Source: Candidatus Kryptobacter tengchongensis
GTDB lineage: Bacteria > Bacteroidota > Ignavibacteria > Kryptoniales > Kryptoniaceae
Assembly (NCBI GenBank): GCA_001485605.1
Contig: FAON01000010.1
Span: 124,001 to 188,000, forward strand
Direction: 5' to 3'
Length of the DNA stretch: 64,000 bases
The notes beneath the pieces are model-generated. The model saw nothing but the letters and a program-made list of their open reading frames with translations, was not told the DNA's origin and did no database searches. Of this stretch, positions 1 to 64,000 are shown piece by piece. A program made the position numbers and the translations under genes. Position 1 is the stretch's first letter; each line of letters starts with the position of its first letter.

Positions 1-2
1 AT

Positions 3-161
3 AAGATTTTACTTAAGAGAATTTTCAGAAATTGTGTTTATGAATTTAAATTTGAGAGAACGGGTGAATTTCATATAAAATTTGATGGACAAAAAATAAG
101 TGAAAACACTTTGCCACCATGCGGATGCGGGAAAATTCATCTGATTGAAATTTTCTTTTAA
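3..161 (+). CDS. C-terminal part of an unknown protein, cut by the window edge
   Basis: One frame is open from the left edge to a TAA at 159-161 and encodes about 52 residues with no internal stop. The end of the product holds a Cys-x-Cys pair (PPCGCGKIHLIEIFF), which could be a metal ligand or a disulfide. The stop lies 36 bp before the DoxX gene on the same strand, so the two may be cotranscribed. I do not recognise the family, and the 5' part is outside the window. The other two frames close quickly, which supports this one, but the stretch is too short to be certain that it is coding. Confidence 0.4.
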   Translation, partial: KILLKRIFRNCVYEFKFERTGEFHIKFDGQKISENTLPPCGCGKIHLIEIFF

Positions 162-197
162 AAATTTTATCTTAAAATTCAAAAAGGGAAACTCGCA

Positions 198-614
198 ATG
201 TTAAAAGCTTCAAACATAGCAATTTTCCTACTTCGCTTCGTTTCTGGATTAATGCTTGCATATTTTCACGGGCTTGGAAAAGTCAAATCAGCAATTGGTT
301 ATTTTATACAGGGAAATGAATGGAAATTTTTGGATACAGTAAGGAACATTGGCTTCCCTGCACCTGGGGTGTTCGCTTTAGCTGCTACGATATCGGAATT
401 CATCGGTGGTATTTTGCTTGCGGTTGGTCTATTCACAAGATATTCAGCGATTTTCATTGCCATTACGATGGGTGTTGCAATTTATAGACATTTAACCACA
501 GATATGAGGTTTGAACTCGCTGGTTTATATTTTTTAATTGCGCTTGTTTTTGTTTTCAAAGGAGGCGAAGGAATATCAATTGATGGTTTAATAAAGAAAG
601 GTTACAATCACTAA
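198..614 (+). CDS. DoxX family integral membrane protein
   Basis: The 138-residue product has four predicted membrane segments (near residues 8-24, 57-78, 81-99 and 107-121) and the DoxX-type FHGLGK motif at 23-28 after the first helix. Length and layout fit small DoxX/SURF4-like proteins. These are often linked to thiol or quinone redox chemistry, but their reaction is mostly unknown. The ATG follows a purine-rich AAAAAGGGAA stretch that can act as a ribosome site. The gene follows a truncated ORF on the same strand and is convergent with the RM genes to its right. The family call is firm; no specific substrate can be given. Confidence 0.8.
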   Translation: MLKASNIAIFLLRFVSGLMLAYFHGLGKVKSAIGYFIQGNEWKFLDTVRNIGFPAPGVFALAATISEFIGGILLAVGLFTRYSAIFIAITMGVAIYRHLTTDMRFELAGLYFLIALVFVFKGGEGISIDGLIKKGYNH

Positions 615-704
615 ACAAAACATAAACTTTTTAAACAAAATTACAACTAATCCGTGCGTTGTTTTATTAACTATGTTTAAAATTTATTCAAGGGCAGTCT
701 ATTT

Positions 705-1799
705 TTAATAACATATTTTTTCAAATTTTATACTCCTTCCACAATCAATAACAAATTCAAAGTAAAGTATTGGTAATGAAATTTGCTTTTGATTATAATT
801 TCTAAAGGCATTAAGAACGGATTGCCAGTTTCTTGGTTTATGTGGAGGTGCAACAATTATAGGTTGGATATTCCAATTGAAAGCACCATCCAGATGCCTC
901 CCTGAACTCTGTGATGCCCAATTTACATAGTATTCTATTTGATCAACTACTTCAGGTCCTACGGGTTCATCTTTCAATTCAATTAAGCGGTACTCTTTCC
1001 TTTCGCTATTTTGACATATAGTTAGAATATCAATTTTTTGCATTCCAACACCACAGGCAATTTCGTTTCCAAACCAAATAAGATTGTTTCCAACTATAGG
1101 GTTTAAGTTTGGGTCAATTCCAATGTTTTCTGTAAAATATAGTTGAAGGTAAACCTCATATGCCTTTCTTTGTTGTTGTAGTTCGCAGATTTTAGCCAAT
1201 ACATTATAGTTAAAAGTCCTTGGACCTGGATAATTCTGCGGATTTTGAGTTGTTATTATCTTTCTATTGGTTTTATCCCAGTCAAAACCACCAGTGAATT
1301 GTGCATTTGCAATGGGTTTACCTGCATTTTTGTTTCTAATCATATCCATTAATCTTTGCGCTTCCCACGGAAGTAATGGAGTGCACCCTCTTTTACCTTT
1401 CAATTTTCTGTAAATTAAACTCCATTGAATCTCAGTCGCGTAGAGAGGAAGTTTATCTAATGCTTCCCATTCTGGCACACCATCTGAGTATACCTCGTAC
1501 GGTTCAATCAGTGTTCTGTAGATGAGTTTCTTGCCCAGGTTAGGCAAAAACCCATTTTGTCCAGGTGTATGAAATACTAAAGGGCTTTGGTCAGCAATTT
1601 TAAAAATCCCGTAAAATCCACCTTTTACTCGCGTTGTAGCCTCAATATAAAAAAGAACGAAATCCCCTGGTCTTACTCTTTTTATATCAGCTAATAAAGA
1701 AATGTTTTCATCTTTGTCTTGTGCACCAGTACCGGCAAATAAGTACTTTAAATGGCTTGGAAAAGTACCGTCATTTACTATGAAGACATGCGTTTTCAT
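705..1799 (-). CDS. Type II restriction endonuclease with EVE/PUA-like N-domain and NucS-like nuclease domain
   Basis: This 364-residue protein starts 3 bp after the stop of the DNA methyltransferase gene, the usual pairing for a restriction enzyme. Residues 1 to about 150 resemble an EVE/PUA-like fold (opening KTHVFIVND, then a PGDFVLFY strand and GGFYGIFKI), a domain type that in other proteins reads modified bases. Residues about 235-300 look like a PD-(D/E)XK nuclease of NucS/DUF91 type: D257 in KIDIL, E274-x-K276 in RLIELKDE, then a VDQIEYYV helix. The fold calls are from motif reading only. Specificity is unknown. It could cut unmodified DNA next to its partner methylase, or depend on modification; the methylase neighbour favours the first. 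Confidence 0.65.
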   Translation of the reverse strand: MKTHVFIVNDGTFPSHLKYLFAGTGAQDKDENISLLADIKRVRPGDFVLFYIEATTRVKGGFYGIFKIADQSPLVFHTPGQNGFLPNLGKKLIYRTLIEPYEVYSDGVPEWEALDKLPLYATEIQWSLIYRKLKGKRGCTPLLPWEAQRLMDMIRNKNAGKPIANAQFTGGFDWDKTNRKIITTQNPQNYPGPRTFNYNVLAKICELQQQRKAYEVYLQLYFTENIGIDPNLNPIVGNNLIWFGNEIACGVGMQKIDILTICQNSERKEYRLIELKDEPVGPEVVDQIEYYVNWASQSSGRHLDGAFNWNIQPIIVAPPHKPRNWQSVLNAFRNYNQKQISLPILYFEFVIDCGRSIKFEKICY

Positions 1800-1802
1800 A
1801 TT

Positions 1803-2939
1803 CTACTTCTTTTTGAATAGCATTATATACTCATGTTTAAACACATAAAAACCACCAACCAATGCTCTATATCTCCACAGTTCCTTTTGATTCCTTTTTC
1901 CTCTCGTTTCCTCAAAATTTTTAACGATTATACTTTTCAACAAGTAATTTCTTTTCAAAACTTCTTGCATACAATAGAAACCCAATGGTATCCATTCACC
2001 TTTGGAATATTTATCCCCAATCACTAAAACCAAATATCTTCCCCTTTCTAAGTATGGAGTAGCATTATCTACCACCTTTCCAAACATTCCTAAAAATTCT
2101 TCAATATTTTTTGCATTTGAAAGGTCATTTTTGTTTTTTGAAAACTTAATAATATCATGATAAGGTGGATGCATAATAAGAAGTTGGACCTGGTTAATCT
2201 TATATTTATCCAAAATTGATTTCAAATCTATCACCATACTATCACCCACAACCACTTCACTAACAACATTATTATTATTTGGCTCCTTTTCAATCAATTC
2301 TTTTGCTTTTTCCGCAACTTCTGGATTTAACTCTATTCCTATTCCATTTCTTCCTAATCTTCGGCACTCAATTAAAGTTGTTCCACTACCAAGAAATGTA
2401 TCTAATACCCAGTCGCCTTTCTTAGTGTATCTCAACATCATTTGACGGGGAATTTGAGGAATGAAATTTCCCCAATACCAACCAAGATGTGCTCCTGATG
2501 TGTCTCTTTTATCAAATATCCAAAGACTATCTGTTATAATATCGTCATACTCTTTCCATCTCAAAAGATTTATATCGTTAATTTTATTAGTTTTGACCTC
2601 CTGGATTCCTTTTATTAATCTTTTTAAATAATAATTTGCCCTTTCTTTCGTCTGAGCATTTACAATCTTGTCTAATTCAGCAATAAGAATGTTTCGCCGT
2701 AATGAAACGGTATCTCCATTAGCGTGAATATTTAATATACCTTCTTGGTCTTTCATATAATTAGATAAAATGGCTTTTAAGATAACGATTCTATTTTTTA
2801 TAGAATTTATCTCATCCATATTAACAATTTCAGTCAAAATTTTAATAAACTTTTCCTTATTTAATATGACTGCCTCATAAGTGTGCGGAGGCGCTTCTAA
2901 ATTTTCCAGTGGCAATTGTACAATATTTTTAGTTTTCAT
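1803..2939 (-). CDS. DNA methyltransferase (amino-methylating, N4-C or N6-A type) of RM system 1
   Basis: The SAM-binding motif I reads DTFLGSGTT (near residues 180-188), followed by GIGIELNP, and a catalytic HPPY motif IV follows at about 257-260. Motif I before motif IV, with a motif-X-like stretch (NFIPQIPRQMM) before it, gives a different order from the two other methylases in this window. The first ~130 residues match nothing I recognise and may hold target recognition. Start: ATG at 2939; an in-frame GTG two codons upstream (2945) is possible and neither has a clear ribosome site. It leads a two-gene operon with the nuclease. The base methylated (A-N6 or C-N4) cannot be told from the motif. 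Confidence 0.8.
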   Translation of the reverse strand: MKTKNIVQLPLENLEAPPHTYEAVILNKEKFIKILTEIVNMDEINSIKNRIVILKAILSNYMKDQEGILNIHANGDTVSLRRNILIAELDKIVNAQTKERANYYLKRLIKGIQEVKTNKINDINLLRWKEYDDIITDSLWIFDKRDTSGAHLGWYWGNFIPQIPRQMMLRYTKKGDWVLDTFLGSGTTLIECRRLGRNGIGIELNPEVAEKAKELIEKEPNNNNVVSEVVVGDSMVIDLKSILDKYKINQVQLLIMHPPYHDIIKFSKNKNDLSNAKNIEEFLGMFGKVVDNATPYLERGRYLVLVIGDKYSKGEWIPLGFYCMQEVLKRNYLLKSIIVKNFEETRGKRNQKELWRYRALVGGFYVFKHEYIMLFKKK

Positions 2940-3058
2940 AACCACTTGTTCTATTAATTCTTTATTATTTTGTAAAAACTTTTAACGCTAAAAATCATCT
3001 GATTTTACCTGGCGTCAATGTTCTGTTCAATAAAATCTCATCTTGTCTTTGATTTTCC

Positions 3059-3280
3059 TTATATCATTCTACCTTCTAAAATATGAGCCTTAATAAGGTC
3101 AGGAAAACACAATTTTTTCTCACCTATAAACTTGCCATAATGATTTACGCGAGGTAATACCTGTAAGTTTAGACGATTTGCCTTGAGATATGTCTTGCTT
3201 CGTCTGATATTTTCTATACTTTTTTGATATTCATAATTTTTTGTAATAACTTTACAGGTGCAATCATTAGTATATAAAAT
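3059..3280 (-). pseudogene. Possible decayed coding remnant in the gap between RM system 1 and tRNA-Pro
   Basis: Within the 455-bp gap 2940-3394 one minus-strand frame stays open for 73 codons, between TAA at 3281-3283 and TAA at 3059-3061. It has no ATG or GTG in its first part. The translation looks protein-like, with a Cys-x-Cys near its start (NDCTCKVIT) and a stretch reading LPRVNHYGKFIGEKKLCF. This may be the 3' remnant of a lost gene next to a horizontally acquired RM cassette, or chance. I do not recognise the family. The rest of the gap (2940-3058 and 3284-3394) shows nothing I can name. Confidence 0.25.
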
Positions 3281-3394
3281 TTAAAAAAATCAAATAAAAT
3301 TGATGTGTTTTAAAATAACCCATTGGCTTTTGAAAAGACCAGGAAATCACCAAGTGAATATCTTTCCCTTGAAATTGATAAAAGTTATATTTAG

Positions 3395-3468
3395 TCGGGG
3401 CGCCCGGACTCGAACCGGGGACCTCTTGCTCCCAAGGCAAGCGCGCTAACCATCTGCGCTACGCCCCG
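3395..3468 (-). tRNA. tRNA-Pro (anticodon TGG)
   Basis: On the minus strand a full cloverleaf folds: acceptor CGGGGCG pairs with CGCCCCG, the D stem is GCGC/GCGC, the anticodon stem CTTGC/GCAAG closes a CTTGGGA loop with anticodon TGG, and the T stem CCCGG/CCGGG closes a TTCGAGT loop. Discriminator base A; 74 nt. CCA is not encoded (the following bases read CTA), so it must be added after transcription. Confidence 0.97.
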
Positions 3469-3522
3469 AAATTTCAAATACAAATATATTAAATCAACCC
3501 TGAAAAATCAAATTTGAAAAAA

Positions 3523-4698
3523 ATGGAAATAAGACTAAAAAAAGGAAAAGAGAAAAAAATCAAAAATTTTTACCTCTGGATTTTTAAAGACGAGATTGAA
3601 AATTTTGAAGAGCTTAAAAACGAACCTGTTCAAATAATTGATGTGAAAAGTTCAAATGGTGAATTCCTTGGAAAAGCATTTTTCAACCCGAAATCTCACA
3701 TCATTGCACGAATTCTCACACGGGATGACGAAAAAATAAATGCGAACTTCTTCAAAAAAAGGATAAAAGAAGCGATTGAACGAAGAAAAAGGTTAAAAAT
3801 AAAATCAAACGCACTTCGCTTAATCCACGCAGAAGCTGATGAAATTCCCGGGCTTATCGTTGATAAGTTTGATAATTACCTCGCCCTTCAAACAAGAACA
3901 GCTGGAATAGAAAATTTCAAACATGAAATAGTCACGATATTGACAGATATTTTGAAAGTCTCTGGAATCTACGAACGAAGCGATATGGAATCAAGAAAAG
4001 AAGAGGGGCTTGAGACTACTTCTGGCGAACTCTACGGACATGTTCCAAGATATGTTGAAATTGAAGAGAACAGATTGAAATTCATCGTTGATTTACATCA
4101 TGGACAGAAAACAGGTTTTTATCTTGATCAGCGGGATAACAGGAAAAAAGTTAGTGAGATGATAAAAAAAGGTGATAGAGTTCTTGACCTATTTTGCTAT
4201 TCCGGTGCTTTCAGCATTTATTGCGCAAGTGCAGGTGCGACCGTGATCGGCGTTGATTCGGATAGAAGCGCAACTGATCTTGCAAGGGAAAATGCAAAGA
4301 TAAATAAATTGAGCGATAAAGTAACTTTTTTAACAGCTGATGCCTTTGAAACAATAGAATCAATGGCAAACTCCGGAGAAAAATTTAACTTCATTATCAT
4401 TGACCCACCAGCGATGACAAAAACTAAAAAGGGTGCGGAAAGCGTCAAATGGGCTTTTCACAAATTAATTTTAAACGCTCTTAAAATGCTTGAAACGGGC
4501 GGAAAAATCATGGTTTCATCCTGTGCTTATCACATTTCACTTGATATACTTCAAGAGGCAATACGATTTGCAAGCAACGACGCTGGGAAAAGATTAAGAG
4601 TAATTGATATAACATTTCAACCTGGAGATCATCCGTGGATCCTTCAAATGCCAGAAACTTTATACCTGAAAACAATTTTTCTTGAGGTCTTGAAATGA
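3523..4698 (+). CDS. rlmI: RlmI-like 23S rRNA (cytosine-C5) methyltransferase
   Basis: The 391-residue product has the RlmI layout: an N-terminal PUA-type RNA-binding domain (about 1-75), an alpha/beta linker and a C-terminal Rossmann methyltransferase. Visible motifs are QKTGFYLDQRDNR near 195-207, motif I LDLFCYSGAF near 221-230, the IIIDPPA catalytic loop near 291-297 and a conserved SSC near 332-334. The family methylates C1962 of 23S rRNA from SAM. The ATG at 3523 is preferred; an in-frame TTG at 3514 is a possible alternative and no strong ribosome site decides. Its stop overlaps the ATG of the next gene (ATGA), so the two are translationally coupled. Confidence 0.88.
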   Translation: MEIRLKKGKEKKIKNFYLWIFKDEIENFEELKNEPVQIIDVKSSNGEFLGKAFFNPKSHIIARILTRDDEKINANFFKKRIKEAIERRKRLKIKSNALRLIHAEADEIPGLIVDKFDNYLALQTRTAGIENFKHEIVTILTDILKVSGIYERSDMESRKEEGLETTSGELYGHVPRYVEIEENRLKFIVDLHHGQKTGFYLDQRDNRKKVSEMIKKGDRVLDLFCYSGAFSIYCASAGATVIGVDSDRSATDLARENAKINKLSDKVTFLTADAFETIESMANSGEKFNFIIIDPPAMTKTKKGAESVKWAFHKLILNALKMLETGGKIMVSSCAYHISLDILQEAIRFASNDAGKRLRVIDITFQPGDHPWILQMPETLYLKTIFLEVLK

Positions 4699-5459
4699 AA
4701 ACGATGGAAATTTTTGAAAGTTTTTTCAAATCAAGCTCCCCTCTTTTAATTGCTCATCGTGGATTTTCCGCGATTGCCCCGGAAAATACCATCTCCGCTT
4801 TCAAATATGCAATTCGTTCAAAAGCAGATATGATTGAACTTGATGTTCGCCTCACAAAAGACGGAACACCTGTTGTAATCCACGACGCAAAAGTTGATAG
4901 AACGACAAATGGAACTGGAAAAGTGAAAAATTTTTATCTATGGCTCTTAAGAGATCTTGATGCAGGAAGCTGGTTTCACCCAAAATATAAAGGCGAAAAA
5001 ATACCTACGCTTGAAGAAGTTTTAAAATTTGTAAATGGGAAGATACCAATTAACATTGAAATAAAAAGTTCAACCGAAAAAGATAAACTCACCGAAAGAG
5101 TTCTTGCCGTTGTTTTTGAGAACGAATATGATAAAAAAGTTTTAATTAGCTCGTTTGACCCACGAATTTTGAAAAAAATAAAAAAATTAACAGATGAATT
5201 ACCAACCGCTTTCTTATATCATTACCCAGTTTATTTTAACCCAGCTAAAACACTTGAAAAGCTTGGTGCCATTGCATTGATACATAATTTTAAATTCACA
5301 ACTCCAAAACTCGTAAAAAAAATACACGACGCTGGATTCAAAATTATTGTTTACACCGTAAACAAACCCGATGACATAAGAAAAATGATAGATATCGGAG
5401 TTGATGGGATAATAACCGACAATGTTCGGCTTGCAAGGCGTATTCTGAACGAAATTTAA
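4695..5459 (+). CDS. Glycerophosphodiester phosphodiesterase (GDPD family)
   Basis: This 254-residue enzyme hydrolyses glycerophosphodiesters to glycerol-3-phosphate and an alcohol. The GDPD signature is clear: AHRGFSAIAPENT with H21, R22 and E30, then ELD near 48-50 and the second catalytic His in VIHD at H63. A C-terminal GVDGIITDNV motif is also typical. No signal peptide is seen, so it is probably cytoplasmic and recycles lipid head groups. It overlaps the rlmI-like gene by 4 bp and ends 4 bp from the convergent gene to its right. A second Met at codon 4 could be the true start. Confidence 0.9.
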   Translation: MKTMEIFESFFKSSSPLLIAHRGFSAIAPENTISAFKYAIRSKADMIELDVRLTKDGTPVVIHDAKVDRTTNGTGKVKNFYLWLLRDLDAGSWFHPKYKGEKIPTLEEVLKFVNGKIPINIEIKSSTEKDKLTERVLAVVFENEYDKKVLISSFDPRILKKIKKLTDELPTAFLYHYPVYFNPAKTLEKLGAIALIHNFKFTTPKLVKKIHDAGFKIIVYTVNKPDDIRKMIDIGVDGIITDNVRLARRILNEI

Positions 5460-5463
5460 AAAA

Positions 5464-6297
5464 TCACCTTATCAAGTTAACAACAGTTTTCATCTTTTGG
5501 CTCATCGGCATGGTCATTTCATATTGCCCAGTTATCCCGATTGCCATTTCAATTTCGGTATTTGTGTCAGAACGAACAACGAGACCAGTTTCAAGGTCAA
5601 CCCAATGTGCACCAACAATTTTTCCTTCCCCCTCAAGCCCATAATTCATCCCTTGTATTGTTCCCTGCCCTGATATTGAAAAGTTTGCGTCCAATTTTAA
5701 CCTTGCACACTTTATCTGATTCACAGTTTCAATCCCGTCATAGGTGTATTTACCCTTCGTTTTCACAACTGTTGTTCCCTCTCTTCCAGAAGTCGTATCA
5801 ATACTTGAGAAATCCCAACTATCCCCGGGCTTTATTTTACCCTCCGGAAAAACAATATTATGCAAATAAGAGCGCCTATCAATCCTCCTGTCAGCGCCAC
5901 CGGGCAATGGTAATTCTTTCATTTCAAGAATTTCAAAACTTATTCCCTTCCCGAACTTATTAAGAACCTGCTTAAACTTAAATCCAGAAGGGATAACGAA
6001 AGTTGTATCAAGTGGTGGATTTTGGCTCTTGACATTTGTTTTGATTGTGTCAACCGAAATTAAAATTTCAACTTCACCATCTTTTGAAACATTTTGGATG
6101 AAATATGAATATCTCACCTCAGTTTTTGAATTTACAACTTGCTCCATTCCCATCACTGATTGCGTCATAGTTCCTTCACTTAAAAGTGAATAGACGAAAT
6201 TTTCCCCTTTTCCAGGTTGAAATCTTAACAAAATTTCTTGTGAAAATAAAAATTGCGAGAAAAATGAAAAAAGCACAAATGTCAAAACGGCTTTCAT
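5464..6297 (-). CDS. Secreted or periplasmic protein, DUF6263-like
   Basis: A cleavable signal peptide is seen (residues 1-19, hydrophobic core ending FSQ). The remaining ~258 residues are beta-rich and show the features of secreted FCB proteins of the DUF6263 kind: an early GKGENFVYSLLSEG strand, alternating Val/Thr strands, a GDSWDFSS turn and a C-terminal half with another repeated strand pattern. No catalytic motif is visible. It is monocistronic, tail-to-tail with the GDPD gene and divergent from dnaX. The family name rests on overall resemblance, so I hold it loosely; the secretion signal is firmer. Confidence 0.55.
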   Translation of the reverse strand: MKAVLTFVLFSFFSQFLFSQEILLRFQPGKGENFVYSLLSEGTMTQSVMGMEQVVNSKTEVRYSYFIQNVSKDGEVEILISVDTIKTNVKSQNPPLDTTFVIPSGFKFKQVLNKFGKGISFEILEMKELPLPGGADRRIDRRSYLHNIVFPEGKIKPGDSWDFSSIDTTSGREGTTVVKTKGKYTYDGIETVNQIKCARLKLDANFSISGQGTIQGMNYGLEGEGKIVGAHWVDLETGLVVRSDTNTEIEMAIGITGQYEMTMPMSQKMKTVVNLIR

Positions 6298-6434
6298 TTC
6301 ATAAGCCCCTATTTTATTTTCAATCCATTGTTAATTTAACATAAACGAGAAAAAAATCAAATTCCAACCCCAAAATTGCTCATTTTTTTAATTTTTATTA
6401 AATTGCCTTCAAAATAAATAAAGGAAGTCAAATC

Positions 6435-8180
6435 ATGAGCTATCTTGTGACCGCAAGGAAATGGCGACCTTCAAGATTTAGTGAGGTTGTGGGTCAGGAA
6501 CATGTAACCGCAACGCTTTTAAACTCGCTCAGACTTGGAAGGGTTGCCCATGCTTATATCTTTGCTGGACCACGGGGCGTTGGGAAAACAACGGTTGCAA
6601 GAATCCTCGCTAAAGCAATAAATTGCCTGAATCCTCAAAACTACGAACCATGTAATGAATGTGAGATGTGTGTTGAGATTTCAAACGGAAGAAGCATTGA
6701 TGTCCTTGAAATTGACGGCGCCTCAAACAGAGGAATTGACGAGGTCAGAGACTTGAGAGAATCCGTAAGATACACACCGACCAAGGCAAAGTATAAAGTT
6801 TATATCATTGACGAAGTTCACATGCTCACGAAAGAAGCTTTCAATGCCCTGCTGAAAACACTTGAAGAACCACCCCCACATATATTATTTATTTTCGCAA
6901 CGACTGAACCACATAGAGTCCCATCAACTATCTTATCAAGATGCCAAAGGTTTGACTTTAGAAGGATTGAAATACAAAAGATTATTGAAAGATTGAAACT
7001 AATAGCACAACAGGATAAAATTCAAATTGATGATGATTCTCTCTTCACGATAGCTAAAAAAGCTAACGGCTCACTACGAGATGCGATGAGTATCTTTGAT
7101 CAAATTGTTTCATTCTGCGGTGAAAAGATAAAATTTGATGATGTGATTAAAGCACTTAACATAATTGATCAAGAGATTTTCTTCAGAGTCACAGATGTAG
7201 TTAAAGAAAAAAACATAAAAGCAGGGCTTGAAATCGTTGATGAGATAGTCAAACTCGGTTATGATTTTCAAGATTTTTTGAGCGGTCTATCTGAACATTT
7301 GAGAAATTTACTTGTCGCCATAACGACAAAATCAGCAGAGCTAATTGAAGCAACGGAATATTACAAAACTCGCTATATAAATGAAGCGAAAAATTTCAAC
7401 GAATCAGACATCATAAGGATGTTGAAAATCGTCAATGATGCCGAAATCTCAATAAAGTGGGCACCACAGCCAAGATTAAAACTTGAAATGGTCATAACAC
7501 AACTTGCATCGCTTGACAGCACGATAAAAATTCAAGAATTGCTCTCAAAGCTTGAAAAAATTGAAAAATCTCTTAATTCATCAGGAGGTGTTGACACCGA
7601 AAATTTTAATCATCCCCCAAAAGGGGGAAATGAAACTGAAAACTCAACCATCATAACTGAAAAAAGCACTAAACCCAAACCTTCATCAAAATCCGAAGCA
7701 TCATCGCTTCAACATGATGATATTGAAAAAATTAACGCCTTATTCAAAGATCCTTTTGCAAAATATGAAATAAAACCACATCAAGACTCAGAACAAAAAA
7801 TTGACAACCCCGAAAAAATTTTGAATCTCGTCCGTGAAAGATGGGATGAAATTGTAAATAAGGCACAGAACTATAACTTAAACTTATCCACCGCTCTTAG
7901 ATTATCATATCCACTTGAAATAAAAGGGAACAAACTCAATATTGGAACCGCTAATGATTTACATCTTGATTGGATAAAGAAAAATAGACCTTTTTTGAAA
8001 GCCAAGCTCAAGGAGATCTGCAACATTGATATTGAAATAGACACTTCAATATGTGATGTTGAAAAATTGAAAGAAGAAATTTTTCAATACAGCCCCGATT
8101 TAAAATTAAAAAAACTCATAAATGAATCCCCGTTTGTTAAAGCGCTTATTGAAAACCTTGGTGCAAGACCGATTGATTAG
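6435..8180 (+). CDS. dnaX: DNA polymerase III subunit gamma/tau
   Basis: The clamp-loader ATPase (581 residues) opens the sliding clamp for DNA polymerase III. Seen: Walker A GPRGVGKTT at 45-53, zinc ligands C64, C73, C76 and C79, Walker B region IIDEVHML with DEVH at 126-129, and the sensor LSRCQRF near 168. Domain III follows to about residue 370; a low-complexity Ser/Lys/Glu linker (about 375-450) leads to a tau-type C-domain. I saw no slippery A-AAA-AAG motif in the linker, so a shorter gamma form made by frameshifting is not supported. ATG at 6435 has AAGGAAG about 8 bp upstream. Its 3' end overlaps the next ORF. Confidence 0.97.
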   Translation: MSYLVTARKWRPSRFSEVVGQEHVTATLLNSLRLGRVAHAYIFAGPRGVGKTTVARILAKAINCLNPQNYEPCNECEMCVEISNGRSIDVLEIDGASNRGIDEVRDLRESVRYTPTKAKYKVYIIDEVHMLTKEAFNALLKTLEEPPPHILFIFATTEPHRVPSTILSRCQRFDFRRIEIQKIIERLKLIAQQDKIQIDDDSLFTIAKKANGSLRDAMSIFDQIVSFCGEKIKFDDVIKALNIIDQEIFFRVTDVVKEKNIKAGLEIVDEIVKLGYDFQDFLSGLSEHLRNLLVAITTKSAELIEATEYYKTRYINEAKNFNESDIIRMLKIVNDAEISIKWAPQPRLKLEMVITQLASLDSTIKIQELLSKLEKIEKSLNSSGGVDTENFNHPPKGGNETENSTIITEKSTKPKPSSKSEASSLQHDDIEKINALFKDPFAKYEIKPHQDSEQKIDNPEKILNLVRERWDEIVNKAQNYNLNLSTALRLSYPLEIKGNKLNIGTANDLHLDWIKKNRPFLKAKLKEICNIDIEIDTSICDVEKLKEEIFQYSPDLKLKKLINESPFVKALIENLGARPID

Positions 8181-9159
8181 TTTAGCTCCAATTGTTTTAG
8201 TTTTTCTTATTTCTCCAGCATTTCCAAACAATTTTAAATTTGCAAAATATGCCGGGGAATTTTTATCAATTGGGGTTGGCGCAAGAGCGCTTGGAATGGG
8301 AGGGGCTTTCACAAGCGTGGCAAACGATGTAACAGCTGGATATTGGAATCCCGCAGGTCTTGCTGAATTATCAAATACACATCTAATTTTGATGCACGAT
8401 GAAAGATTCGCTGGAATTGTGAACTACGATTACATCGGGCTTGCGTTAAAACCCGTGAGCCTTTTCTCCTTTGCCTTCTCTATTATCCGCGTCGGTGTTG
8501 ATGATATCCCATATACAAATAACGCATTCCTTGATAATAATGGAAACGGAATTTTTGACCCAGATATAGATAGACTTGACCCTGAGAAAATTTCTTTCAT
8601 CTCATCCTCTGACTGGATCATGATAACATCGTTTGCGAGAAGCATTAATGAAAAATTTTCATTTGGTGGAAATGTAAAGTTTATTTACAGAAAAATTGGG
8701 GAAAATTCGGGAATTGGAATTGGATTTGACATTGGGATAAAATATAAATTTTCAAGATTCACAATTGGAGCAATTCTAAAAGACGCAACCTCAACCCTTA
8801 TCGCTTGGGATACAGGAAGAAATGAATTAGTGACCCCTTCAATTATTGCCGGGATAAGCCGAGAATTTGAAATTTTATGGGGGAAATTTATACCATCTGT
8901 TGATTTGATAACGAGATTTGAGGGAAGAAATAAAACTTCTATGCTTGGGACTGACTTCGTGAGTTTAGACTTAAATTTAGGCGGTGAATATACATTTAAA
9001 GAAAAAATTTCCATAAGATCTGGTTTTACCGAAAATAAAGAATTAACCCTTGGAGCTGGATTAAAATTAAATCGCCTTGATGTTGATTATTCATTTGCAA
9101 AGTTTAACTCCGAGCTTGGGAATACTCACAGAATTTCTTTAAAATTTTCTCTTAACTAA
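8161..9159 (+). CDS. PorV/PorQ-like outer-membrane beta-barrel protein
   Basis: After a signal peptide the mature protein starts with the family hallmark SIGVGARALGMGGAFTSVAND...YWNPAGLA, shared by PorV/PorQ and UPF0164 proteins. A beta-rich barrel follows to a terminal strand ending in Leu-Asn. In FCB bacteria PorV serves the type IX secretion system, which fits the T9SS cargo encoded at 49-51 kb; which member this is cannot be told. The start is uncertain: GTG 8161, TTG 8173 or ATG 8122 all lie inside or at the end of dnaX. The GTG or TTG start gives the most ordinary signal peptide (hydrophobic core LAPIVLVFLI). Confidence 0.75.
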   Translation: MQDRLISLAPIVLVFLISPAFPNNFKFAKYAGEFLSIGVGARALGMGGAFTSVANDVTAGYWNPAGLAELSNTHLILMHDERFAGIVNYDYIGLALKPVSLFSFAFSIIRVGVDDIPYTNNAFLDNNGNGIFDPDIDRLDPEKISFISSSDWIMITSFARSINEKFSFGGNVKFIYRKIGENSGIGIGFDIGIKYKFSRFTIGAILKDATSTLIAWDTGRNELVTPSIIAGISREFEILWGKFIPSVDLITRFEGRNKTSMLGTDFVSLDLNLGGEYTFKEKISIRSGFTENKELTLGAGLKLNRLDVDYSFAKFNSELGNTHRISLKFSLN

Positions 9160-9178
9160 ACAAGCGAAAATTTTGACT

Positions 9179-9922
9179 ATGAAGTTATATGCCCTTGCGA
9201 TAGCAGCTCATCCAGATGATATAGAATTAAGTTGTAGCGGGACAATAATAAAGCTAACTCATAAGGGTTATCCAGTAGGAATACTTGATCTTACCCGTGG
9301 TGAACTTGGAACACGAGGCAATGAGAAAATAAGGGAAGAAGAGGCGAAAGAAGCCGCATCGCTCATGGGGGTGAAAGTGCGAGAAAACCTTGAATTACCC
9401 GACGGAGGGATAGAGGTCACACAAAAAAATAAAATTGAGTTGATAAAAATCATTAGAAAGTATAAACCCGATATAATTTTTGCCCCCTATTGGGTTGAAA
9501 GACATCCAGACCACGAAAATACAAGCAAACTTGTCCGCGAGGCTTGGTATCTTTCCGGGCTTGCCAAGTTGAAGACAAAACTCAATGGTAAATCTCAAGA
9601 ACCGTTTCGCCCCAAAAAAATTTTCTTTTATGTCCAATATTTCTATCAGCAGTTTACCCCGAACCTCATCATAGATATATCCGATGTGTTTGATAAAAAG
9701 ATTAAAGTTATTGAATGCTATAAATCCCAATTTTTTAATCCGTCTGTAAAATTTAACGATAAAGAGACACTGTTAAGTACCCCAGATTTTAAAGAATATC
9801 TAATAGCCAGAGCTCGTTTTTTTGGCGAAATGATAGGAAGAAAATACGGTGAGCCTTTTTTAACGCTGAGCCCAATTGGGTTAAATGGCATAGACGATGT
9901 CATTCTACCCGAACGAAGTTAA
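9179..9922 (+). CDS. bshB1: BshB1-like N-acetylglucosaminyl-malate deacetylase (bacillithiol synthesis)
   Basis: This is a LmbE/PIG-L family zinc deacetylase of 247 residues. The metal site is plain: AHPDD (H11, D13, D14) at the N-terminus and the second part in RHPDHENT (H112). The RGELGTRGNEKIREEEA and NLELPDGGI stretches are those of the bacillithiol deacetylase BshB1, which removes acetyl from GlcNAc-malate. The partners BshA and BshC are not in the window. ATG at 9179 is preferred over the TTG two codons upstream. It lies 19 bp after the PorV-like gene and may be cotranscribed with it. Confidence 0.82.
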   Translation: MKLYALAIAAHPDDIELSCSGTIIKLTHKGYPVGILDLTRGELGTRGNEKIREEEAKEAASLMGVKVRENLELPDGGIEVTQKNKIELIKIIRKYKPDIIFAPYWVERHPDHENTSKLVREAWYLSGLAKLKTKLNGKSQEPFRPKKIFFYVQYFYQQFTPNLIIDISDVFDKKIKVIECYKSQFFNPSVKFNDKETLLSTPDFKEYLIARARFFGEMIGRKYGEPFLTLSPIGLNGIDDVILPERS

Positions 9923-9940
9923 ACAAAAAATTAAAAAAAC

Positions 9941-10288
9941 TTGAAAACTGAAGAGATTCTCGGTCTTGTAAATGTAATTTTTTACATCGCTCATATTGCT
10001 GTTTTTTCAGTGCTAGGATACAGGCAAAACAAAAAGCATGGAATTAAATCAACTTTCCTCATTTTGCTTTTTCTACTTGTGCTTTTTTTTGTTTCATTAC
10101 AAATTGGTGGTTTCATAGCTCAAATTTTTTTCATCGGGAAACAACTCACATCAAAATTAAAAGCAATTCATGATACATTGACCATTGTCATAGCAACATT
10201 GGCGGAATCACCAGTTTGGTTTATTTTTCTAAAAAAGAAAGATAAACAAACAAATGAAACGCAAAACGATAGCCCTTATAGCTCATGA
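9941..10288 (+). CDS. Small unknown membrane protein with three helices
   Basis: The 115-residue ORF starts with TTG (9941) and has no ATG before the first helix. Three hydrophobic segments are seen, near residues 8-26, 37-60 and 77-97, with a basic loop (RQNKKHGIK) between the first two and a charged tail. No family is recognised. Its last 35 bp overlap the start of mgsA in another frame, so translational coupling is possible. The hydrophobic pattern and placement in a same-strand gene run support a real gene; the lack of a good start and ribosome site weakens it. Confidence 0.5.
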   Translation: MKTEEILGLVNVIFYIAHIAVFSVLGYRQNKKHGIKSTFLILLFLLVLFFVSLQIGGFIAQIFFIGKQLTSKLKAIHDTLTIVIATLAESPVWFIFLKKKDKQTNETQNDSPYSS

Positions 10289-10640
10289 TAGAAAAAAAGC
10301 TGACATGGTTGCATTCGCAACGCAAAACAGGAAAAAACTTGAAAAATTTAATCTTATTGGAACAGGAACAACAGCTAAACTTGTAAAAGAAAAAACAGGT
10401 TTAAAAGTCAAAGCTTACCATTCAGGTCCATATGGGGGTGATGTTGAAATTGCTGCGCTCGTGGTCAAGGGAAAGTGTGATGTGGTTATATTTCTTCACG
10501 ACCCGCTTGAACCACATCCACATGATCCAGATATTAAAACTTTGATGAGGGTTTGTGATGTTTATAATGTTCCACTTGCAACAAATCTTTCAACCGCAGA
10601 AATAATTATCAATGCAATTTCGGAAATGGACTTTGATTGA
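10254..10640 (+). CDS. mgsA: Methylglyoxal synthase
   Basis: The enzyme converts dihydroxyacetone phosphate to methylglyoxal and phosphate, a bypass of lower glycolysis under phosphate limitation. The 128-residue length suits the MGS-like fold. Family motifs are ALIAHDRKK near 7-15, GTGTT near 36-40, the GPYGGD loop with the likely catalytic D63 and the EPHPHDPDIK segment with the conserved His at 88-90. ATG at 10254 lies inside the preceding membrane-protein ORF. A short spacer separates it from kdsA. Confidence 0.93.
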   Translation: MKRKTIALIAHDRKKADMVAFATQNRKKLEKFNLIGTGTTAKLVKEKTGLKVKAYHSGPYGGDVEIAALVVKGKCDVVIFLHDPLEPHPHDPDIKTLMRVCDVYNVPLATNLSTAEIIINAISEMDFD

Positions 10641-10727
10641 GGAATTTCCCCAACTTTGATCTCCCCTCATTCCATTTTGATTTAAAAGACGCCTTTTTTA
10701 ATTTTGATAAAAAACGTGGCAAAAATT

Positions 10728-11570
10728 ATGACGAAAATAGTTGAAGTTGGAAATATAAAAATCGGTGGAGGCAATCCAATTGTTGTAATAGCTGGACCTT
10801 GCGTTGTTGAAAATTATGAGATAACTTATGAAACAGCTAAACGAGCAAAAGAGATAACTTCTGAACTTGGAATGCCATTTATCTTCAAGTCAAGCTATAA
10901 AAAAGCAAATAGAACAAGCCTAAAGGGCTTTTCAACCATCGGTGAGAAGATCGCCCTTGAAATACTTGCACAGATAAAAAAGGAACTTAACGTCCCTGTT
11001 CTTACCGACATTCATTCAGAACCTGAAGCTGAAATGGCTGCTGAATATGTTGATGTACTTCAAATACCTGCTTTTCTATGTAGACAAACAGAACTTTTAA
11101 TAGCTGCTGGAAAAACAGGAAAGGCAGTCAACATTAAAAAAGGTCAATTCATGGCCCCGGAAGATATGAAATATGCAGCTGAAAAAGTTGCATCAACTGG
11201 GAATGATAAAATTTTGCTAACAGAACGGGGCACAACATTTGGCTATCACAATCTTGTCGTTGATATGCGTTCCCTCCCAATTATGCGAGCAACCGGTTAT
11301 CCAGTAGTAATAGATGCAACTCATTCACTTCAATTACCCAGCATCGGTGAAAAATCGGGAGGAAAACCTGAATTTATCTTTCACATCGCAAGGGCTGCTG
11401 TAGCGGTTGGAGTTGACGCAATTTTCCTTGAAACACACCCCGAACCGCTAAAAGCCTTGAGCGACTCCGCAAGTCAGTTAAAGCTTGACTTTCTTTACGA
11501 TTTGCTATATCAAGTGAAACAAATTGATGAACTCGTAAAAAAGTTTGAACAAATGAGCGTGCCAAAATGA
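10728..11570 (+). CDS. kdsA: 3-deoxy-8-phosphooctulonate (Kdo-8-P) synthase
   Basis: KdsA condenses phosphoenolpyruvate with arabinose-5-phosphate to make Kdo-8-phosphate for LPS. Motifs: IAGPCVVEN near 22-29, FKSSYKKANR near 53-62, the KGQF loop and LTERGTTFGY. The Cys in AGPC is the residue that marks metal-dependent KdsA enzymes, so this one is predicted to need a divalent metal. ATG at 10728 gives the usual ~280 residues; in-frame TTG 10704 and GTG 10716 are less likely. It overlaps kdsC by 4 bp and the two make consecutive pathway steps. Confidence 0.95.
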   Translation: MTKIVEVGNIKIGGGNPIVVIAGPCVVENYEITYETAKRAKEITSELGMPFIFKSSYKKANRTSLKGFSTIGEKIALEILAQIKKELNVPVLTDIHSEPEAEMAAEYVDVLQIPAFLCRQTELLIAAGKTGKAVNIKKGQFMAPEDMKYAAEKVASTGNDKILLTERGTTFGYHNLVVDMRSLPIMRATGYPVVIDATHSLQLPSIGEKSGGKPEFIFHIARAAVAVGVDAIFLETHPEPLKALSDSASQLKLDFLYDLLYQVKQIDELVKKFEQMSVPK

Positions 11571-12073
11571 AAATACGAAAAGACGCTATTGAAAAAGCTA
11601 AAAAAGTTAAAATGATCTTACTTGATGTTGATGGTGTCTTAACAGATGGAAGCATAATTTATTCGTCAAACTGCGGTGAGATAAAAATTTTTAACGCACA
11701 AGATGGATTCGGGATCGTGCGAGCAATTGAACTTGGTTTAAAAGTTGGAATCATAACAGGTAGGGAATCAGATATAATCAAAAAAAGAGCAAATGAACTT
11801 GGAATAACAGATCTTATTCAAAATGCAATTGACAAAGTTAAACCTTTTGAAATGCTTGCTTCAAAATATGATCTTAGACCCGAACAATTCTGTTATATTG
11901 GTGACGATATACTTGATATTCCGCTTTTGAAAATTGTCGGCTTCAGCGCAGCACCTTCAAATGCAAGAAATGAGGTTAAAAGGATCGTTGATTATGTCGC
12001 CTCTGCATCGGGTGGAAATGGAGCAGTAAGAGAGATAATTGACTTCATACTGAAGGCACAGAAAAAAATTTGA
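11567..12073 (+). CDS. kdsC: Kdo-8-phosphate phosphatase (HAD family)
   Basis: KdsC removes phosphate from Kdo-8-P to give Kdo. This 168-residue protein is a cap-less HAD phosphatase: motif I LLDVDGVLTDG with D20 and D22, motif II IITGRES near 62-68, Lys in the DKVKPFE region and motif III YIGDDILDIPLL. NAQDGFGI near 43-50 is typical of the KdsC/YrbI branch. It overlaps kdsA by an ATGA junction and is followed after 17 bp by uvrA. Confidence 0.94.
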   Translation: MKIRKDAIEKAKKVKMILLDVDGVLTDGSIIYSSNCGEIKIFNAQDGFGIVRAIELGLKVGIITGRESDIIKKRANELGITDLIQNAIDKVKPFEMLASKYDLRPEQFCYIGDDILDIPLLKIVGFSAAPSNARNEVKRIVDYVASASGGNGAVREIIDFILKAQKKI

Positions 12074-12090
12074 AGATGTAAAAAGCCAAA

Positions 12091-14928
12091 ATGCTTGATA
12101 AAATAATAATTCGTGGAGCAAGACAGCACAATTTAAAAAATATAAACCTTGACATACCGAGAAATAAATTCATCGTTATAACAGGGGTTTCTGGATCTGG
12201 CAAATCTTCACTTGCTTTTGACACAATATACGCAGAAGGACAAAGAAGATATGTTGAATCCTTATCCGTCTATGCAAGGCAATTTCTTGACATAATGGAA
12301 AAGCCAGATGTGGATTTGATTGATGGATTAAGCCCTGCCATTTCAATTGACCAAAAATCCGTAAGCCATAATCCTCGTTCAACTGTTGGAACCGTGACCG
12401 AAATCTATGACTACCTTAGACTCCTGTTCGCAAGGGTTGGAGTTCAATTTTGTTATAACTGCGGAAAGCGTGTCCAGAAACAATCAACTGACCAAATTGT
12501 TGAAAGTATATTTAAACTTGGCGAAGGAACAAAAATTGAAATTTTTGCCCCAATTGTTCGCGGAAGAAAAGGACATTATCGTGAACTTTTTGAAAAAATT
12601 CTAAAGGATGGTTTCCTTCGCGTAAGAGTTGATGGCAAAATCAGAGAAATAACCCCTGGGATGCAAGTTGATAGATACAAAATCCACAACATTGAGGTTT
12701 TGATTGATAGGCTCACTGTATCAAAAGAATCAAAAAGAAGAATTTATGAATCAGTTGAACTTGCGCTTGAATATGGAAACGATTCAGTAATTGTCAATAA
12801 TGGTGAAGAAGATTTATTTTTCAGCAAACACCTTGCTTGCATAGATTGCGGAATAAGCTATGAAGAACTCTCACCAAATTCGTTTTCTTTCAATTCCCCT
12901 TATGGTGCCTGCCCAGATTGTGACGGGCTTGGTGAGAAGATGGAATTTGACTTAAAACTTATAATTCCAGATCCATCCCTTTCAATCTCCGAAGGAGCTC
13001 TATCACCATACGGCAAGGAAAGAGACAATTGGGAATGGTCTCTATTAAAAGCAGTCGCAAGAAAATACGATATTGATCTTAACAAACCCTTTAAAAAACT
13101 CTCAAAAGAACAAATTAACATACTCCTCTACGGCGCTGGTGATGAGAGGTTCCCAGTAAGATATACATATTCAGATGGCTATGTAGCAACTTACACGCAC
13201 AAGTTTGACGGTATAATAAATTACCTAAAGCAACTCTACAACAATACAACATCTGACGGGGTACGCGAGTGGGTTGAGAAATTTATGAGCGCCCAACCTT
13301 GCAAAACATGCGGAGGTAAAAGATTAAAAAAATCATCCCTCGCGGTTAAACTCATTGATGCAAAAACAGGAGAAAAAATTGGAATTGATGAAATAGTTTC
13401 AATGTCAATAAAATCAGCATATGAGTTTTTTGAAAACTTGAATTTGACAGATAGAGAACTTTTAATCGCAAGTCAAATTCTCAAAGAGATCAAATCAAGA
13501 TTGAAATTTCTTCTTGATGTTGGGCTTGATTATTTAACGCTTGATAGACCTGCGAAAACCCTATCAGGTGGTGAATCACAAAGAATTCGTCTTGCAACTC
13601 AAATTGGCTCCCAACTCTCTGGCGTTTTATATGTTCTTGACGAACCAAGCATTGGTTTGCATCAAAGAGACAATTTAAAGCTAATTCATTCATTGAAAAA
13701 TTTAAGAGACCTCGGGAACACGGTCATAGTTGTTGAACACGATCGCGAAACAATTGAAAATGCGGATTTTGTAATTGACCTTGGTCCCGGCGCCGGAGAA
13801 CAAGGCGGATATGTTGTCGCTGTTGGAAAACCTTATGAACTTAATAATAACTCATTAACTGCCCAATATTTGAAGGGATATAAAAAAATTGAAATACCCA
13901 AAAGACGAAGACCAGGAAATGGAAAGTATCTAATTTTAAAAGGAGCAAATGGAAATAACCTTAAAAACATTGATGTTAAGTTTCCCCTTGGCAAATTTAT
14001 ATGTGTAACTGGTGTAAGCGGTTCTGGAAAATCAACCTTAATAGTTGAAACACTTTACAGGATATTAGCAAAGCATTTTTATAACTCGGCTGAAGAACCC
14101 TTGCCTTATAAATCAATTGAAGGGATTGAGAATATTGATAAAGTAATTGAAATTGACCAATCACCTATAGGGAGAACACCACGTTCAAACCCGGCAACTT
14201 ACACAGGCGTTTTCACTTTTATAAGGGAACTCTTTTCACAGCTTCCCGAATCCCGTCTCCGCGGATATAAACCGGGAAGATTCAGTTTTAATGTCAAAGG
14301 TGGAAGATGCGAGGCATGCGAAGGCTCAGGGGTTAAAAAAATAGAAATGCACTTTTTGCCCGATGTATTCGTCACTTGCGATGCGTGTAAAGGTAAAAGA
14401 TATAATAAAGAAACACTTGAAGTTAGATATAAAGGTAAGTCAATAAGTGATGTTTTAAACATGACCGTTTCAGAAGCACTTGAATTTTTCAGGGACATTC
14501 CAAACATAAAACGAAAACTCCAAACTCTTTACGATGTTGGACTTGGTTACATAAAGCTTGGTCAACCTGCACCAACTTTATCCGGCGGAGAGGCTCAAAG
14601 AGTTAAACTTGCAACAGAACTCTCAAAGGTAGCAACAGGTAAAACTCTATATATACTTGACGAACCAACAACTGGTCTTCATTTTGAGGATATAAAAATG
14701 TTGCTTGATGTTTTAAACAAGCTTGTTGATAGAGGAAATACCGTAATCGTTATAGAACATAATCTTGATGTCATAAAAGTTGCCGACTGGATAATTGATC
14801 TTGGACCAGAGGGTGGGGATGAAGGTGGTTATATAGTTGCAGAAGGAACGCCAGAAGAGATAAGTCAAAACCCACGCTCTTACACGGGTAAATTTTTGAG
14901 AAAAGAACTTAACTTATTTTTAGTTTAA
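12091..14928 (+). CDS. uvrA: Excinuclease ABC subunit A
   Basis: The 945 residues match the normal UvrA length. It is the damage-recognising dimeric ATPase of nucleotide excision repair. Two ABC modules are seen: Walker [10 protein letters not shown] near 32-40 and again near 641-649, signature LSGGESQR near 490 and LSGGEAQR near 830, and Walker B LYVLDEPS and LYILDEPT. Zinc-finger Cys pairs occur at CIDCG/CPDCDG (about 250-280) and [15 protein letters not shown] (about 735-766). The protein is intact. It ends the kdsA-kdsC-uvrA run and is convergent with the BtuF-like gene; no terminator hairpin is visible in the 48 bp between them. Confidence 0.98.
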
Positions 14929-14976
14929 CTACTACCTTTGATTTACCCTTTCTAATTTTAGAAGATGGAGAGCAAG

Positions 14977-15816
14977 TTAATTTACTGAGTCCCAAATAAT
15001 TCTTTTTATCCAGGGCATAACTTCAGTTATAAAACTTGGTCCGTGATGTGCTATGAAATCGTAAATTCCAGGTGTTATAAAAACTTTTTCGTCTTTTATT
15101 GCCTTTATCTCCCCGAATCTGTCCCGAAGAAAATTTACAATTTTTATCTTATCCCTGTTTTTTGAAAACATTTTGGGCTCGTAAAAAATAATATCAGGGT
15201 TCAAAAATTTAACCTTCTCATCATCTGGGGGAAGCCATTCAGCAGGATGTCCCCCGAAAATATTCACACCACCTAATAACTCAATCGCATCTGTGATATA
15301 ACTATACGCTCCAAATGTTACAGGACCACCAAGATCAATTTCAATATAAACTTTCGGTTTTATCTCAAACTTTTTACAGTTTGAAACTAAATTATTGAGT
15401 TCAATAAGCAATCTTCTTTCAAGTTCTCTTGCATTTGAAAAATATCCAGCGACAACCCCAACTTCATAGCTTGTTGAAATTATTTCCGAAACGCTCGGTG
15501 GCAAACGAACTGGATAAACTTGAAATTTTTCGTCAAGCTTTCTAACAAGTTCAAGTTGATACCCCGTTGTTGTGAAAATTATGTCAGGGTTCAACTTTTT
15601 TAATTTTTCCTCATTGAAAGTGTTATAACTTCCAACTATAACTTTTTTTCTCGCAGATTGAGGTCTTACACAATAAACGCTAACTCCCACAACAAATTCC
15701 CCAAGCCCCATCTCAAAAAGTGCCTCAGTTACAGCGGGACTAAAACTAACTATTCTCTCACATCTATCTGGAAGAGATAACTCTTTACCTGTAACTTCAC
15801 AATAAACTTTTCGCAT
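14977..15816 (-). CDS. BtuF-like ABC-type substrate-binding domain protein without signal peptide
   Basis: The 279-residue protein has the helical-backbone metal/vitamin-receptor fold: RIVSFSPAVTEALFEMGLGEFVVGVSVYC near the start, then NPDIIFTT and a C-terminal lobe with GHHGP-like ending. Such proteins bind cobalamin or iron chelates for ABC import. Unlike a normal periplasmic receptor it begins directly with the domain, with no signal peptide or lipobox. It may be cytoplasmic, or the true start may differ, but no better upstream start is visible. No transporter genes adjoin. The 14-bp gap to the RM system 2 nuclease suggests possible read-through from it. Confidence 0.75.
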   Translation of the reverse strand: MRKVYCEVTGKELSLPDRCERIVSFSPAVTEALFEMGLGEFVVGVSVYCVRPQSARKKVIVGSYNTFNEEKLKKLNPDIIFTTTGYQLELVRKLDEKFQVYPVRLPPSVSEIISTSYEVGVVAGYFSNARELERRLLIELNNLVSNCKKFEIKPKVYIEIDLGGPVTFGAYSYITDAIELLGGVNIFGGHPAEWLPPDDEKVKFLNPDIIFYEPKMFSKNRDKIKIVNFLRDRFGEIKAIKDEKVFITPGIYDFIAHHGPSFITEVMPWIKRIIWDSVN

Positions 15817-15830
15817 TAGAAAATCATAAA

Positions 15831-16499
15831 CTAATTTTTCTTAAGTCTATTTATCTCCTCTTTTATTTCATCAATAATTTCAGCGTTAAGTATAAATTTC
15901 TTCTTACCTTCTCTTGCAGATAATATAATAAAAACTTTTCCTCCAAATTTCTTTGTAAACTTTTCGTGAGAAATTTTATACGCTTCTCGCCATTTCGTAG
16001 CAAATTCCGGAGCATGTTCAAAGGTAACAGGTTTTATTTGTAAACCAATATACTTGTCATTTACTTTTATAAAAAAATCCACATTATAAAGTCTGTCCCA
16101 TTTGTCTGGTGCCGGCTCTATTTTTACATTCAAAATCTCTTGTAATTGTCCATAAATCGTTTCTTTTTCAGTTATATAGCCTTCAAATGTTCTATTAATA
16201 ACGAGATTTTTTATATATCCTATACATTCTTCCTCCGTCACTTCATTTATCTCAGACATTAGAACCTCGGTTATTTTTGTATAAAGCGTTTTTCCTAAAC
16301 CTTCCAAATATTCCGCTGGCTGTAAATTTATTCCTTTATTCTTCAAGAAATCTTTTAATTTCCGTAAGTAGAAATTTTCCCACTCGGAAATTTCTTTTGG
16401 ACTGCATTCTCTTATCCAAGCAGCTACTGGACCAACTCTATTTTGCTTAGTAAGTCCCCATCTGCTGTTTGCTATATTCAATATCCATTCTTTAGCCAT
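15831..16499 (-). CDS. MjaI-like type II restriction endonuclease
   Basis: The 222-residue protein opens KEWILNIANSRWGL and RVGPVAAWIRECSPK, which I associate with the MjaI family (CTAG-cutting enzymes of thermophiles). The core PD-(D/E)XK site appears as D141 in NVDFFIKV and Q154-x-K156 in GLQIKP, with Gln in the usual Glu position. ATG at 16499 is preferred over the GTG three codons upstream. It overlaps the end of the methyltransferase gene by 8 bp, so methylase is made before nuclease. The CTAG specificity is inferred from family likeness only. Confidence 0.7.
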   Translation of the reverse strand: MAKEWILNIANSRWGLTKQNRVGPVAAWIRECSPKEISEWENFYLRKLKDFLKNKGINLQPAEYLEGLGKTLYTKITEVLMSEINEVTEEECIGYIKNLVINRTFEGYITEKETIYGQLQEILNVKIEPAPDKWDRLYNVDFFIKVNDKYIGLQIKPVTFEHAPEFATKWREAYKISHEKFTKKFGGKVFIILSAREGKKKFILNAEIIDEIKEEINRLKKN

Positions 16500-17733
16500 T
16501 TTTTTCACCTAATACTTTGATTTTTACAAAATGATTTTTATAAAGAAAATCTCCTTCTTGTACATCAGCGATTCCTTGCTTGAGCATTTCTTTGTTAATG
16601 AAGATTTTATTTTTCAAAAACACATAAGCAGGAACAACATCTTTCTCAGGTTTATAGGATGGATCAAATTTAAGAAATATCTGCTTCCCTTTCACGAATT
16701 TTTCCAAATAGATTTTTGCTTCGCTTTTTTTAATAACCTTTATACCTAATAATTTTACTATCAAACCTGTATCTAATTCTATTGTGCATTCGTCTAAAAC
16801 TTTTCTAACTCTGTATAACCTTTCACGCTTAAACCTAAACAACTCCGAGTTGATCTGGGGCTTTGCATCTTTTATGTTTGGGATATAATCCACAACATTT
16901 TCTATTTTTATATCTTTATCTCTTTTTACCAACTCTACCTTATCGCGTAATTCGCCCTGCGTTAAACCAATTTTTTTCTTGATCACGGGTAAAAATTTTT
17001 CATTTATCTCGTATCCGATTGAATTCCTTTCCAAATTTAGAGCAGCTTTAATCGTTGTCCCACTCCCTAAAAATGGATCCAAGACTACATCACCAACAAA
17101 ACTGAACATTTTAATTAACCTTTTTGGCAATTCTTCAGGAAACATAGCTTCATGATCTATTTGTCTCTCCCCCGGGAAATTCCAGTGTCCAGAAAAATAT
17201 TCTTTCCACTCTTCTTTTGTTAATTTAGATTTTTCTTTTATTTCTTTTGACGGAACAACTTTTTTACCAGGCTTCTTGAAAATTAAAATAAATTCATAAT
17301 CTATCTCTACAAGTCCATTTGGTGGATAGGGATATGAGCCCATAACATTAGCACCACCTGTTGTGTTCATGGTGGTTTTCTTCTGCCAAATGATAGATCC
17401 CATATAATCAAATCCAATTTTTTCACATTGAACAATTAACTCAGAATGCAATGGTGCTACCTTATAGCGCCCATAAACTATGCTTCTTAAAAATTGATCC
17501 CCTACGTTTATGCATAATCTTGCGCCAGGCTTCAAGACCCTAAAACATTCTCTCCAAACAATATAAAGGCTTTTTAGATACTCATGAAGGGATTGCCCAT
17601 ATCCAATTTGCCCTTCAACTCCATAATCTTTAATATGCCAGTAAGGAGGCGAGGTAACAATAAGATCAATTTCATTATCCCCGATCTCTATCATTTTTCT
17701 ACTATCACCTATTATTATTTTGGCAAATACCAT
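16492..17733 (-). CDS. DNA methyltransferase (N4-cytosine type) fused to a degenerate SNase-like domain
   Basis: Residues 1-260 form a beta-class amino-methyltransferase: TSPPYW catalytic motif IV at 27-32 and motif I DPFLGSGTT at 219-227. SPPY is typical of N4-cytosine enzymes, and the protein resembles M.MjaI/M.MthZI-type (CTAG) methylases. Residues about 305-410 look like a staphylococcal-nuclease OB fold (VKLLGIKVI, FVKGKQIFLKFD, VPAYVFLKNKIFINKEMLKQGIADV). The nuclease Arg/Glu catalytic residues are not seen where expected (K327, no YGR), so the domain probably binds DNA rather than cuts it. Overlap with the nuclease gene is 8 bp. Confidence 0.8.
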   Translation of the reverse strand: MVFAKIIIGDSRKMIEIGDNEIDLIVTSPPYWHIKDYGVEGQIGYGQSLHEYLKSLYIVWRECFRVLKPGARLCINVGDQFLRSIVYGRYKVAPLHSELIVQCEKIGFDYMGSIIWQKKTTMNTTGGANVMGSYPYPPNGLVEIDYEFILIFKKPGKKVVPSKEIKEKSKLTKEEWKEYFSGHWNFPGERQIDHEAMFPEELPKRLIKMFSFVGDVVLDPFLGSGTTIKAALNLERNSIGYEINEKFLPVIKKKIGLTQGELRDKVELVKRDKDIKIENVVDYIPNIKDAKPQINSELFRFKRERLYRVRKVLDECTIELDTGLIVKLLGIKVIKKSEAKIYLEKFVKGKQIFLKFDPSYKPEKDVVPAYVFLKNKIFINKEMLKQGIADVQEGDFLYKNHFVKIKVLGEKNG

Positions 17734-17779
17734 ATTTCACACAGGTTCAATTTATTTTTTTCCTCCTAATCCCATCTAT

Positions 17780-18451
17780 TCAAATCTCATTAAACAATTT
17801 CTTTAATTTTTCCCTGAACCTCAAACTTACCTCTTTGGGGTCTTCAGCCTTCATTATTGCCGAAACAACCGCAATACCATCTGCACCTGCAGATAAAACT
17901 TCATCCACATTTTCAACTGTTATTCCACCCGACGCAAAAACAGGGATTTCCTCACCAAGGATTTCCTTTGCTTTTCTTATCATCTCAATGGGCACAATTT
18001 CACATGTATCAACAGATGAAGTCGGAAAAATGGAACAAAACGAAATATAATCAATCCCGTTTTGTTTCGCCCATTCAATTTTTTTGATGTCATTCCCACA
18101 TGTGACGCCAATAATTTTTTCAAAGCCGATAATCTTTCTTATCTCATCCCCTGATTTATCGGGTATTTCATAACCATCAAGATGAACACCATCAGCGTTA
18201 AGTTTTGCACATAATTCCACATCATTCGCAATTAAAACGGGTATATTGTATTTATGGGCTATCTCAATCAGTTTCTTTGCCGATTCAAAAAGTTTTTCAA
18301 AACTAATTTCCCACTTCAACCTATCAGCCCAAAGTTGGATCACATTAACACCACCAATTATCGCCTTTTCAACAATTTCACACAATTTTTCCAACCCAAG
18401 GCTTTCAACAGCAGATATATCAACAACAAAATATAAACCTTTTATTCTCAT
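17780..18451 (-). CDS. thiE: Thiamine-phosphate synthase-like protein
   Basis: ThiE joins the pyrimidine and thiazole halves to make thiamine phosphate. The 223-residue TIM barrel shows the family order: GLYFVVD, GGVNVIQLWADR, PVLIANDVELCAKLNADGVHLDG, YISFCSIFPTSS and the phosphate loop FASGGITVENVDEVLSAGADGIAVVSAIM. Some usual residues differ (QLWADR where QLREK is common, HLDG where HLGQ is common), so a relative such as a TenI-like protein is possible. It follows the PurM-like gene after 1 bp. No TPP riboswitch was found upstream of this two-gene unit. Confidence 0.75.
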   Translation of the reverse strand: MRIKGLYFVVDISAVESLGLEKLCEIVEKAIIGGVNVIQLWADRLKWEISFEKLFESAKKLIEIAHKYNIPVLIANDVELCAKLNADGVHLDGYEIPDKSGDEIRKIIGFEKIIGVTCGNDIKKIEWAKQNGIDYISFCSIFPTSSVDTCEIVPIEMIRKAKEILGEEIPVFASGGITVENVDEVLSAGADGIAVVSAIMKAEDPKEVSLRFREKLKKLFNEI

Positions 18452-18452
18452 C

Positions 18453-19520
18453 CTACCTCCATCCTTTGTTGATGGCGTTTATATAAGCATTCCAATATGG
18501 ATCTGACTCTGGATAAACAAGAGATTCCCTTGTCCCATCAGGATTCTCAATCCATAAACCATAAGAAGCCTCTTCAAAATATCCAACCTCTGTTGATTCT
18601 ATACCATTTTCAGAGAGAATCTTCAAAAGGTCAAAAACTTTTTCCTCTTTAACTGCGATTATTAAAGTTCCCTCACTGAGCGAAATATAGGGATCAATCT
18701 CAAATAATTGACAAATTTTTTTAGTTGTCTCGGAGACAGGAATTTTATCCTTGAACACATGAACCCCACACTTACTTGCAATTGCCATCTCATATATCCC
18801 GCCTAAAACCCCTCCCTCGGTAGCATCGTGCATTGCTGAAACCCCATCAGCACGAACCCCAATTTTAACAGCTGTTAAAGCATCCTCAACAACAGAAAAT
18901 TTTTTGAAATAACTTTGCGCCTCTTTTAAAAAATCTGATCCGAAATTTTTCTCAATTGTTTCCGGAAAAACACGGGCAAGTATCCCCGTCGTTGCAATTG
19001 CTGAGCCTTTCGTTATCACAATTCTATCTCCAGGCTTTGCCATGTTTGAAGAAAGATATTTATCTATATCACCAATTGAGATAAATGTTCCACCTCCAAC
19101 AATTGTGTAATCAATTCCAAAAAATTTGCCCGTATGTCCACCAACTATTGCTATGCCAAGCTTTTCACATTCACGATGAAACGCATCCCAATAAATTTCA
19201 AATTCCTCCCTCGTTATCTGCACTGGAAGATTAAAATCAAGCACAGCATACATCGGTGGAATTCCACTTGTTGCAAGATCCGAAGCAAGAAGATGAACCG
19301 TAAGCCATGCTGAATCCTCAAGCCCAAGCGCTGGGATAATTGAAAGCGGATCAGATGTCAATATCATAACTTGCCTCTCATTTATCTTTATCACAGCATT
19401 GTCACAACCATAATTCGGACCTACAAGAACCTCATCCCTTTTTAAGCCAAGCTTTGGATAAATTATGTTATCAAAAAATAACTTTCCAACCTTCCCAAAT
19501 TTTGGAAAATCAACTCCCAT
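18453..19520 (-). CDS. AIR-synthase/HypE-like (PurM-like) protein, possibly acting in thiamine synthesis
   Basis: This 355-residue protein belongs to the PurM-like ATP-binding superfamily (HypE, ThiL, SelD, PurM). Seen: GCDNAVIKI near the N-terminus, TSDPL, HLLASDLATSGIPPMYAVL, GGHTGK, GDRIVITKGSA and HDATEGGVLGGIYEMA. The last motif is HypE-like, but no hydrogenase maturation genes are nearby. Because the gene abuts thiE, a ThiL-like thiamine-phosphate kinase role is possible; this is inference. ATG 19520 has an AAGGA ribosome site; the TTG at 19529 is less likely. Confidence 0.7.
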   Translation of the reverse strand: MGVDFPKFGKVGKLFFDNIIYPKLGLKRDEVLVGPNYGCDNAVIKINERQVMILTSDPLSIIPALGLEDSAWLTVHLLASDLATSGIPPMYAVLDFNLPVQITREEFEIYWDAFHRECEKLGIAIVGGHTGKFFGIDYTIVGGGTFISIGDIDKYLSSNMAKPGDRIVITKGSAIATTGILARVFPETIEKNFGSDFLKEAQSYFKKFSVVEDALTAVKIGVRADGVSAMHDATEGGVLGGIYEMAIASKCGVHVFKDKIPVSETTKKICQLFEIDPYISLSEGTLIIAVKEEKVFDLLKILSENGIESTEVGYFEEASYGLWIENPDGTRESLVYPESDPYWNAYINAINKGWR

Positions 19521-19534
19521 TTTTTGCAATCCTT

Positions 19535-20215
19535 TTATTTGAACTTAACTCCAAATCCAAGAAAAGAACCTCCAAATGGAATTTTCAATAACCCCCTAAC
19601 TCTAAAAACCCTCGGGAAAACAGCACATCTCCAATCAAGAAACTCATAATTTTTTCCTTCAAGCGCCTGTCTTAACTTACGCTTTATCGTCAGCAATGAA
19701 TAAAATCTTGCATTGCAATAATAGGGATTTTTCCCAAGTTTGACCTGAATTATCCGCCTTATCGTTGGCAAACTCCATTTGTTCATCAATCCCATAACTA
19801 TACCTTTTCTTGCAACCCTTTCCGCTTCCTGAAAAACCTTTACAAGGTCAGGCATATATTCAAGACATGCAACATACAAAACAACATCAAAAGATTTATC
19901 TTTAAAGGGCAAAAACTCTGCTTTTGCATTTACGAATTTACCATCGGTCCACAATTCCTTCGCAACACCAAGCATCACGGGTGAAATATCAGCCCCAACG
20001 ACATTATAACCAAGCGAATTAAGCCACCTTGTAAAATGTCCCGTCCCACACCCAACCTCAAGAATTTCGTTCACATCATCAATTTGGTCAATTAAAAATT
20101 TTAACAAATTTTTCTCTTGGATATCGGCATCTTTATATTTCCCCTCGTAAAATGACTCGTAAACCTTCGCTATTTCAGGTTGAAAATACCATGGTGTGAA
20201 TTCTTTGTTCACCAT
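19535..20215 (-). CDS. Class I SAM-dependent methyltransferase, substrate unknown
   Basis: The 226-residue protein has the Methyltransf_11 motifs: motif I EVGCGTGHFTRWL near residue 56, acidic loop GADISPVML, motif IV KSFDVVLYVACLEYM and a C-terminal basic, hydrophobic tail. The substrate is not predictable; small molecules, quinones and lipids are all methylated by this class. It is 14 bp upstream of the PurM-like gene on the same strand, so cotranscription is likely, but no pathway link is shown. Confidence 0.8.
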   Translation of the reverse strand: MVNKEFTPWYFQPEIAKVYESFYEGKYKDADIQEKNLLKFLIDQIDDVNEILEVGCGTGHFTRWLNSLGYNVVGADISPVMLGVAKELWTDGKFVNAKAEFLPFKDKSFDVVLYVACLEYMPDLVKVFQEAERVARKGIVMGLMNKWSLPTIRRIIQVKLGKNPYYCNARFYSLLTIKRKLRQALEGKNYEFLDWRCAVFPRVFRVRGLLKIPFGGSFLGFGVKFK

Positions 20216-20234
20216 CGTTTGTTAAGCACTATTT

Positions 20235-20987
20235 TTAGTTAACATTTCTTATGCTGTATTTCCTCAATTGTTTCAACAAACTTTCAAAATCTCTCGGTAA
20301 CTTTGCTTCAAACTCAATGTATTCTTTTTTCCTGAAATGAAAAAATCCAAGCTTTAAAGCATGAAGCGTTAATCTACTCATCAATGGTTTCTCGGGCTCA
20401 TCTTCCTTAGCTTTATACTTTTTCTTTATTTCTGACAAAAAAATTTCATTTTTATTCCCGTAAACTGAATCAATCGCAAGCGGATGTCCTATCGCCTTGA
20501 AATGAACCCTTATCTGATGCATCCGTCCCGTAAGTGGTCTAACTTCAACAAGTGAGTAATTTTCAAACTCTTCAAGAACTTTATATTCAGTTATTGATCT
20601 TTTTCCTGCATCATAATCAACCCTCATCGTCCCTGGAATTTTTGGGTTTTCTGAAAGAGGAATATCAATTCTTCCTTCTTTATTCCGCAAATGTCCTGTT
20701 ATTAATGCAAGGTAAACTTTATTGACATCATGCTCCTCAAATTTTTCGCTTAAATCCGAATGTGCTTCCTCATTTTTTGCAAAACATATAACTCCACTTG
20801 TCTCTTTATCAAGGCGATGAACAACGAATATCCTGCCGTATTTTTCAGTTAGAATACCATAAAGATTGGGCAAAGATTTTGAAAATCTATCGGGAATGGT
20901 CAAAACTCCTGCTGGCTTATTTAAAACAATAAAATCCTCATCCTCGTAAATTATCTCAATCCCTTCATTAAACATCCGGGCTTCCAT
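20235..20987 (-). CDS. RluA-family pseudouridine synthase
   Basis: RluA/RluD-type enzymes turn uridines of rRNA or tRNA into pseudouridine. Seen: FIVLNKPAGVLTIP near 19-32, the catalytic motif HRLDKETSG with D60, GRMHQIRVHFKAIGHPLAIDSVYG near 160-180 and LHALKLGF. No S4 RNA-binding domain precedes the catalytic domain, so it is the short form. The target site cannot be assigned. ATG 20987 used; an in-frame ATG at 20975 is an alternative. Confidence 0.92.
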   Translation of the reverse strand: MEARMFNEGIEIIYEDEDFIVLNKPAGVLTIPDRFSKSLPNLYGILTEKYGRIFVVHRLDKETSGVICFAKNEEAHSDLSEKFEEHDVNKVYLALITGHLRNKEGRIDIPLSENPKIPGTMRVDYDAGKRSITEYKVLEEFENYSLVEVRPLTGRMHQIRVHFKAIGHPLAIDSVYGNKNEIFLSEIKKKYKAKEDEPEKPLMSRLTLHALKLGFFHFRKKEYIEFEAKLPRDFESLLKQLRKYSIRNVN

Positions 20988-21017
20988 ATCTGTGGTGAGA
21001 ACTTTAATTTGAAAACC

Positions 21018-21686
21018 TTAAAAATCAAACTTTAGATAAAAATTAAATCCGTGAGTTGTGGGAATGAGAGAAAATTCGGGGTTTAAATTTTTTTTCTGCC
21101 TCCTTGCAAGTATTAAAGCATCAATTGCGGAAGCGAAATGGTTTGATATTATAAAAATGATGGAAAATTTAGCATAATATCTAAAAGCCCGACTCTTTAT
21201 CCTCATATCTTTATATCTTTGCCTTGATTGTTCTGAATCCCACCACCAGTAAAATTTCTCTGGATCGTAAATTTTATCATAATCTCTATCCCGCCCTTTT
21301 CTGAGGTTGTAATCAAAAACATTACGATAATTTTCAATATTTGCAAAGAAATCATCAGGTTTTCCAGCTGGTTCAATCCCCGCATGAATCACAGCGAAAT
21401 TTATAGCATCATTATTCAGCCACTTTCCGTATTCATTCAAACCAAAGTAAATAAGCCACAATGAGATTTCAGAAGCAAGAAAATATCTGCCGACATCAAA
21501 TCTCTTCACATACGCCTGCCCAAGTCCAGGAACAACTAATGAAAGTCCAAATGCAACGCCAGGCGATTTCACTTCTGTATCTTCCAAATTTACTCCTGAA
21601 ACAATTTCATTTCTAATCCTGAATTTATCAAAATCACCAGCGACGACTATGTTGACAAGAAGAACAAGAAGAAAAATTTTTTTCAT
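21018..21686 (-). CDS. DUF5683-like membrane protein
   Basis: A signal peptide (residues 1-17) is followed by a SLVVPGLGQAYVKRFDVGRYFL motif that is typical of DUF5683 and related FCB envelope proteins, and by a long charged middle part (FDYNLRKGRDRDYDKIYDPEKFYWWWD). Hydrophobic segments are near 70-95 and 175-190. No function is known to me. It lies between an RluA-family gene and ruvA on the same strand, with gaps of 30 and 14 bp. Confidence 0.65.
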   Translation of the reverse strand: MKKIFLLVLLVNIVVAGDFDKFRIRNEIVSGVNLEDTEVKSPGVAFGLSLVVPGLGQAYVKRFDVGRYFLASEISLWLIYFGLNEYGKWLNNDAINFAVIHAGIEPAGKPDDFFANIENYRNVFDYNLRKGRDRDYDKIYDPEKFYWWWDSEQSRQRYKDMRIKSRAFRYYAKFSIIFIISNHFASAIDALILARRQKKNLNPEFSLIPTTHGFNFYLKFDF

Positions 21687-21700
21687 TTTGCCTCAAAAAT

Positions 21701-22309
21701 TTATCTTGAAGTTACATGTCTCAACGCTAACTTGACAAGTTCTTCAACAGTAAAATCCTTCCTTTCATTTTCTTTTATTGCAAGCCGAATAGCCTTTTCA
21801 GCCACCTGTCGTGTAAATCCAAGGGAAATAAGGGCAAGCAAAGCCTCATTTCTTACTTCAACTTGATCAGATGATATAAACTCTGGCTGTTTCCCTGCAA
21901 ATTCAATCTTTGCGATTTTATCCCGAAGTTCAACAATAACCCTTTCAGCGGTTTTCTTTCCAACGCCAGGAATTGAAACAAGCGTTGATACATCCCCACG
22001 AACTATTGATTCTTTTAATTCATCTACACTCATCCCAGACATTATCGCCTGCGCCATCCTTGGACCTATGCCCGATACAGAGATTAACAATTTGAAGAAC
22101 TCTCGCTCTTCAATGCTTGAAAAACCATATAAAGACATCTCTTCTTCCCGGATGACAAGATATGTGTAAAGCTTAGCATTTGAGCCAACATCTCCAATTT
22201 TATCATAAACAGTAACTGGGATATGGATAAGATAATTTACTCCTCCAACATCAATCACAACTTCTGTTGGGGCTTTGCTCACAACTTTTCCCTCAAGTGC
22301 GAATATCAT
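21701..22309 (-). CDS. ruvA: Holliday junction DNA helicase subunit RuvA
   Basis: RuvA (202 residues) binds four-way junctions and loads the RuvB motor. Its OB domain starts MIFALEGKVV and includes VGGVNYLIHIP; domain II carries two helix-hairpin-helix motifs, GIGPRMAQAIMS near 80 and IPGVGKKTAERVIVEL near 115. The C-terminal domain III (EALLALISLGF...A) is complete. It overlaps ruvC by 4 bp. ruvB is not in the window. Confidence 0.96.
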   Translation of the reverse strand: MIFALEGKVVSKAPTEVVIDVGGVNYLIHIPVTVYDKIGDVGSNAKLYTYLVIREEEMSLYGFSSIEEREFFKLLISVSGIGPRMAQAIMSGMSVDELKESIVRGDVSTLVSIPGVGKKTAERVIVELRDKIAKIEFAGKQPEFISSDQVEVRNEALLALISLGFTRQVAEKAIRLAIKENERKDFTVEELVKLALRHVTSR

Positions 22310-22899
22310 TTTTTTCTTTGTTTTATTTTATTCATTGAATCAGCGGATAGAAATTCCGGGTGTGCTTTTAAAAATGCTTTCCAATCTCTATATCTTGCCC
22401 GCTCTGGGACGAGAGTTCTATTAATGTGACATATCGCAATGGCGAGGGCATCGGAAACATCGTAAAATTCGGGAAAGCTTTTTAAACCAAGTATCGCTTT
22501 GACCATGAATTGCACTTGCTCTTTTGTGGCATTTCCCCTTCCTACAACGGATTTTTTGACCTCACGTGGCGTATATTCAAAAACCGATATACCTGAATTC
22601 ACAGCGGAAAGTATCACAACACCACGAACATGACCAATTTTAAAAGCCGATTGAAAATTTTTACCATAAAAGGCTGTTTCAATTGCAAGATCGGTTGGAT
22701 GGTGTAAACTTATTATCTCGGTTATTTTATCATATATCTTCTTTAACCTTGCCGGGAAAATATCATCCTCACTAACCTTTATTACGCCATAATCAATTGC
22801 AACCAAACTTGTCCTGTCAACTTTTCCACTTCTCTCTTCAACTTTAACAACACCGTAACCAGTGATATTACTTCCCGGGTCAACCCCAAGAACTATCAT
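22306..22899 (-). CDS. ruvC: Crossover junction endodeoxyribonuclease RuvC
   Basis: RuvC resolves Holliday junctions. Motifs: VLGVDPGSNITGYGVV with catalytic D7, the second acidic site in LAIETAFYGKNFQSAFKIGHVRGV and the C-terminal DVSDALAIAICH. At 197 residues it is slightly longer than the usual ~170 because of a basic tail (SADSMNKIKQRKK). It overlaps ruvA by 4 bp and follows yebC by 22 bp, a common gene order. Confidence 0.96.
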   Translation of the reverse strand: MIVLGVDPGSNITGYGVVKVEERSGKVDRTSLVAIDYGVIKVSEDDIFPARLKKIYDKITEIISLHHPTDLAIETAFYGKNFQSAFKIGHVRGVVILSAVNSGISVFEYTPREVKKSVVGRGNATKEQVQFMVKAILGLKSFPEFYDVSDALAIAICHINRTLVPERARYRDWKAFLKAHPEFLSADSMNKIKQRKK

Positions 22900-22921
22900 C
22901 TAAATTCACCTATAAAAATTT

Positions 22922-23680
22922 TTAAGCTCCCATTTGCTTACTGTATTCAGCAAGTACTGAATCATCAATTTCAAAGTTAGAATAAACATTTTGAACATCA
23001 TCATGATCTTCAAGTGCTTCAAGAAGTTTCAAGAGAAGTTGAGCATCTTTCCCTTCAACTTTAACTGTTGTTTTCGGTAACATTCTAACCTTTGCATCGT
23101 CAATTTTAACGTTATTCTTTTCAAGTGCTTCACGGACATTTTCAAGATTCTCCGGTGCAGTGATCACTTCAAAGAAAGTATCATAAGATTTCAAATCATC
23201 AGCTCCCGCTTCAAGTATAAGTGCAAGAATTGTATCTTCATCATATTCTTTTGGAATTTGGATAACGCCTTTCCTTTCAAATATCCAAGCAACTGAACCA
23301 GCCTCACCCAAACTTCCATTATGGCGACTGAGTATATTTCTGATCTCAGCAACAGTGCGATTTTTATTGTCTGTGGTTGATTCAATGTAAAGTGCCACCC
23401 CACCTGGACCATATCCTTCATACACAACCTCTTCATAAGCCACGCCAGGGAGTTCCCCAGTTCCCCTTTTAATTGCCCTTTCAATGTTTTCCCAGGGCAT
23501 ATTAGCAGCTTTTGCATTTTGAATTGCTAAACGCAACCTTGGATTTGTTTCAGGGTTACCACCACCTTGCTTTGCTGCTACAGTTATCTCTTTGATAAGC
23601 TTTGTGAAAAGTTTCCCTTTTTTAGCATCAATTACAGCCTTCTTATGTCTTATCTGATGCCACTTTGAATGTCCTGACAT
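22922..23680 (-). CDS. yebC: YebC/PmpR-family protein (translation factor or transcription regulator)
   Basis: The 252 residues match the family: start MSGHSKWHQIRHKKAVIDAKKGKLFTKL, then ARP-like GGNPETNPRLRLAIQNAKAANMPWENIERAIKRGTGE and VAYEEVVYEGYGPGG. YebC-type proteins have been described as DNA-binding regulators and, more recently, as factors that ease translation of proline stretches. A strong AGGAGGTG ribosome site precedes the ATG. It stands between recJ and ruvC, a conserved setting. Confidence 0.95.
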   Translation of the reverse strand: MSGHSKWHQIRHKKAVIDAKKGKLFTKLIKEITVAAKQGGGNPETNPRLRLAIQNAKAANMPWENIERAIKRGTGELPGVAYEEVVYEGYGPGGVALYIESTTDNKNRTVAEIRNILSRHNGSLGEAGSVAWIFERKGVIQIPKEYDEDTILALILEAGADDLKSYDTFFEVITAPENLENVREALEKNNVKIDDAKVRMLPKTTVKVEGKDAQLLLKLLEALEDHDDVQNVYSNFEIDDSVLAEYSKQMGA

Positions 23681-23693
23681 AGTATTACACCTC

Positions 23694-25397
23694 CTAAGTT
23701 TTTAAATCTTTAACTTTAAACTGTATAACCGATTGACCATTCCAATTTCCCTCATCAAAAGTGAAGACTATACTTGCTCTATCTTTGCCTATTATTTCAT
23801 TGTAAAAATTTCCAAGCCCATAACCGACTGCATCAATAGTTAAACCATTCACTTTAATTTTAAATTTTAAATGATTATTTCCAAAAATTCTAACATCAGA
23901 AATCGGAACATTCGTTGCAAGGAAAACTGGCTCCAGATTCCCAGGACCATAGGGTTCAAAGTTTTTCAAGGTCCTCCAATACTCATAAATCATACCCGAA
24001 ATCTCATTAATATCAACAACTGCATCAATGTATATCTCCCGTGTCAAAGTATCATCATTCATAACCTCATCAGCAAATTTATTAATTGCGATTTTAAAAT
24101 CTTTAAGTTTTTCAGGTTGGAGAATCATCCCAGCTGCATGTTTATGTCCGCCGAATTGTAAAAGTGTATCTTCACACTTTTTCAGAGCATGATAAATATC
24201 AAAATTTGGGATGCTTCTTGCCGAACCTTTCAAGACACCGTCGGCATAGGTTAAAAGTATCGTAGGTCTGTAGTATTTATCAACTATTTTTGAAGCAACG
24301 ATCCCTATTACACCTTGATGCCAATTCTCGCTATATAGTACAAAAACTTTATCTTTCTTGTAGATTTCTTCTCTTTCAATAATTTCAATTGCTTCCTCAA
24401 AAGCTTCCCTATCAAGGGATTGCCTTTTCTCGTTTTCACGATGTAACTCATCAGCCCAATAAGAAGCAGAGTTATAATCATTGCTTATCAAAAACTCAAC
24501 AGCTCTTGTAGCATCACCAAGCCGACCCACAGCATTAATCCTAGGACCGATAATGAAGCCGATATGCCACGTGTTAATTTTTTTATCTCTTAAACCCGCC
24601 CTCTCAAGCAAAGCAAGAAATGAAACCCTTGGATTTGAAGAATTTAGAAGATCAAGTCCATGCTTTACAAGAATTCTATTTTCATCTACAAGTGGCACTA
24701 CATCCGCTGCAGCAGCCACGGCAACATAATCAAGATATTGAAACGGGTCAACATCAGCAGAAAGCTTCTTTTGAAGCGCTTGAACAAGTTTAAAAGCGAC
24801 ACCACAACCGGATAAATACTTAAATGGATATGAACAGGTTTCCTTTAAGGGATTCAACACAGCAAATGCATCAGGTATTTTATCGCCTGGCTCATGATGG
24901 TCACAAATTATAACATCAATCCCAAGCTCTTGTGCAAGTTTCACCTCATTTATTGCTGTTATCCCACAATCAACAGCTATCATAACATTTGCACCCTTCT
25001 GATGAGCTTTTTCAATGCCAACCCTTGAAATACCGTAACCTTCTTTAAATCTATCTGGGATATAAACCTCAACATTCGCACCAAGTTCTTTTAAAAAAAG
25101 ATAAAGCATAGAAGCCCCGGTCGTCCCATCAACATCATAGTCTCCATAGATCAAAAATCTTTCCTTATTCAAAATTGCTTTCCTAATCCTATCAACAGCT
25201 TTTTCCATATCCTCCATTAGAAACGGATCATAAAGTTCTTCCAAGCTTGGATTGAAAAATTTGTTCATTTTTTCAACTGAATCAATTCCCCTTGCTACAA
25301 GAACCTTTGCAATTGGCTTTGGGATTTTAGCTTGGCTGGCAAGATTGTCAACAAGTTCAGGGTTTTTAACCTCTGCTATTTTCCATTTCCTTGTCAA
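23694..25397 (-). CDS. recJ: Single-stranded-DNA-specific exonuclease RecJ
   Basis: RecJ degrades single-stranded DNA 5'-3' in recombination and repair. The 567 residues carry DHH motifs: YGDYDVDGTTG at 84-94, DCGI near 142, ICDHHEPGD near 165, the DHHA1 motif FGGHKHAAGM near 420 and a C-terminal OB region. The only fitting start is TTG at 25397; an in-frame stop lies six codons further up and no ATG lies between. It follows rnpB by 60 bp and precedes yebC by 13 bp. Confidence 0.95.
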   Translation of the reverse strand: MTRKWKIAEVKNPELVDNLASQAKIPKPIAKVLVARGIDSVEKMNKFFNPSLEELYDPFLMEDMEKAVDRIRKAILNKERFLIYGDYDVDGTTGASMLYLFLKELGANVEVYIPDRFKEGYGISRVGIEKAHQKGANVMIAVDCGITAINEVKLAQELGIDVIICDHHEPGDKIPDAFAVLNPLKETCSYPFKYLSGCGVAFKLVQALQKKLSADVDPFQYLDYVAVAAAADVVPLVDENRILVKHGLDLLNSSNPRVSFLALLERAGLRDKKINTWHIGFIIGPRINAVGRLGDATRAVEFLISNDYNSASYWADELHRENEKRQSLDREAFEEAIEIIEREEIYKKDKVFVLYSENWHQGVIGIVASKIVDKYYRPTILLTYADGVLKGSARSIPNFDIYHALKKCEDTLLQFGGHKHAAGMILQPEKLKDFKIAINKFADEVMNDDTLTREIYIDAVVDINEISGMIYEYWRTLKNFEPYGPGNLEPVFLATNVPISDVRIFGNNHLKFKIKVNGLTIDAVGYGLGNFYNEIIGKDRASIVFTFDEGNWNGQSVIQFKVKDLKT

Positions 25398-25457
25398 TTT
25401 TAAACCGCTGTATTAGGTTTTGTAAATTTTAACACGTTAAGGATTTAAATTTTAAAA

Positions 25458-25886
25458 CTGGTGTGGGTCTGTAAGCCAAATTCTGTCTATCTCACCTTAA
25501 AGGTGAGAAGAGGCAGTTATTTCTCTTTGCGACCCACCCGAGAGTCTTCCGTCCCAACTTCAGTTGGGACGGAACCGAGGCGGGCAACCTCGGCTCCGCT
25601 CACCACTGAACAGAGGTCCTCTCCTATTTGGTCTTGCTTCGTAAGGGGTTTACCTTGCTCCCGATATCGCTATCGGGACGGTGGGCTCTTACCCCACCTT
25701 TTCACCCTTACCCCGACTTAAAAAGTCGGGGCGGTATGTTTTCTGTGGCACTTTCCATTTCCAGCGGATATAGCCACTGGAATTTCCGATTGCTCGGAAC
25801 TTACTGCCCTGCGAAGTTTGGACTTTCCTCCCATTCGTCCCAATGATTACATTGGAACAAATGGGCAACTGCCCGACCCACACCAG
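25458..25886 (-). ncRNA. rnpB: RNase P RNA (bacterial type A)
   Basis: The minus strand folds as the catalytic RNA that trims tRNA 5' ends. P1 pairs 25875-25886 with 25458-25469 over 12 bp. Universally conserved stretches are present in order: GAGGAAAGTCC (25820-25830), ACAGAAAACATACCGC, AGGGTGAAAAGGTG, GGTAAGAGCCCACCG, GGTAAACCCC, ACCAAATAGG and GAATTTGGCTTACAGACC at the 3' end. Long G/C hairpins within it (for example CCCGACTTTTTAAGTCGGG) are its peripheral helices. The 5' end is only 2 bp from the stop of the zinc-ribbon gene, so it may be cut from a longer transcript. Confidence 0.97.
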
Positions 25887-25888
25887 CT

Positions 25889-26629
25889 TTACTTTACACT
25901 CTCAACAGCTTCATTATAAACTTCATCCGAAATTAAAATCCTACCACAAGATTCACATGTGTAAATCTTGTTATTCTGCCATATCTCAACAACTCTCTGA
26001 GCTGGCACCTTTGCTCCACAACCTCCACAATTTCCATTATTAACCGGAACAACCGCAAGCGTCCCAAGTGAATCCTTTACCCTTTGATACCTCTTTAAAA
26101 GAATCGCATCAACATCCTTTACAAACTTCTCTCTAATCTTACGAAGCTTCTGCTCTTCATCTTTTATCTCAGCATCAATCTCCTCAAGCTCTTTCTGCTT
26201 CTGCTCAAGCTCATCACGCAACTTCTTTAACTCTTTCTCATAATCCTTTATGGCGTCTTCAAGCTCACCCTGCTGTTTGATAAGTTGCGATCTTCTCTCT
26301 GTAAGTTCTTCAATTTTTTCGTTAGCATCGTCAATCTGCCTCTGAAGCGTATCATATTCCCGATTTGACCTAACCTGGGTTAACTGCTTTTTCCACCTTT
26401 TTACATTCTCCTTTAACATACTTATATCAGAATCAACACTATCAATTGCCTCAATTACATTTTTTAGTGAATCCTTTGAGCGCCGTAGTTCCTCCTCAAC
26501 CCTTTCAATATCTTCATTCAATGATCCGATCTCTGCTGGCAAATCACCACGCCTTCCTGCAATCTCATCAAGCTTTAAATCAATTATCTGAAGTTTGTAA
26601 AGCGCAATGAGTTTTTTCTTCAATTCCAC
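25889..26629 (-). CDS. Coiled-coil protein with C4 zinc ribbon
   Basis: The 246-residue product is a long heptad-rich coiled coil (about residues 15-185, Glu/Lys/Leu-rich) closed by a C4 zinc ribbon: NCGGCGAKVP and YTCESCGRIL near 203-235 (PF02591 type; CdsZ-like proteins share it). The members are thought to bind nucleic acids or act as adaptors; the exact role is unknown. The start is GTG at 26629. It ends 2 bp before rnpB on the same strand, a neighbourhood common to this family in other bacteria. Confidence 0.85.
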   Translation of the reverse strand: MELKKKLIALYKLQIIDLKLDEIAGRRGDLPAEIGSLNEDIERVEEELRRSKDSLKNVIEAIDSVDSDISMLKENVKRWKKQLTQVRSNREYDTLQRQIDDANEKIEELTERRSQLIKQQGELEDAIKDYEKELKKLRDELEQKQKELEEIDAEIKDEEQKLRKIREKFVKDVDAILLKRYQRVKDSLGTLAVVPVNNGNCGGCGAKVPAQRVVEIWQNNKIYTCESCGRILISDEVYNEAVESVK

Positions 26630-26658
26630 AGCCTCTTAGTTAATTTTTATTTATAATA

Positions 26659-26688
26659 AAAAAGTGCACCCTCACGAGTGCACTTTTT
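26659..26688. terminator. Bidirectional hairpin terminator candidate
   Basis: AAAAAGTGCAC and GTGCACTTTTT form a perfect 11-bp stem around an 8-base loop. T-runs exist on both strands. It lies upstream of the zinc-ribbon gene and downstream of the oxidoreductase operon (both minus strand), so it would insulate the zinc-ribbon/rnpB unit from read-through. Confidence 0.7.
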
Positions 26689-26843
26689 ATAAAATTTCCA
26701 AATCCACCGCCTGATCGCCCAAGATAAACTTTCTTATTTTCCGCCTCAACCTCCAAATTAAAACTTTGTAAACATTATTTTTCCTTTGTTTTGTGTCTAA
26801 AAATATAACGATTAAAAATCAAAAAAACAAACTCTAAACAAAA

Positions 26844-26866
26844 ACCCTCCTCACCTGGAGGAGGGT
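26844..26866 (-). terminator. Terminator of the 2-oxoacid oxidoreductase operon
   Basis: ACCCTCCTC and GAGGAGGGT pair in a 9-bp stem with a 5-base loop, 14 bp after the stop of the beta-subunit gene. On the minus strand it is followed by TTTTGTTT, the form of a Rho-independent terminator. Confidence 0.75.
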
Positions 26867-26879
26867 AATAAACCTACAT

Positions 26880-29808
<2,929 letters not shown>

Positions 29809-29888
29809 TTTTCTCCAAATTAATTTTAGATTTAGACTGATTTCAAAGAATATAACAAACGAAATACGAATTATGGTTTCTAAAAAAC

Positions 29889-30899
29889 TTAACCAGTCGT
29901 GCTTCTGGCCCTGACCCTGTCCTTGAATGGCTCTTCCCTATCCGCAAAATCAGGACGGTAAAAATCTGGTGACTCTTCAAAATCCTGCACCCACCCGTTT
30001 TCAAAACCAAATTTATCAAGAAATTTAAGCACCGCAACATATTCACTAAACATTATCCTTCGTGAAATCAGCGGATATTTAAAAGCTTTATTCGTCGGAT
30101 AATACTGCGCCATGATGCTTAATGTCACATCCGTCCCAAGTTCTTCCGCAATCCATCTTAATGATTCCTCACTTCCCGCAATATCATTTGGCAGGATAAG
30201 ATGTCTTATTATCAACCCACGTTTTAAAATACCATCCTCAACAATAAGCTCGCTCCCAACTTGACGCCACATTTCCTTTATTGCCATCCTTGAAAACTTA
30301 ACATAGTTAGGTATCTTTGAATATCTCCATGCCATCTCATCATCGCTATACTTTATGTCTGGCAAATAAATATCAACTATCCCATCAAGCAATTTTAAAA
30401 CCTCAACGGAATCATACGCATTTGTATTATATACAAGTGGCAACCTTAAACCCCTTTCAACAGCGATGTAAATTGCCTTAACAATTTGTGGAACAAAATG
30501 AGTTGGGGATACAAGCCCAATGTTATGACATCCCTTATCTTGAAGTTCAAGCATTATTTCAGCAAGCCTTTCAAATGTAACCTCATTTTTTATCTCAACC
30601 TTCCAATTCTGACTTATTTGATAATTTTGACAATACACGCACCTTAAGTTACAATTTCCGAAAAATATATTACCAGCACCATTAACTCCAACGAGAAGTG
30701 GTTCTTCCCCAAAATGTGGAACATAGGCGGAAACAATAGGTTTATAGCCTGAATAACATCTTCCTATCTCGTTATTTAATCTATTTACACCGCAATTATG
30801 CGGACATATGTTACACCTTTCAAGCATTGATTCAAGAATTTTAACTCGTCTTTCTAATTCACCCGACTCATAAAGTTTAACATAAGAAGGCACAAACAT
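29889..30899 (-). CDS. Radical SAM protein, PflA-activase-like
   Basis: The 336-residue protein carries the radical SAM cluster motif CNLRCVYCQNYQIS (CX3CX2C) near residue 83, preceded by another Cys motif CNICPHNCGVNR near 32-43 and a GRC motif that may hold a second cluster. The pattern is that of the activating-enzyme-like COG1313 group, whose target protein is mostly unknown. It is the last of three genes on one strand (glnD, unknown protein, this one), 8 bp after the unknown gene. No glycyl-radical enzyme is in the window. Confidence 0.8.
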   Translation of the reverse strand: MFVPSYVKLYESGELERRVKILESMLERCNICPHNCGVNRLNNEIGRCYSGYKPIVSAYVPHFGEEPLLVGVNGAGNIFFGNCNLRCVYCQNYQISQNWKVEIKNEVTFERLAEIMLELQDKGCHNIGLVSPTHFVPQIVKAIYIAVERGLRLPLVYNTNAYDSVEVLKLLDGIVDIYLPDIKYSDDEMAWRYSKIPNYVKFSRMAIKEMWRQVGSELIVEDGILKRGLIIRHLILPNDIAGSEESLRWIAEELGTDVTLSIMAQYYPTNKAFKYPLISRRIMFSEYVAVLKFLDKFGFENGWVQDFEESPDFYRPDFADREEPFKDRVRARSTTG

Positions 30900-30907
30900 A
30901 AGCGACT

Positions 30908-31825
30908 TTACCTTTTGTTATCAACCCTTGTTAACTTCCTCGCATTATTAACAGGCAAAAGTTCTTTCATGTTTTCAATTATATAAGCGATTTCATCTTT
31001 AATCTCAAAATAATATCTTAATTCCGTTTCCCTCTCTCTTAACTCTTCTTCTTTCTGAATTCTTTTATCACTTCCTTCTTCCCTGTAAAACTGTTCAATT
31101 AGCTCGTTAAAGAATTGTCTTTTGCCAGATTTTAATACATTCACTTGAACTTCAGTCCATTGAATAACATCTGAAATCAATTCGTAAACTTCGTATATAT
31201 CCGATGCGGTCGGATTGCCTCTTAAAATTTTCAAAAGAAATTCAAACTTTTCAAATGATGCATTTCCATGTCCAGTTATATAAATGAGATACGCTTTTAA
31301 AAACTCCTCACGCCATTGCTCCTTCCAGAATTTATCCCGCAAAATTGCTTTGGCATTATCACTTTCATTTCCGAATACAACTTCCAAAGCCTTTGAAAGC
31401 TGTCCAGAAGGTTTGCAATCAAGGTTCAATAGCTTAACATATCTTCTCAAATTTACACTGTTCAGCTGAATTGAAAATCTTTTCTCAAAAATCTTATCCC
31501 CGCTTTTCAAAACTATATAAAAATTTGACTTTAAATTTTTAGCCTCAAGATTTTTTATTATCTCATCAACTTCATCCTCGCTGATATCAACCTCATCAAG
31601 AATTTTTGAAAACACCGCCTTATCTTGAATTTTCGGTGTAAAAATCGGAGAGAAAAGGATATCTATTTCATAATCCTCAAGTTTTGAGATTTCCTCATTA
31701 AAAAATTTATCAATCTGATCAAGCGTATATGAGTAATGCGACAGGATGTGGTTCAGCACCTGTTCAGTAATTTGCCTTGGCTTTGTTAGTTCAGCTTCTA
31801 TCATCTCAATTAATTTCTGTTTCAT
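30908..31825 (-). CDS. Unknown 305-residue helical protein in the glnD operon
   Basis: I do not recognise the family. The sequence is highly charged and mostly helical by composition, with an acidic segment (DEVDISEDEVDEIIKNLEAKNL) near 75-97 and a Glu/Arg-rich stretch (REEGSDKRIQKEEELRERE) near 248-268 likely to form a coiled coil. There is no signal peptide, membrane segment or Cys motif, so it is probably cytoplasmic. It starts 1 bp after glnD and ends 8 bp before the radical SAM gene; this tight packing suggests one operon. Confidence 0.75.
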   Translation of the reverse strand: MKQKLIEMIEAELTKPRQITEQVLNHILSHYSYTLDQIDKFFNEEISKLEDYEIDILFSPIFTPKIQDKAVFSKILDEVDISEDEVDEIIKNLEAKNLKSNFYIVLKSGDKIFEKRFSIQLNSVNLRRYVKLLNLDCKPSGQLSKALEVVFGNESDNAKAILRDKFWKEQWREEFLKAYLIYITGHGNASFEKFEFLLKILRGNPTASDIYEVYELISDVIQWTEVQVNVLKSGKRQFFNELIEQFYREEGSDKRIQKEEELRERETELRYYFEIKDEIAYIIENMKELLPVNNARKLTRVDNKR

Positions 31826-31826
31826 T

Positions 31827-34439
31827 TCATTCCTCTGTTAATTTTAAATTGTTAAGTTCGTAAATCACACTTAAAATTTCATTTCTTATTTTCCTTCTCG
31901 TTTCATCATCCACTATCTTGTTCCCGTTCAGGTCAAGGACATAAAACGAGTCAACTATCCCATCGGTTCTCGTTGCAATTTTCGCAAAATAAATGTTGAG
32001 CCCAATCTCCGACATCTTCCTTGAAACCTTATATAAAAACCCGAGCGAATCGGGAGCGAAAACATCAATTATCGTATAATCCTTTGAATCTTCAAATTCA
32101 ACTGCGATTTTAACATTTTTTCGCACATTTTCAATTTTCCTTTTCCATTTTCTCCTGTGTCTTTCAAAAAGTTCATCAAGATTGACATAGCCATTAAACA
32201 CATCTTCCATATCTTGTTTTATTTTTTCACATTGCTTTGTGGTGAGAGCTTCGCCCGAAACATAATCAAAGACCCTGAACTTATCAATCACAATGCCATC
32301 TTTTCTTGTAAATATCCTCGCATCAAATATATTTGCATCATTTGCGGATAAAACACCACAAATCCTTGCAAGAACAAACGGCGCATCCTTCGTTATCACT
32401 GTTATCTCCGTGTATCTATCTTTGTGAGAAAAAACGACATCAACTTTCCGAAGCCCCGACTCAGATATTGCTTTTATATGCTCGCCTATTTCAACATCTG
32501 TGAAAACATCCAAATATGAATCATTTTCAATTAAATTCTCAAAATGATTTTCAATCTCCTCACGATTTAACTTTTCAGAAAGTGAAGAAATGATTGAGGC
32601 AATTCTTCTATTTGTCCTCTCCTCAAACAAAGAATAAATTTCTTCAAGAGTTAATTTGCCCTTAACAACTGGCTCAGTGAGAAGATAAAGTTCCTCAAGA
32701 AGTTGCGCTTTCCAGCTCGTCCATACATCTGGATTAACAGCGGAAAGATCTGCATAGGTTAAAATGTAAAGCATATCAAGTTGTTCTTTGCTCTTGAAGT
32801 TTGACGCAAATGAATGTAATGTTTCTGGCTCATAAAAGTTTCTGCGAAACGCCACCTGCTCCATCAAAAGATGATTTCTAACCAAAAAACAAACATCTTC
32901 AACTGCATCAAAATTTATCCTACTTAAAAAGTCCCTCGCAATTTCAGCACCAATTTCCGCATGACCCTCAATTTTAACAGCTTTCCCAGCATCGTGAAAT
33001 AAAATCCCAAGATAAAGAACATCCCTTCTTTTGATGTTTCTGAAAATCTCCCCAAGATTTGAATCATCTAAGAAAAGTTTCTCTGCGTTACCAATCGCCC
33101 TTAAAGTATGTTCATCAACTGTAAAATAGTGATAACGATTATGTTGATATAAGCCCGTCAATTTATCAAAAATTGGGATATATCTCCCAAGTATTCCAAC
33201 TTCGTGCATCAGTTCAAGTGTTGATGCGACGCCAGATTTTGAATTCAAAATCTCAATGAAAATTTTCGCAAGGTTAATTTCATTTGAAAAATCAACCTTA
33301 TCAACGCTATTTATTATCGTTTTCTTTAAACTTTCATCAAAGTCCGCACCAGTTTTACATTTATATAGAAATGCGGTGAAAATTTCTTCAGGATTGAGCG
33401 ATTCCTTAAGTGTATTGAGGATTATCTTTTTTCCGTCACGAAGGGAAAAATTATTATCCAGCGTTTCAACTTCCCCACTTAATCCGAGATTTAAAAGTTC
33501 TTCAAAACCCATCGTAAAAATTTTGTTTAACATCAAAATCTCTCTCGCTTTCAGATAATAATCACGCATGAAAATTTCAACGCCCCTTTTATTCACATCA
33601 TCTACATATCCAAGCTCAAATGCTACTTTTTCCTTAACATTAAAATCAAGGACATCGGTAATTCCTTCCGTGACAAGATGAAGTTTTATCCTCGTCCACA
33701 ACAAAAACTCAAACGCATCAATGACAGCGTAAAATTTCTCCTCTGAAATCATACCTTTCTCAAACATCAATTCAATCATACCTTTACACATTGACTGATC
33801 TTCCGATAAATTCCAAAAATCGGGATCTATGCTTTTAAAAATCCACAGCAATGTATGAAGATCCCTTAAACCACCTGCACTTTTCTTAACATTTGGCTCA
33901 AGGAGTTTTATTGTGTTCCCATACTTTTGATGTCTTAGTTTGTTCCCCTCAATTATCGCATTGACAAAATTAAGCGATCTATCACCAAGCGATTTTTCCT
34001 TTATCTTCCAGATAAAATGATCGTATAAGTTTCTATCTCCACAAACAAACCTTGACTCAAGCAGTGATGCCCACGATTCAACATCCACATCAAAAAGTTC
34101 AAGACATTCATCAATCGTTCTAAAACTGTGACCAATGTTAAATTTTGAATTCCACAAATTCTGAAAAAATTCAACAGCGATGCTTTCAATTTTTTTATCT
34201 TTTGATTCAACCAGAAACATTATATCAACATCAGATTTTGGGCAGAGCTCAACCCGACCATATCCCCCAGTTGCAACAACAGCGATATATCCACGAATGT
34301 TTAAACTATCATAAAGTGAACTGATAAACTTATCAAGCGATTGAGTCAATAATTTGCTTATCTCAAATGCGTTTCTCTCTTCTCTGCGAAAACTTCTAAG
34401 TTTTTCAAAATCTATTTCAATTTCAGATCCCGCTGACAT
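31827..34439 (-). CDS. glnD: [Protein-PII] uridylyltransferase/uridylyl-removing enzyme (GlnD)
   Basis: GlnD senses glutamine and adds or removes UMP on PII proteins. Domains in order: nucleotidyltransferase with VATGGYGRVELCPKSDVDIMFL near residue 60, a helical linker, the HD hydrolase domain (LGILFHDAGKAVKIEGHAEIG near 490) and two C-terminal ACT domains (TVITKDAPFVLARICGVLSA near 690 and TIIDVFAPDSLGFLYKVSRKM near 800). About 870 residues is the full family length. ATG 34439 has AAAGAG upstream; GTG at 34448 is an alternative. No PII gene (glnB/glnK) is in the window. Confidence 0.94.
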   Translation of the reverse strand: MSAGSEIEIDFEKLRSFRREERNAFEISKLLTQSLDKFISSLYDSLNIRGYIAVVATGGYGRVELCPKSDVDIMFLVESKDKKIESIAVEFFQNLWNSKFNIGHSFRTIDECLELFDVDVESWASLLESRFVCGDRNLYDHFIWKIKEKSLGDRSLNFVNAIIEGNKLRHQKYGNTIKLLEPNVKKSAGGLRDLHTLLWIFKSIDPDFWNLSEDQSMCKGMIELMFEKGMISEEKFYAVIDAFEFLLWTRIKLHLVTEGITDVLDFNVKEKVAFELGYVDDVNKRGVEIFMRDYYLKAREILMLNKIFTMGFEELLNLGLSGEVETLDNNFSLRDGKKIILNTLKESLNPEEIFTAFLYKCKTGADFDESLKKTIINSVDKVDFSNEINLAKIFIEILNSKSGVASTLELMHEVGILGRYIPIFDKLTGLYQHNRYHYFTVDEHTLRAIGNAEKLFLDDSNLGEIFRNIKRRDVLYLGILFHDAGKAVKIEGHAEIGAEIARDFLSRINFDAVEDVCFLVRNHLLMEQVAFRRNFYEPETLHSFASNFKSKEQLDMLYILTYADLSAVNPDVWTSWKAQLLEELYLLTEPVVKGKLTLEEIYSLFEERTNRRIASIISSLSEKLNREEIENHFENLIENDSYLDVFTDVEIGEHIKAISESGLRKVDVVFSHKDRYTEITVITKDAPFVLARICGVLSANDANIFDARIFTRKDGIVIDKFRVFDYVSGEALTTKQCEKIKQDMEDVFNGYVNLDELFERHRRKWKRKIENVRKNVKIAVEFEDSKDYTIIDVFAPDSLGFLYKVSRKMSEIGLNIYFAKIATRTDGIVDSFYVLDLNGNKIVDDETRRKIRNEILSVIYELNNLKLTEE

Positions 34440-34530
34440 AGCTTGCACTCTTTGGTTTTCCTAAAGTTACTTAAAATTTTTCAATTTTCAGAACTTAAAT
34501 TTAAATTTGATTAAAAAAGCTACTCAAAAC

Positions 34531-34857
34531 ATGGCGAGGGAGATAAAACTTTGCAAAATTTCAGATATTCGCTCTGGAAAGGCAAGGTCATTTAAAATAG
34601 ATGATCTTGAAATTGCTGTTATAAATTTAAATTCAAAATTCTTTGCTTTATCAAACATTTGCCCGCATCAACACACAAAAGTTGTAAATGGTTCTGAGGC
34701 TATAGTTGAAGGTGAAAATATAATCTGTCCGATGCACGGATGGACATTTGAGATAAAAACTGGGAAAGCAATCCATGGTTCAGGAAGATTGGAAACTTTT
34801 GAAGTTTTTCTCAAAAACGATGAAATATGGATAAAGATCGAAGATGAACAAACATGA
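34531..34857 (+). CDS. Rieske-type [2Fe-2S] protein
   Basis: This small soluble ferredoxin (108 residues) has both Rieske ligand pairs: CPHQH (C44, H46) and CPMHGW (C66, H69). It resembles the small subunit NirD and dioxygenase ferredoxins, which carry electrons to a partner enzyme; the partner is not clear here. ATG 34531 gives a clean N-terminus MAREIKLCKIS; an in-frame TTG at 34507 is unlikely. It overlaps the next gene by 14 bp, so coupling to the QueG-HAD protein is likely. Confidence 0.88.
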   Translation: MAREIKLCKISDIRSGKARSFKIDDLEIAVINLNSKFFALSNICPHQHTKVVNGSEAIVEGENIICPMHGWTFEIKTGKAIHGSGRLETFEVFLKNDEIWIKIEDEQT

Positions 34858-36472
34858 ATTGACAGAAAAAATAAAACGGAAGGGGATTGAACTCGGGTTT
34901 TCAAAAATTGGTATAGCAAAAGTTGAAAAACTTGAACATGAGGGCATAAAGTTATCAGAGTGGCTTGCTAAAGGTTATCATGCTGATATGAAATGGATGG
35001 AGAAAAATTTTGATAAGAGAACAAACCCACAAAACATTTTACCTGAGGCAAAATCTATAATTGTGGTTGCTTTGAATTATTTTCAAAAATTTTCACCAGC
35101 TAAAATTGATCAAGGTAAAATTTCAATTTATGCACTTGGACAAGACTACCATATCGTCTTGAAATCAAAACTTGAAAAACTTCTCAACTTTATTCGTGAG
35201 CTTGTCCCCGATGTGAAGGCGAAAATTTACACCGACACTGGACCCGTGATGGAAAAAGCTTGGGCGACAAGAGCTGGGCTTGGGTGGATCGGAAAACATA
35301 CAAACTTGATAACAAAGGAATTTGGTTCTTGGCTTTTTCTTGGGGAAATCATTTGTGATATTGAGCTTGAATATGATGAACCAATGGCTGATTTATGTGG
35401 CAAATGCACAAGATGTATAAATGCATGTCCGACAAACGCAATAGTTGAACCCTATGTCCTTGATTCAACTAAGTGTATTTCTTACTGGACGATTGAATAT
35501 AAAGGTAAGTCTTTTCCAGAGGATATTTCAAAAAAATTTGGTAATTTAATTTTCGGTTGCGACATCTGTCAGGATGTTTGTCCATGGAATTTGAAGTTTC
35601 AAAAAGAGACCGATGTTTTAGAGTTTAAAGCGTTTGATTATAATATAAATCCTGACTTGCTCAATCTTTCAAAATTAAGTGAAGATGAGTTTAAATTTCT
35701 CTACAAATTAAGTCCGTTGAAAAGAGCAAAATTTTTGGGTTTTATGCGAAATGTGAAAAACGCAATCAAAAATCTCGTCTGGCAAAAACTTTTAAATTTT
35801 GATTTCAAATGTGCAATTTTTGATCTTGATGGTGTGGTAGCGGATACATTTAAGTTTCATCGCCAATCGTGGGGTGAGATGTGTGCGAGATTTGGGCATA
35901 ATTTGAGCGATGAAGAATTCAAAAAAATTGTCTTTGGAAGAAGAGGCAAGGAAAGCGCAAAAATTTTATTTGATGGCAAAATAACGGAAGAAGAAGCTGA
36001 AAACATAGGAGTTGAAGTTGATAGAATTTTCAGAGAGATAGCGGCTGGGAAGTTAAGAGCTGTTGATGGGGTGATTGAGTTTATACTCACTTTAAAAGAA
36101 AATGGGATAAAAACTGGGCTTGCGACATCAGCTCCAGATGAAAATGTTAAATTGATATTTGATGAGTTAAACTTGCATGGTCTTTTTGATATCGTCGTCA
36201 CATCAAAGGATGTAAAACATGGGAAACCCGCTCCAGATATTTTCATACTTGCAAGCGAAAAACTTGGTTGTAAGCCCCGTGAGTGTATCGTTTTTGAGGA
36301 TTCTATAGCTGGATTGATATCCGCAAAGAACGCAGATATGTTTGCAATTGGCGTTGAAACTACATTGGATAAAAACGAGTTAATAAATTACGCCGATATT
36401 TCAATAAAAAACTTTTCAGAGATACTTGAAAATTTAAAACTAAATAAAAAAGTGAAAGATGCAACCAGTTGA
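34844..36472 (+). CDS. queG: Epoxyqueuosine reductase (QueG) fused to a HAD-family hydrolase
   Basis: Residues 1 to about 310 are QueG, the cobalamin and [4Fe-4S] enzyme that reduces epoxyqueuosine in t[17 protein letters not shown] with the conserved D131, cluster ligands C185, C188, C191 and C195, and C239, C242 and C246. Residues about 320-540 are a beta-phosphoglucomutase-like HAD domain: FDLDGVVAD with D327 and D329, LATSAP, GKPAPD with K461 and VFEDSIAG. Both sites look intact. There is no stop at the junction ([20 protein letters not shown]), so a true fusion is encoded, unless a sequencing error joined two genes. It overlaps trxB by 14 bp. Confidence 0.9.
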
Positions 36473-37400
36473 ACACAGAAAACTTATAATAATTGGTTCT
36501 GGACCTGCTGGTTTAACGGCAGCAATATATGCTGCACGAGCTGATCTTCAACCGCTTGTTTTTGAAGGTTCTCAACCTGGCGGGCAACTCATGCTTACAA
36601 CCGAAGTTGAAAACTTTCCCGGATTTCCCAAAGGTATTCAAGGTCCTGAATTAATGCAACTTATGAGGGAACAAGCCGAAAAATTTGGAGCAAAACTTGA
36701 AATGCTTGATGTGACAAAGGTTGATTTTTCAACAAGACCATTTAAAATTTGGGCTGACGAAGACCTCTACACCGCCGACGCCGTTATAATTGCAACTGGA
36801 GCTTCTGCAAAATGGTTAGGGCTTGAATCAGAACAGAAACTGCGTGGTTACGGTGTTTCGGCTTGCGCAACTTGTGATGGATTTTTCTTCAAAGATAAAG
36901 AAGTCGTCGTTGTCGGCGGTGGAGATACCGCAATGGAAGAAGCTCTATTTTTAACAAGATATGCAAGTAAGGTGACCGTTGTTCACAGAAGAGACAAACT
37001 AAGAGCTTCAAAGATCATGCAGGAAAGAGCAATGAAAAACCCAAAAATAACATTCATCTGGAACTCGGTAATTGAGGAGGTTTATGATGTAGCCCAGAAG
37101 AAAGTAACAGGTGTAAAATTGAGAAATGTTTTAACAGGGGAAACAACAGATTACAAGTGCGACGGTCTTTTCATAGCCATTGGACATCAACCAAATACTG
37201 AAATCTTTAAAGGTCAAATTGAAATGGATGAAGTTGGATATATAATCACTAAGCCAGGTTCAACTGCAACAAGCGTTCCAGGGGTATTTGCCGCAGGAGA
37301 TGTTGCGGACAAGGTATACAGGCAAGCAGTGACAGCAGCTGGAACTGGGTGCATGGCTGCATTGGATGCAGCAAGATATCTTGAATCTTTACACGATTAA
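36459..37400 (+). CDS. trxB: Thioredoxin reductase
   Basis: TrxB (313 residues) passes electrons from NADPH through FAD to thioredoxin. The FAD motif [15 protein letters not shown] is near 13-27, GGQL near 41, the redox pair is C136-A-T-C139, the NADPH motif [16 protein letters not shown] is near 156 and the second FAD motif [11 protein letters not shown] near 275. All parts are present. It is the last of three overlapping genes and is followed by a strong terminator. Confidence 0.96.
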
Positions 37401-37422
37401 CATTAAGACTTAAATAAAAGTT

Positions 37423-37467
37423 ATGGCTGTGTCGCTAATCTATCACTTTGCGACACAGCCATTTTTA
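37423..37467. terminator. Strong terminator between convergent trxB and S9 peptidase genes
   Basis: ATGGCTGTGTCGC and GCGACACAGCCAT pair perfectly over 13 bp with a 14-base loop. TTTTTAATTTT follows on the plus strand and a T-rich run on the minus strand, so it can end transcription from both sides. Confidence 0.88.
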
Positions 37468-37502
37468 ATTTTCTAAATAAAATCCTCAAGAGACTTTTTA
37501 GA

Positions 37503-39545
37503 TTAATTTTTCAGATATTGATCAAGCCAATCAAGAACGGTCGTCCACCACAATTTTGCATTCTGCGGTTTTAAAATATGATGCCCTTCATCCGGAAAAT
37601 AAAGCATTTTTGATGGAACCCCCATTCTTTGTAAAGCTGTAAACATCATAAAACCCTGACTTACATCAACCCTATAATCAAGTTGACCATGAATTACAAG
37701 TGTTGGGGTTTTAAAATTCTTAACATAATAACTTGGCGACCATTTTTTATATTGTTCAGGATTTGTCCAGGGGGTTCCTTTAAATTCCCATTCCGGAAAC
37801 CATAACTCTTCCGTTGAGCCATACATACTTTGAAGATCAAAAACACCAGCATGGGAAACAAGACATTTGAAAATTCCCTTATCGTTGTGTCCGGCGATCC
37901 AATTTATCATATATCCACCATAAGAAGCCCCGGCTGCTCCAATTCTATGTTTATCAATGAAATCAAAATTTTTCACAACATAATCAACTCCCTTCATTAA
38001 ATCTTCAAAAACTTTGCCACCCCAATCACCGCTTATCTCATCCGTGAACTTTTGCCCATAGCCAGTTGAACCTCGTGGATTTATCATTACAACAACATAA
38101 CCACGAGAGGCAAACATTTGAGCATTCCACCTATAATGGAAATTATCTGCCCACATAGATTGAGGTCCACCATGGATTAAGAAAACAGCTGGATACTTCT
38201 TTCCAGGTTCAAAAAACGGCGGTTTTAAGATAAACCCATGAACCTTCGTTCCACCAGCACCTAAAAACCAAAAATCTTCAAGTGAATTCATCTCAAGTTG
38301 CGCAATGAGCGAATCATTATGGTGAGTCAGCTGAATTGTTTCAAAGTTTGTAAGATCAAGACGATAAATCTCCGCTGGCTTGTTAATTGATTCCCTCTTG
38401 AAAATCAAAAATCGTCCATCAGGCGTAATTGAAATTTCCGTGTTATAACTTTTCCTCGTTATTTGTTCAATTTTCCCAGTTTTAACCTCAATCTTATAAA
38501 TTGAGTTATATCCTTGATCCTCTGCAGTGAAGAATATAAACTTACCATCAGGAGACCAAATAACTTCTTCAACAGAACGATCAAAATTTTCGGTTAAATT
38601 AATTATATTTCCCGTTTCCCTATCATAAAGCATCAATCTATATCTATCGGATTCAAAGCCTGCTCTAAACTGAGCTCTATACGCAATGTATTTTCCATCT
38701 GGTGAATAAATTGGCTGATTATCATTCGCTTTATTTATTGTGATTTTCTTTATTTTTCCCCCTTTTGGTGTTGTGATGAAAAGGTCATTATTGGTACTTA
38801 TAGCGATCATGGTATCAACATTTCTGACAAAGCAAATTTCCTTACCATCTGGAGAAAAAGCATAATCAATTTTTCCGCCAAGATCTATCGGAGGCGTATC
38901 ATAATCCCCAGGCGTTATATCAATAACTTCTCCAGTGTTAAGCTCAACTGTGAAAAGGTGACTCCTTTTATCATCAATCCATCTATTCCAAATTCTAAAT
39001 GGCAGTTTTGTAAAAAGTTTTGCTTTTACTTTGCTTAATTCTTTATCTTTTTCTCTTTTCAAATTGCAATCATTATCAGGACAATCGGGATAAACCTGAG
39101 ATACAAAAGCAATATAATTACCATCGGGAGCCCATACGATGCCATCAGCACCAAGTGCTATGTTTGTTATCTTTTTTATCGCCCCTGTTTCAAGTTCCAT
39201 GACATAAACTTGGGCTTCCCCATCCCGAGTTGATATAAAAGCAAGTTTTTTACCATCAGGAGACCAAGCCGGCGAATAGTTTGATCCTTCAGATTTTGTT
39301 AATTGTTTAACCTCTTTCCCATCAATTGAAACAAGATAAATGTCCCTTTGACCCTTGTTCTCTTCCATGCTATAGGATGTAACAACATAAGCTATCCACC
39401 TACCATCAGGCGAAACCGTAAGGTTTGAAATTCTCTTCATTGCCCAGAGGTCATCTACGGTTATAGCTCTTTTTTGAGGGTAAACCGAAAGGGTGCCAAA
39501 GACTATAAGTAGAGAAACGATCACGAGGTAAATTTTTCTTAACAT
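37503..39545 (-). CDS. Secreted S9-family serine peptidase (acylaminoacyl-/dipeptidyl-peptidase-like)
   Basis: A signal peptide (residues 1-23, ending SVYPQ) sends this 680-residue enzyme to the periplasm. The N-terminal half is a TolB/PD40-like propeller with repeated SPDGKxIAF strands; the C-terminal alpha/beta-hydrolase has the triad S541 (GASYGG), D623 (GQLDYRV) and H655 (DEGHH). Such enzymes clip short peptides. It is monocistronic and divergent from the aromatic operon, convergent with trxB. Confidence 0.93.
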   Translation of the reverse strand: MLRKIYLVIVSLLIVFGTLSVYPQKRAITVDDLWAMKRISNLTVSPDGRWIAYVVTSYSMEENKGQRDIYLVSIDGKEVKQLTKSEGSNYSPAWSPDGKKLAFISTRDGEAQVYVMELETGAIKKITNIALGADGIVWAPDGNYIAFVSQVYPDCPDNDCNLKREKDKELSKVKAKLFTKLPFRIWNRWIDDKRSHLFTVELNTGEVIDITPGDYDTPPIDLGGKIDYAFSPDGKEICFVRNVDTMIAISTNNDLFITTPKGGKIKKITINKANDNQPIYSPDGKYIAYRAQFRAGFESDRYRLMLYDRETGNIINLTENFDRSVEEVIWSPDGKFIFFTAEDQGYNSIYKIEVKTGKIEQITRKSYNTEISITPDGRFLIFKRESINKPAEIYRLDLTNFETIQLTHHNDSLIAQLEMNSLEDFWFLGAGGTKVHGFILKPPFFEPGKKYPAVFLIHGGPQSMWADNFHYRWNAQMFASRGYVVVMINPRGSTGYGQKFTDEISGDWGGKVFEDLMKGVDYVVKNFDFIDKHRIGAAGASYGGYMINWIAGHNDKGIFKCLVSHAGVFDLQSMYGSTEELWFPEWEFKGTPWTNPEQYKKWSPSYYVKNFKTPTLVIHGQLDYRVDVSQGFMMFTALQRMGVPSKMLYFPDEGHHILKPQNAKLWWTTVLDWLDQYLKN

Positions 39546-39682
39546 GGCTTAAGATGGGTTTTGTTTTTAAAGCCAGATAAATTTTAATCAAAATTGAAAA
39601 TTAAATCAAAGTTTTTCCTTGCAAAATGAGCGTAAAATTTATATATTTCAACTAAAGAAAACCTGAGAAGTGAAAATTTAAA

Positions 39683-39808
39683 ATGGTTCAATTAAGACAA
39701 AGCGATACAGGTTTAAATACCGCAAACCTCATTATGTATCAGATTTCCTTCCGAGTTTGTTTTTATGCCCGCTATTTTGCCCAGTGGTGGCGCAACCACT
39801 GGGCTTGA
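39683..39808 (+). CDS. Leader peptide rich in Phe, Tyr and Trp before the aromatic operon
   Basis: An ATG at 39683 opens 41 codons that end at TGA 39806-39808. The product has 3 Phe, 3 Tyr and 3 Trp; of its last 19 residues, 8 are aromatic (RVCFYARYFAQWWRNHWA). The Trp codons are at 39785, 39788 and 39800, inside a 10-bp hairpin. The next gene (39915) is DAHP synthase, the entry step to all three aromatic amino acids, and tyrA follows. Codon use, length and place are those of an amino-acid-sensing leader peptide. A weak purine stretch (GAGAAG, 39664-39669) lies before the ATG; a second in-frame ATG at 39734 could be the true start. Confidence 0.7.
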   Translation: MVQLRQSDTGLNTANLIMYQISFRVCFYARYFAQWWRNHWA

Positions 39809-39899
39809 GATAAATTCCAACCATTACAGCTACTTTCCAACATTTTCCCAGAAATTGCCAAATTATCTTTTTTTAAGTAATTTTTTAAACAAAAAATTA
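39779..39899 (+). promoter_or_regulatory. Leader hairpin and alternative pairings upstream of DAHP synthase
   Basis: GCCCAGTGGT (39779-39788) pairs perfectly with ACCACTGGGC (39795-39804) around a 6-base loop, and this stem holds the Trp codons and ends at the leader stop. AGTGGTGG (39783-39790) could instead pair with CCAACCATT (39818-39825) with a one-base bulge, and CTGGG (39799-39803) with CCCAG (39847-39851). An A/T-only 9-bp hairpin (39878-39899) sits directly before the ribosome site GGAGGTG (39901-39907). I see no convincing G/C-rich terminator, so control could act on translation. The rest of the 39546-39914 gap shows nothing else. Confidence 0.5.
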
Positions 39900-39914
39900 T
39901 GGAGGTGAAAGAAC

Positions 39915-40937
39915 ATGATAGTTGTTATGGAACCTGATGCAACCGAGGAACAAATTCAAAATGTCATAAAAATTTTAAATGAATATGGCTTTGATGTCCA
40001 TCGCTCTACAGGGGTTACAAGAACTGTCCTTGGTGCAATTGGCGTAAAACCAGAATTTGATCACCGAAATATTCAGCTTCTACCTGGCGTTGCTGAGGTC
40101 TATAGAATAACAGAACCATATAAATTAGCAAACCGTGCCTTTAAACACGAAGGAACAATTATAGACATAAATGGGGTAAAAATAGGTAGCAACATTGAAG
40201 AAATCGTGATTATGGCTGGTCCCTGTGCCGTTGAAAGCGAAGAACAGATATTTACAATAGCAAAACATGTAGCTGAAAATGGAGCTAAAATATTGCGAGG
40301 CGGGGCTTTTAAACCAAGAACCTCACCATATTCATTCCAAGGACTTGGTGAGGAAGGTTTAAAACTTTTAAGGTCAGCTGCTGATGAATATGGCTTGCTT
40401 GTTATAACTGAAGTCCTTGATACAAAAGATATACCTTTGGTCGCAAAATATGCTGATATACTTCAAGTTGGTGCAAGAAATATGCAAAACTTTGCCCTTT
40501 TAAAAGAGCTTGGCAAAATTGACAAACCAGTGATGTTGAAAAGAGGAATGGCTGCGACAATTGAAGAATGGCTTATGGCTGCTGAATATATACTTGCCGG
40601 TGGAAACCACAATGTAATACTATGCGAAAGAGGTATAAGAACTTTTGAAACATCAACAAGAAATACACTTGACATAAACGCCATTCCCGTTATTCACAAA
40701 AAAAGCCATCTACCAATAATCGTTGATCCATCACACGCAACTGGAATAAGAGATAAAGTTATTCCCATAGCAAGGGCTGCAATTGCCGCTGGAGCTGATG
40801 GTTTAATTGTTGAAGTGCATAATCAACCCGAAAAGGCAAAATCCGATGGACCCCAATCACTATACCTTGACCAATTCACACAGCTTATGAAAGAAATAAA
40901 AAAAATAGCGGAAGCAATAGGAAGAAAAATTTTATAA
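39915..40937 (+). CDS. aroF: 3-deoxy-7-phosphoheptulonate (DAHP) synthase, type I-beta
   Basis: The enzyme joins phosphoenolpyruvate and erythrose-4-phosphate, the first step to Phe, Tyr and Trp. The 340 residues include an N-terminal ferredoxin-like regulatory domain (about 1-75) as in Thermotoga DAHP synthase, where it is a feedback site, then the barrel: MAGPCAVESEEQ near 98, LRGGAFKPRTSPYSFQG, KRGMAATIEEW, LCERGIRTF and VDPSHATG. A strong GGAGGTG ribosome site lies 8 bp before the ATG. It is followed by tyrA after 4 bp. The upstream leader peptide suggests control by aromatic amino acids. Confidence 0.95.
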   Translation: MIVVMEPDATEEQIQNVIKILNEYGFDVHRSTGVTRTVLGAIGVKPEFDHRNIQLLPGVAEVYRITEPYKLANRAFKHEGTIIDINGVKIGSNIEEIVIMAGPCAVESEEQIFTIAKHVAENGAKILRGGAFKPRTSPYSFQGLGEEGLKLLRSAADEYGLLVITEVLDTKDIPLVAKYADILQVGARNMQNFALLKELGKIDKPVMLKRGMAATIEEWLMAAEYILAGGNHNVILCERGIRTFETSTRNTLDINAIPVIHKKSHLPIIVDPSHATGIRDKVIPIARAAIAAGADGLIVEVHNQPEKAKSDGPQSLYLDQFTQLMKEIKKIAEAIGRKIL

Positions 40938-40941
40938 ACCT

Positions 40942-42030
40942 ATGTTCAACAAAATTTCAATTATTGGAACCGGTTTAATCGGAGGCTCAATAGCTCTTTC
41001 ATTGAAACAATCAAAAGAACATAATTTCACAATCACTGGATTTGATATTGATCCTCGTTCACTTGATCTCGCTTTTGAGATCGGAGCGATTGATAAAAAA
41101 ACTAATTCAATTGAAGAAGCAGTAAAAGATGCAGAAGTGGTTTTCTTGTGCACGCCGGTTAAAGAAATTCTGAAGTTAATTCATACAGTGTCAAGTTATG
41201 CAAGAGCAGGAACAATAATAACCGATGTTGGAAGTGTAAAAAAAATTGTCCTAAAAGAAGCGGAAAAAATTAAAAAAGATGTTTATTTCATCGGCGGTCA
41301 CCCTATGGCTGGATCGGAAAGAAGAGGTATAACTTCAGCTGACCCATTCCTTTTTGAAAACGCTGTATATGTGCTATGCCCAAGTTTCAATGTCCCAATA
41401 AAGATGGTAAATGAATTTATTGAATTAATAAAGTTAACAGGGGCAAATATAATACTACTTGACCCCGAAATTCACGATAGGATAGCAGGATATATAAGTC
41501 ATCTCCCTCAATTAATTGCTGTTTTACTTGTCAATACAGCTGGAAGCATGGGAACAGATTACTTATCTTTATCTGGCGGTGGCTTTAAAGATTTAACACG
41601 AATCGCATCAAGTCAGTTTGAAATATGGCGTGATATAATTTACTTCAACAAAGAAAAAATAATTGAAGCACTTGATAATTTTATCAATGGACTTAACAGA
41701 TATAGGGATCTTATCAAATCCGATAGAATAGATGATTTCAAATCAGAATTTGACAATGCTTTTAAATTAAGAAACGAGATACCATCAAGCCGAAAGGGCT
41801 TCATAAATGTTTTGCACGATGTGTTCATAATGGTTGAAGATAAACCCGGTGTTTTAAGCAAAATTTCAACAGCGTTATATCAAGGTGGATTGAATATAAA
41901 AGACATTGAACTTTTGCGAGTGAGGGAAGGTATAGGTGGGACATTTCGTCTTTCCTTTGGAAGCGATAAAGATGCTCAAAAAGCAATTGAAATAATAACA
42001 GAACTTGGCTATAAAGTTTTCACAAGATGA
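40942..42030 (+). CDS. tyrA: Prephenate dehydrogenase with C-terminal ACT domain
   Basis: TyrA oxidises prephenate to 4-hydroxyphenylpyruvate for tyrosine. Seen: Rossmann motif IIGTGLIGGSIALSL near 5-19, FLCTPV, TDVGSVK, GGHPMAGSERRGI near 115 and a helical dimer domain. The last ~70 residues (VEDKPGVLSKISTALYQGGLNIKDIEL) form an ACT domain, often a tyrosine sensor. It lies 4 bp after aroF and overlaps the kinase gene by 4 bp (ATGA). Confidence 0.94.
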   Translation: MFNKISIIGTGLIGGSIALSLKQSKEHNFTITGFDIDPRSLDLAFEIGAIDKKTNSIEEAVKDAEVVFLCTPVKEILKLIHTVSSYARAGTIITDVGSVKKIVLKEAEKIKKDVYFIGGHPMAGSERRGITSADPFLFENAVYVLCPSFNVPIKMVNEFIELIKLTGANIILLDPEIHDRIAGYISHLPQLIAVLLVNTAGSMGTDYLSLSGGGFKDLTRIASSQFEIWRDIIYFNKEKIIEALDNFINGLNRYRDLIKSDRIDDFKSEFDNAFKLRNEIPSSRKGFINVLHDVFIMVEDKPGVLSKISTALYQGGLNIKDIELLRVREGIGGTFRLSFGSDKDAQKAIEIITELGYKVFTR

Positions 42031-42620
42031 TAGAAAAAATTTTCAACATATTCAAAAGAAAAAACGAACAAAAAGAGACACTTAAGATAAAAATAAATCC
42101 ACGAACACTTGTAGTTTTATGTGGGGTTGCAGGAAGCGGGAAATCAACATTTGCAAAGAAATTTTTTAAACGAACTCAAATTGTTTCCTCCGACCATTGT
42201 AGGGCTTTGATTTCAGATAATCCAGCAAATCAAGCGGTGTCAAAACATGCATTTGACCTTTTCTATTTCATAATTGAGAAAAGATTACTTGTTGGAAGAT
42301 TAACAGTTGCAGATGCAACATCCCTTTCAAAAGAAACAAGGCGACAGTTGATTGAAATAGGAAGAAAGTACGGTTTTAAAATAGCAATAATCATTTTTGA
42401 TATCCCGCTTGAAATTTGCATAGAAAGAGATAAGAAAAGACCAAGGAAAGTCGGCGAACAAGTTATAAGAAATCAATACATAAATTTTCTTGAAGCAAAA
42501 AAATCAATACCGACAGAAGGATTTGATGAAATTTTCATTCTAAACGAAGAAACACTTGATACAGCAGTTGTTGAAATAATTCCCACCTATGTTACACCAA
42601 ATAACTCAGCAAGTTTATGA
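42027..42620 (+). CDS. P-loop kinase (AAA_33/polynucleotide-kinase-like)
   Basis: The 197-residue protein has Walker A GVAGSGKST at 33-41, VSSDHCRALI near 54, a VADATSLSK motif near 95 and a ERDKKRPRKVGEQVIRNQY lid with the Arg pairs of the PNKP/zeta-toxin-like kinase group. Substrates in this group include RNA 5' ends and small metabolites; I cannot tell which. It is the third gene of the aroF-tyrA unit by ATGA overlap. Its last 34 bp overlap the 3' end of the convergent membrane-protein gene. Confidence 0.75.
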   Translation: MIEKIFNIFKRKNEQKETLKIKINPRTLVVLCGVAGSGKSTFAKKFFKRTQIVSSDHCRALISDNPANQAVSKHAFDLFYFIIEKRLLVGRLTVADATSLSKETRRQLIEIGRKYGFKIAIIIFDIPLEICIERDKKRPRKVGEQVIRNQYINFLEAKKSIPTEGFDEIFILNEETLDTAVVEIIPTYVTPNNSASL

Positions 42621-43429
42621 TTTTTTCTTAACAGAATGATTAAAAAATTTTGCATTGAATAAACCTCAACCGCAAAAGCAGGAAACCCAAGAAATCCTAA
42701 AAGTGGCATTTCAAAAACTTTTGGACCAGCAAACGGAATCGGAACAGTATAAATCCATTTACCAATAGCCCAATAGTTCCAAAATTCCCACAACACACCA
42801 CATATCAAACCGGAAAGAAAAAGAGAAAATAGCGTTGTCAATTTCCCCTTTTCAAATTCATTAAACAAGCTCTCGCCACCAAGTTTATAATTTACCGGCT
42901 CAAGAAGAAATGCAAAACCCATCCAAACAAAGGCAAAAAGATAAGAAGCTATTTCAGAGGGCAAAATTAAAGGAATTACAAGAAAAAGTAAGCCAAGGAT
43001 AAAATAAACTGTTAATTTTTTGTCTGAAGCTGAAGAAGGTTTTTTATTGATTTTTTCAAAAATCGGTTTAACAAGTTGATTCGTCTCAAGTATTGCTGGA
43101 AAAATAGTTGCGAAAGACCAGACATAACCGATTGTCCTCGCAAATGCACTTTCTGGCAGTCCGACATAATACCAATTTTTGAGATGAAAATTATAAGCCT
43201 CAAAAACCAACCAACAAATCACAGACCAAGGCAACATGATCAAAAACTCCCCAAAGCGACTCTTAATTAACGAGTTACCATAAAGTTTAAAATTTAACGC
43301 ATCAACAAAAAGAATATATCCGGTCCACACAATTGGAGTAAAATAAATCCCGATGATCTTAACATTTAAAAAAAGCAAAAATTCAGCGATGAAAATTATA
43401 AGAATACCAACATATCCATAGAATGGCAT
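42587..43429 (-). CDS. Integral membrane protein with an internal tandem duplication
   Basis: The 280-residue protein has about eight hydrophobic segments. Two parts are alike: residues 34-94 (VWTGYILFVDALNFKLYGNSL, then WLVFEAYNFHLKNWYYVGLP) and 168-233 (VWMGFAFLLEPVNYKLGGESL, then GVLWEFWNYWAIGKWIYTVP). Each carries a W/F-E-x-x-N motif in a helix, which may be a shared site. I do not recognise the function. Its 3' end overlaps the kinase gene tail-to-tail by 34 bp. It is 18 bp downstream of the RM system 3 methylase gene. Confidence 0.7.
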   Translation of the reverse strand: MPFYGYVGILIIFIAEFLLFLNVKIIGIYFTPIVWTGYILFVDALNFKLYGNSLIKSRFGEFLIMLPWSVICWLVFEAYNFHLKNWYYVGLPESAFARTIGYVWSFATIFPAILETNQLVKPIFEKINKKPSSASDKKLTVYFILGLLFLVIPLILPSEIASYLFAFVWMGFAFLLEPVNYKLGGESLFNEFEKGKLTTLFSLFLSGLICGVLWEFWNYWAIGKWIYTVPIPFAGPKVFEMPLLGFLGFPAFAVEVYSMQNFLIILLRKNHKLAELFGVT

Positions 43430-43447
43430 AGCCCATATGGCTTTATT

Positions 43448-44380
43448 TTATTTCTTTTCAATGAATAAGTCTAACTGGAACTCAAGCATTTGCTTCAATT
43501 TAGGCTGTTTTGTTTCTAAATTTGGAGGAATAATAAAATAATCTTTAATTTTATCCCAATCCTTATCTCTAATAGTTACAATCTTATTTAGAAAAACGCT
43601 CACATAGCAATTTCCAATTTTTGTTTCTTTTACATTTTGAAGTTTATTTTCGGAAAGTTTAACATAGTATGGGTCAATATCTATACCAATGAAATGTCTT
43701 CCGAGCTTCTTAGCTGCCACCGCTGTAGTTCCAGTTCCTATAAAAGGGTCAAGGATTATGTCTCCCTCATCGGTTGTCATTAAAATTAATCTCTCAACCA
43801 GATGTTCAGGGAGCTGGCAAGGATGTTCGTCTCTTCTTTTTTTATGTCTTATTCTATGTATATCCGTCCAAACATCGGAAGCTAATGGACCAAATGGATG
43901 GATTAAGTGTTTCTTTCCTCCGTAGTCTTTGAGAATTATACCACAGTTTCTACACCTTGAGTGAGAAACTCTTATATCATAAAATTTAAAATTATTGCTT
44001 TTGACATAATAAAGAATGCCATAGTGATTAGGTAAAAGAGTTTTACCAAGAGGCGCTCCCATTGCGTCCCATGAAATCCAGTGCCTGAATATAGCAAATT
44101 CATTGAGAATATTAGCGAAATGAGTAAGCCATTTAGGTATATTATGTACAAAAATAGAACCTGTTGGTTTTGTAATTCTTACTAATTCATATAGCCATTT
44201 TCTTGCCCATTCTATATATTCCTTCTCTTTCTTCTTATCAAAATAAGAATTATATTTTTTACCTAAATTGAAAGGTGGATCAGCAAAACACATGTCAACA
44301 CTATTTGAAGGTATCTTCTTGAGGAATTCAATGGCATCGGCTTGAAAAATTTTATCCAGAAATTCATTAATTGAATTCAT
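43448..44380 (-). CDS. DNA methyltransferase (beta class, amino-methylating) of RM system 3
   Basis: The 310-residue enzyme has motif IV first, ADPPFNLGKKY near 34-44, and motif I later, DPFIGTGTTAVAAKKLGRHFIGIDIDP near 213-240, the beta-class order. A EHPCQLPEHLVERLI stretch replaces the usual KHPTQKP. The middle has a Cys pair (CRNCG) that may bind zinc with nearby His residues. The modified base is unclear; DPPF/DPPY in this class is mostly adenine-N6. It follows its nuclease gene with a 4-bp overlap, so here the nuclease comes first. Confidence 0.85.
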   Translation of the reverse strand: MNSINEFLDKIFQADAIEFLKKIPSNSVDMCFADPPFNLGKKYNSYFDKKKEKEYIEWARKWLYELVRITKPTGSIFVHNIPKWLTHFANILNEFAIFRHWISWDAMGAPLGKTLLPNHYGILYYVKSNNFKFYDIRVSHSRCRNCGIILKDYGGKKHLIHPFGPLASDVWTDIHRIRHKKRRDEHPCQLPEHLVERLILMTTDEGDIILDPFIGTGTTAVAAKKLGRHFIGIDIDPYYVKLSENKLQNVKETKIGNCYVSVFLNKIVTIRDKDWDKIKDYFIIPPNLETKQPKLKQMLEFQLDLFIEKK

Positions 44381-45318
44381 AATTTCATCACCTCCTTTAT
44401 AAACTTTTCAAATCTTTGAAGTTGAATTTTATGAAATGTAAAGACCTCATCAAAAGCAAGAACCACTCTCTTTAAATCACTTTTTCTAACATACCATCCT
44501 ATCCCATCCACAAAACCTATAAAATAGGCGTTCGGATAATTTTTCTTTATATCTTTGCTGACCTCTATTTCTATTTTTGCCTTATCCCCCATACCCGAAC
44601 CTGTTGTTATCTCATAAGAAGATTCTATAATTATCATTGGTTCATCTTTATTCGGAATTATAAAATCAAGATTACGCCTTACACCCTTTAATTTACCAGT
44701 CGCGAATTTTATTCCATTCTTTTCTAACAATTTCTTTATAACACTTTCTGGATTATTTTGAGCCGAAGCTGAATACTGACCTTTTGTTTTATATCTTATA
44801 ATTGTATCAATGAGTGAGGTAACTTCAAAGTTAAGCTTTGATATATCAAATTTCTTAAATTCAAACAGTGGTAGAACATTTCTTATAACAGGTAAATCTG
44901 AACCTCTGATAAGTAAAGATGCAATTCCTTTAGCCACTTTCTCATTATTTTTAATTTCTTTCTTCAACCTATCAAACCTAACTTCAGTTTCCTTATACAA
45001 AATTTTCCAATATTTTTTATTTATCAAAGCATTTGCTTCTGGATCATTTACTATTTTTAAGAAAGTAATTAATCGCACAAAACTTTCTTGAGATATACCC
45101 ATCAAAGCTAAAACAGCGTCAAGTCCATTTTCACTTTGAAGGTATTTAGTTAATAATTTAATAGATAAACCTTCAGTTTGAATATCATTTTTCAACATTA
45201 ATAATTTCTGAACTAATGAAGAAACATACTTTTCCCACTCATCTTCAAAGATCTCATCCCGAAAATAAAATGTGTTAAAATTTAAAACTATTTCTATTCC
45301 CTTATTTCTTATCCTCAT
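44377..45318 (-). CDS. Putative type II restriction endonuclease of RM system 3
   Basis: The 313-residue protein has no methylase motif and overlaps the methylase gene by 4 bp, so it is most likely the cognate nuclease. Near residue 215 the pattern RRNLDFIIP then MIIIESSYEITTGSGMGDKA recalls a PD-(D/E)XK core (D218 and E232), but the usual E-x-K Lys is replaced (ESS), and K246 or K248 may serve instead. I considered the DpnII family (GATC) but the match is too weak to claim. The N-terminal 170 residues are helical and of unknown role. It overlaps the TPM gene upstream by 4 bp. Confidence 0.65.
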   Translation of the reverse strand: MRIRNKGIEIVLNFNTFYFRDEIFEDEWEKYVSSLVQKLLMLKNDIQTEGLSIKLLTKYLQSENGLDAVLALMGISQESFVRLITFLKIVNDPEANALINKKYWKILYKETEVRFDRLKKEIKNNEKVAKGIASLLIRGSDLPVIRNVLPLFEFKKFDISKLNFEVTSLIDTIIRYKTKGQYSASAQNNPESVIKKLLEKNGIKFATGKLKGVRRNLDFIIPNKDEPMIIIESSYEITTGSGMGDKAKIEIEVSKDIKKNYPNAYFIGFVDGIGWYVRKSDLKRVVLAFDEVFTFHKIQLQRFEKFIKEVMKL

Positions 45319-45767
45319 CTAATCTCAACTTCATTTGACAACTCATTTCTATCGTCAGGTTTTATCGGAAAATTTTGAGATAAAATTTTCCCAATCTCAT
45401 CAAGACCATCAATTATTCCATCAAGATATTTGCCCTGTTTAAATTTCTCGGCTATTTTATCGGCGATCTTTTGCCAAGTTTCGTTTTCAACCTTGTCATT
45501 TATCCCCTTATCCGCCACTATCTGAAGCTTCTTTTCGGAAAGAAGTATATAAACAAGCACACCTGTTCCATCTTTAGTTTTGTCCATGCCAAGCCGATAA
45601 AATTCTCTTAAAGCCATATCAAAAATGGAAAGCTTTTTCTCCATCAAACTCCTTTTCTCTCTAATTGAAACTCTGATTTCTCCACTTGTATTCTTCTCAA
45701 TTTCCGAAATTTTATCAGAAATTTTTCTCAAATCATCCCTGCTAAATATATCTCTAACCCTCAACAT
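45315..45767 (-). CDS. TPM-domain protein (short cytoplasmic form)
   Basis: The 150-residue protein matches the TPM (DUF477) fold: SDKISEIEKNTSGEIRVSI near 17-35, a DKTKDGTGVLVYILLSEKKLQIVADKGINDKV core near 62-93 and a WQKIADKIAEKFKQGKYLDGIIDGLDEIG helix. TPM proteins include phosphatases and membrane-protease partners; the function here is unknown. There is no signal peptide. It is paired with the longer TPM gene 45 bp upstream, and the downstream nuclease gene overlaps it by 4 bp. Confidence 0.82.
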   Translation of the reverse strand: MLRVRDIFSRDDLRKISDKISEIEKNTSGEIRVSIREKRSLMEKKLSIFDMALREFYRLGMDKTKDGTGVLVYILLSEKKLQIVADKGINDKVENETWQKIADKIAEKFKQGKYLDGIIDGLDEIGKILSQNFPIKPDDRNELSNEVEIR

Positions 45768-45812
45768 ATGCGGTAGAAATTTATTTTCAAGCTTAAAAAC
45801 GTTTTTTAACCT

Positions 45813-46589
45813 TCACCAGCTACTGCTTGCTCCTCCACCTCCAAAGCTTCCACCACCTCCAGACCATCCACCTCCTCCAAAACCTCCGCTACTCCATCCG
45901 CCCCAACTTCCACTGCTTTTTCTTCTTTCGCTCATTGAACCTAACAACCAAAGCCAAAACAAAGTTGAATCATATCCACCCGAACGAATTGAGTAATGCC
46001 TTACATTTCTCATCATAGTGCCAAAAAGTGCCAGCACAACAAATACAATTATGATAAGAATGAGGATTGTCCCAAGTTTTATTTCAGTTCTCCTTCTGGG
46101 ATCTGCTTTAAACTCACCTTTTGTTGCTGAAATTACAGCATCAATCCCTGCATCTATCCCACCGTAGTAATCTCCCTGCCTAAACCTTGGGCGAACGATA
46201 TTCCTTAAAATTTGATCACATAACGCATCTGGTAATGCGCCCTCAAGACCATATCCAACCTCAAGTCGCATCTTTCTGTCTTGAATTGCTATCAGAAAAA
46301 GAACTCCGTTATCTTTTCCAGCTTGACCAAGTTTATTTTTCTCAACAACTTTAATTGAGAAATCTTCAAGGTCCTCCCCTTCAAGCGATGGGATTATCAA
46401 GACAGCAATTTGATTTGTCGTTTCTTCTTCAAACTTTGCAAGTTTATATTCAATTTCATTTGCTTGCTGGGGGGTTAAAACCCCAGCAAGGTCTGTCACT
46501 CGTCGTGTTAACTTTGGAACTTCAATCTCAGCGTAAACAAATGTAAAAAATAAACAATAAAGCACCACTGCTAAAAATGATCTCCTCAC
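45813..46589 (-). CDS. Membrane-anchored TPM-domain protein with Gly/Ser-rich tail (YgcG-like)
   Basis: This 258-residue protein has a signal peptide (1-20), a TPM domain (about 25-150; VTDLAGVLTPQQANEIEYKL, then GVLFLIAIQDRKMRLEVGYGLEG), one membrane helix near 168-188 and a tail of GGxSGG repeats ending ASSSW. This layout is the YgcG type, often found beside LemA genes; no LemA is seen here. The start is GTG at 46589. Its reverse strand holds open but spurious Pro-rich frames caused by the Gly repeats. Confidence 0.87.
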   Translation of the reverse strand: MRRSFLAVVLYCLFFTFVYAEIEVPKLTRRVTDLAGVLTPQQANEIEYKLAKFEEETTNQIAVLIIPSLEGEDLEDFSIKVVEKNKLGQAGKDNGVLFLIAIQDRKMRLEVGYGLEGALPDALCDQILRNIVRPRFRQGDYYGGIDAGIDAVISATKGEFKADPRRRTEIKLGTILILIIIVFVVLALFGTMMRNVRHYSIRSGGYDSTLFWLWLLGSMSERRKSSGSWGGWSSGGFGGGGWSGGGGSFGGGGASSSW

Positions 46590-46652
46590 TTGTCAGAACC
46601 ATCTTAATTTTAAAATCGTTCAGGCAACCCAAGCTTATTTAAAGTCTAAAAT

Positions 46653-48944
46653 TTATCTTCTTCCATCAACTCTTTCTTTTTCAATTGCTTCTGCAACTGC
46701 GATAGCTGCCATGTTAACTATTTCACTTACCTCAGCTCCGGTCTGCAAAACATGAACTGGTTTCTTCATTCCCATAAGAATTGGACCAATTACATCAGCA
46801 CCGCCAATTCTATAAACAAGTTTATAAGCGATGTTTGCAGAGTTAAGATCCGGGAATATCAAAACATTTGCAGGACCTTTGCCTTTCAAGGTTGAGAACG
46901 GATACATTTCTTCAATTATTTCAGGCACCACAGCTGTATCCGCCTGCATTTCTCCATCCACTATAAGATCAGGCGCCTTTTGTCTAATGATCTCAACAGC
47001 TTTCTTGACTTTTAATGAGTATTGATTTTCCGTGCTTCCAAAATTGCTAAACGAAAGCAAAGCCACAACTGGTTCTATATTAAATCTTCTGGCTGTTTCA
47101 GCTGAGGCGATTGCTATCTCTGCAAGCTCCTCAGGGGTTGGGTCAATGTTTACGGTTGTATCTGCAAAGAAGAAGGTTCCTTTCTTAGTTATCATAATGT
47201 AAAGCCCAGAAACGCGCGTAAATCTCTCATCCATTCTTATAATTTGAAGTGCTGGACGAATTGTATCTGGATAGTGTGAAGTTAGACCCGAAATTAACCC
47301 ATCAGCATCTCCCATTCTCACCATCATTGAGCCGAAATAATTCGGCAGGGTCATGATTTTCCGCGCTTCCTTCAAAGTTACACCTTTACGCTGGCGCAAA
47401 CGATAATATTCCTCAACATATTCATCAAACCTTGGATATTTCAATGGCTCAATAATTTTAATATCCTTTAAACTAAGCTTGTTTTCTTCTATCTTTTGCC
47501 TGATCACACTTTCTGAACCAATCAAGATTGGCTTTGCAATTCCCTCATCAATTAAAATTTGGCTTGCCTTCAAAATTTTTATTTCCTCTCCCTCAGGGAA
47601 AACAATTCGCTTCGGATTTTTCTTGGCGATTGCAAAAATTGGTCTCATAATTTCACGAGATATGCCAAGGCGAACTTCAAGTTGGTGCTTGTATTCTTCC
47701 CAATCGGTTATTTTAATTCTTGCAACCCCGCTTTCAATCGCAGCTTTTGCAACTGCTGGGGCAACCCAGGTTAAAACTCGTGGATCAAATGGTTTCGGTA
47801 TTATGTAATTCCTCCCAAATTCAAGTTTTTCACCTCCATAAGCACGGATAACCGAATCAGGAACATCCTGTTTGGCAAGCTGCGCAAGTGCACGAGCAGC
47901 TGCAAGTTTCATCTCCTCATTTATCGCCTTTGCCCTCACATCAAGTGCTCCCCTGAAAATAAACGGAAAACCAAGAACATTGTTAACTTGATTCGGATAA
48001 TCTGATCTACCCGTTGCCATTATTATATCATCGCGAGCCTCAGTTGCATCTTCGTAACTTATCTCTGGGTCTGGATTTGCCATTGCAAAGACAATGGGGT
48101 TGTCAGCCATTGTTTTCAACATTTCTTTGGTCACAACATTTCCAACCGATAAACCTACAAATACATCTGCCCCAACGAGAGCATCCTTTAAGGTTGCACC
48201 ATCCCCAAACCTGTCAGTGGCAAATTCCTCTTTATATGGATTCATATCTTCCTTCCTTCCCTTATAAATAACACCTTTCCTATCGCACATGACTATGTTT
48301 TCCTTTTTAACTCCAAGGAGAACATAAAATTTTGCACATGCTATAGCTGATGCCCCAGCACCGTTGAATACTACTTTAACCTCATCAATCTTTTTGCCAG
48401 CAAGTTCAAGCGCATTCAAAAGAGCAGCTCCACTTATGATCGCAGTTCCATGTTGGTCATCATGAAAAACTGGAATGCTCATCCTCTTTTTCAATTCTTC
48501 CTCAATGTAAAAACACTCTGGAGCCTTGATATCCTCAAGATTGATTCCCCCAAAAGTTGGTTCAAGAGCTGCTATTATCTCAATTAACTTATCAGGGTCT
48601 TTTTCATTGATTTCAATATCAATCGCATCAATGTCTGCAAATCTTTTGAACAAAACCGACTTTCCTTCCATCACAGGCTTTCCAGCAAGTGCTCCTATAT
48701 CACCAAGTCCAAGCACCGCAGTACCATTTGAGATAACAGCAACAAAATTCCCTTTCATTGTATATTCATATGCGAGCTCTGGATTTTTATGGATTTCTCT
48801 ACACGGTTCGGCAACCCCTGGGGTGTAAGCAAGAGACAAATCTCTTTGTGTTAAACATGGTTTTGATGGTATGATTTCAAGTTTTCCTTTCCTCCCCCGA
48901 CTATGATATTCAAGGGCTTCTTCCCGACGAATTTTAACTCCCAT
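46653..48944 (-). CDS. maeB: NADP-dependent malic enzyme with phosphotransacetylase-like C-domain
   Basis: MaeB decarboxylates malate to pyruvate, making NADPH. The 763 residues are the fused form. The N-terminal ~430 residues hold the malic enzyme ([15 protein letters not shown] near 34, [42 protein letters not shown] and [16 protein letters not shown]); the C-terminal ~330 residues resemble phosphate acetyltransferase (PTA), which in related enzymes is regulatory. It is monocistronic, upstream of the TPM genes on the same strand. The 270-bp gap to its right has only a terminator. Confidence 0.95.
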
Positions 48945-49152
48945 GATAGGTCCTCCCTGAAAAATTTGTTTTAAATTTTTTTAACGAAGGTGAGCCAGGT
49001 GCTTTTGAAAGGCAAAGTATGTTTGAAAATTTTTGCATAAGAATAAATAGGTTATTTAATCTTCTCAAATTTAATTTACCAAAATAAAAGAAAATAGGCA
49101 AGGAGCGAAGGAATAAAACGAGTTCAGCCCTTGACAGGATAAAAAATAAAAA

Positions 49153-49186
49153 TGGGTAGCCACAGGTTTAACCCTGTAACTACCCA
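49153..49186 (-). terminator. Terminator of the T9SS cargo gene
   Basis: GGGTAG pairs with CTACCC, and inside it ACAGG pairs with CCTGT, with a small internal loop. On the minus strand ATTTTTATTTTTTA follows. It lies 30 bp after the stop of the large secreted-protein gene. Confidence 0.8.
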
Positions 49187-49215
49187 AATTTTATTCACTA
49201 ATTTAAGATATTTCC

Positions 49216-51456
49216 TTACTTGACAAGCATCATCTTCTTTACATCAACATATCTTCCCGCTTCAAGTTTATAGAAATACACACCACTTGGTAAACCACTC
49301 GCATCAAACTTAACATTGTATCTTCCAGCTTCCTGTAGCTCATTCACAAGTATAGCAACTTCTTGACCAAGAACATTATAAACTATAAGTTTCACATTCG
49401 CCCGCATCGGAATATCATAAGTTATCGTCGTCGTTGGATTAAATGGATTTGGATAATTTTGATACAAAGTGAAACTCGCTGGAATTCCAACGGTTTCGTC
49501 CTTTTCAACTTTGGTAAATGTACCAACAAAATTGCCAGTTACAGGATCAATAAATACAATAAGTGCTTTCTCTCTCCCCGTCGTGACATCAATTCCATTA
49601 TATATTGCATGGAAATAAATTTTAGTTGTATCTATAGATTGAGAATAAAGATATCCGCCCCCAGTATACTGATACAAATTCCTGAAAGCAGATCCACCGT
49701 TTGCTTCGGCAACGGCTGCAAGGGTATCACTATCTTTGTAATTCATAAGTTGCAAAGGCTTATTTAATGGTGTTAAATCTGATATATCAAAAAACGAAGT
49801 GTCAACCCAAGCCAAACCTAAAGAAACCCAAACACTAAACTTACCCACGCTGTTACTTTTATAACCATAGTTCCAGATAAGGCATTTCCCATCAACAAGC
49901 GTATCATCATCCTCAAATCCCAAAACATACACAAGTTGTGCATCGTTTGCCCTATTCATTGCTAAATTATCAACAACCTCAAATTTCTCCTTCGCAGTTA
50001 CAGGTTTAAACGAAATCTCAAACTTTTTAACTAATCTACCATCTGAGGGATTAAGATAAACAGCTAAAAATCCTCTGAGATTAAAACTAGTATCAGTCTT
50101 AAAATACACAATCCTCCAATATGGATTTACTGTATCAGGCGGATCAAAATCATCACCTGAATAATTTCTCAAGTCATACATAACAGATGTTATCGTATTG
50201 GGCTCATTCCTGAAAGCATATCCACCATTAGCTTCGGCGCTATCAAATACAACATCGCTATCAATAAATCTTGTTGGTAAATCAACAAGTGGTCTTGGGG
50301 GTGTTGAAACAGTGTCAAGTGAGAGTCCCATAAATGCATTTGCCCAAACAGAAACATATTTATCTTTTGAAGGCGAATAAAAAATATAGGTAGCAGAATA
50401 TACCTTTCCGTCAAGTGTGTCGCCTGGAACTTCAATTCCTTCAAAAGTTTGGATCCCTCTTAATCTCACATCGCTTGCATAACTTTTAGCAAGCACTGTA
50501 ACTGTGTCAAGGATTTGTTTTACCGTAAACGGTCTTATCTGAAAAACTCCACTTAAATTTAAACCTGAAACATCGCCACCGCTAACGGTAATTGGATCGG
50601 GTTGATCATCTCCATTTGCGTCATAAAACATGAGCAAATCACCGATTGGATTAAATAGTCCATCTCGCTGTGTATCAAAAGCAGCAAACAAATAGTATGT
50701 TCCATCGCGAACATATCGTATCTCAAATGAAAAATCAGAATTAACATTAGCAGCGTATTTTACATTTACATCCTCTTGGGCAAGTGGATTCCCATCAAGC
50801 AATGCAACTACACCAACATTAGGATCAACGCTCAAAAACTTAAACGGATTCAAATCTTGTAATTTGAGATCAAACGAAAGCGAGTTAGATTTCTTCAAAA
50901 TTTTAACCTCATTGCCCTGAGATAAAATTTGACCTATCGTCTTTGATAGATCAACCTTTAAATTAGGTACATTAAATTGTGAAATCCCTGTAAATGATGA
51001 TATACGCGGTGAAGGTGGTGTTATAGTCCCTCTTACGCTTCGCTGACCTATAGTTGATGCGGTCGTAAAGTTTACAACATACGGCTTTTCAAGCATTATT
51101 CCAGTTATTGAATAAGCACCAAATAAAATAATACAATAATCCGTATTTGGAGCAAGTGTAAACCACGCTCCAATGGTATCCGTACGTAAAGGAACATATG
51201 GCTGAACAAATTGAATTGAATCGCGTGGGTCAAACGCTAAAAAACTTAAAAATGGGAGAAAGGGACCCGCTTCACCAAAATTACGATTTACATCAACTTG
51301 ATCAGAAAACACAAATTTAATTAAAACGGGAGTTGGTAATGAAGGAACACTATAATCCCCATTATTTGGGTATGAACTTTTCACCCGAAAGCCTTGTGAA
51401 TATACTGAAATTGTAAAGATGAAAACCAAGATTGACAGAAAAATTAGCCAGCGCAT
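49216..51456 (-). CDS. Large secreted protein with type IX secretion (Por) tail
   Basis: The 746-residue protein has a signal peptide (MRWLIFLSILVFIFTISVYSQ), an N-terminal SbsA/Big_5-like Ig domain (YPNNGDYSVPSLPTPVLIKF), a beta-rich middle and the C-terminal sorting tail (SFTLYQNYPNPFNPTTTI, NVLGQEVAILV, SGLPSGVYFYKLE). T9SS cargo tails are cut off at the surface. Two copies of an AEANGGxAFRN motif in the middle (near 410 and 590) point to repeated domains. ATG 51456 has a GGAGGG ribosome site; the TTG four codons upstream is unlikely. Function unknown. Confidence 0.85.
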   Translation of the reverse strand: MRWLIFLSILVFIFTISVYSQGFRVKSSYPNNGDYSVPSLPTPVLIKFVFSDQVDVNRNFGEAGPFLPFLSFLAFDPRDSIQFVQPYVPLRTDTIGAWFTLAPNTDYCIILFGAYSITGIMLEKPYVVNFTTASTIGQRSVRGTITPPSPRISSFTGISQFNVPNLKVDLSKTIGQILSQGNEVKILKKSNSLSFDLKLQDLNPFKFLSVDPNVGVVALLDGNPLAQEDVNVKYAANVNSDFSFEIRYVRDGTYYLFAAFDTQRDGLFNPIGDLLMFYDANGDDQPDPITVSGGDVSGLNLSGVFQIRPFTVKQILDTVTVLAKSYASDVRLRGIQTFEGIEVPGDTLDGKVYSATYIFYSPSKDKYVSVWANAFMGLSLDTVSTPPRPLVDLPTRFIDSDVVFDSAEANGGYAFRNEPNTITSVMYDLRNYSGDDFDPPDTVNPYWRIVYFKTDTSFNLRGFLAVYLNPSDGRLVKKFEISFKPVTAKEKFEVVDNLAMNRANDAQLVYVLGFEDDDTLVDGKCLIWNYGYKSNSVGKFSVWVSLGLAWVDTSFFDISDLTPLNKPLQLMNYKDSDTLAAVAEANGGSAFRNLYQYTGGGYLYSQSIDTTKIYFHAIYNGIDVTTGREKALIVFIDPVTGNFVGTFTKVEKDETVGIPASFTLYQNYPNPFNPTTTITYDIPMRANVKLIVYNVLGQEVAILVNELQEAGRYNVKFDASGLPSGVYFYKLEAGRYVDVKKMMLVK

Positions 51457-51529
51457 GATTCCCTCCAAAATTAATTCTTAATTCACATATAAGTTAAGTA
51501 ATTTTAAGTAAAGGTCAAAGTGATTTATG

Positions 51530-52774
51530 TCACATTTTCCGGTACTTTAAAATGCCCCCGCCAAAAACAATCCAAGTATGATTTTCACCGAAAAAATATG
51601 GTATCATTCTATAATCTGGGACATCAAAAATTACGAGATCCGCCCTTTTACCCACCTCAATACTTCCTGTTATATCTGAAATCCCAATTGCGCCAGCTGA
51701 GTTTAATGTTGATGCAGTTATTGCTTCCTCTATCGTCATCCTCATTTGAGTGCAGGCGATTGTCATCATAAGTTGCATATTTAAACTCATACACGATCCC
51801 GGGTTAAAATCCGTTGCAATTGCAACAGGGACACCTGAGTCAATTAATTTTCTTGCGGGTGGATACTTATAGTTTAAAAAGAAAGAAACCCCGGGGAGTA
51901 AAACCGCTATTGAATCTGTCCTTGATAAAAGATCAATATCTTCATCATTTATATTTTCAAGGTGATCAATTGAAATAGCCTCAACTTTAACTCCAACCTT
52001 AACACCGCCATAATTTGAAAATTGCTCCGCATGAATTTTAGGCAGGAGTCCATAGCTTTTACCTGCGGTTAAAATTTTTTCAGAATCCTCGGCAGTAAAA
52101 TATCCTATTTCACAAAACACATCGCAAAATTTTGCAAGTTTCCTTTTTGATATCTCTGGGATAAGCTTATCTACTAAAAACTTAACATAATCATCTTTTC
52201 TATCCTTAAACTCTGGTGGTACTGCATGAGCTCCAAGGAAAGTTGGAACCGTGAAGATAGGTTTTTCATTCAATTCATTTACAACCTCAAGAACTTTGAT
52301 CTCATCTTCAAGATTCAATCCATACCCACTTTTTATCTCTATGGTTGTTGTTCCATTTGCAAGAGCTTTGGTTGCATAAATTTGAGAAATTTTTAAAAGT
52401 TCATCCTTTGATAAATTTCTCGTCTTTTGAACGGTGCTTAAAATCCCACCGCCCATCTCAGCAATTTGCTGATATGTAAAACCCTTTATCCTTAAATTAA
52501 ACTCATCCTCACGCGTTCCCCCAAATACAAGATGTGTATGTGAGTCAACAAATCCAGGCAGAACAACTTTTCCAGTAGCGTCAATGATTTCAACTTCGCC
52601 ATATAAACCAAAATTAAAATCAACAGCTCTCCCAACCCATTCAATTTTACCATCTTTAATTAAAACACTCCCCTTTTCAACGACGAAAATTTCACTTTGT
52701 TTTTCCCCGCGTTTAAATCTTTTCCCAAATGATGCGACTGTGACAACTTGATTAGCGTTATGAATTAAAATCAT
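51530..52774 (-). CDS. hutI: Imidazolonepropionase
   Basis: HutI opens imidazolone-propionate to formiminoglutamate in histidine breakdown. The 414-residue amidohydrolase shows VVLPGFVDSHTHLVFGGTREDEF near 74-96 with metal-binding His, IEIKSGYGLNLEDE near 150, FLGAHAVP, IHAEQFSNYGG and a late TDFNPGSC. No other hut gene is in the window. It overlaps the small gene upstream by 4 bp. The call is firm. Confidence 0.94.
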   Translation of the reverse strand: MILIHNANQVVTVASFGKRFKRGEKQSEIFVVEKGSVLIKDGKIEWVGRAVDFNFGLYGEVEIIDATGKVVLPGFVDSHTHLVFGGTREDEFNLRIKGFTYQQIAEMGGGILSTVQKTRNLSKDELLKISQIYATKALANGTTTIEIKSGYGLNLEDEIKVLEVVNELNEKPIFTVPTFLGAHAVPPEFKDRKDDYVKFLVDKLIPEISKRKLAKFCDVFCEIGYFTAEDSEKILTAGKSYGLLPKIHAEQFSNYGGVKVGVKVEAISIDHLENINDEDIDLLSRTDSIAVLLPGVSFFLNYKYPPARKLIDSGVPVAIATDFNPGSCMSLNMQLMMTIACTQMRMTIEEAITASTLNSAGAIGISDITGSIEVGKRADLVIFDVPDYRMIPYFFGENHTWIVFGGGILKYRKM

Positions 52775-52989
52775 TTTTCACCTTCTCTTTTCAACCTATC
52801 AATTTCTCTGTTAACTTCTTCAAGCTCTTCTTCAAGCTGTTTTTTGTAATCTTCAAGCATCTCAATATATTCTTCACGAGTTATATATGGGCGGAATCCC
52901 GTCCAAAATGTCTCAAACGGGGGAAAACCAAATCCAAACCAAAATCCTCCGAATCTACGCCCAAATCCTTTACCTCTACCCCACCACAT
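52771..52989 (-). CDS. Small Gly/Phe/Trp-rich protein with coiled-coil tail (DUF5320-like)
   Basis: This 72-residue ORF starts MWWGRGKGFGRRFGGFWFGF, a Gly-aromatic repeat, and ends in a charged coiled coil (ITREEYIEMLEDYKKQLEEEL). It resembles DUF5320 proteins of bacteria and archaea, whose role is unknown. It overlaps hutI by 4 bp and starts 18 bp after the SDR gene, which supports real translation. Confidence 0.72.
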   Translation of the reverse strand: MWWGRGKGFGRRFGGFWFGFGFPPFETFWTGFRPYITREEYIEMLEDYKKQLEEELEEVNREIDRLKREGEK

Positions 52990-53007
52990 GGCTAACTTAA
53001 GAGATTT

Positions 53008-53916
53008 TTATTTTTCAAATAAACTTTTTAAAGCAGTCTCAATATCTGAATACTTAAACTCAAACCCAGCTTCAATCAACCTTTCCGGTTTAACCCTCTG
53101 GCTTGCTGTAAGAGCAATTTCGGTCAGCTCCTTGCCAAATAAAATTTTCAAACCAAATTTTGGAACTGGAAAAAACGAGGGACGATTTAAAACCTTTGCA
53201 AATGTTTTTGTGAATTCTTCATTCGTAACTGGATTCGGAGAGACGACATTATAAATACCACGCACATTTTCATTTTCAATTCCAAATTTAACAACACGGG
53301 CAAGGTCTTCAATATGAACCCAAGACATCCACATCCTTCCATCAGCAATCTTTCCACCAAGTCCAAGCTTAAATAACGGCGTTAATCTAGCAAGAAATCC
53401 ACCTCCTTCCCCTATGACAATCCCAATCCTTAAAATTATAGTTCTTACTCCAAATTCCTCTGCTTTTTTAGCTTCACCTTCCCAATCTTTGCATAGCTGT
53501 GCTAAAAAATCATCCCCCGCTTCTGAATTTTCCGTCAAAATTTCATCTCTTTTACTCCCATAAAAACCAATTGCAGATGCAGATATAAAAATTTTCCCCG
53601 CAGGATTTATCTTTGAAAACGCATCAACTATTTTTCTGGTTGAGTTTATTCGTGAACTTCTCAATCTTTCTTTAACCCTTTTTGTCCATCTTTGTGAAAT
53701 GGTCTCTCCAACCAAATTTATGATAACATCTGAACGTTGAGCTACATCAACGGGGAAATCTTCAAAATCTGGATTCCAGCTGAAACCTTCAAAGGCTTTT
53801 AATCTTTCGGGGTTTCTGCTTGAGATTAAAATTTTATGTCCATCTTTTGAAAGGAAATTTGCAACATAACTTCCGATAAATCCCGTGCCTCCAGCAATTG
53901 TAATAGTCTTGCTCAT
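53008..53916 (-). CDS. TIGR01777-family SDR protein (YfcH-like NAD-dependent epimerase/dehydratase)
   Basis: The 302-residue protein begins with the extended-SDR Rossmann motif TIAGGTGFIGSYVANFL, then VIINLVGETISQRWTKRVKERLRSSRI and FISASAIGFYGSKRDE with the active Tyr near 118. It ends with the DUF1731-like C-domain PVPKFGLKILFGKELTEIALTASQRVKPERL. These features fit the YfcH/TIGR01777 group; the substrate is unknown. It lies 19 bp downstream of glyS. Confidence 0.9.
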   Translation of the reverse strand: MSKTITIAGGTGFIGSYVANFLSKDGHKILISSRNPERLKAFEGFSWNPDFEDFPVDVAQRSDVIINLVGETISQRWTKRVKERLRSSRINSTRKIVDAFSKINPAGKIFISASAIGFYGSKRDEILTENSEAGDDFLAQLCKDWEGEAKKAEEFGVRTIILRIGIVIGEGGGFLARLTPLFKLGLGGKIADGRMWMSWVHIEDLARVVKFGIENENVRGIYNVVSPNPVTNEEFTKTFAKVLNRPSFFPVPKFGLKILFGKELTEIALTASQRVKPERLIEAGFEFKYSDIETALKSLFEK

Positions 53917-53935
53917 TTTAACCCAAATTTAAGTT

Positions 53936-55279
53936 TTAGAAAACGATTTTCTCCCTTAAAAAGTCAAGCACTTCATTTTTATGAATTCTTTCCTGTTTCA
54001 TTGTATCTCTGTCCCTTACTGTTACAGTTCCATCTTGAAGTGTTTGCGAATCAACTGTGAAACAGAAGGGAGTTCCAATTTCATCTTGCCTTCTATATCT
54101 TCTCCCAATTGAACCACTGTCATCATAGAAAACTTTAAAGTGTGGTTTCAACGATTTATAAATTTCAAATGCGATCTCTGGCATATTTTCTCTGTTGACA
54201 AGAGGTAAAACAGCTGCTTTTATCGGGGCAAGAAATGGATGCAGACGAAGAACCGTTCTTATTTCTTTACCCGTATCTTCTTCATCGTAAGCATTAACAA
54301 GAACCGCAAGCAAAGTTCTATCGCACCCAGCAGATGTTTCAATTATATATGGGATATATTTTTGCCCTATCTCGTCATCATAATAGCTTAAATCTTTCCC
54401 CGAAAACTGTTGATGCCTTGACAAATCATAATTCGTTCTGTTATGAATCCCTTCAAGTTCTTGCCATCCAAATGGAAATTCAAACTGGATATCATACGCA
54501 GCAGTTGCATAATGAGCAAGTTCATCAGGACCATGCTGATGGAAACGAAGTTTTTCGGGCTTTATTCCAATCCTCAAATACCATTTAAATCTTTCCTCAC
54601 GCCATCTCTCAAACCACTCCATATCCGTGCCGGGGCGGACAAAGTATTGCATTTCCATTTGTTCAAATTCCCTTGTTCTGAAAATGAAATTCCCCGGGGT
54701 TATCTCGTTTCTAAATGCTTTCCCTATTTGGGCAATTCCAAAGGGGATCTTTCTTCTCATTGAGACATATACATTTTCAAAATTGACATAAATTCCCTGC
54801 GCTGTTTCAGGTCTAAGGTAAACAATATGAGCTTCATCTTCCACGGGACCCATAAATGTTTTAAACATCAGATTAAATTTTCTCGGCTCTGTTAATTCAC
54901 CACCACATTCAGGGCATTTTTTCAATTTTAAATTCTCTTCTGGGATCTGATCCGCTCTAAAGCGAAGTTTACAAGATTTACAATCAACGAGTGGATCTGT
55001 GAAGTTTTCTACATGTCCTGAAGCTTCCCAAACTTTCGGATGCATCAAAATTGCAGCGTCAAGCCCTTCAATATCGTCCCTTTCATAAACCATCGCCTTC
55101 CACCACGCCTGCTTTATGTTATTTTTAAGTTCAACCCCAAGCGGACCATAATCCCAACATGCATTAATACCCCCATAAATCTCACTTGATTGAAAGATGA
55201 ATCCTCTCCTCTTACAAAGCGAAACGAGCTTATCCATCAATTGCGTCTGTGAAGATGCGACTGTGTTCTTTTTGCTCAT
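53936..55279 (-). CDS. glyS: Glycine--tRNA ligase (dimeric class II)
   Basis: The single-chain alpha2 type (447 residues) charges tRNA-Gly. Seen: class II motif 1 region [29 protein letters not shown], motif 2 [25 protein letters not shown] and motif 3 [11 protein letters not shown]. The C-terminal anticodon domain has [17 protein letters not shown]. It is not the E. coli type two-chain enzyme. No glycine riboswitch or T-box is seen in the 140 bp upstream. Confidence 0.97.
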
Positions 55280-55419
55280 TTTCTTCCGTTTTTATTTTCA
55301 TCCGCTGATTTTGTAAAAATTTAACCTTTTGGTGACAAATTTCAAAGTTTTGCGCAAAATTTCTAAATTTAGAAAGGTGAAGCTAAGGTTTTATTCAACA
55401 CTTAAGCTATAAATGTCAA

Positions 55420-56754
55420 ATGGATATGGAAAAAATCGCAAAATCAATTATCTCTAAGGCAATTCAAAGCGGTGCTGATGAATGTGATGTGTTTATCTCA
55501 ATAGATGAAGAATTTTCTGCAACGATAAAAGACAGCGAAGTTGAATCCCTTAAGCAAGCGGTAACCCATGGGCTCGGGATAAGAATTTTCAAGGACAGAA
55601 AAATAGGTTTTGCATATACAACTAATTTTTCATCCCATATAATTCAAAAGACAATAGATGAGGCGATCTCACTTGCTAAAAATTCAACCCCAGAACCAGA
55701 TAACCAACTTCCACAAATATATAGCCATGCCCAAACGCAGGTCAAAATTTTTGACCCTGATGTTTTTTCAATAAGCGTTGAACAGAAAATAAAAATTGCA
55801 AAAGAGATAGAAGAAATTGCAAAAGCCTTCAACCCAAAGATAAAGGTTGAATCAACAGGATTTGGAAACTTGATTCAAAGAAGGGTAATCGCAAACTCAA
55901 ACGAATTTTTCGGTGAGTATGAGGGGACAATTTTTGAAATTTATTGCTCCGCCATCGCCTCGGATAACGCCGAAAGTCAAACGGGCTATTATTCATCGGT
56001 GAGCAGACTTTTTGAAAGATTGCAAACGCCCGAACATGTAGCAAAAAATGCAAGCATCCGAGCACTTCAGCTATTAAATCCCAAAAAGATTAAAACCGGG
56101 AAATACCCCGTGATCTTTGATCCCATGACCGCATCCGCTATAGTAAGTTACATCGCAACGGCAGTAAATGGCAAAAACGCTTATAGAAAAATGAGTTTTC
56201 TATCTGATAAAATAGGCGAAAGGGTTGGAAGCGAAATTTTAACAATAGTTGATGATGGATGCCTTGAATTTGGGATTGGTTCAAAACCATTTGATGATGA
56301 AGGGATTCAAACAAAGGAAAAAGCGGTCATTGAAAACGGAATCTTGAAAATGTTTCTTCTTGATTCAATCATCGCCAAAAAGTTTTCACTCCCGCCAACT
56401 GGAAACGCACACAGAAAATATAATACAATCCCTGCACCATCACCATTAAACTTTTACATTCAACCTGGCTATAAAACACTTGAGGAAATGATATCTGAAA
56501 TCAATGAAGGTTTGCTCATCACGAAACTTATTGGATTCGGGGTTGATATTGTTTCTGGAAATTTCTCAAAAGGAGCGAGTGGATTATGGATTAAAAACGG
56601 GGAAATATCCTTCCCAGTTGATAAGATCACAATAGCAGATAACCTAAAAAATATATTGAGAAATATCACCTCAATCGGGAATGATCTCATTTTCTTCAGT
56701 AATATCGCTTCACCCTCAATTCTTGTATCGGAGATGACGGTTACATGTGATTAA
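55420..56754 (+). CDS. PmbA/TldE-like metallopeptidase-family protein
   Basis: The 444-residue protein has the TldD/PmbA fold: an N-domain with SEVESLKQAVTHGLGIRIFKDRKIGFAYT and the C-domain motif GKYPVIFDPMTASAIVSYI, then KMFLLDSIIAKKF and GNAHRKYN. The HExxxH zinc motif of TldD is absent, so it is the PmbA (TldE) type, which acts with TldD in peptide processing. A TldD partner is not next to it. An ATG two codons in is an alternative start. Confidence 0.88.
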   Translation: MDMEKIAKSIISKAIQSGADECDVFISIDEEFSATIKDSEVESLKQAVTHGLGIRIFKDRKIGFAYTTNFSSHIIQKTIDEAISLAKNSTPEPDNQLPQIYSHAQTQVKIFDPDVFSISVEQKIKIAKEIEEIAKAFNPKIKVESTGFGNLIQRRVIANSNEFFGEYEGTIFEIYCSAIASDNAESQTGYYSSVSRLFERLQTPEHVAKNASIRALQLLNPKKIKTGKYPVIFDPMTASAIVSYIATAVNGKNAYRKMSFLSDKIGERVGSEILTIVDDGCLEFGIGSKPFDDEGIQTKEKAVIENGILKMFLLDSIIAKKFSLPPTGNAHRKYNTIPAPSPLNFYIQPGYKTLEEMISEINEGLLITKLIGFGVDIVSGNFSKGASGLWIKNGEISFPVDKITIADNLKNILRNITSIGNDLIFFSNIASPSILVSEMTVTCD

Positions 56755-56778
56755 CCAAAAATAAAATTTCAAACAGCC

Positions 56779-57156
56779 ATGAGAAACTATGAACAAATCG
56801 GCGAAGATGCAAGCATTTACATACCTCAGAAGAGCACAATAAATGAGCTTGAAAAAATATCTGAAAATATAACGGATAGAGAAGTTGAATATGTTGAGCA
56901 AAATTTTTGGCAAAAACTTGCCAGATTAAAAGGCAATATCAATTTCAAGCGTGATTTGATCGCGCTTTATAAATTTATGAAAGACCCCGATGTTTCATTC
57001 TTTAAGAAAGCAATAGCAATATCAGCACTCCTGTATTTTATACTCCCGATAGATTCAATTCCAGATTTATCACCAATTGTCGGTTTTCTTGACGATATAG
57101 GAATTGTAGCGATGGTTGTTAAGTATTTAAGCCGTGAGCTTGAGCGTTATTATTAA
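56779..57156 (+). CDS. DUF1232 (YkvA-like) membrane protein
   Basis: The 125-residue protein has a soluble charged N-half and the DUF1232 core in the C-half: FKKAIAISALLYFILPIDSIPDLSPIVGFLDDIGIVAMVV, a hydrophobic segment with the invariant P-IDxIPD motif. The role is unknown. It follows the PmbA-like gene after 24 bp and is convergent with the NosL-like gene, with a G/C-rich terminator between. Confidence 0.85.
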   Translation: MRNYEQIGEDASIYIPQKSTINELEKISENITDREVEYVEQNFWQKLARLKGNINFKRDLIALYKFMKDPDVSFFKKAIAISALLYFILPIDSIPDLSPIVGFLDDIGIVAMVVKYLSRELERYY

Positions 57157-57164
57157 AGCATAGT

Positions 57165-57183
57165 GGGCGGGCAAAGCCCGCCC
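57165..57183. terminator. Terminator between convergent DUF1232 and nosL-like genes
   Basis: GGGCGGGC and GCCCGCCC form an 8-bp perfect G/C stem with a 3-base loop. AATTTTAATTTTT follows on the plus strand, fitting termination of the plus-strand genes. The minus strand has no clear T-run after it. Confidence 0.75.
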
Positions 57184-57188
57184 CAATT

Positions 57189-57659
57189 TTAATTTTTCTT
57201 TCTCTCCTCCCGAATCTTCTTCGCCAGAGAAACAATCTCAGGATAGTCAAAAACATAACCACCATAAATTCGCACAAAACTTTTAGCCTCACTCTCACTT
57301 GAAAATGAGAATTCAGGTAACATAGCTCTCGCTGGCAATATCACACTACCGGTGACAAACCACGCTTTTTTAGCATCAATTAATCTAAAAGTTTTAAAAT
57401 CAATCACCTTAATATCTTTTACATTTTTCCCCTCCATTATCGCGGTTGCGCAACCGATACCGCAAGCGTGATAAATTGTATCATCAACCGAAATTTCAAC
57501 CCTTGTCATCATCTTCTCAAAAACATCCATATTACAAACGCTACACACTCCCAGCTTTTGCCCAAGCTCAGGCTTCAACATATCCATCGCAGATTGAGAA
57601 AAAAGTGAAACCGACAAGATAATAATTAAAGCAAGAATTTTTGAAATTTTCATCATCAT
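57189..57659 (-). CDS. NosL-like copper-binding protein (second copy)
   Basis: The 156-residue protein has a signal peptide (to about residue 22), then the copper motif C39-S-V-C42-N-M44 and a DTIYHACGIGCATAIM stretch, as in NosL, which carries Cu(I) for nitrous oxide reductase. A Cys pair near 71-75 adds possible ligands. It has no lipobox, unlike the other NosL in the window. It starts 2 bp after the TonB receptor, so the two act together. Metal transfer beyond copper is not excluded. Confidence 0.8.
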   Translation of the reverse strand: MMMKISKILALIIILSVSLFSQSAMDMLKPELGQKLGVCSVCNMDVFEKMMTRVEISVDDTIYHACGIGCATAIMEGKNVKDIKVIDFKTFRLIDAKKAWFVTGSVILPARAMLPEFSFSSESEAKSFVRIYGGYVFDYPEIVSLAKKIREERKKN

Positions 57660-57661
57660 TG

Positions 57662-59938
57662 CTATTCACCAACTTTCATTATTAAGTTTATAAAGAAACT
57701 TCTGCCGGGTTCATATATCGGAATCCCTGTCGTCCTCACACGTCTGTTGAGATGTTCATAATAGACTTTATTAAACAAGTTGTTCACACCAATTGATATA
57801 TCTGCAAACTTGAAATAGTTAACGCTTATCATGAGGTTGACAACCGCAAATCCCGGCGTTGGTGTTTCTCCATAGCTTGTTGAGACATCGCTTTTTCTTG
57901 AAACCGCTCTTATCGTCAGTTCAGGCGTTACCCCACCATTAAACAAACGATAGTAAAATGTTGACCTTGCCTCAAAAGGCGGAATCTGCGGCAATGGCTC
58001 ACCTGTTACAGCATCCCACGCCTTGGTTTTGCTTAGATCAACTTTAAAGCCAAAATTTTTACTAAATGTAGACACATATCCAAGCTCAAATCCGATAAAT
58101 TTAACAGTTTCTATATTCACAAATTGTTTTACTCCAAGAACCCCCATATTTTTAGGCATCAAATCGCTTCTAATTTTTGCCGAAATGAAATCCTTAACAT
58201 AATAATAGAAAACATCACCCTTAAAAATTCCACCGAGAAGTTTGCTCTTCACGATTAAATCAACGCTGTTGTTCACCTCTGGCTTCAAAGAAGGATTTCC
58301 GACATAGTCATAATTATCAATCCCGATGGGCAAGAAGTTTATAAACCTCTCACTTATATTTGGGCTTCTCTTGCTTGTGGCAAAAAGCAAAGTGACTTGT
58401 AAATTTGAAGTCAAAACTTTATCAACCCCAGCACTTAAACTAAAATTATGATGTTTTGATGAAAGCCCTCCAAACAATCTCGCAAAAGACGGCGCCGGGG
58501 TTATAGCACCCGCATAATTAATATCATATCTTGCGGAAAGCATGATATTAAATCCTTCAAGTCCAGTTCTCAACTCAGAAAATACCCCTAAATTTGAAAC
58601 ATAGGAATTTTGCCATACCGTATCAATAAATGTCTTTCCAGCCATTGGACCAGTTTTCATTTTTCTGGTCCTGAATCCATCTTTCTCAATCCTTGAATAA
58701 TCAAATCCAACAAATAAAACATTTTCTCCGACAATTAATCCGATCTCACTTCTCCCGCCGTAAGTTTTAGTGTTAGCATCTGTAGCAGCATCAACCATTG
58801 CTATGGTTGGTTTAAATGCGTTATCCATTAGATGATAAACCTTTGAATAATATGCCTTTAAATTAACACTATTTATCAATCCATTCAGGTTTTTCCCAAG
58901 GTAATCAAGAGAAACCACTCTTGAGTCATCTTTTCTCCCATCCATCGGTAGCGCTGGATAAAGAACATCCCGGGCATATACCTCACGAATTGAAATCTGA
59001 AATCTATGATTTTCCACAGGATTAAACCCAAATTTACCGCTCCAATCTTTTATTTTAAAGCTTGACTGAACTTCATTTCCTGCCCCATCTTTATAATTTT
59101 TGTAATCTTTCACCCCTCCAGATATTCTAAAATCAAATAATTTTTGACCTCCCGAAACTGTTAATCTCCCAAACTTGCCATTCCAATTGCTTTCATATCC
59201 ACTTTCAACCCTTCCAACGACAGTAAATCCTTCAAACCTTTCTGGTTTCGCCATCACAAAATTCAAAACGCCACCGAAATTCGGTCCATAGCGTAAGGCA
59301 TAAGGACCTTTCAAGATTTCAACTTTTTCAAGTTCTTCTGCCTGGACATGCGAAGTTGGTGGATCCATCCTATTTGGGCAAGCGGGTTCAATCTTCACAC
59401 CGTTATCAATTTGAACATTAATTTGATCATATTTTACACCCCTCATAACAGGGTCAAGCGCGTATCCACCTTTCTTTATCGCAGATGAGTTTGAAAAATT
59501 CCTTATGAAATCACCAATGTCACGGGGAATTTGTTTTGTTATTTCTTTGCCACCAACTTCAACCTGATTATATGTCTCGCTTGGCTTCCCAAAAACCACA
59601 ATTTCTTCAACGGAGAAATAAGGTAATTCTTCAAGATAAACCTCAATCGTTTTTACTTCATCAGGTGCAAGCGAGACCAATTCCTTTTTTTGTCTGTAGC
59701 CGATATATGAAACAACAACTGTATAATTTCCTGATTTAAGATTTTTAATTTCAAAGTAACCCTTGAAATCAGAAACATCGCCACGGTTTGTCCCTTCAAG
59801 CCAGATATTTGCATTTACAAGTGGATATTTAGCCTTTGCATCATAAACATACCCACGGATTATTCCCTTCTCCTGCGAAAAATTATTAGATACAAGCGCA
59901 AAAATTAACACCACGAGAGTTAAAACTTTGATCTTCAT
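57662..59938 (-). CDS. TonB-dependent copper-type receptor (OprC/NosA-like)
   Basis: The 758-residue outer-membrane receptor has a signal peptide, a carboxypeptidase-regulatory-like domain (about 25-105), a plug domain and a barrel that ends in a typical last strand (FFINLIMKVGE). In the plug, C187-P-N-R-M191-DPPTSH197 matches the Cys/Met copper site of OprC/NosA receptors. NosA-type receptors feed copper to nitrous oxide reductase, which fits the nos genes next to it. A GGAGGG ribosome site precedes the ATG. Confidence 0.85.
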   Translation of the reverse strand: MKIKVLTLVVLIFALVSNNFSQEKGIIRGYVYDAKAKYPLVNANIWLEGTNRGDVSDFKGYFEIKNLKSGNYTVVVSYIGYRQKKELVSLAPDEVKTIEVYLEELPYFSVEEIVVFGKPSETYNQVEVGGKEITKQIPRDIGDFIRNFSNSSAIKKGGYALDPVMRGVKYDQINVQIDNGVKIEPACPNRMDPPTSHVQAEELEKVEILKGPYALRYGPNFGGVLNFVMAKPERFEGFTVVGRVESGYESNWNGKFGRLTVSGGQKLFDFRISGGVKDYKNYKDGAGNEVQSSFKIKDWSGKFGFNPVENHRFQISIREVYARDVLYPALPMDGRKDDSRVVSLDYLGKNLNGLINSVNLKAYYSKVYHLMDNAFKPTIAMVDAATDANTKTYGGRSEIGLIVGENVLFVGFDYSRIEKDGFRTRKMKTGPMAGKTFIDTVWQNSYVSNLGVFSELRTGLEGFNIMLSARYDINYAGAITPAPSFARLFGGLSSKHHNFSLSAGVDKVLTSNLQVTLLFATSKRSPNISERFINFLPIGIDNYDYVGNPSLKPEVNNSVDLIVKSKLLGGIFKGDVFYYYVKDFISAKIRSDLMPKNMGVLGVKQFVNIETVKFIGFELGYVSTFSKNFGFKVDLSKTKAWDAVTGEPLPQIPPFEARSTFYYRLFNGGVTPELTIRAVSRKSDVSTSYGETPTPGFAVVNLMISVNYFKFADISIGVNNLFNKVYYEHLNRRVRTTGIPIYEPGRSFFINLIMKVGE

Positions 59939-59983
59939 AGCAAAACCCTCCTGAAGTTTTGTTTTTTAATTTTAAAAAAAATC

Positions 59984-60370
59984 TCAAGATACAGAATATG
60001 TCGGGCTCAAATCTTCAGGAGGGTGAAATACGCAAACCTGATTTAGAGGCTGATTTAGGTTATCATGAAAACTTGGAAGGAAATAAGCCGGGAAATATAT
60101 ATAAATTCCCTCAACAGTAACGATTCCCTCTTTTATAGGAAGTTCAGAGTTATTCTTTCCTTTCTTACACATACATCCCTCCGCATCAATGCAAACAGAG
60201 CTCATAAAATTAAAACTTACCTTACCTTTACAACCACATCCACAATTTTCACTACAATGACAAACACCACGACTATGATGCTCAACTCTTGGAATTATCA
60301 CCACAATGTAATTCAAAGATATAACGAAAACGATCAAAACGGAGAATATTTTGCTAAGTTTCCTTCTCAT
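59984..60370 (-). CDS. Small Cys/His-rich membrane-anchored protein, probable metal binder
   Basis: This 128-residue protein has one N-terminal hydrophobic segment (about 8-26) followed by HHSRGVCHCSENCGCGCKGK, holding Cys at 37, 39, 43, 45, 47 and His at 31, 32, 38. A second set is CIDAEGCMC (60, 66, 68). The dense Cys/His pattern suggests binding of copper or another soft metal outside the inner membrane. It lies 45 bp before the copper-type TonB receptor. No family is recognised and the C-half is plain. Confidence 0.7.
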   Translation of the reverse strand: MRRKLSKIFSVLIVFVISLNYIVVIIPRVEHHSRGVCHCSENCGCGCKGKVSFNFMSSVCIDAEGCMCKKGKNNSELPIKEGIVTVEGIYIYFPAYFLPSFHDNLNQPLNQVCVFHPPEDLSPTYSVS

Positions 60371-60410
60371 ATATTGCGCTAACTTTCATCATTTCACGCC
60401 CACCCCCTCA

Positions 60411-60446
60411 CTTGCCAACTTTATCCTTGTTAAAGGACAGGGGGTG
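60411..60446. other. Branched G/C-rich hairpin inside the nos gene run
   Basis: CACCCCCT (60411-60418) pairs with AGGGGGTG (60439-60446), and within the loop TCCTT pairs with AAGGA. No T-run follows on the minus strand. It lies between the unknown secreted protein and the Cys-rich gene, so it may be a processing or partial termination site between two transcripts. Confidence 0.45.
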
Positions 60447-60465
60447 AGCTTTTAACTTAAAGCGT

Positions 60466-60852
60466 TTAACTTCCTTTCTTTTTAACTTTTACAGCCAAAC
60501 TATTTAAAGCAACTGTTAATTTTGTCCCAGCTTCAACATAATATCTCCAAGCATAACCAAGCTGTAGAAAAACATCCTCGTTATATTCACCCTTGTCCAT
60601 CCTTGCTTTTTGCTTATTCATTATCTCATCACCAAGATTGATCCAGTATTGAGCATCTATTAAATCTTTCTTTACAACCTCCGTTTGCTCTGATTTTTTC
60701 ACCTGTTCAAGAAGATTTAAAACCACATTTTTTACAGCGATGTTGTCATTATACTGCTTTTCACAGGTTGTTTTCCAGTCTTTTTGTCCCTGTGCGAGTG
60801 AAATTGTAAGAATTAAAATTAAACTTGTCAAGATAAAAGTCGCCTTCTTCAT
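60466..60852 (-). CDS. Small secreted protein of unknown function in the nos cluster
   Basis: The 128-residue product has a clear signal peptide (cleavage after TISLAQG, about residue 22). The mature part is helical and charged, with one Cys (near 30) and a YWINLGDEIMNKQKARMDKG segment. I do not recognise it. It lies 21 bp after nosY on the same strand, so it is probably expressed with the nos genes. A copper link is inference from position only. Confidence 0.65.
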   Translation of the reverse strand: MKKATFILTSLILILTISLAQGQKDWKTTCEKQYNDNIAVKNVVLNLLEQVKKSEQTEVVKKDLIDAQYWINLGDEIMNKQKARMDKGEYNEDVFLQLGYAWRYYVEAGTKLTVALNSLAVKVKKKGS

Positions 60853-60873
60853 TTTTCCTTCCTCCGGTTTTGT

Positions 60874-61710
60874 TTAAGTTATGTCCTGTTTTGAAAAAAT
60901 TTTAATTGATAAAAAGACAGAAAAAACAAACCATAACATCAAATCAAGGATTAAAACAGTGTAAGTTTGCAAACTTCCGCCAAGAAATTTCAAAAATGCT
61001 GCACCAGCTGGACCAAAAATTTCCGGTTGATTCAAAGTTATCAAACTTAACACACGAACAATATCAACTGGATTACCAAGAAGAGATAACATAGCAAAGG
61101 TTGCTGCAACTTTACCCCTTAAAAGTGTTGTTGCACCAATTATCACAAGATCATAGAAAATTAGAAAGATAAACCAAGCGAGGACAGAGATCCCAAAAGC
61201 TCGCCCACGCTGTCTTGCGATCACAGAAATTAAAGATGAAATCCCAATAAAGATAAAAGCAAGAAAATTTGACAACAAAACAAAAACAAGATACCTAAAC
61301 ACACCATCGGAACCAACCCTCATCAAAATTATGAAACCACTTATCCCAAACCCCAGCGATGTTGATGTAAAAATAACAACCAATAGACCAAGCAATTTCC
61401 CAAGGTAAATTTCCCAACGATTTAATGGCTGTGCAAAAATTAGCTCATTCAACCTCCCATCACCCGAAAAACTCATAACGCCAATGATAAGAGAAATAAG
61501 CGGAATGATATACAAAACAAGATTAAGCAAACTCAATGTCGTCCTTGAAAAATCTTGCATACTCCCAGTATAACCGCTCGCAGTTAAACCAAAATAAGAA
61601 ATGCCCAAAACAAGAATCGTGAAAATGATCGTGAAAATATGCGTCCACTTATTCCTGACACCAATGATGATCTCCGACTCGGCGATTGTGTAAATTGAGT
61701 TCCAAGACAT
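60874..61710 (-). CDS. nosY: NosY-like ABC transporter permease
   Basis: The 278-residue protein has six membrane helices, the first near 25-45 and the last near 250-270. With NosF it makes the ABC complex that helps assemble the Cu-S centre of nitrous oxide reductase. It starts MSWNSIYTIAESEIIIGVRNKWTHIF, the usual NosY opening. It lies 1 bp after nosL. Position between nosL and the unknown secreted gene fits a nos operon. Confidence 0.86.
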   Translation of the reverse strand: MSWNSIYTIAESEIIIGVRNKWTHIFTIIFTILVLGISYFGLTASGYTGSMQDFSRTTLSLLNLVLYIIPLISLIIGVMSFSGDGRLNELIFAQPLNRWEIYLGKLLGLLVVIFTSTSLGFGISGFIILMRVGSDGVFRYLVFVLLSNFLAFIFIGISSLISVIARQRGRAFGISVLAWFIFLIFYDLVIIGATTLLRGKVAATFAMLSLLGNPVDIVRVLSLITLNQPEIFGPAGAAFLKFLGGSLQTYTVLILDLMLWFVFSVFLSIKIFSKQDIT

Positions 61711-61711
61711 A

Positions 61712-62152
61712 TCACTTTAAAATTTTGATTTCAAGCTGTTCATATGGAAATTCCTCTCCACCGTATTCATTTAAAAATTTTTCAACCGATTCCCTTGTTT
61801 TAAATGTCACAATGAAATAATTCATTGGGGTTTGGATTTTTTCAGACCTGACAAAATACGCATTTTCAATTCTCACCCATTCATTTGTATAAAAATCACG
61901 CACAAACATAACAGAGCCATTTGGCAATTCACGCATCTTTTTGAACTCAATCATACAACCAATGTCATCAAACTTATAAACCTCTCCATCTGGGGTGATT
62001 ATCTCCGTAGCAAAATTAAGCTGCGATATAGCCATCTTACAAAGATAACAAATATCATGTGGCTCAATCTCCTCGGGTTTAATCTCCTTTGAACAGGAGT
62101 AAACTAAAAGTGCTAAAATTGAAACGATAATTGTCTTAATTTTTGGGCTCAT
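61712..62152 (-). CDS. nosL: NosL copper chaperone lipoprotein
   Basis: The 146-residue protein has a lipobox (LLVYSC, Cys 20) and the copper motif C35-Y-L-C38-K-M40, with FDDIGCMIEF near 75. NosL delivers Cu(I) to apo-nitrous oxide reductase. It overlaps nosF by 17 bp and precedes nosY by 1 bp. It is shorter than the second NosL-like protein and lipid-anchored. Confidence 0.88.
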   Translation of the reverse strand: MSPKIKTIIVSILALLVYSCSKEIKPEEIEPHDICYLCKMAISQLNFATEIITPDGEVYKFDDIGCMIEFKKMRELPNGSVMFVRDFYTNEWVRIENAYFVRSEKIQTPMNYFIVTFKTRESVEKFLNEYGGEEFPYEQLEIKILK

Positions 62153-63047
62153 GTTCTTCCATTAATTTTTGATAAATCGCCTCAAATGATTGACTTGATG
62201 TTTGAAAGTTTTCAATTTGTGCCCCGCTCTTATAAAGATTGAAAATCACATCAAGAATTTTATTTGACTCCGCTTTTATAATCATGCTCGTTCCATTTCT
62301 GCTGACCTCAATCGCCCCTGAATCATAAGCAAGCTTTACAAACCCATCATCCATATTCTTAACGACAAGATAAACCTTTGACTCAAACTTCAATTTCTTT
62401 TTAAGCTCCGATGCGCTTTCAAAAGTTATCAATCTGCCGTTAACAAGGATTCCAACTTTATCCGCAAGTTCATCAACTTCGTTTAAAAGGTGAGTTGTAA
62501 ACAAAATTGTCTTCCCATCTTTTTTCAGCTGGGAAAGCAATGATTTAAACCTCATAACGCCTTCGGGGTCAAGACTTAAAGTTGGCTCATCAAGGATTAA
62601 AATTGGAACTTCGGGCATAATAGCGAGCGCTATCCCAAGACGCTGAACATTTCCACCAGAGAGTTCATTAGCATACTTGCCAAGTAAATCTTTCAAATCA
62701 AGCATTTCAATCACATATTCAACTCTTTTAACTGGCAAACCCCTCAACTTTCTGAAAAACTCAAGTATTTCTATAACTTTCAAACTCTCATATAAAGAAA
62801 TTCTTTGCGGGAGAAAGCTTAAATAACTTCTCGCTCTTTTCGGCTCGGATAAAACATTTACACCATTTATGTAAATCTCACCTTCATCTGGGATTATAAG
62901 CCCAACTATTGATTTAAGTGTGGTTGTTTTCCCGCTTCCATTTGGACCAAGCAAAACAACTGTCTCATTTTCATTCACATTAAAGCTTACCCCATCTACC
63001 GCAACAGTATCTTTATAACGCTTTTTTAAATTTTTAACCGAAAGCAT
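62136..63047 (-). CDS. nosF: NosF-like ABC transporter ATPase
   Basis: The 303-residue ATPase has Walker A LLGPNGSGKTT near 33-43, the signature LSGGNVQRLGIA near 134-145, Walker B PILILDEPTLSLDPEG near 154 and the switch His in LFTTHLLNE. It drives NosY in nitrous oxide reductase maturation. It overlaps nosD by 14 bp and nosL by 17 bp. Confidence 0.92.
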   Translation of the reverse strand: MLSVKNLKKRYKDTVAVDGVSFNVNENETVVLLGPNGSGKTTTLKSIVGLIIPDEGEIYINGVNVLSEPKRARSYLSFLPQRISLYESLKVIEILEFFRKLRGLPVKRVEYVIEMLDLKDLLGKYANELSGGNVQRLGIALAIMPEVPILILDEPTLSLDPEGVMRFKSLLSQLKKDGKTILFTTHLLNEVDELADKVGILVNGRLITFESASELKKKLKFESKVYLVVKNMDDGFVKLAYDSGAIEVSRNGTSMIIKAESNKILDVIFNLYKSGAQIENFQTSSQSFEAIYQKLMEEHEPKN

Positions 63048-64000
63048 AAATTTTTCTCAACCTTTTTGATTTCATGACAAGAGTTAAAAACGGAATGAAA
63101 ATGCACAAAGTTATGAAACTAACACTCACAAATGCGATTCTTTCTTTCTCCAACTTTTCAATTTTTCCCCTTTTGACAAGATAAGAAAGATCTGGAAGAT
63201 CAACTTTTTTCATCAAAGGATGTTCATCGTAAATTTTGAATGATTTTATAATCGGCATCGCTCTTTCCGCAAGTTCAATTGCTTTCGCAGACGGACTTGA
63301 AAGATAAAGTTGAATTATCGGATACTTACCCTGAATATATTCAAAAACATTTGTCAATCTGAACCTTACATCCCCAACCCCATCATCATCAAGATCGTAG
63401 CCAAGATAACCATCCCAGTAATTTCCTTTACCCTCGTAGCTAAATAAAGTTGTCTTTGGATTTCCTATAGTTCTTATCAAAGCGAGATTTCCGATGAAGT
63501 TGTTTTCGTAAATTTTATCATAATTTGCGCTTGCAAATAGAACAATGGCAAGGTCATTGTTTTGAATTAGATTTCTTCTAATCACATTGTAATTTGTGCC
63601 CTCAAAGTGAAGCCCTATTGAATTATCAAGCACATAGTTTTCTTCAGCAACGCAATAATCACACGATTGAAGCAAAAGCCCGTATGAGCTAAACCCTCTA
63701 TTTCTCGCAAAGATATTTCTTTTAAAATAAATATGCCTTGAATACATAACCGCCCCACCGACGACATTGTCTATAAAAACATTTTCCTCAAATGAATTTG
63801 AATCCGAAAACATATAATGAATTCCATATCTCAAATCGGTCGCATAATTTCGCCTTATAAAATTATTTGACGCTTCCTGAATATACATCCCATCTCTTAC
63901 CTTCGTAATGAAATTTTCCTCAATAAGATTACCTCGTGAATTCCAAATATGAAGTCCGCTTCCACGCTCCCCAATCCCAAGATAAGGTCTTCCAATTATC
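63034..64000 (-). CDS. nosD: NosD, periplasmic maturation protein; 5' end cut by the window edge
   Basis: The frame is open through to base 64000, so about 322 residues are present and the start lies outside. The visible part is a right-handed beta-helix (CASH/NosD type): repeated strands NLIEENFITKVRDGMYIQEASNN, YGIHYMFSDSNSFEENVF, SIGLHFEGTNYNVIRRNLIQNND. A membrane segment near the C-terminus (VSVSFITLCIFIPFLTLVM) anchors it. NosD helps insert the Cu-S centre. An internal ATG at 63888 is not the start. It overlaps nosF by 14 bp. Confidence 0.93.
   Translation of the reverse strand, partial: IIGRPYLGIGERGSGLHIWNSRGNLIEENFITKVRDGMYIQEASNNFIRRNYATDLRYGIHYMFSDSNSFEENVFIDNVVGGAVMYSRHIYFKRNIFARNRGFSSYGLLLQSCDYCVAEENYVLDNSIGLHFEGTNYNVIRRNLIQNNDLAIVLFASANYDKIYENNFIGNLALIRTIGNPKTTLFSYEGKGNYWDGYLGYDLDDDGVGDVRFRLTNVFEYIQGKYPIIQLYLSSPSAKAIELAERAMPIIKSFKIYDEHPLMKKVDLPDLSYLVKRGKIEKLEKERIAFVSVSFITLCIFIPFLTLVMKSKRLRKIYAFG

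Follow-up and report, generated by a model that had tools for sequence, protein, structure and literature searches.

Comparative analysis supports the view that a 41-codon open reading frame (ORF) in the 64,000-nucleotide stretch of Candidatus Kryptobacter tengchongensis DNA studied here (the window) is a conserved and, by all appearance, translated leader peptide ahead of aroF-tyrA. It is likely that this leader belongs to a ribosome-mediated attenuator, which would set aroF-tyrA expression according to how much charged tRNA is available for Phe, Tyr and Trp. The leader would probably thereby act as a gauge of all three end products of the pathway. The features concerned are collected in Table 1.

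Table 1. Elements of the leader region and the operon, with window coordinates
Feature	Position	Strand	Description
Promoter	39619..39647	+	TTGCAA-17-TATATT; predicted from sequence
Leader peptide ORF	39683..39808	+	MVQLRQSDTGLNTANLIMYQISFRVCFYARYFAQWWRNHWA followed by a stop codon, 41 codons; read from sequence, kept in relatives
Candidate anti-Shine-Dalgarno	39744..39752	+	TTTCCTTCC in leader; conserved, partly complementary to the Shine-Dalgarno of DAHP synthase
Aromatic codon cluster	39749..39802	+	F, F, Y, Y, F, W, W, W; 8 of the last 19 codons
Trp hairpin	39779..39804	+	GCCCAGTGGT-GGCGCA-ACCACTGGGC, 10 bp; 26-nt inverted repeat
Spacer, leader stop to Shine-Dalgarno	39809..39899	+	G-depleted, C-rich; candidate Rho-loading region, from composition
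Shine-Dalgarno of DAHP synthase	39901..39906	+	GGAGGT; read directly
DAHP synthase, type I beta, ferredoxin-like domain	39915..40937	+	Regulated gene; DAHP_synth_1 1.5e-86, DAHP_snth_FXD 3.2e-21 (Pfam)
Prephenate dehydrogenase (tyrA), ACT domain	40942..42030	+	4 nt past DAHP synthase
AAA_33 P-loop protein	42027..42620	+	Overlaps tyrA

An aromatic-rich leader and its conservation

A direct count in the window sequence gives three Phe, three Tyr and three Trp codons in the leader, and 106 nt separate its stop codon from the ATG of DAHP synthase. The sequence-only reading that preceded this analysis had given these figures, the length of the ORF and the share of aromatic codons near its end, and every count was re-derived from the sequence. 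With the window's own amino-acid frequencies, eight aromatic residues among 19 codons would arise by chance with P = 3.6e-4, and at least three Trp in 41 codons with P = 0.009. A background of 321 short ORFs from 28.3 kb of 5' regions in five Kryptonia genomes, window included, points the same way, with the proviso that such statistics rest on samples of the genome (2.68 Mb in the source organism, whose named near relatives are Ca. Kryptonium, Thermokryptus and Chrysopegis). Specifically, at least three Trp occur in three of the 321 ORFs, one of which is the antisense reading of the same hairpin, and at least eight aromatics in 19 codons occur in four; only this leader combines both properties.

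We regard conservation across congeners as the decisive evidence in these sequences, stronger than the chance statistics. The original proposal had staked itself on relatives keeping both the ORF and its aromatic codons, and all seven Kryptonia congeners compared keep the ORF with its aromatic end upstream of DAHP synthase. The locus thus presents what is expected of an attenuator, namely a short ORF, rich in codons for the products, that stands upstream of a biosynthetic operon and is kept in relatives. Nearly all seven leaders end in YAxYFAQWWRNHWA and a stop codon, while the N-terminal half has widely diverged. Gaps within the ORF alignment are multiples of three, and of the 20 sites that vary over the last 16 codons, 11 are third positions. 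In one genome (L014), TGA replaces the second Trp codon, so that the peptide ends FYARYFARW and the later Trp codons are lost; most compared members are metagenome-assembled genomes (MAGs), and this TGA is either real variation or a MAG error.

In another family of the order, hereafter the sister family, a Phe/Tyr leader of unlike sequence precedes DAHP synthase by about 200-315 nt in all 11 genomes with an intact upstream region (L016-L026). These leaders have ends such as FYSYFYFPHRG before the stop codon, and further examples are NFYSYFYFPHRGI, NWLYSYFYFPQWGN and FYSYYYFPLRGK, each likewise followed by a stop. ORFs with at least six aromatics within 13 codons occur in the upstream regions of 6 of 7 Kryptonia and 10 of 11 sister-family genomes, where 0.23 would be expected for either set. 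The promoter is the same as in Kryptonia (TTGCA-N-TATATT in the sister family), a CTTGCA...TATATT pair preceding the leader in both, and a CCCCC-NNN-GGGGG hairpin follows the leader, adjoining its stop codon. Judged by sequence, the architecture is order-wide, with promoter, aromatic codons, a short GC hairpin at the stop and DAHP synthase in succession, while the sequence itself has been rewritten. In each sister-family genome, a start codon (ATG, GTG or TTG) that shares the frame of the aromatic codons follows the -10 box of the promoter by 6-8 nt, a distance that makes it probable that these leaders are made from leaderless transcripts. Three of them (L023-L025) contain the 11-nt sequence CACTCCTTCCC, which is perfectly complementary to the DAHP synthase Shine-Dalgarno (p 0.002-0.01).

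A hairpin in the tryptophan codons

All three Trp codons of the leader lie inside an inverted repeat that ends directly before the stop codon and that the earlier reading did not mention. RNAalifold, applied to seven Kryptonia, returns this Trp hairpin as the sole conserved structure of the leader region; a second, weak structure lies inside the DAHP synthase reading frame. Across the six genomes tested, its stability exceeds that of 96-99.9% of random synonymous recodings that preserve the peptide, and compared with dinucleotide shuffles the hairpin reaches z -3.0 to -5.0 in each of the seven genomes. One compensatory pair is seen, in L011, where CAG/CAC has become CAA/CAT with both codons synonymous. 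In L014, the 3' arm is intact even though it lies past the TGA and is no longer translated.

These data change how the Trp codons are to be read. Because the hairpin also fixes them, their number alone is no proof of Trp sensing, and the earlier use of the three codons as evidence of such sensing by themselves is not supported as put; the Trp codons therefore serve two purposes. The 5' arm of the selected hairpin is located within or directly ahead of the aromatic codons.

A proposed route from ribosome position to operon expression

The predicted promoter is upstream of the leader, which places the leader on the operon transcript, and the AAA_33 gene is likely the last of the operon. In the model favoured here, a ribosome supplied with plentiful aromatic amino acids would complete the leader and depart, allowing the hairpin to form and leaving the C-rich spacer bare, and most transcripts would then be stopped, probably by Rho, or remain untranslated before DAHP synthase. 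If one of the aromatic amino acids ran low, the ribosome would park on the Y-F-W-W-W codons, covering the 5' arm of the hairpin and the stop-codon region; this would prevent the OFF state, and the operon would be expressed. That the hairpin is coupled to where the ribosome stands among the control codons is our inference. In tnaC, a system that high Trp induces, Rho termination in the leader depends on the translation of a short ORF, and a ribosome on the Trp codons beside the stop would shield the start of the spacer here as described there. Against the model, stalling at the first Phe/Tyr codons would leave the ribosome too far back to reach the hairpin or the spacer fully.

Which step is blocked in the OFF state can be stated in graded terms. 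C-rich, G-depleted composition is what Rho loading sites look like, and the spacers of the seven Kryptonia genomes are 1-6% G, with a raised C content of 16-27%. Between -90 and -15, G makes up 1-5% in the seven Kryptonia versus 17% in 117 control 5' regions, only one of which (1/117) combines at most 4.5% G with at least 16% C. Rho is encoded in the genome, so that on composition the locus has the C-rich, G-poor region past the leader and the factor that characterize Rho-dependent leaders. Rho is slightly favoured over Shine-Dalgarno masking as the Kryptonia readout: we tentatively name Rho termination as the blocked step, view translation of DAHP synthase as a possible but more doubtful one, and leave the remainder to other explanations. 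The spacer of the sister family is not G-poor, and Rho is therefore no readout common to both families and an unlikely one in the sister family.

The strongest alternative is translational attenuation, in which TTTCCTTCC would pair with the Shine-Dalgarno (GGAGG) and a slowed ribosome would separate the pair, so that translation rather than transcription is controlled. Codon choice is consistent with it, since TCC makes up 7% of the Ser codons in the window yet is used in every genome with Ser at this site (6 of 7). At 70 C, the TTTCCTTCC site is moreover the favoured partner of the Shine-Dalgarno in 5 of 7 genomes, and the perfect 11-nt complement in three sister-family leaders also speaks for such pairing. 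However, the Kryptonia sites pair with their own Shine-Dalgarno no better than shuffles do (p 0.06-0.52) and no better than with those of other genomes, and the synonymous-recoding test at 37 C yields p 0.03-0.43. Masking relieved by a stalled ribosome would, furthermore, suit the first Phe/Tyr codons only and not the Trp codons. When the RNA was folded with a ribosome placed at successive codons, a switch did not appear consistently at 37 C, and at 60-70 C some genomes showed a modest one. Taken together, this alternative appears rather unlikely.

Less probable by far is nascent-peptide arrest of the TnaC type, in which YFAQWWRNHWA would stall the ribosome upon free aromatic amino acids, so that the peptide and not the codon supply is read. 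Such a mechanism could explain why conservation extends beyond aromatic identity to A, Q, R, N/H and A, and the Trp-rich end at the stop before a C-rich spacer recalls tnaC before its Rho site. Yet the hairpin accounts for Q, N/H, the last A and most codons there, induction by a high amino acid level has the wrong sign for a biosynthetic operon, and the L014 leader ends at its first Trp.

A classical transcription attenuator with an intrinsic terminator, as in E. coli trp or pheA, is very unlikely. The anatomy of the leader is indeed alike, with control codons beside a hairpin that resembles the trpL 1:2 hairpin, and in a distant class member (L032) a Phe/Tyr leader is followed by an apparent textbook terminator with six T. 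In all seven Kryptonia, however, the plus strand between leader and gene holds no hairpin with a U-run; the Trp hairpin alone is conserved, and it is followed by TTGAGATAAA or similar and not by a U-run. The intrinsic-terminator form was rejected on this ground, and without such a terminator the system is therefore not a textbook trp/phe attenuator. Accordingly, the analogy to trp and phe leaders drawn in the sequence-only reading stands for the leader peptide with its aromatic codons but not for the output, as there is no terminator/antiterminator pair. The Rfam leader and T-box families have no match in the window at gathering scores, the leader families have none in L009-L012 or L014 at E<=1, and nothing relevant appears across 15 related loci. 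The only Rfam RNAs in the window are one tRNA and an RNase P class A RNA gene (25456-25884, minus strand, 235.9 bits).

Finally, a repressor operator at 39779-39804 with an incidental ORF, as a near-perfect 26-bp inverted repeat downstream of a promoter might suggest, is scarcely credible, since the motif is present once per genome in 7 of 7 with no other copy even when three mismatches are allowed and is therefore not the operator of a regulon, the ORF frame and the aromatic residues outside the palindrome are conserved, and in the sister family a different palindrome holds the equivalent position with respect to an aromatic leader that also differs.

Precedents, parallels and implications

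The preferred reading, a ribosome-mediated attenuator, has relatives among well-studied leaders. Like the Kryptonia leader, E. coli trpL and pheL have control codons for an end product within or next to a hairpin close to the stop codon of the leader; they differ in addressing one amino acid each and in having an intrinsic terminator and antiterminator, which are absent in Kryptonia. The E. coli ilvL and thrL leaders contain codons for several products of one branched pathway. They are thus multivalent in the same way, but for branched-chain amino acids or Thr-Ile instead of Phe-Tyr-Trp, and with intrinsic terminators. The initial statement that classical attenuators test one amino acid was too strong, given that the thr and ilv leaders read several and that Corynebacterium glutamicum aroR contains Phe-Tyr-Phe.

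The aroR leader, with Phe-Tyr-Phe before aroF (Neshat et al. 2014, via PMC11802643; PMC4046766), is the closest precedent. As those accounts present it, it stands directly before a DAHP synthase operon, and ribosome stalling raises transcription, which resembles the mechanism proposed here. It responds to Phe, the Tyr codon being present but Tyr without effect, according to the account in PMC11802643. It differs in belonging to Actinobacteria and in that the cited accounts report no Trp among its control codons. In Salmonella speF, translation of the short ORF orf34 decides Rho termination in the leader, as described in PMC6386406. Compared with that account and with tnaC, Rho dependence in Kryptonia is proposed from the composition of the spacer.

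In 2010, the authors of one study knew leader-peptide attenuation only from Proteobacteria and Actinobacteria, to which they added Firmicutes (PMC2965389), and a search of the open-access literature found no studied leader peptides in Kryptonia or its FCB lineage. Leader peptides before DAHP synthase are not new in kind. The novelty appears to lie in the lineage, in the joint presence of Phe, Tyr and Trp codons within a single leader, in a hairpin that Trp codons spell out, and in the lack of an intrinsic terminator. We class the system as a variant of ribosome-mediated attenuation that falls outside the classical terminator type. No aromatic leader was found before trpE or pheA in the Kryptonia flanks examined, where the trpE loci other than L142 and L144 have another gene directly upstream, with the head of the trp operon outside the scan.

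An upstream scan of 80 further DAHP synthases and of 118 genomes around one Woesearchaeota genome revealed parallels elsewhere. Aromatic-rich short ORFs occur in the roughly 315 nt ahead of DAHP synthase at 11 of 18 Woesearchaeota loci (L069, L072, L073, L075, L076, L179, L180, L181, L182, L186 and L192), against 0.35 expected and 1 on the reverse strand. They comprise eight unrelated sequences, for instance SFYYFSY, YFFWNFAYFFYFG and LVNWFFYF, each ending at a stop codon. In 8 of the 11, an archaeal TATA-like box begins 27-31 nt ahead of the leader ATG, as would be expected if the transcript were leaderless, and most have a hairpin starting 0-2 nt past the stop, which clearly exceeds shuffles in five only. 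Two of the contigs have neighbours that look archaeal, namely an archaeal helicase domain 4 on one and a GTPase (TGS, MMR_HSR1_Xtn) beside a TrmB regulator on the other. It is possible that these ORFs are leader-peptide attenuators in Archaea, and no report of amino-acid leader peptides in Archaea, Woesearchaeota included, was found in the open-access literature. The broader proposition, that leaders reading Phe, Tyr and Trp supply recur as controls of DAHP synthase with separate origins in Kryptonia, the sister family and Woesearchaeota, working through a stop-codon hairpin that is not an intrinsic terminator and with the archaeal ones acting as attenuators, is one we put forward with some reserve, as not quite an even call.

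Two further observations concern other bacteria. In L032, of the same class, the reverse complement between -160 and -40 from DAHP synthase encodes the leader MQMNSRFVDLFYFYFYFTYGYF, after which CCCCTTGC...GCAAGGGGTTTTTT reads as a textbook antiterminator/terminator pair. In the Desulfobacteraceae loci L112 and L123, leaders with FFWRWWHQNH and YWRWWHPYQ precede DAHP synthase and are followed by T-tailed hairpins, which adds a further phylum in which Trp accompanies Phe or Tyr ahead of DAHP synthase.

If the proposed attenuator is correct, the range of amino-acid leader peptides would widen to include a thermophilic FCB lineage, the hot-spring Kryptonia, and a single leader would be able to gauge all three products of a branched pathway at the enzyme through which that pathway is entered. 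The archaeal parallels, in turn, would let one ask whether coupled transcription-translation is used for attenuation in Archaea.
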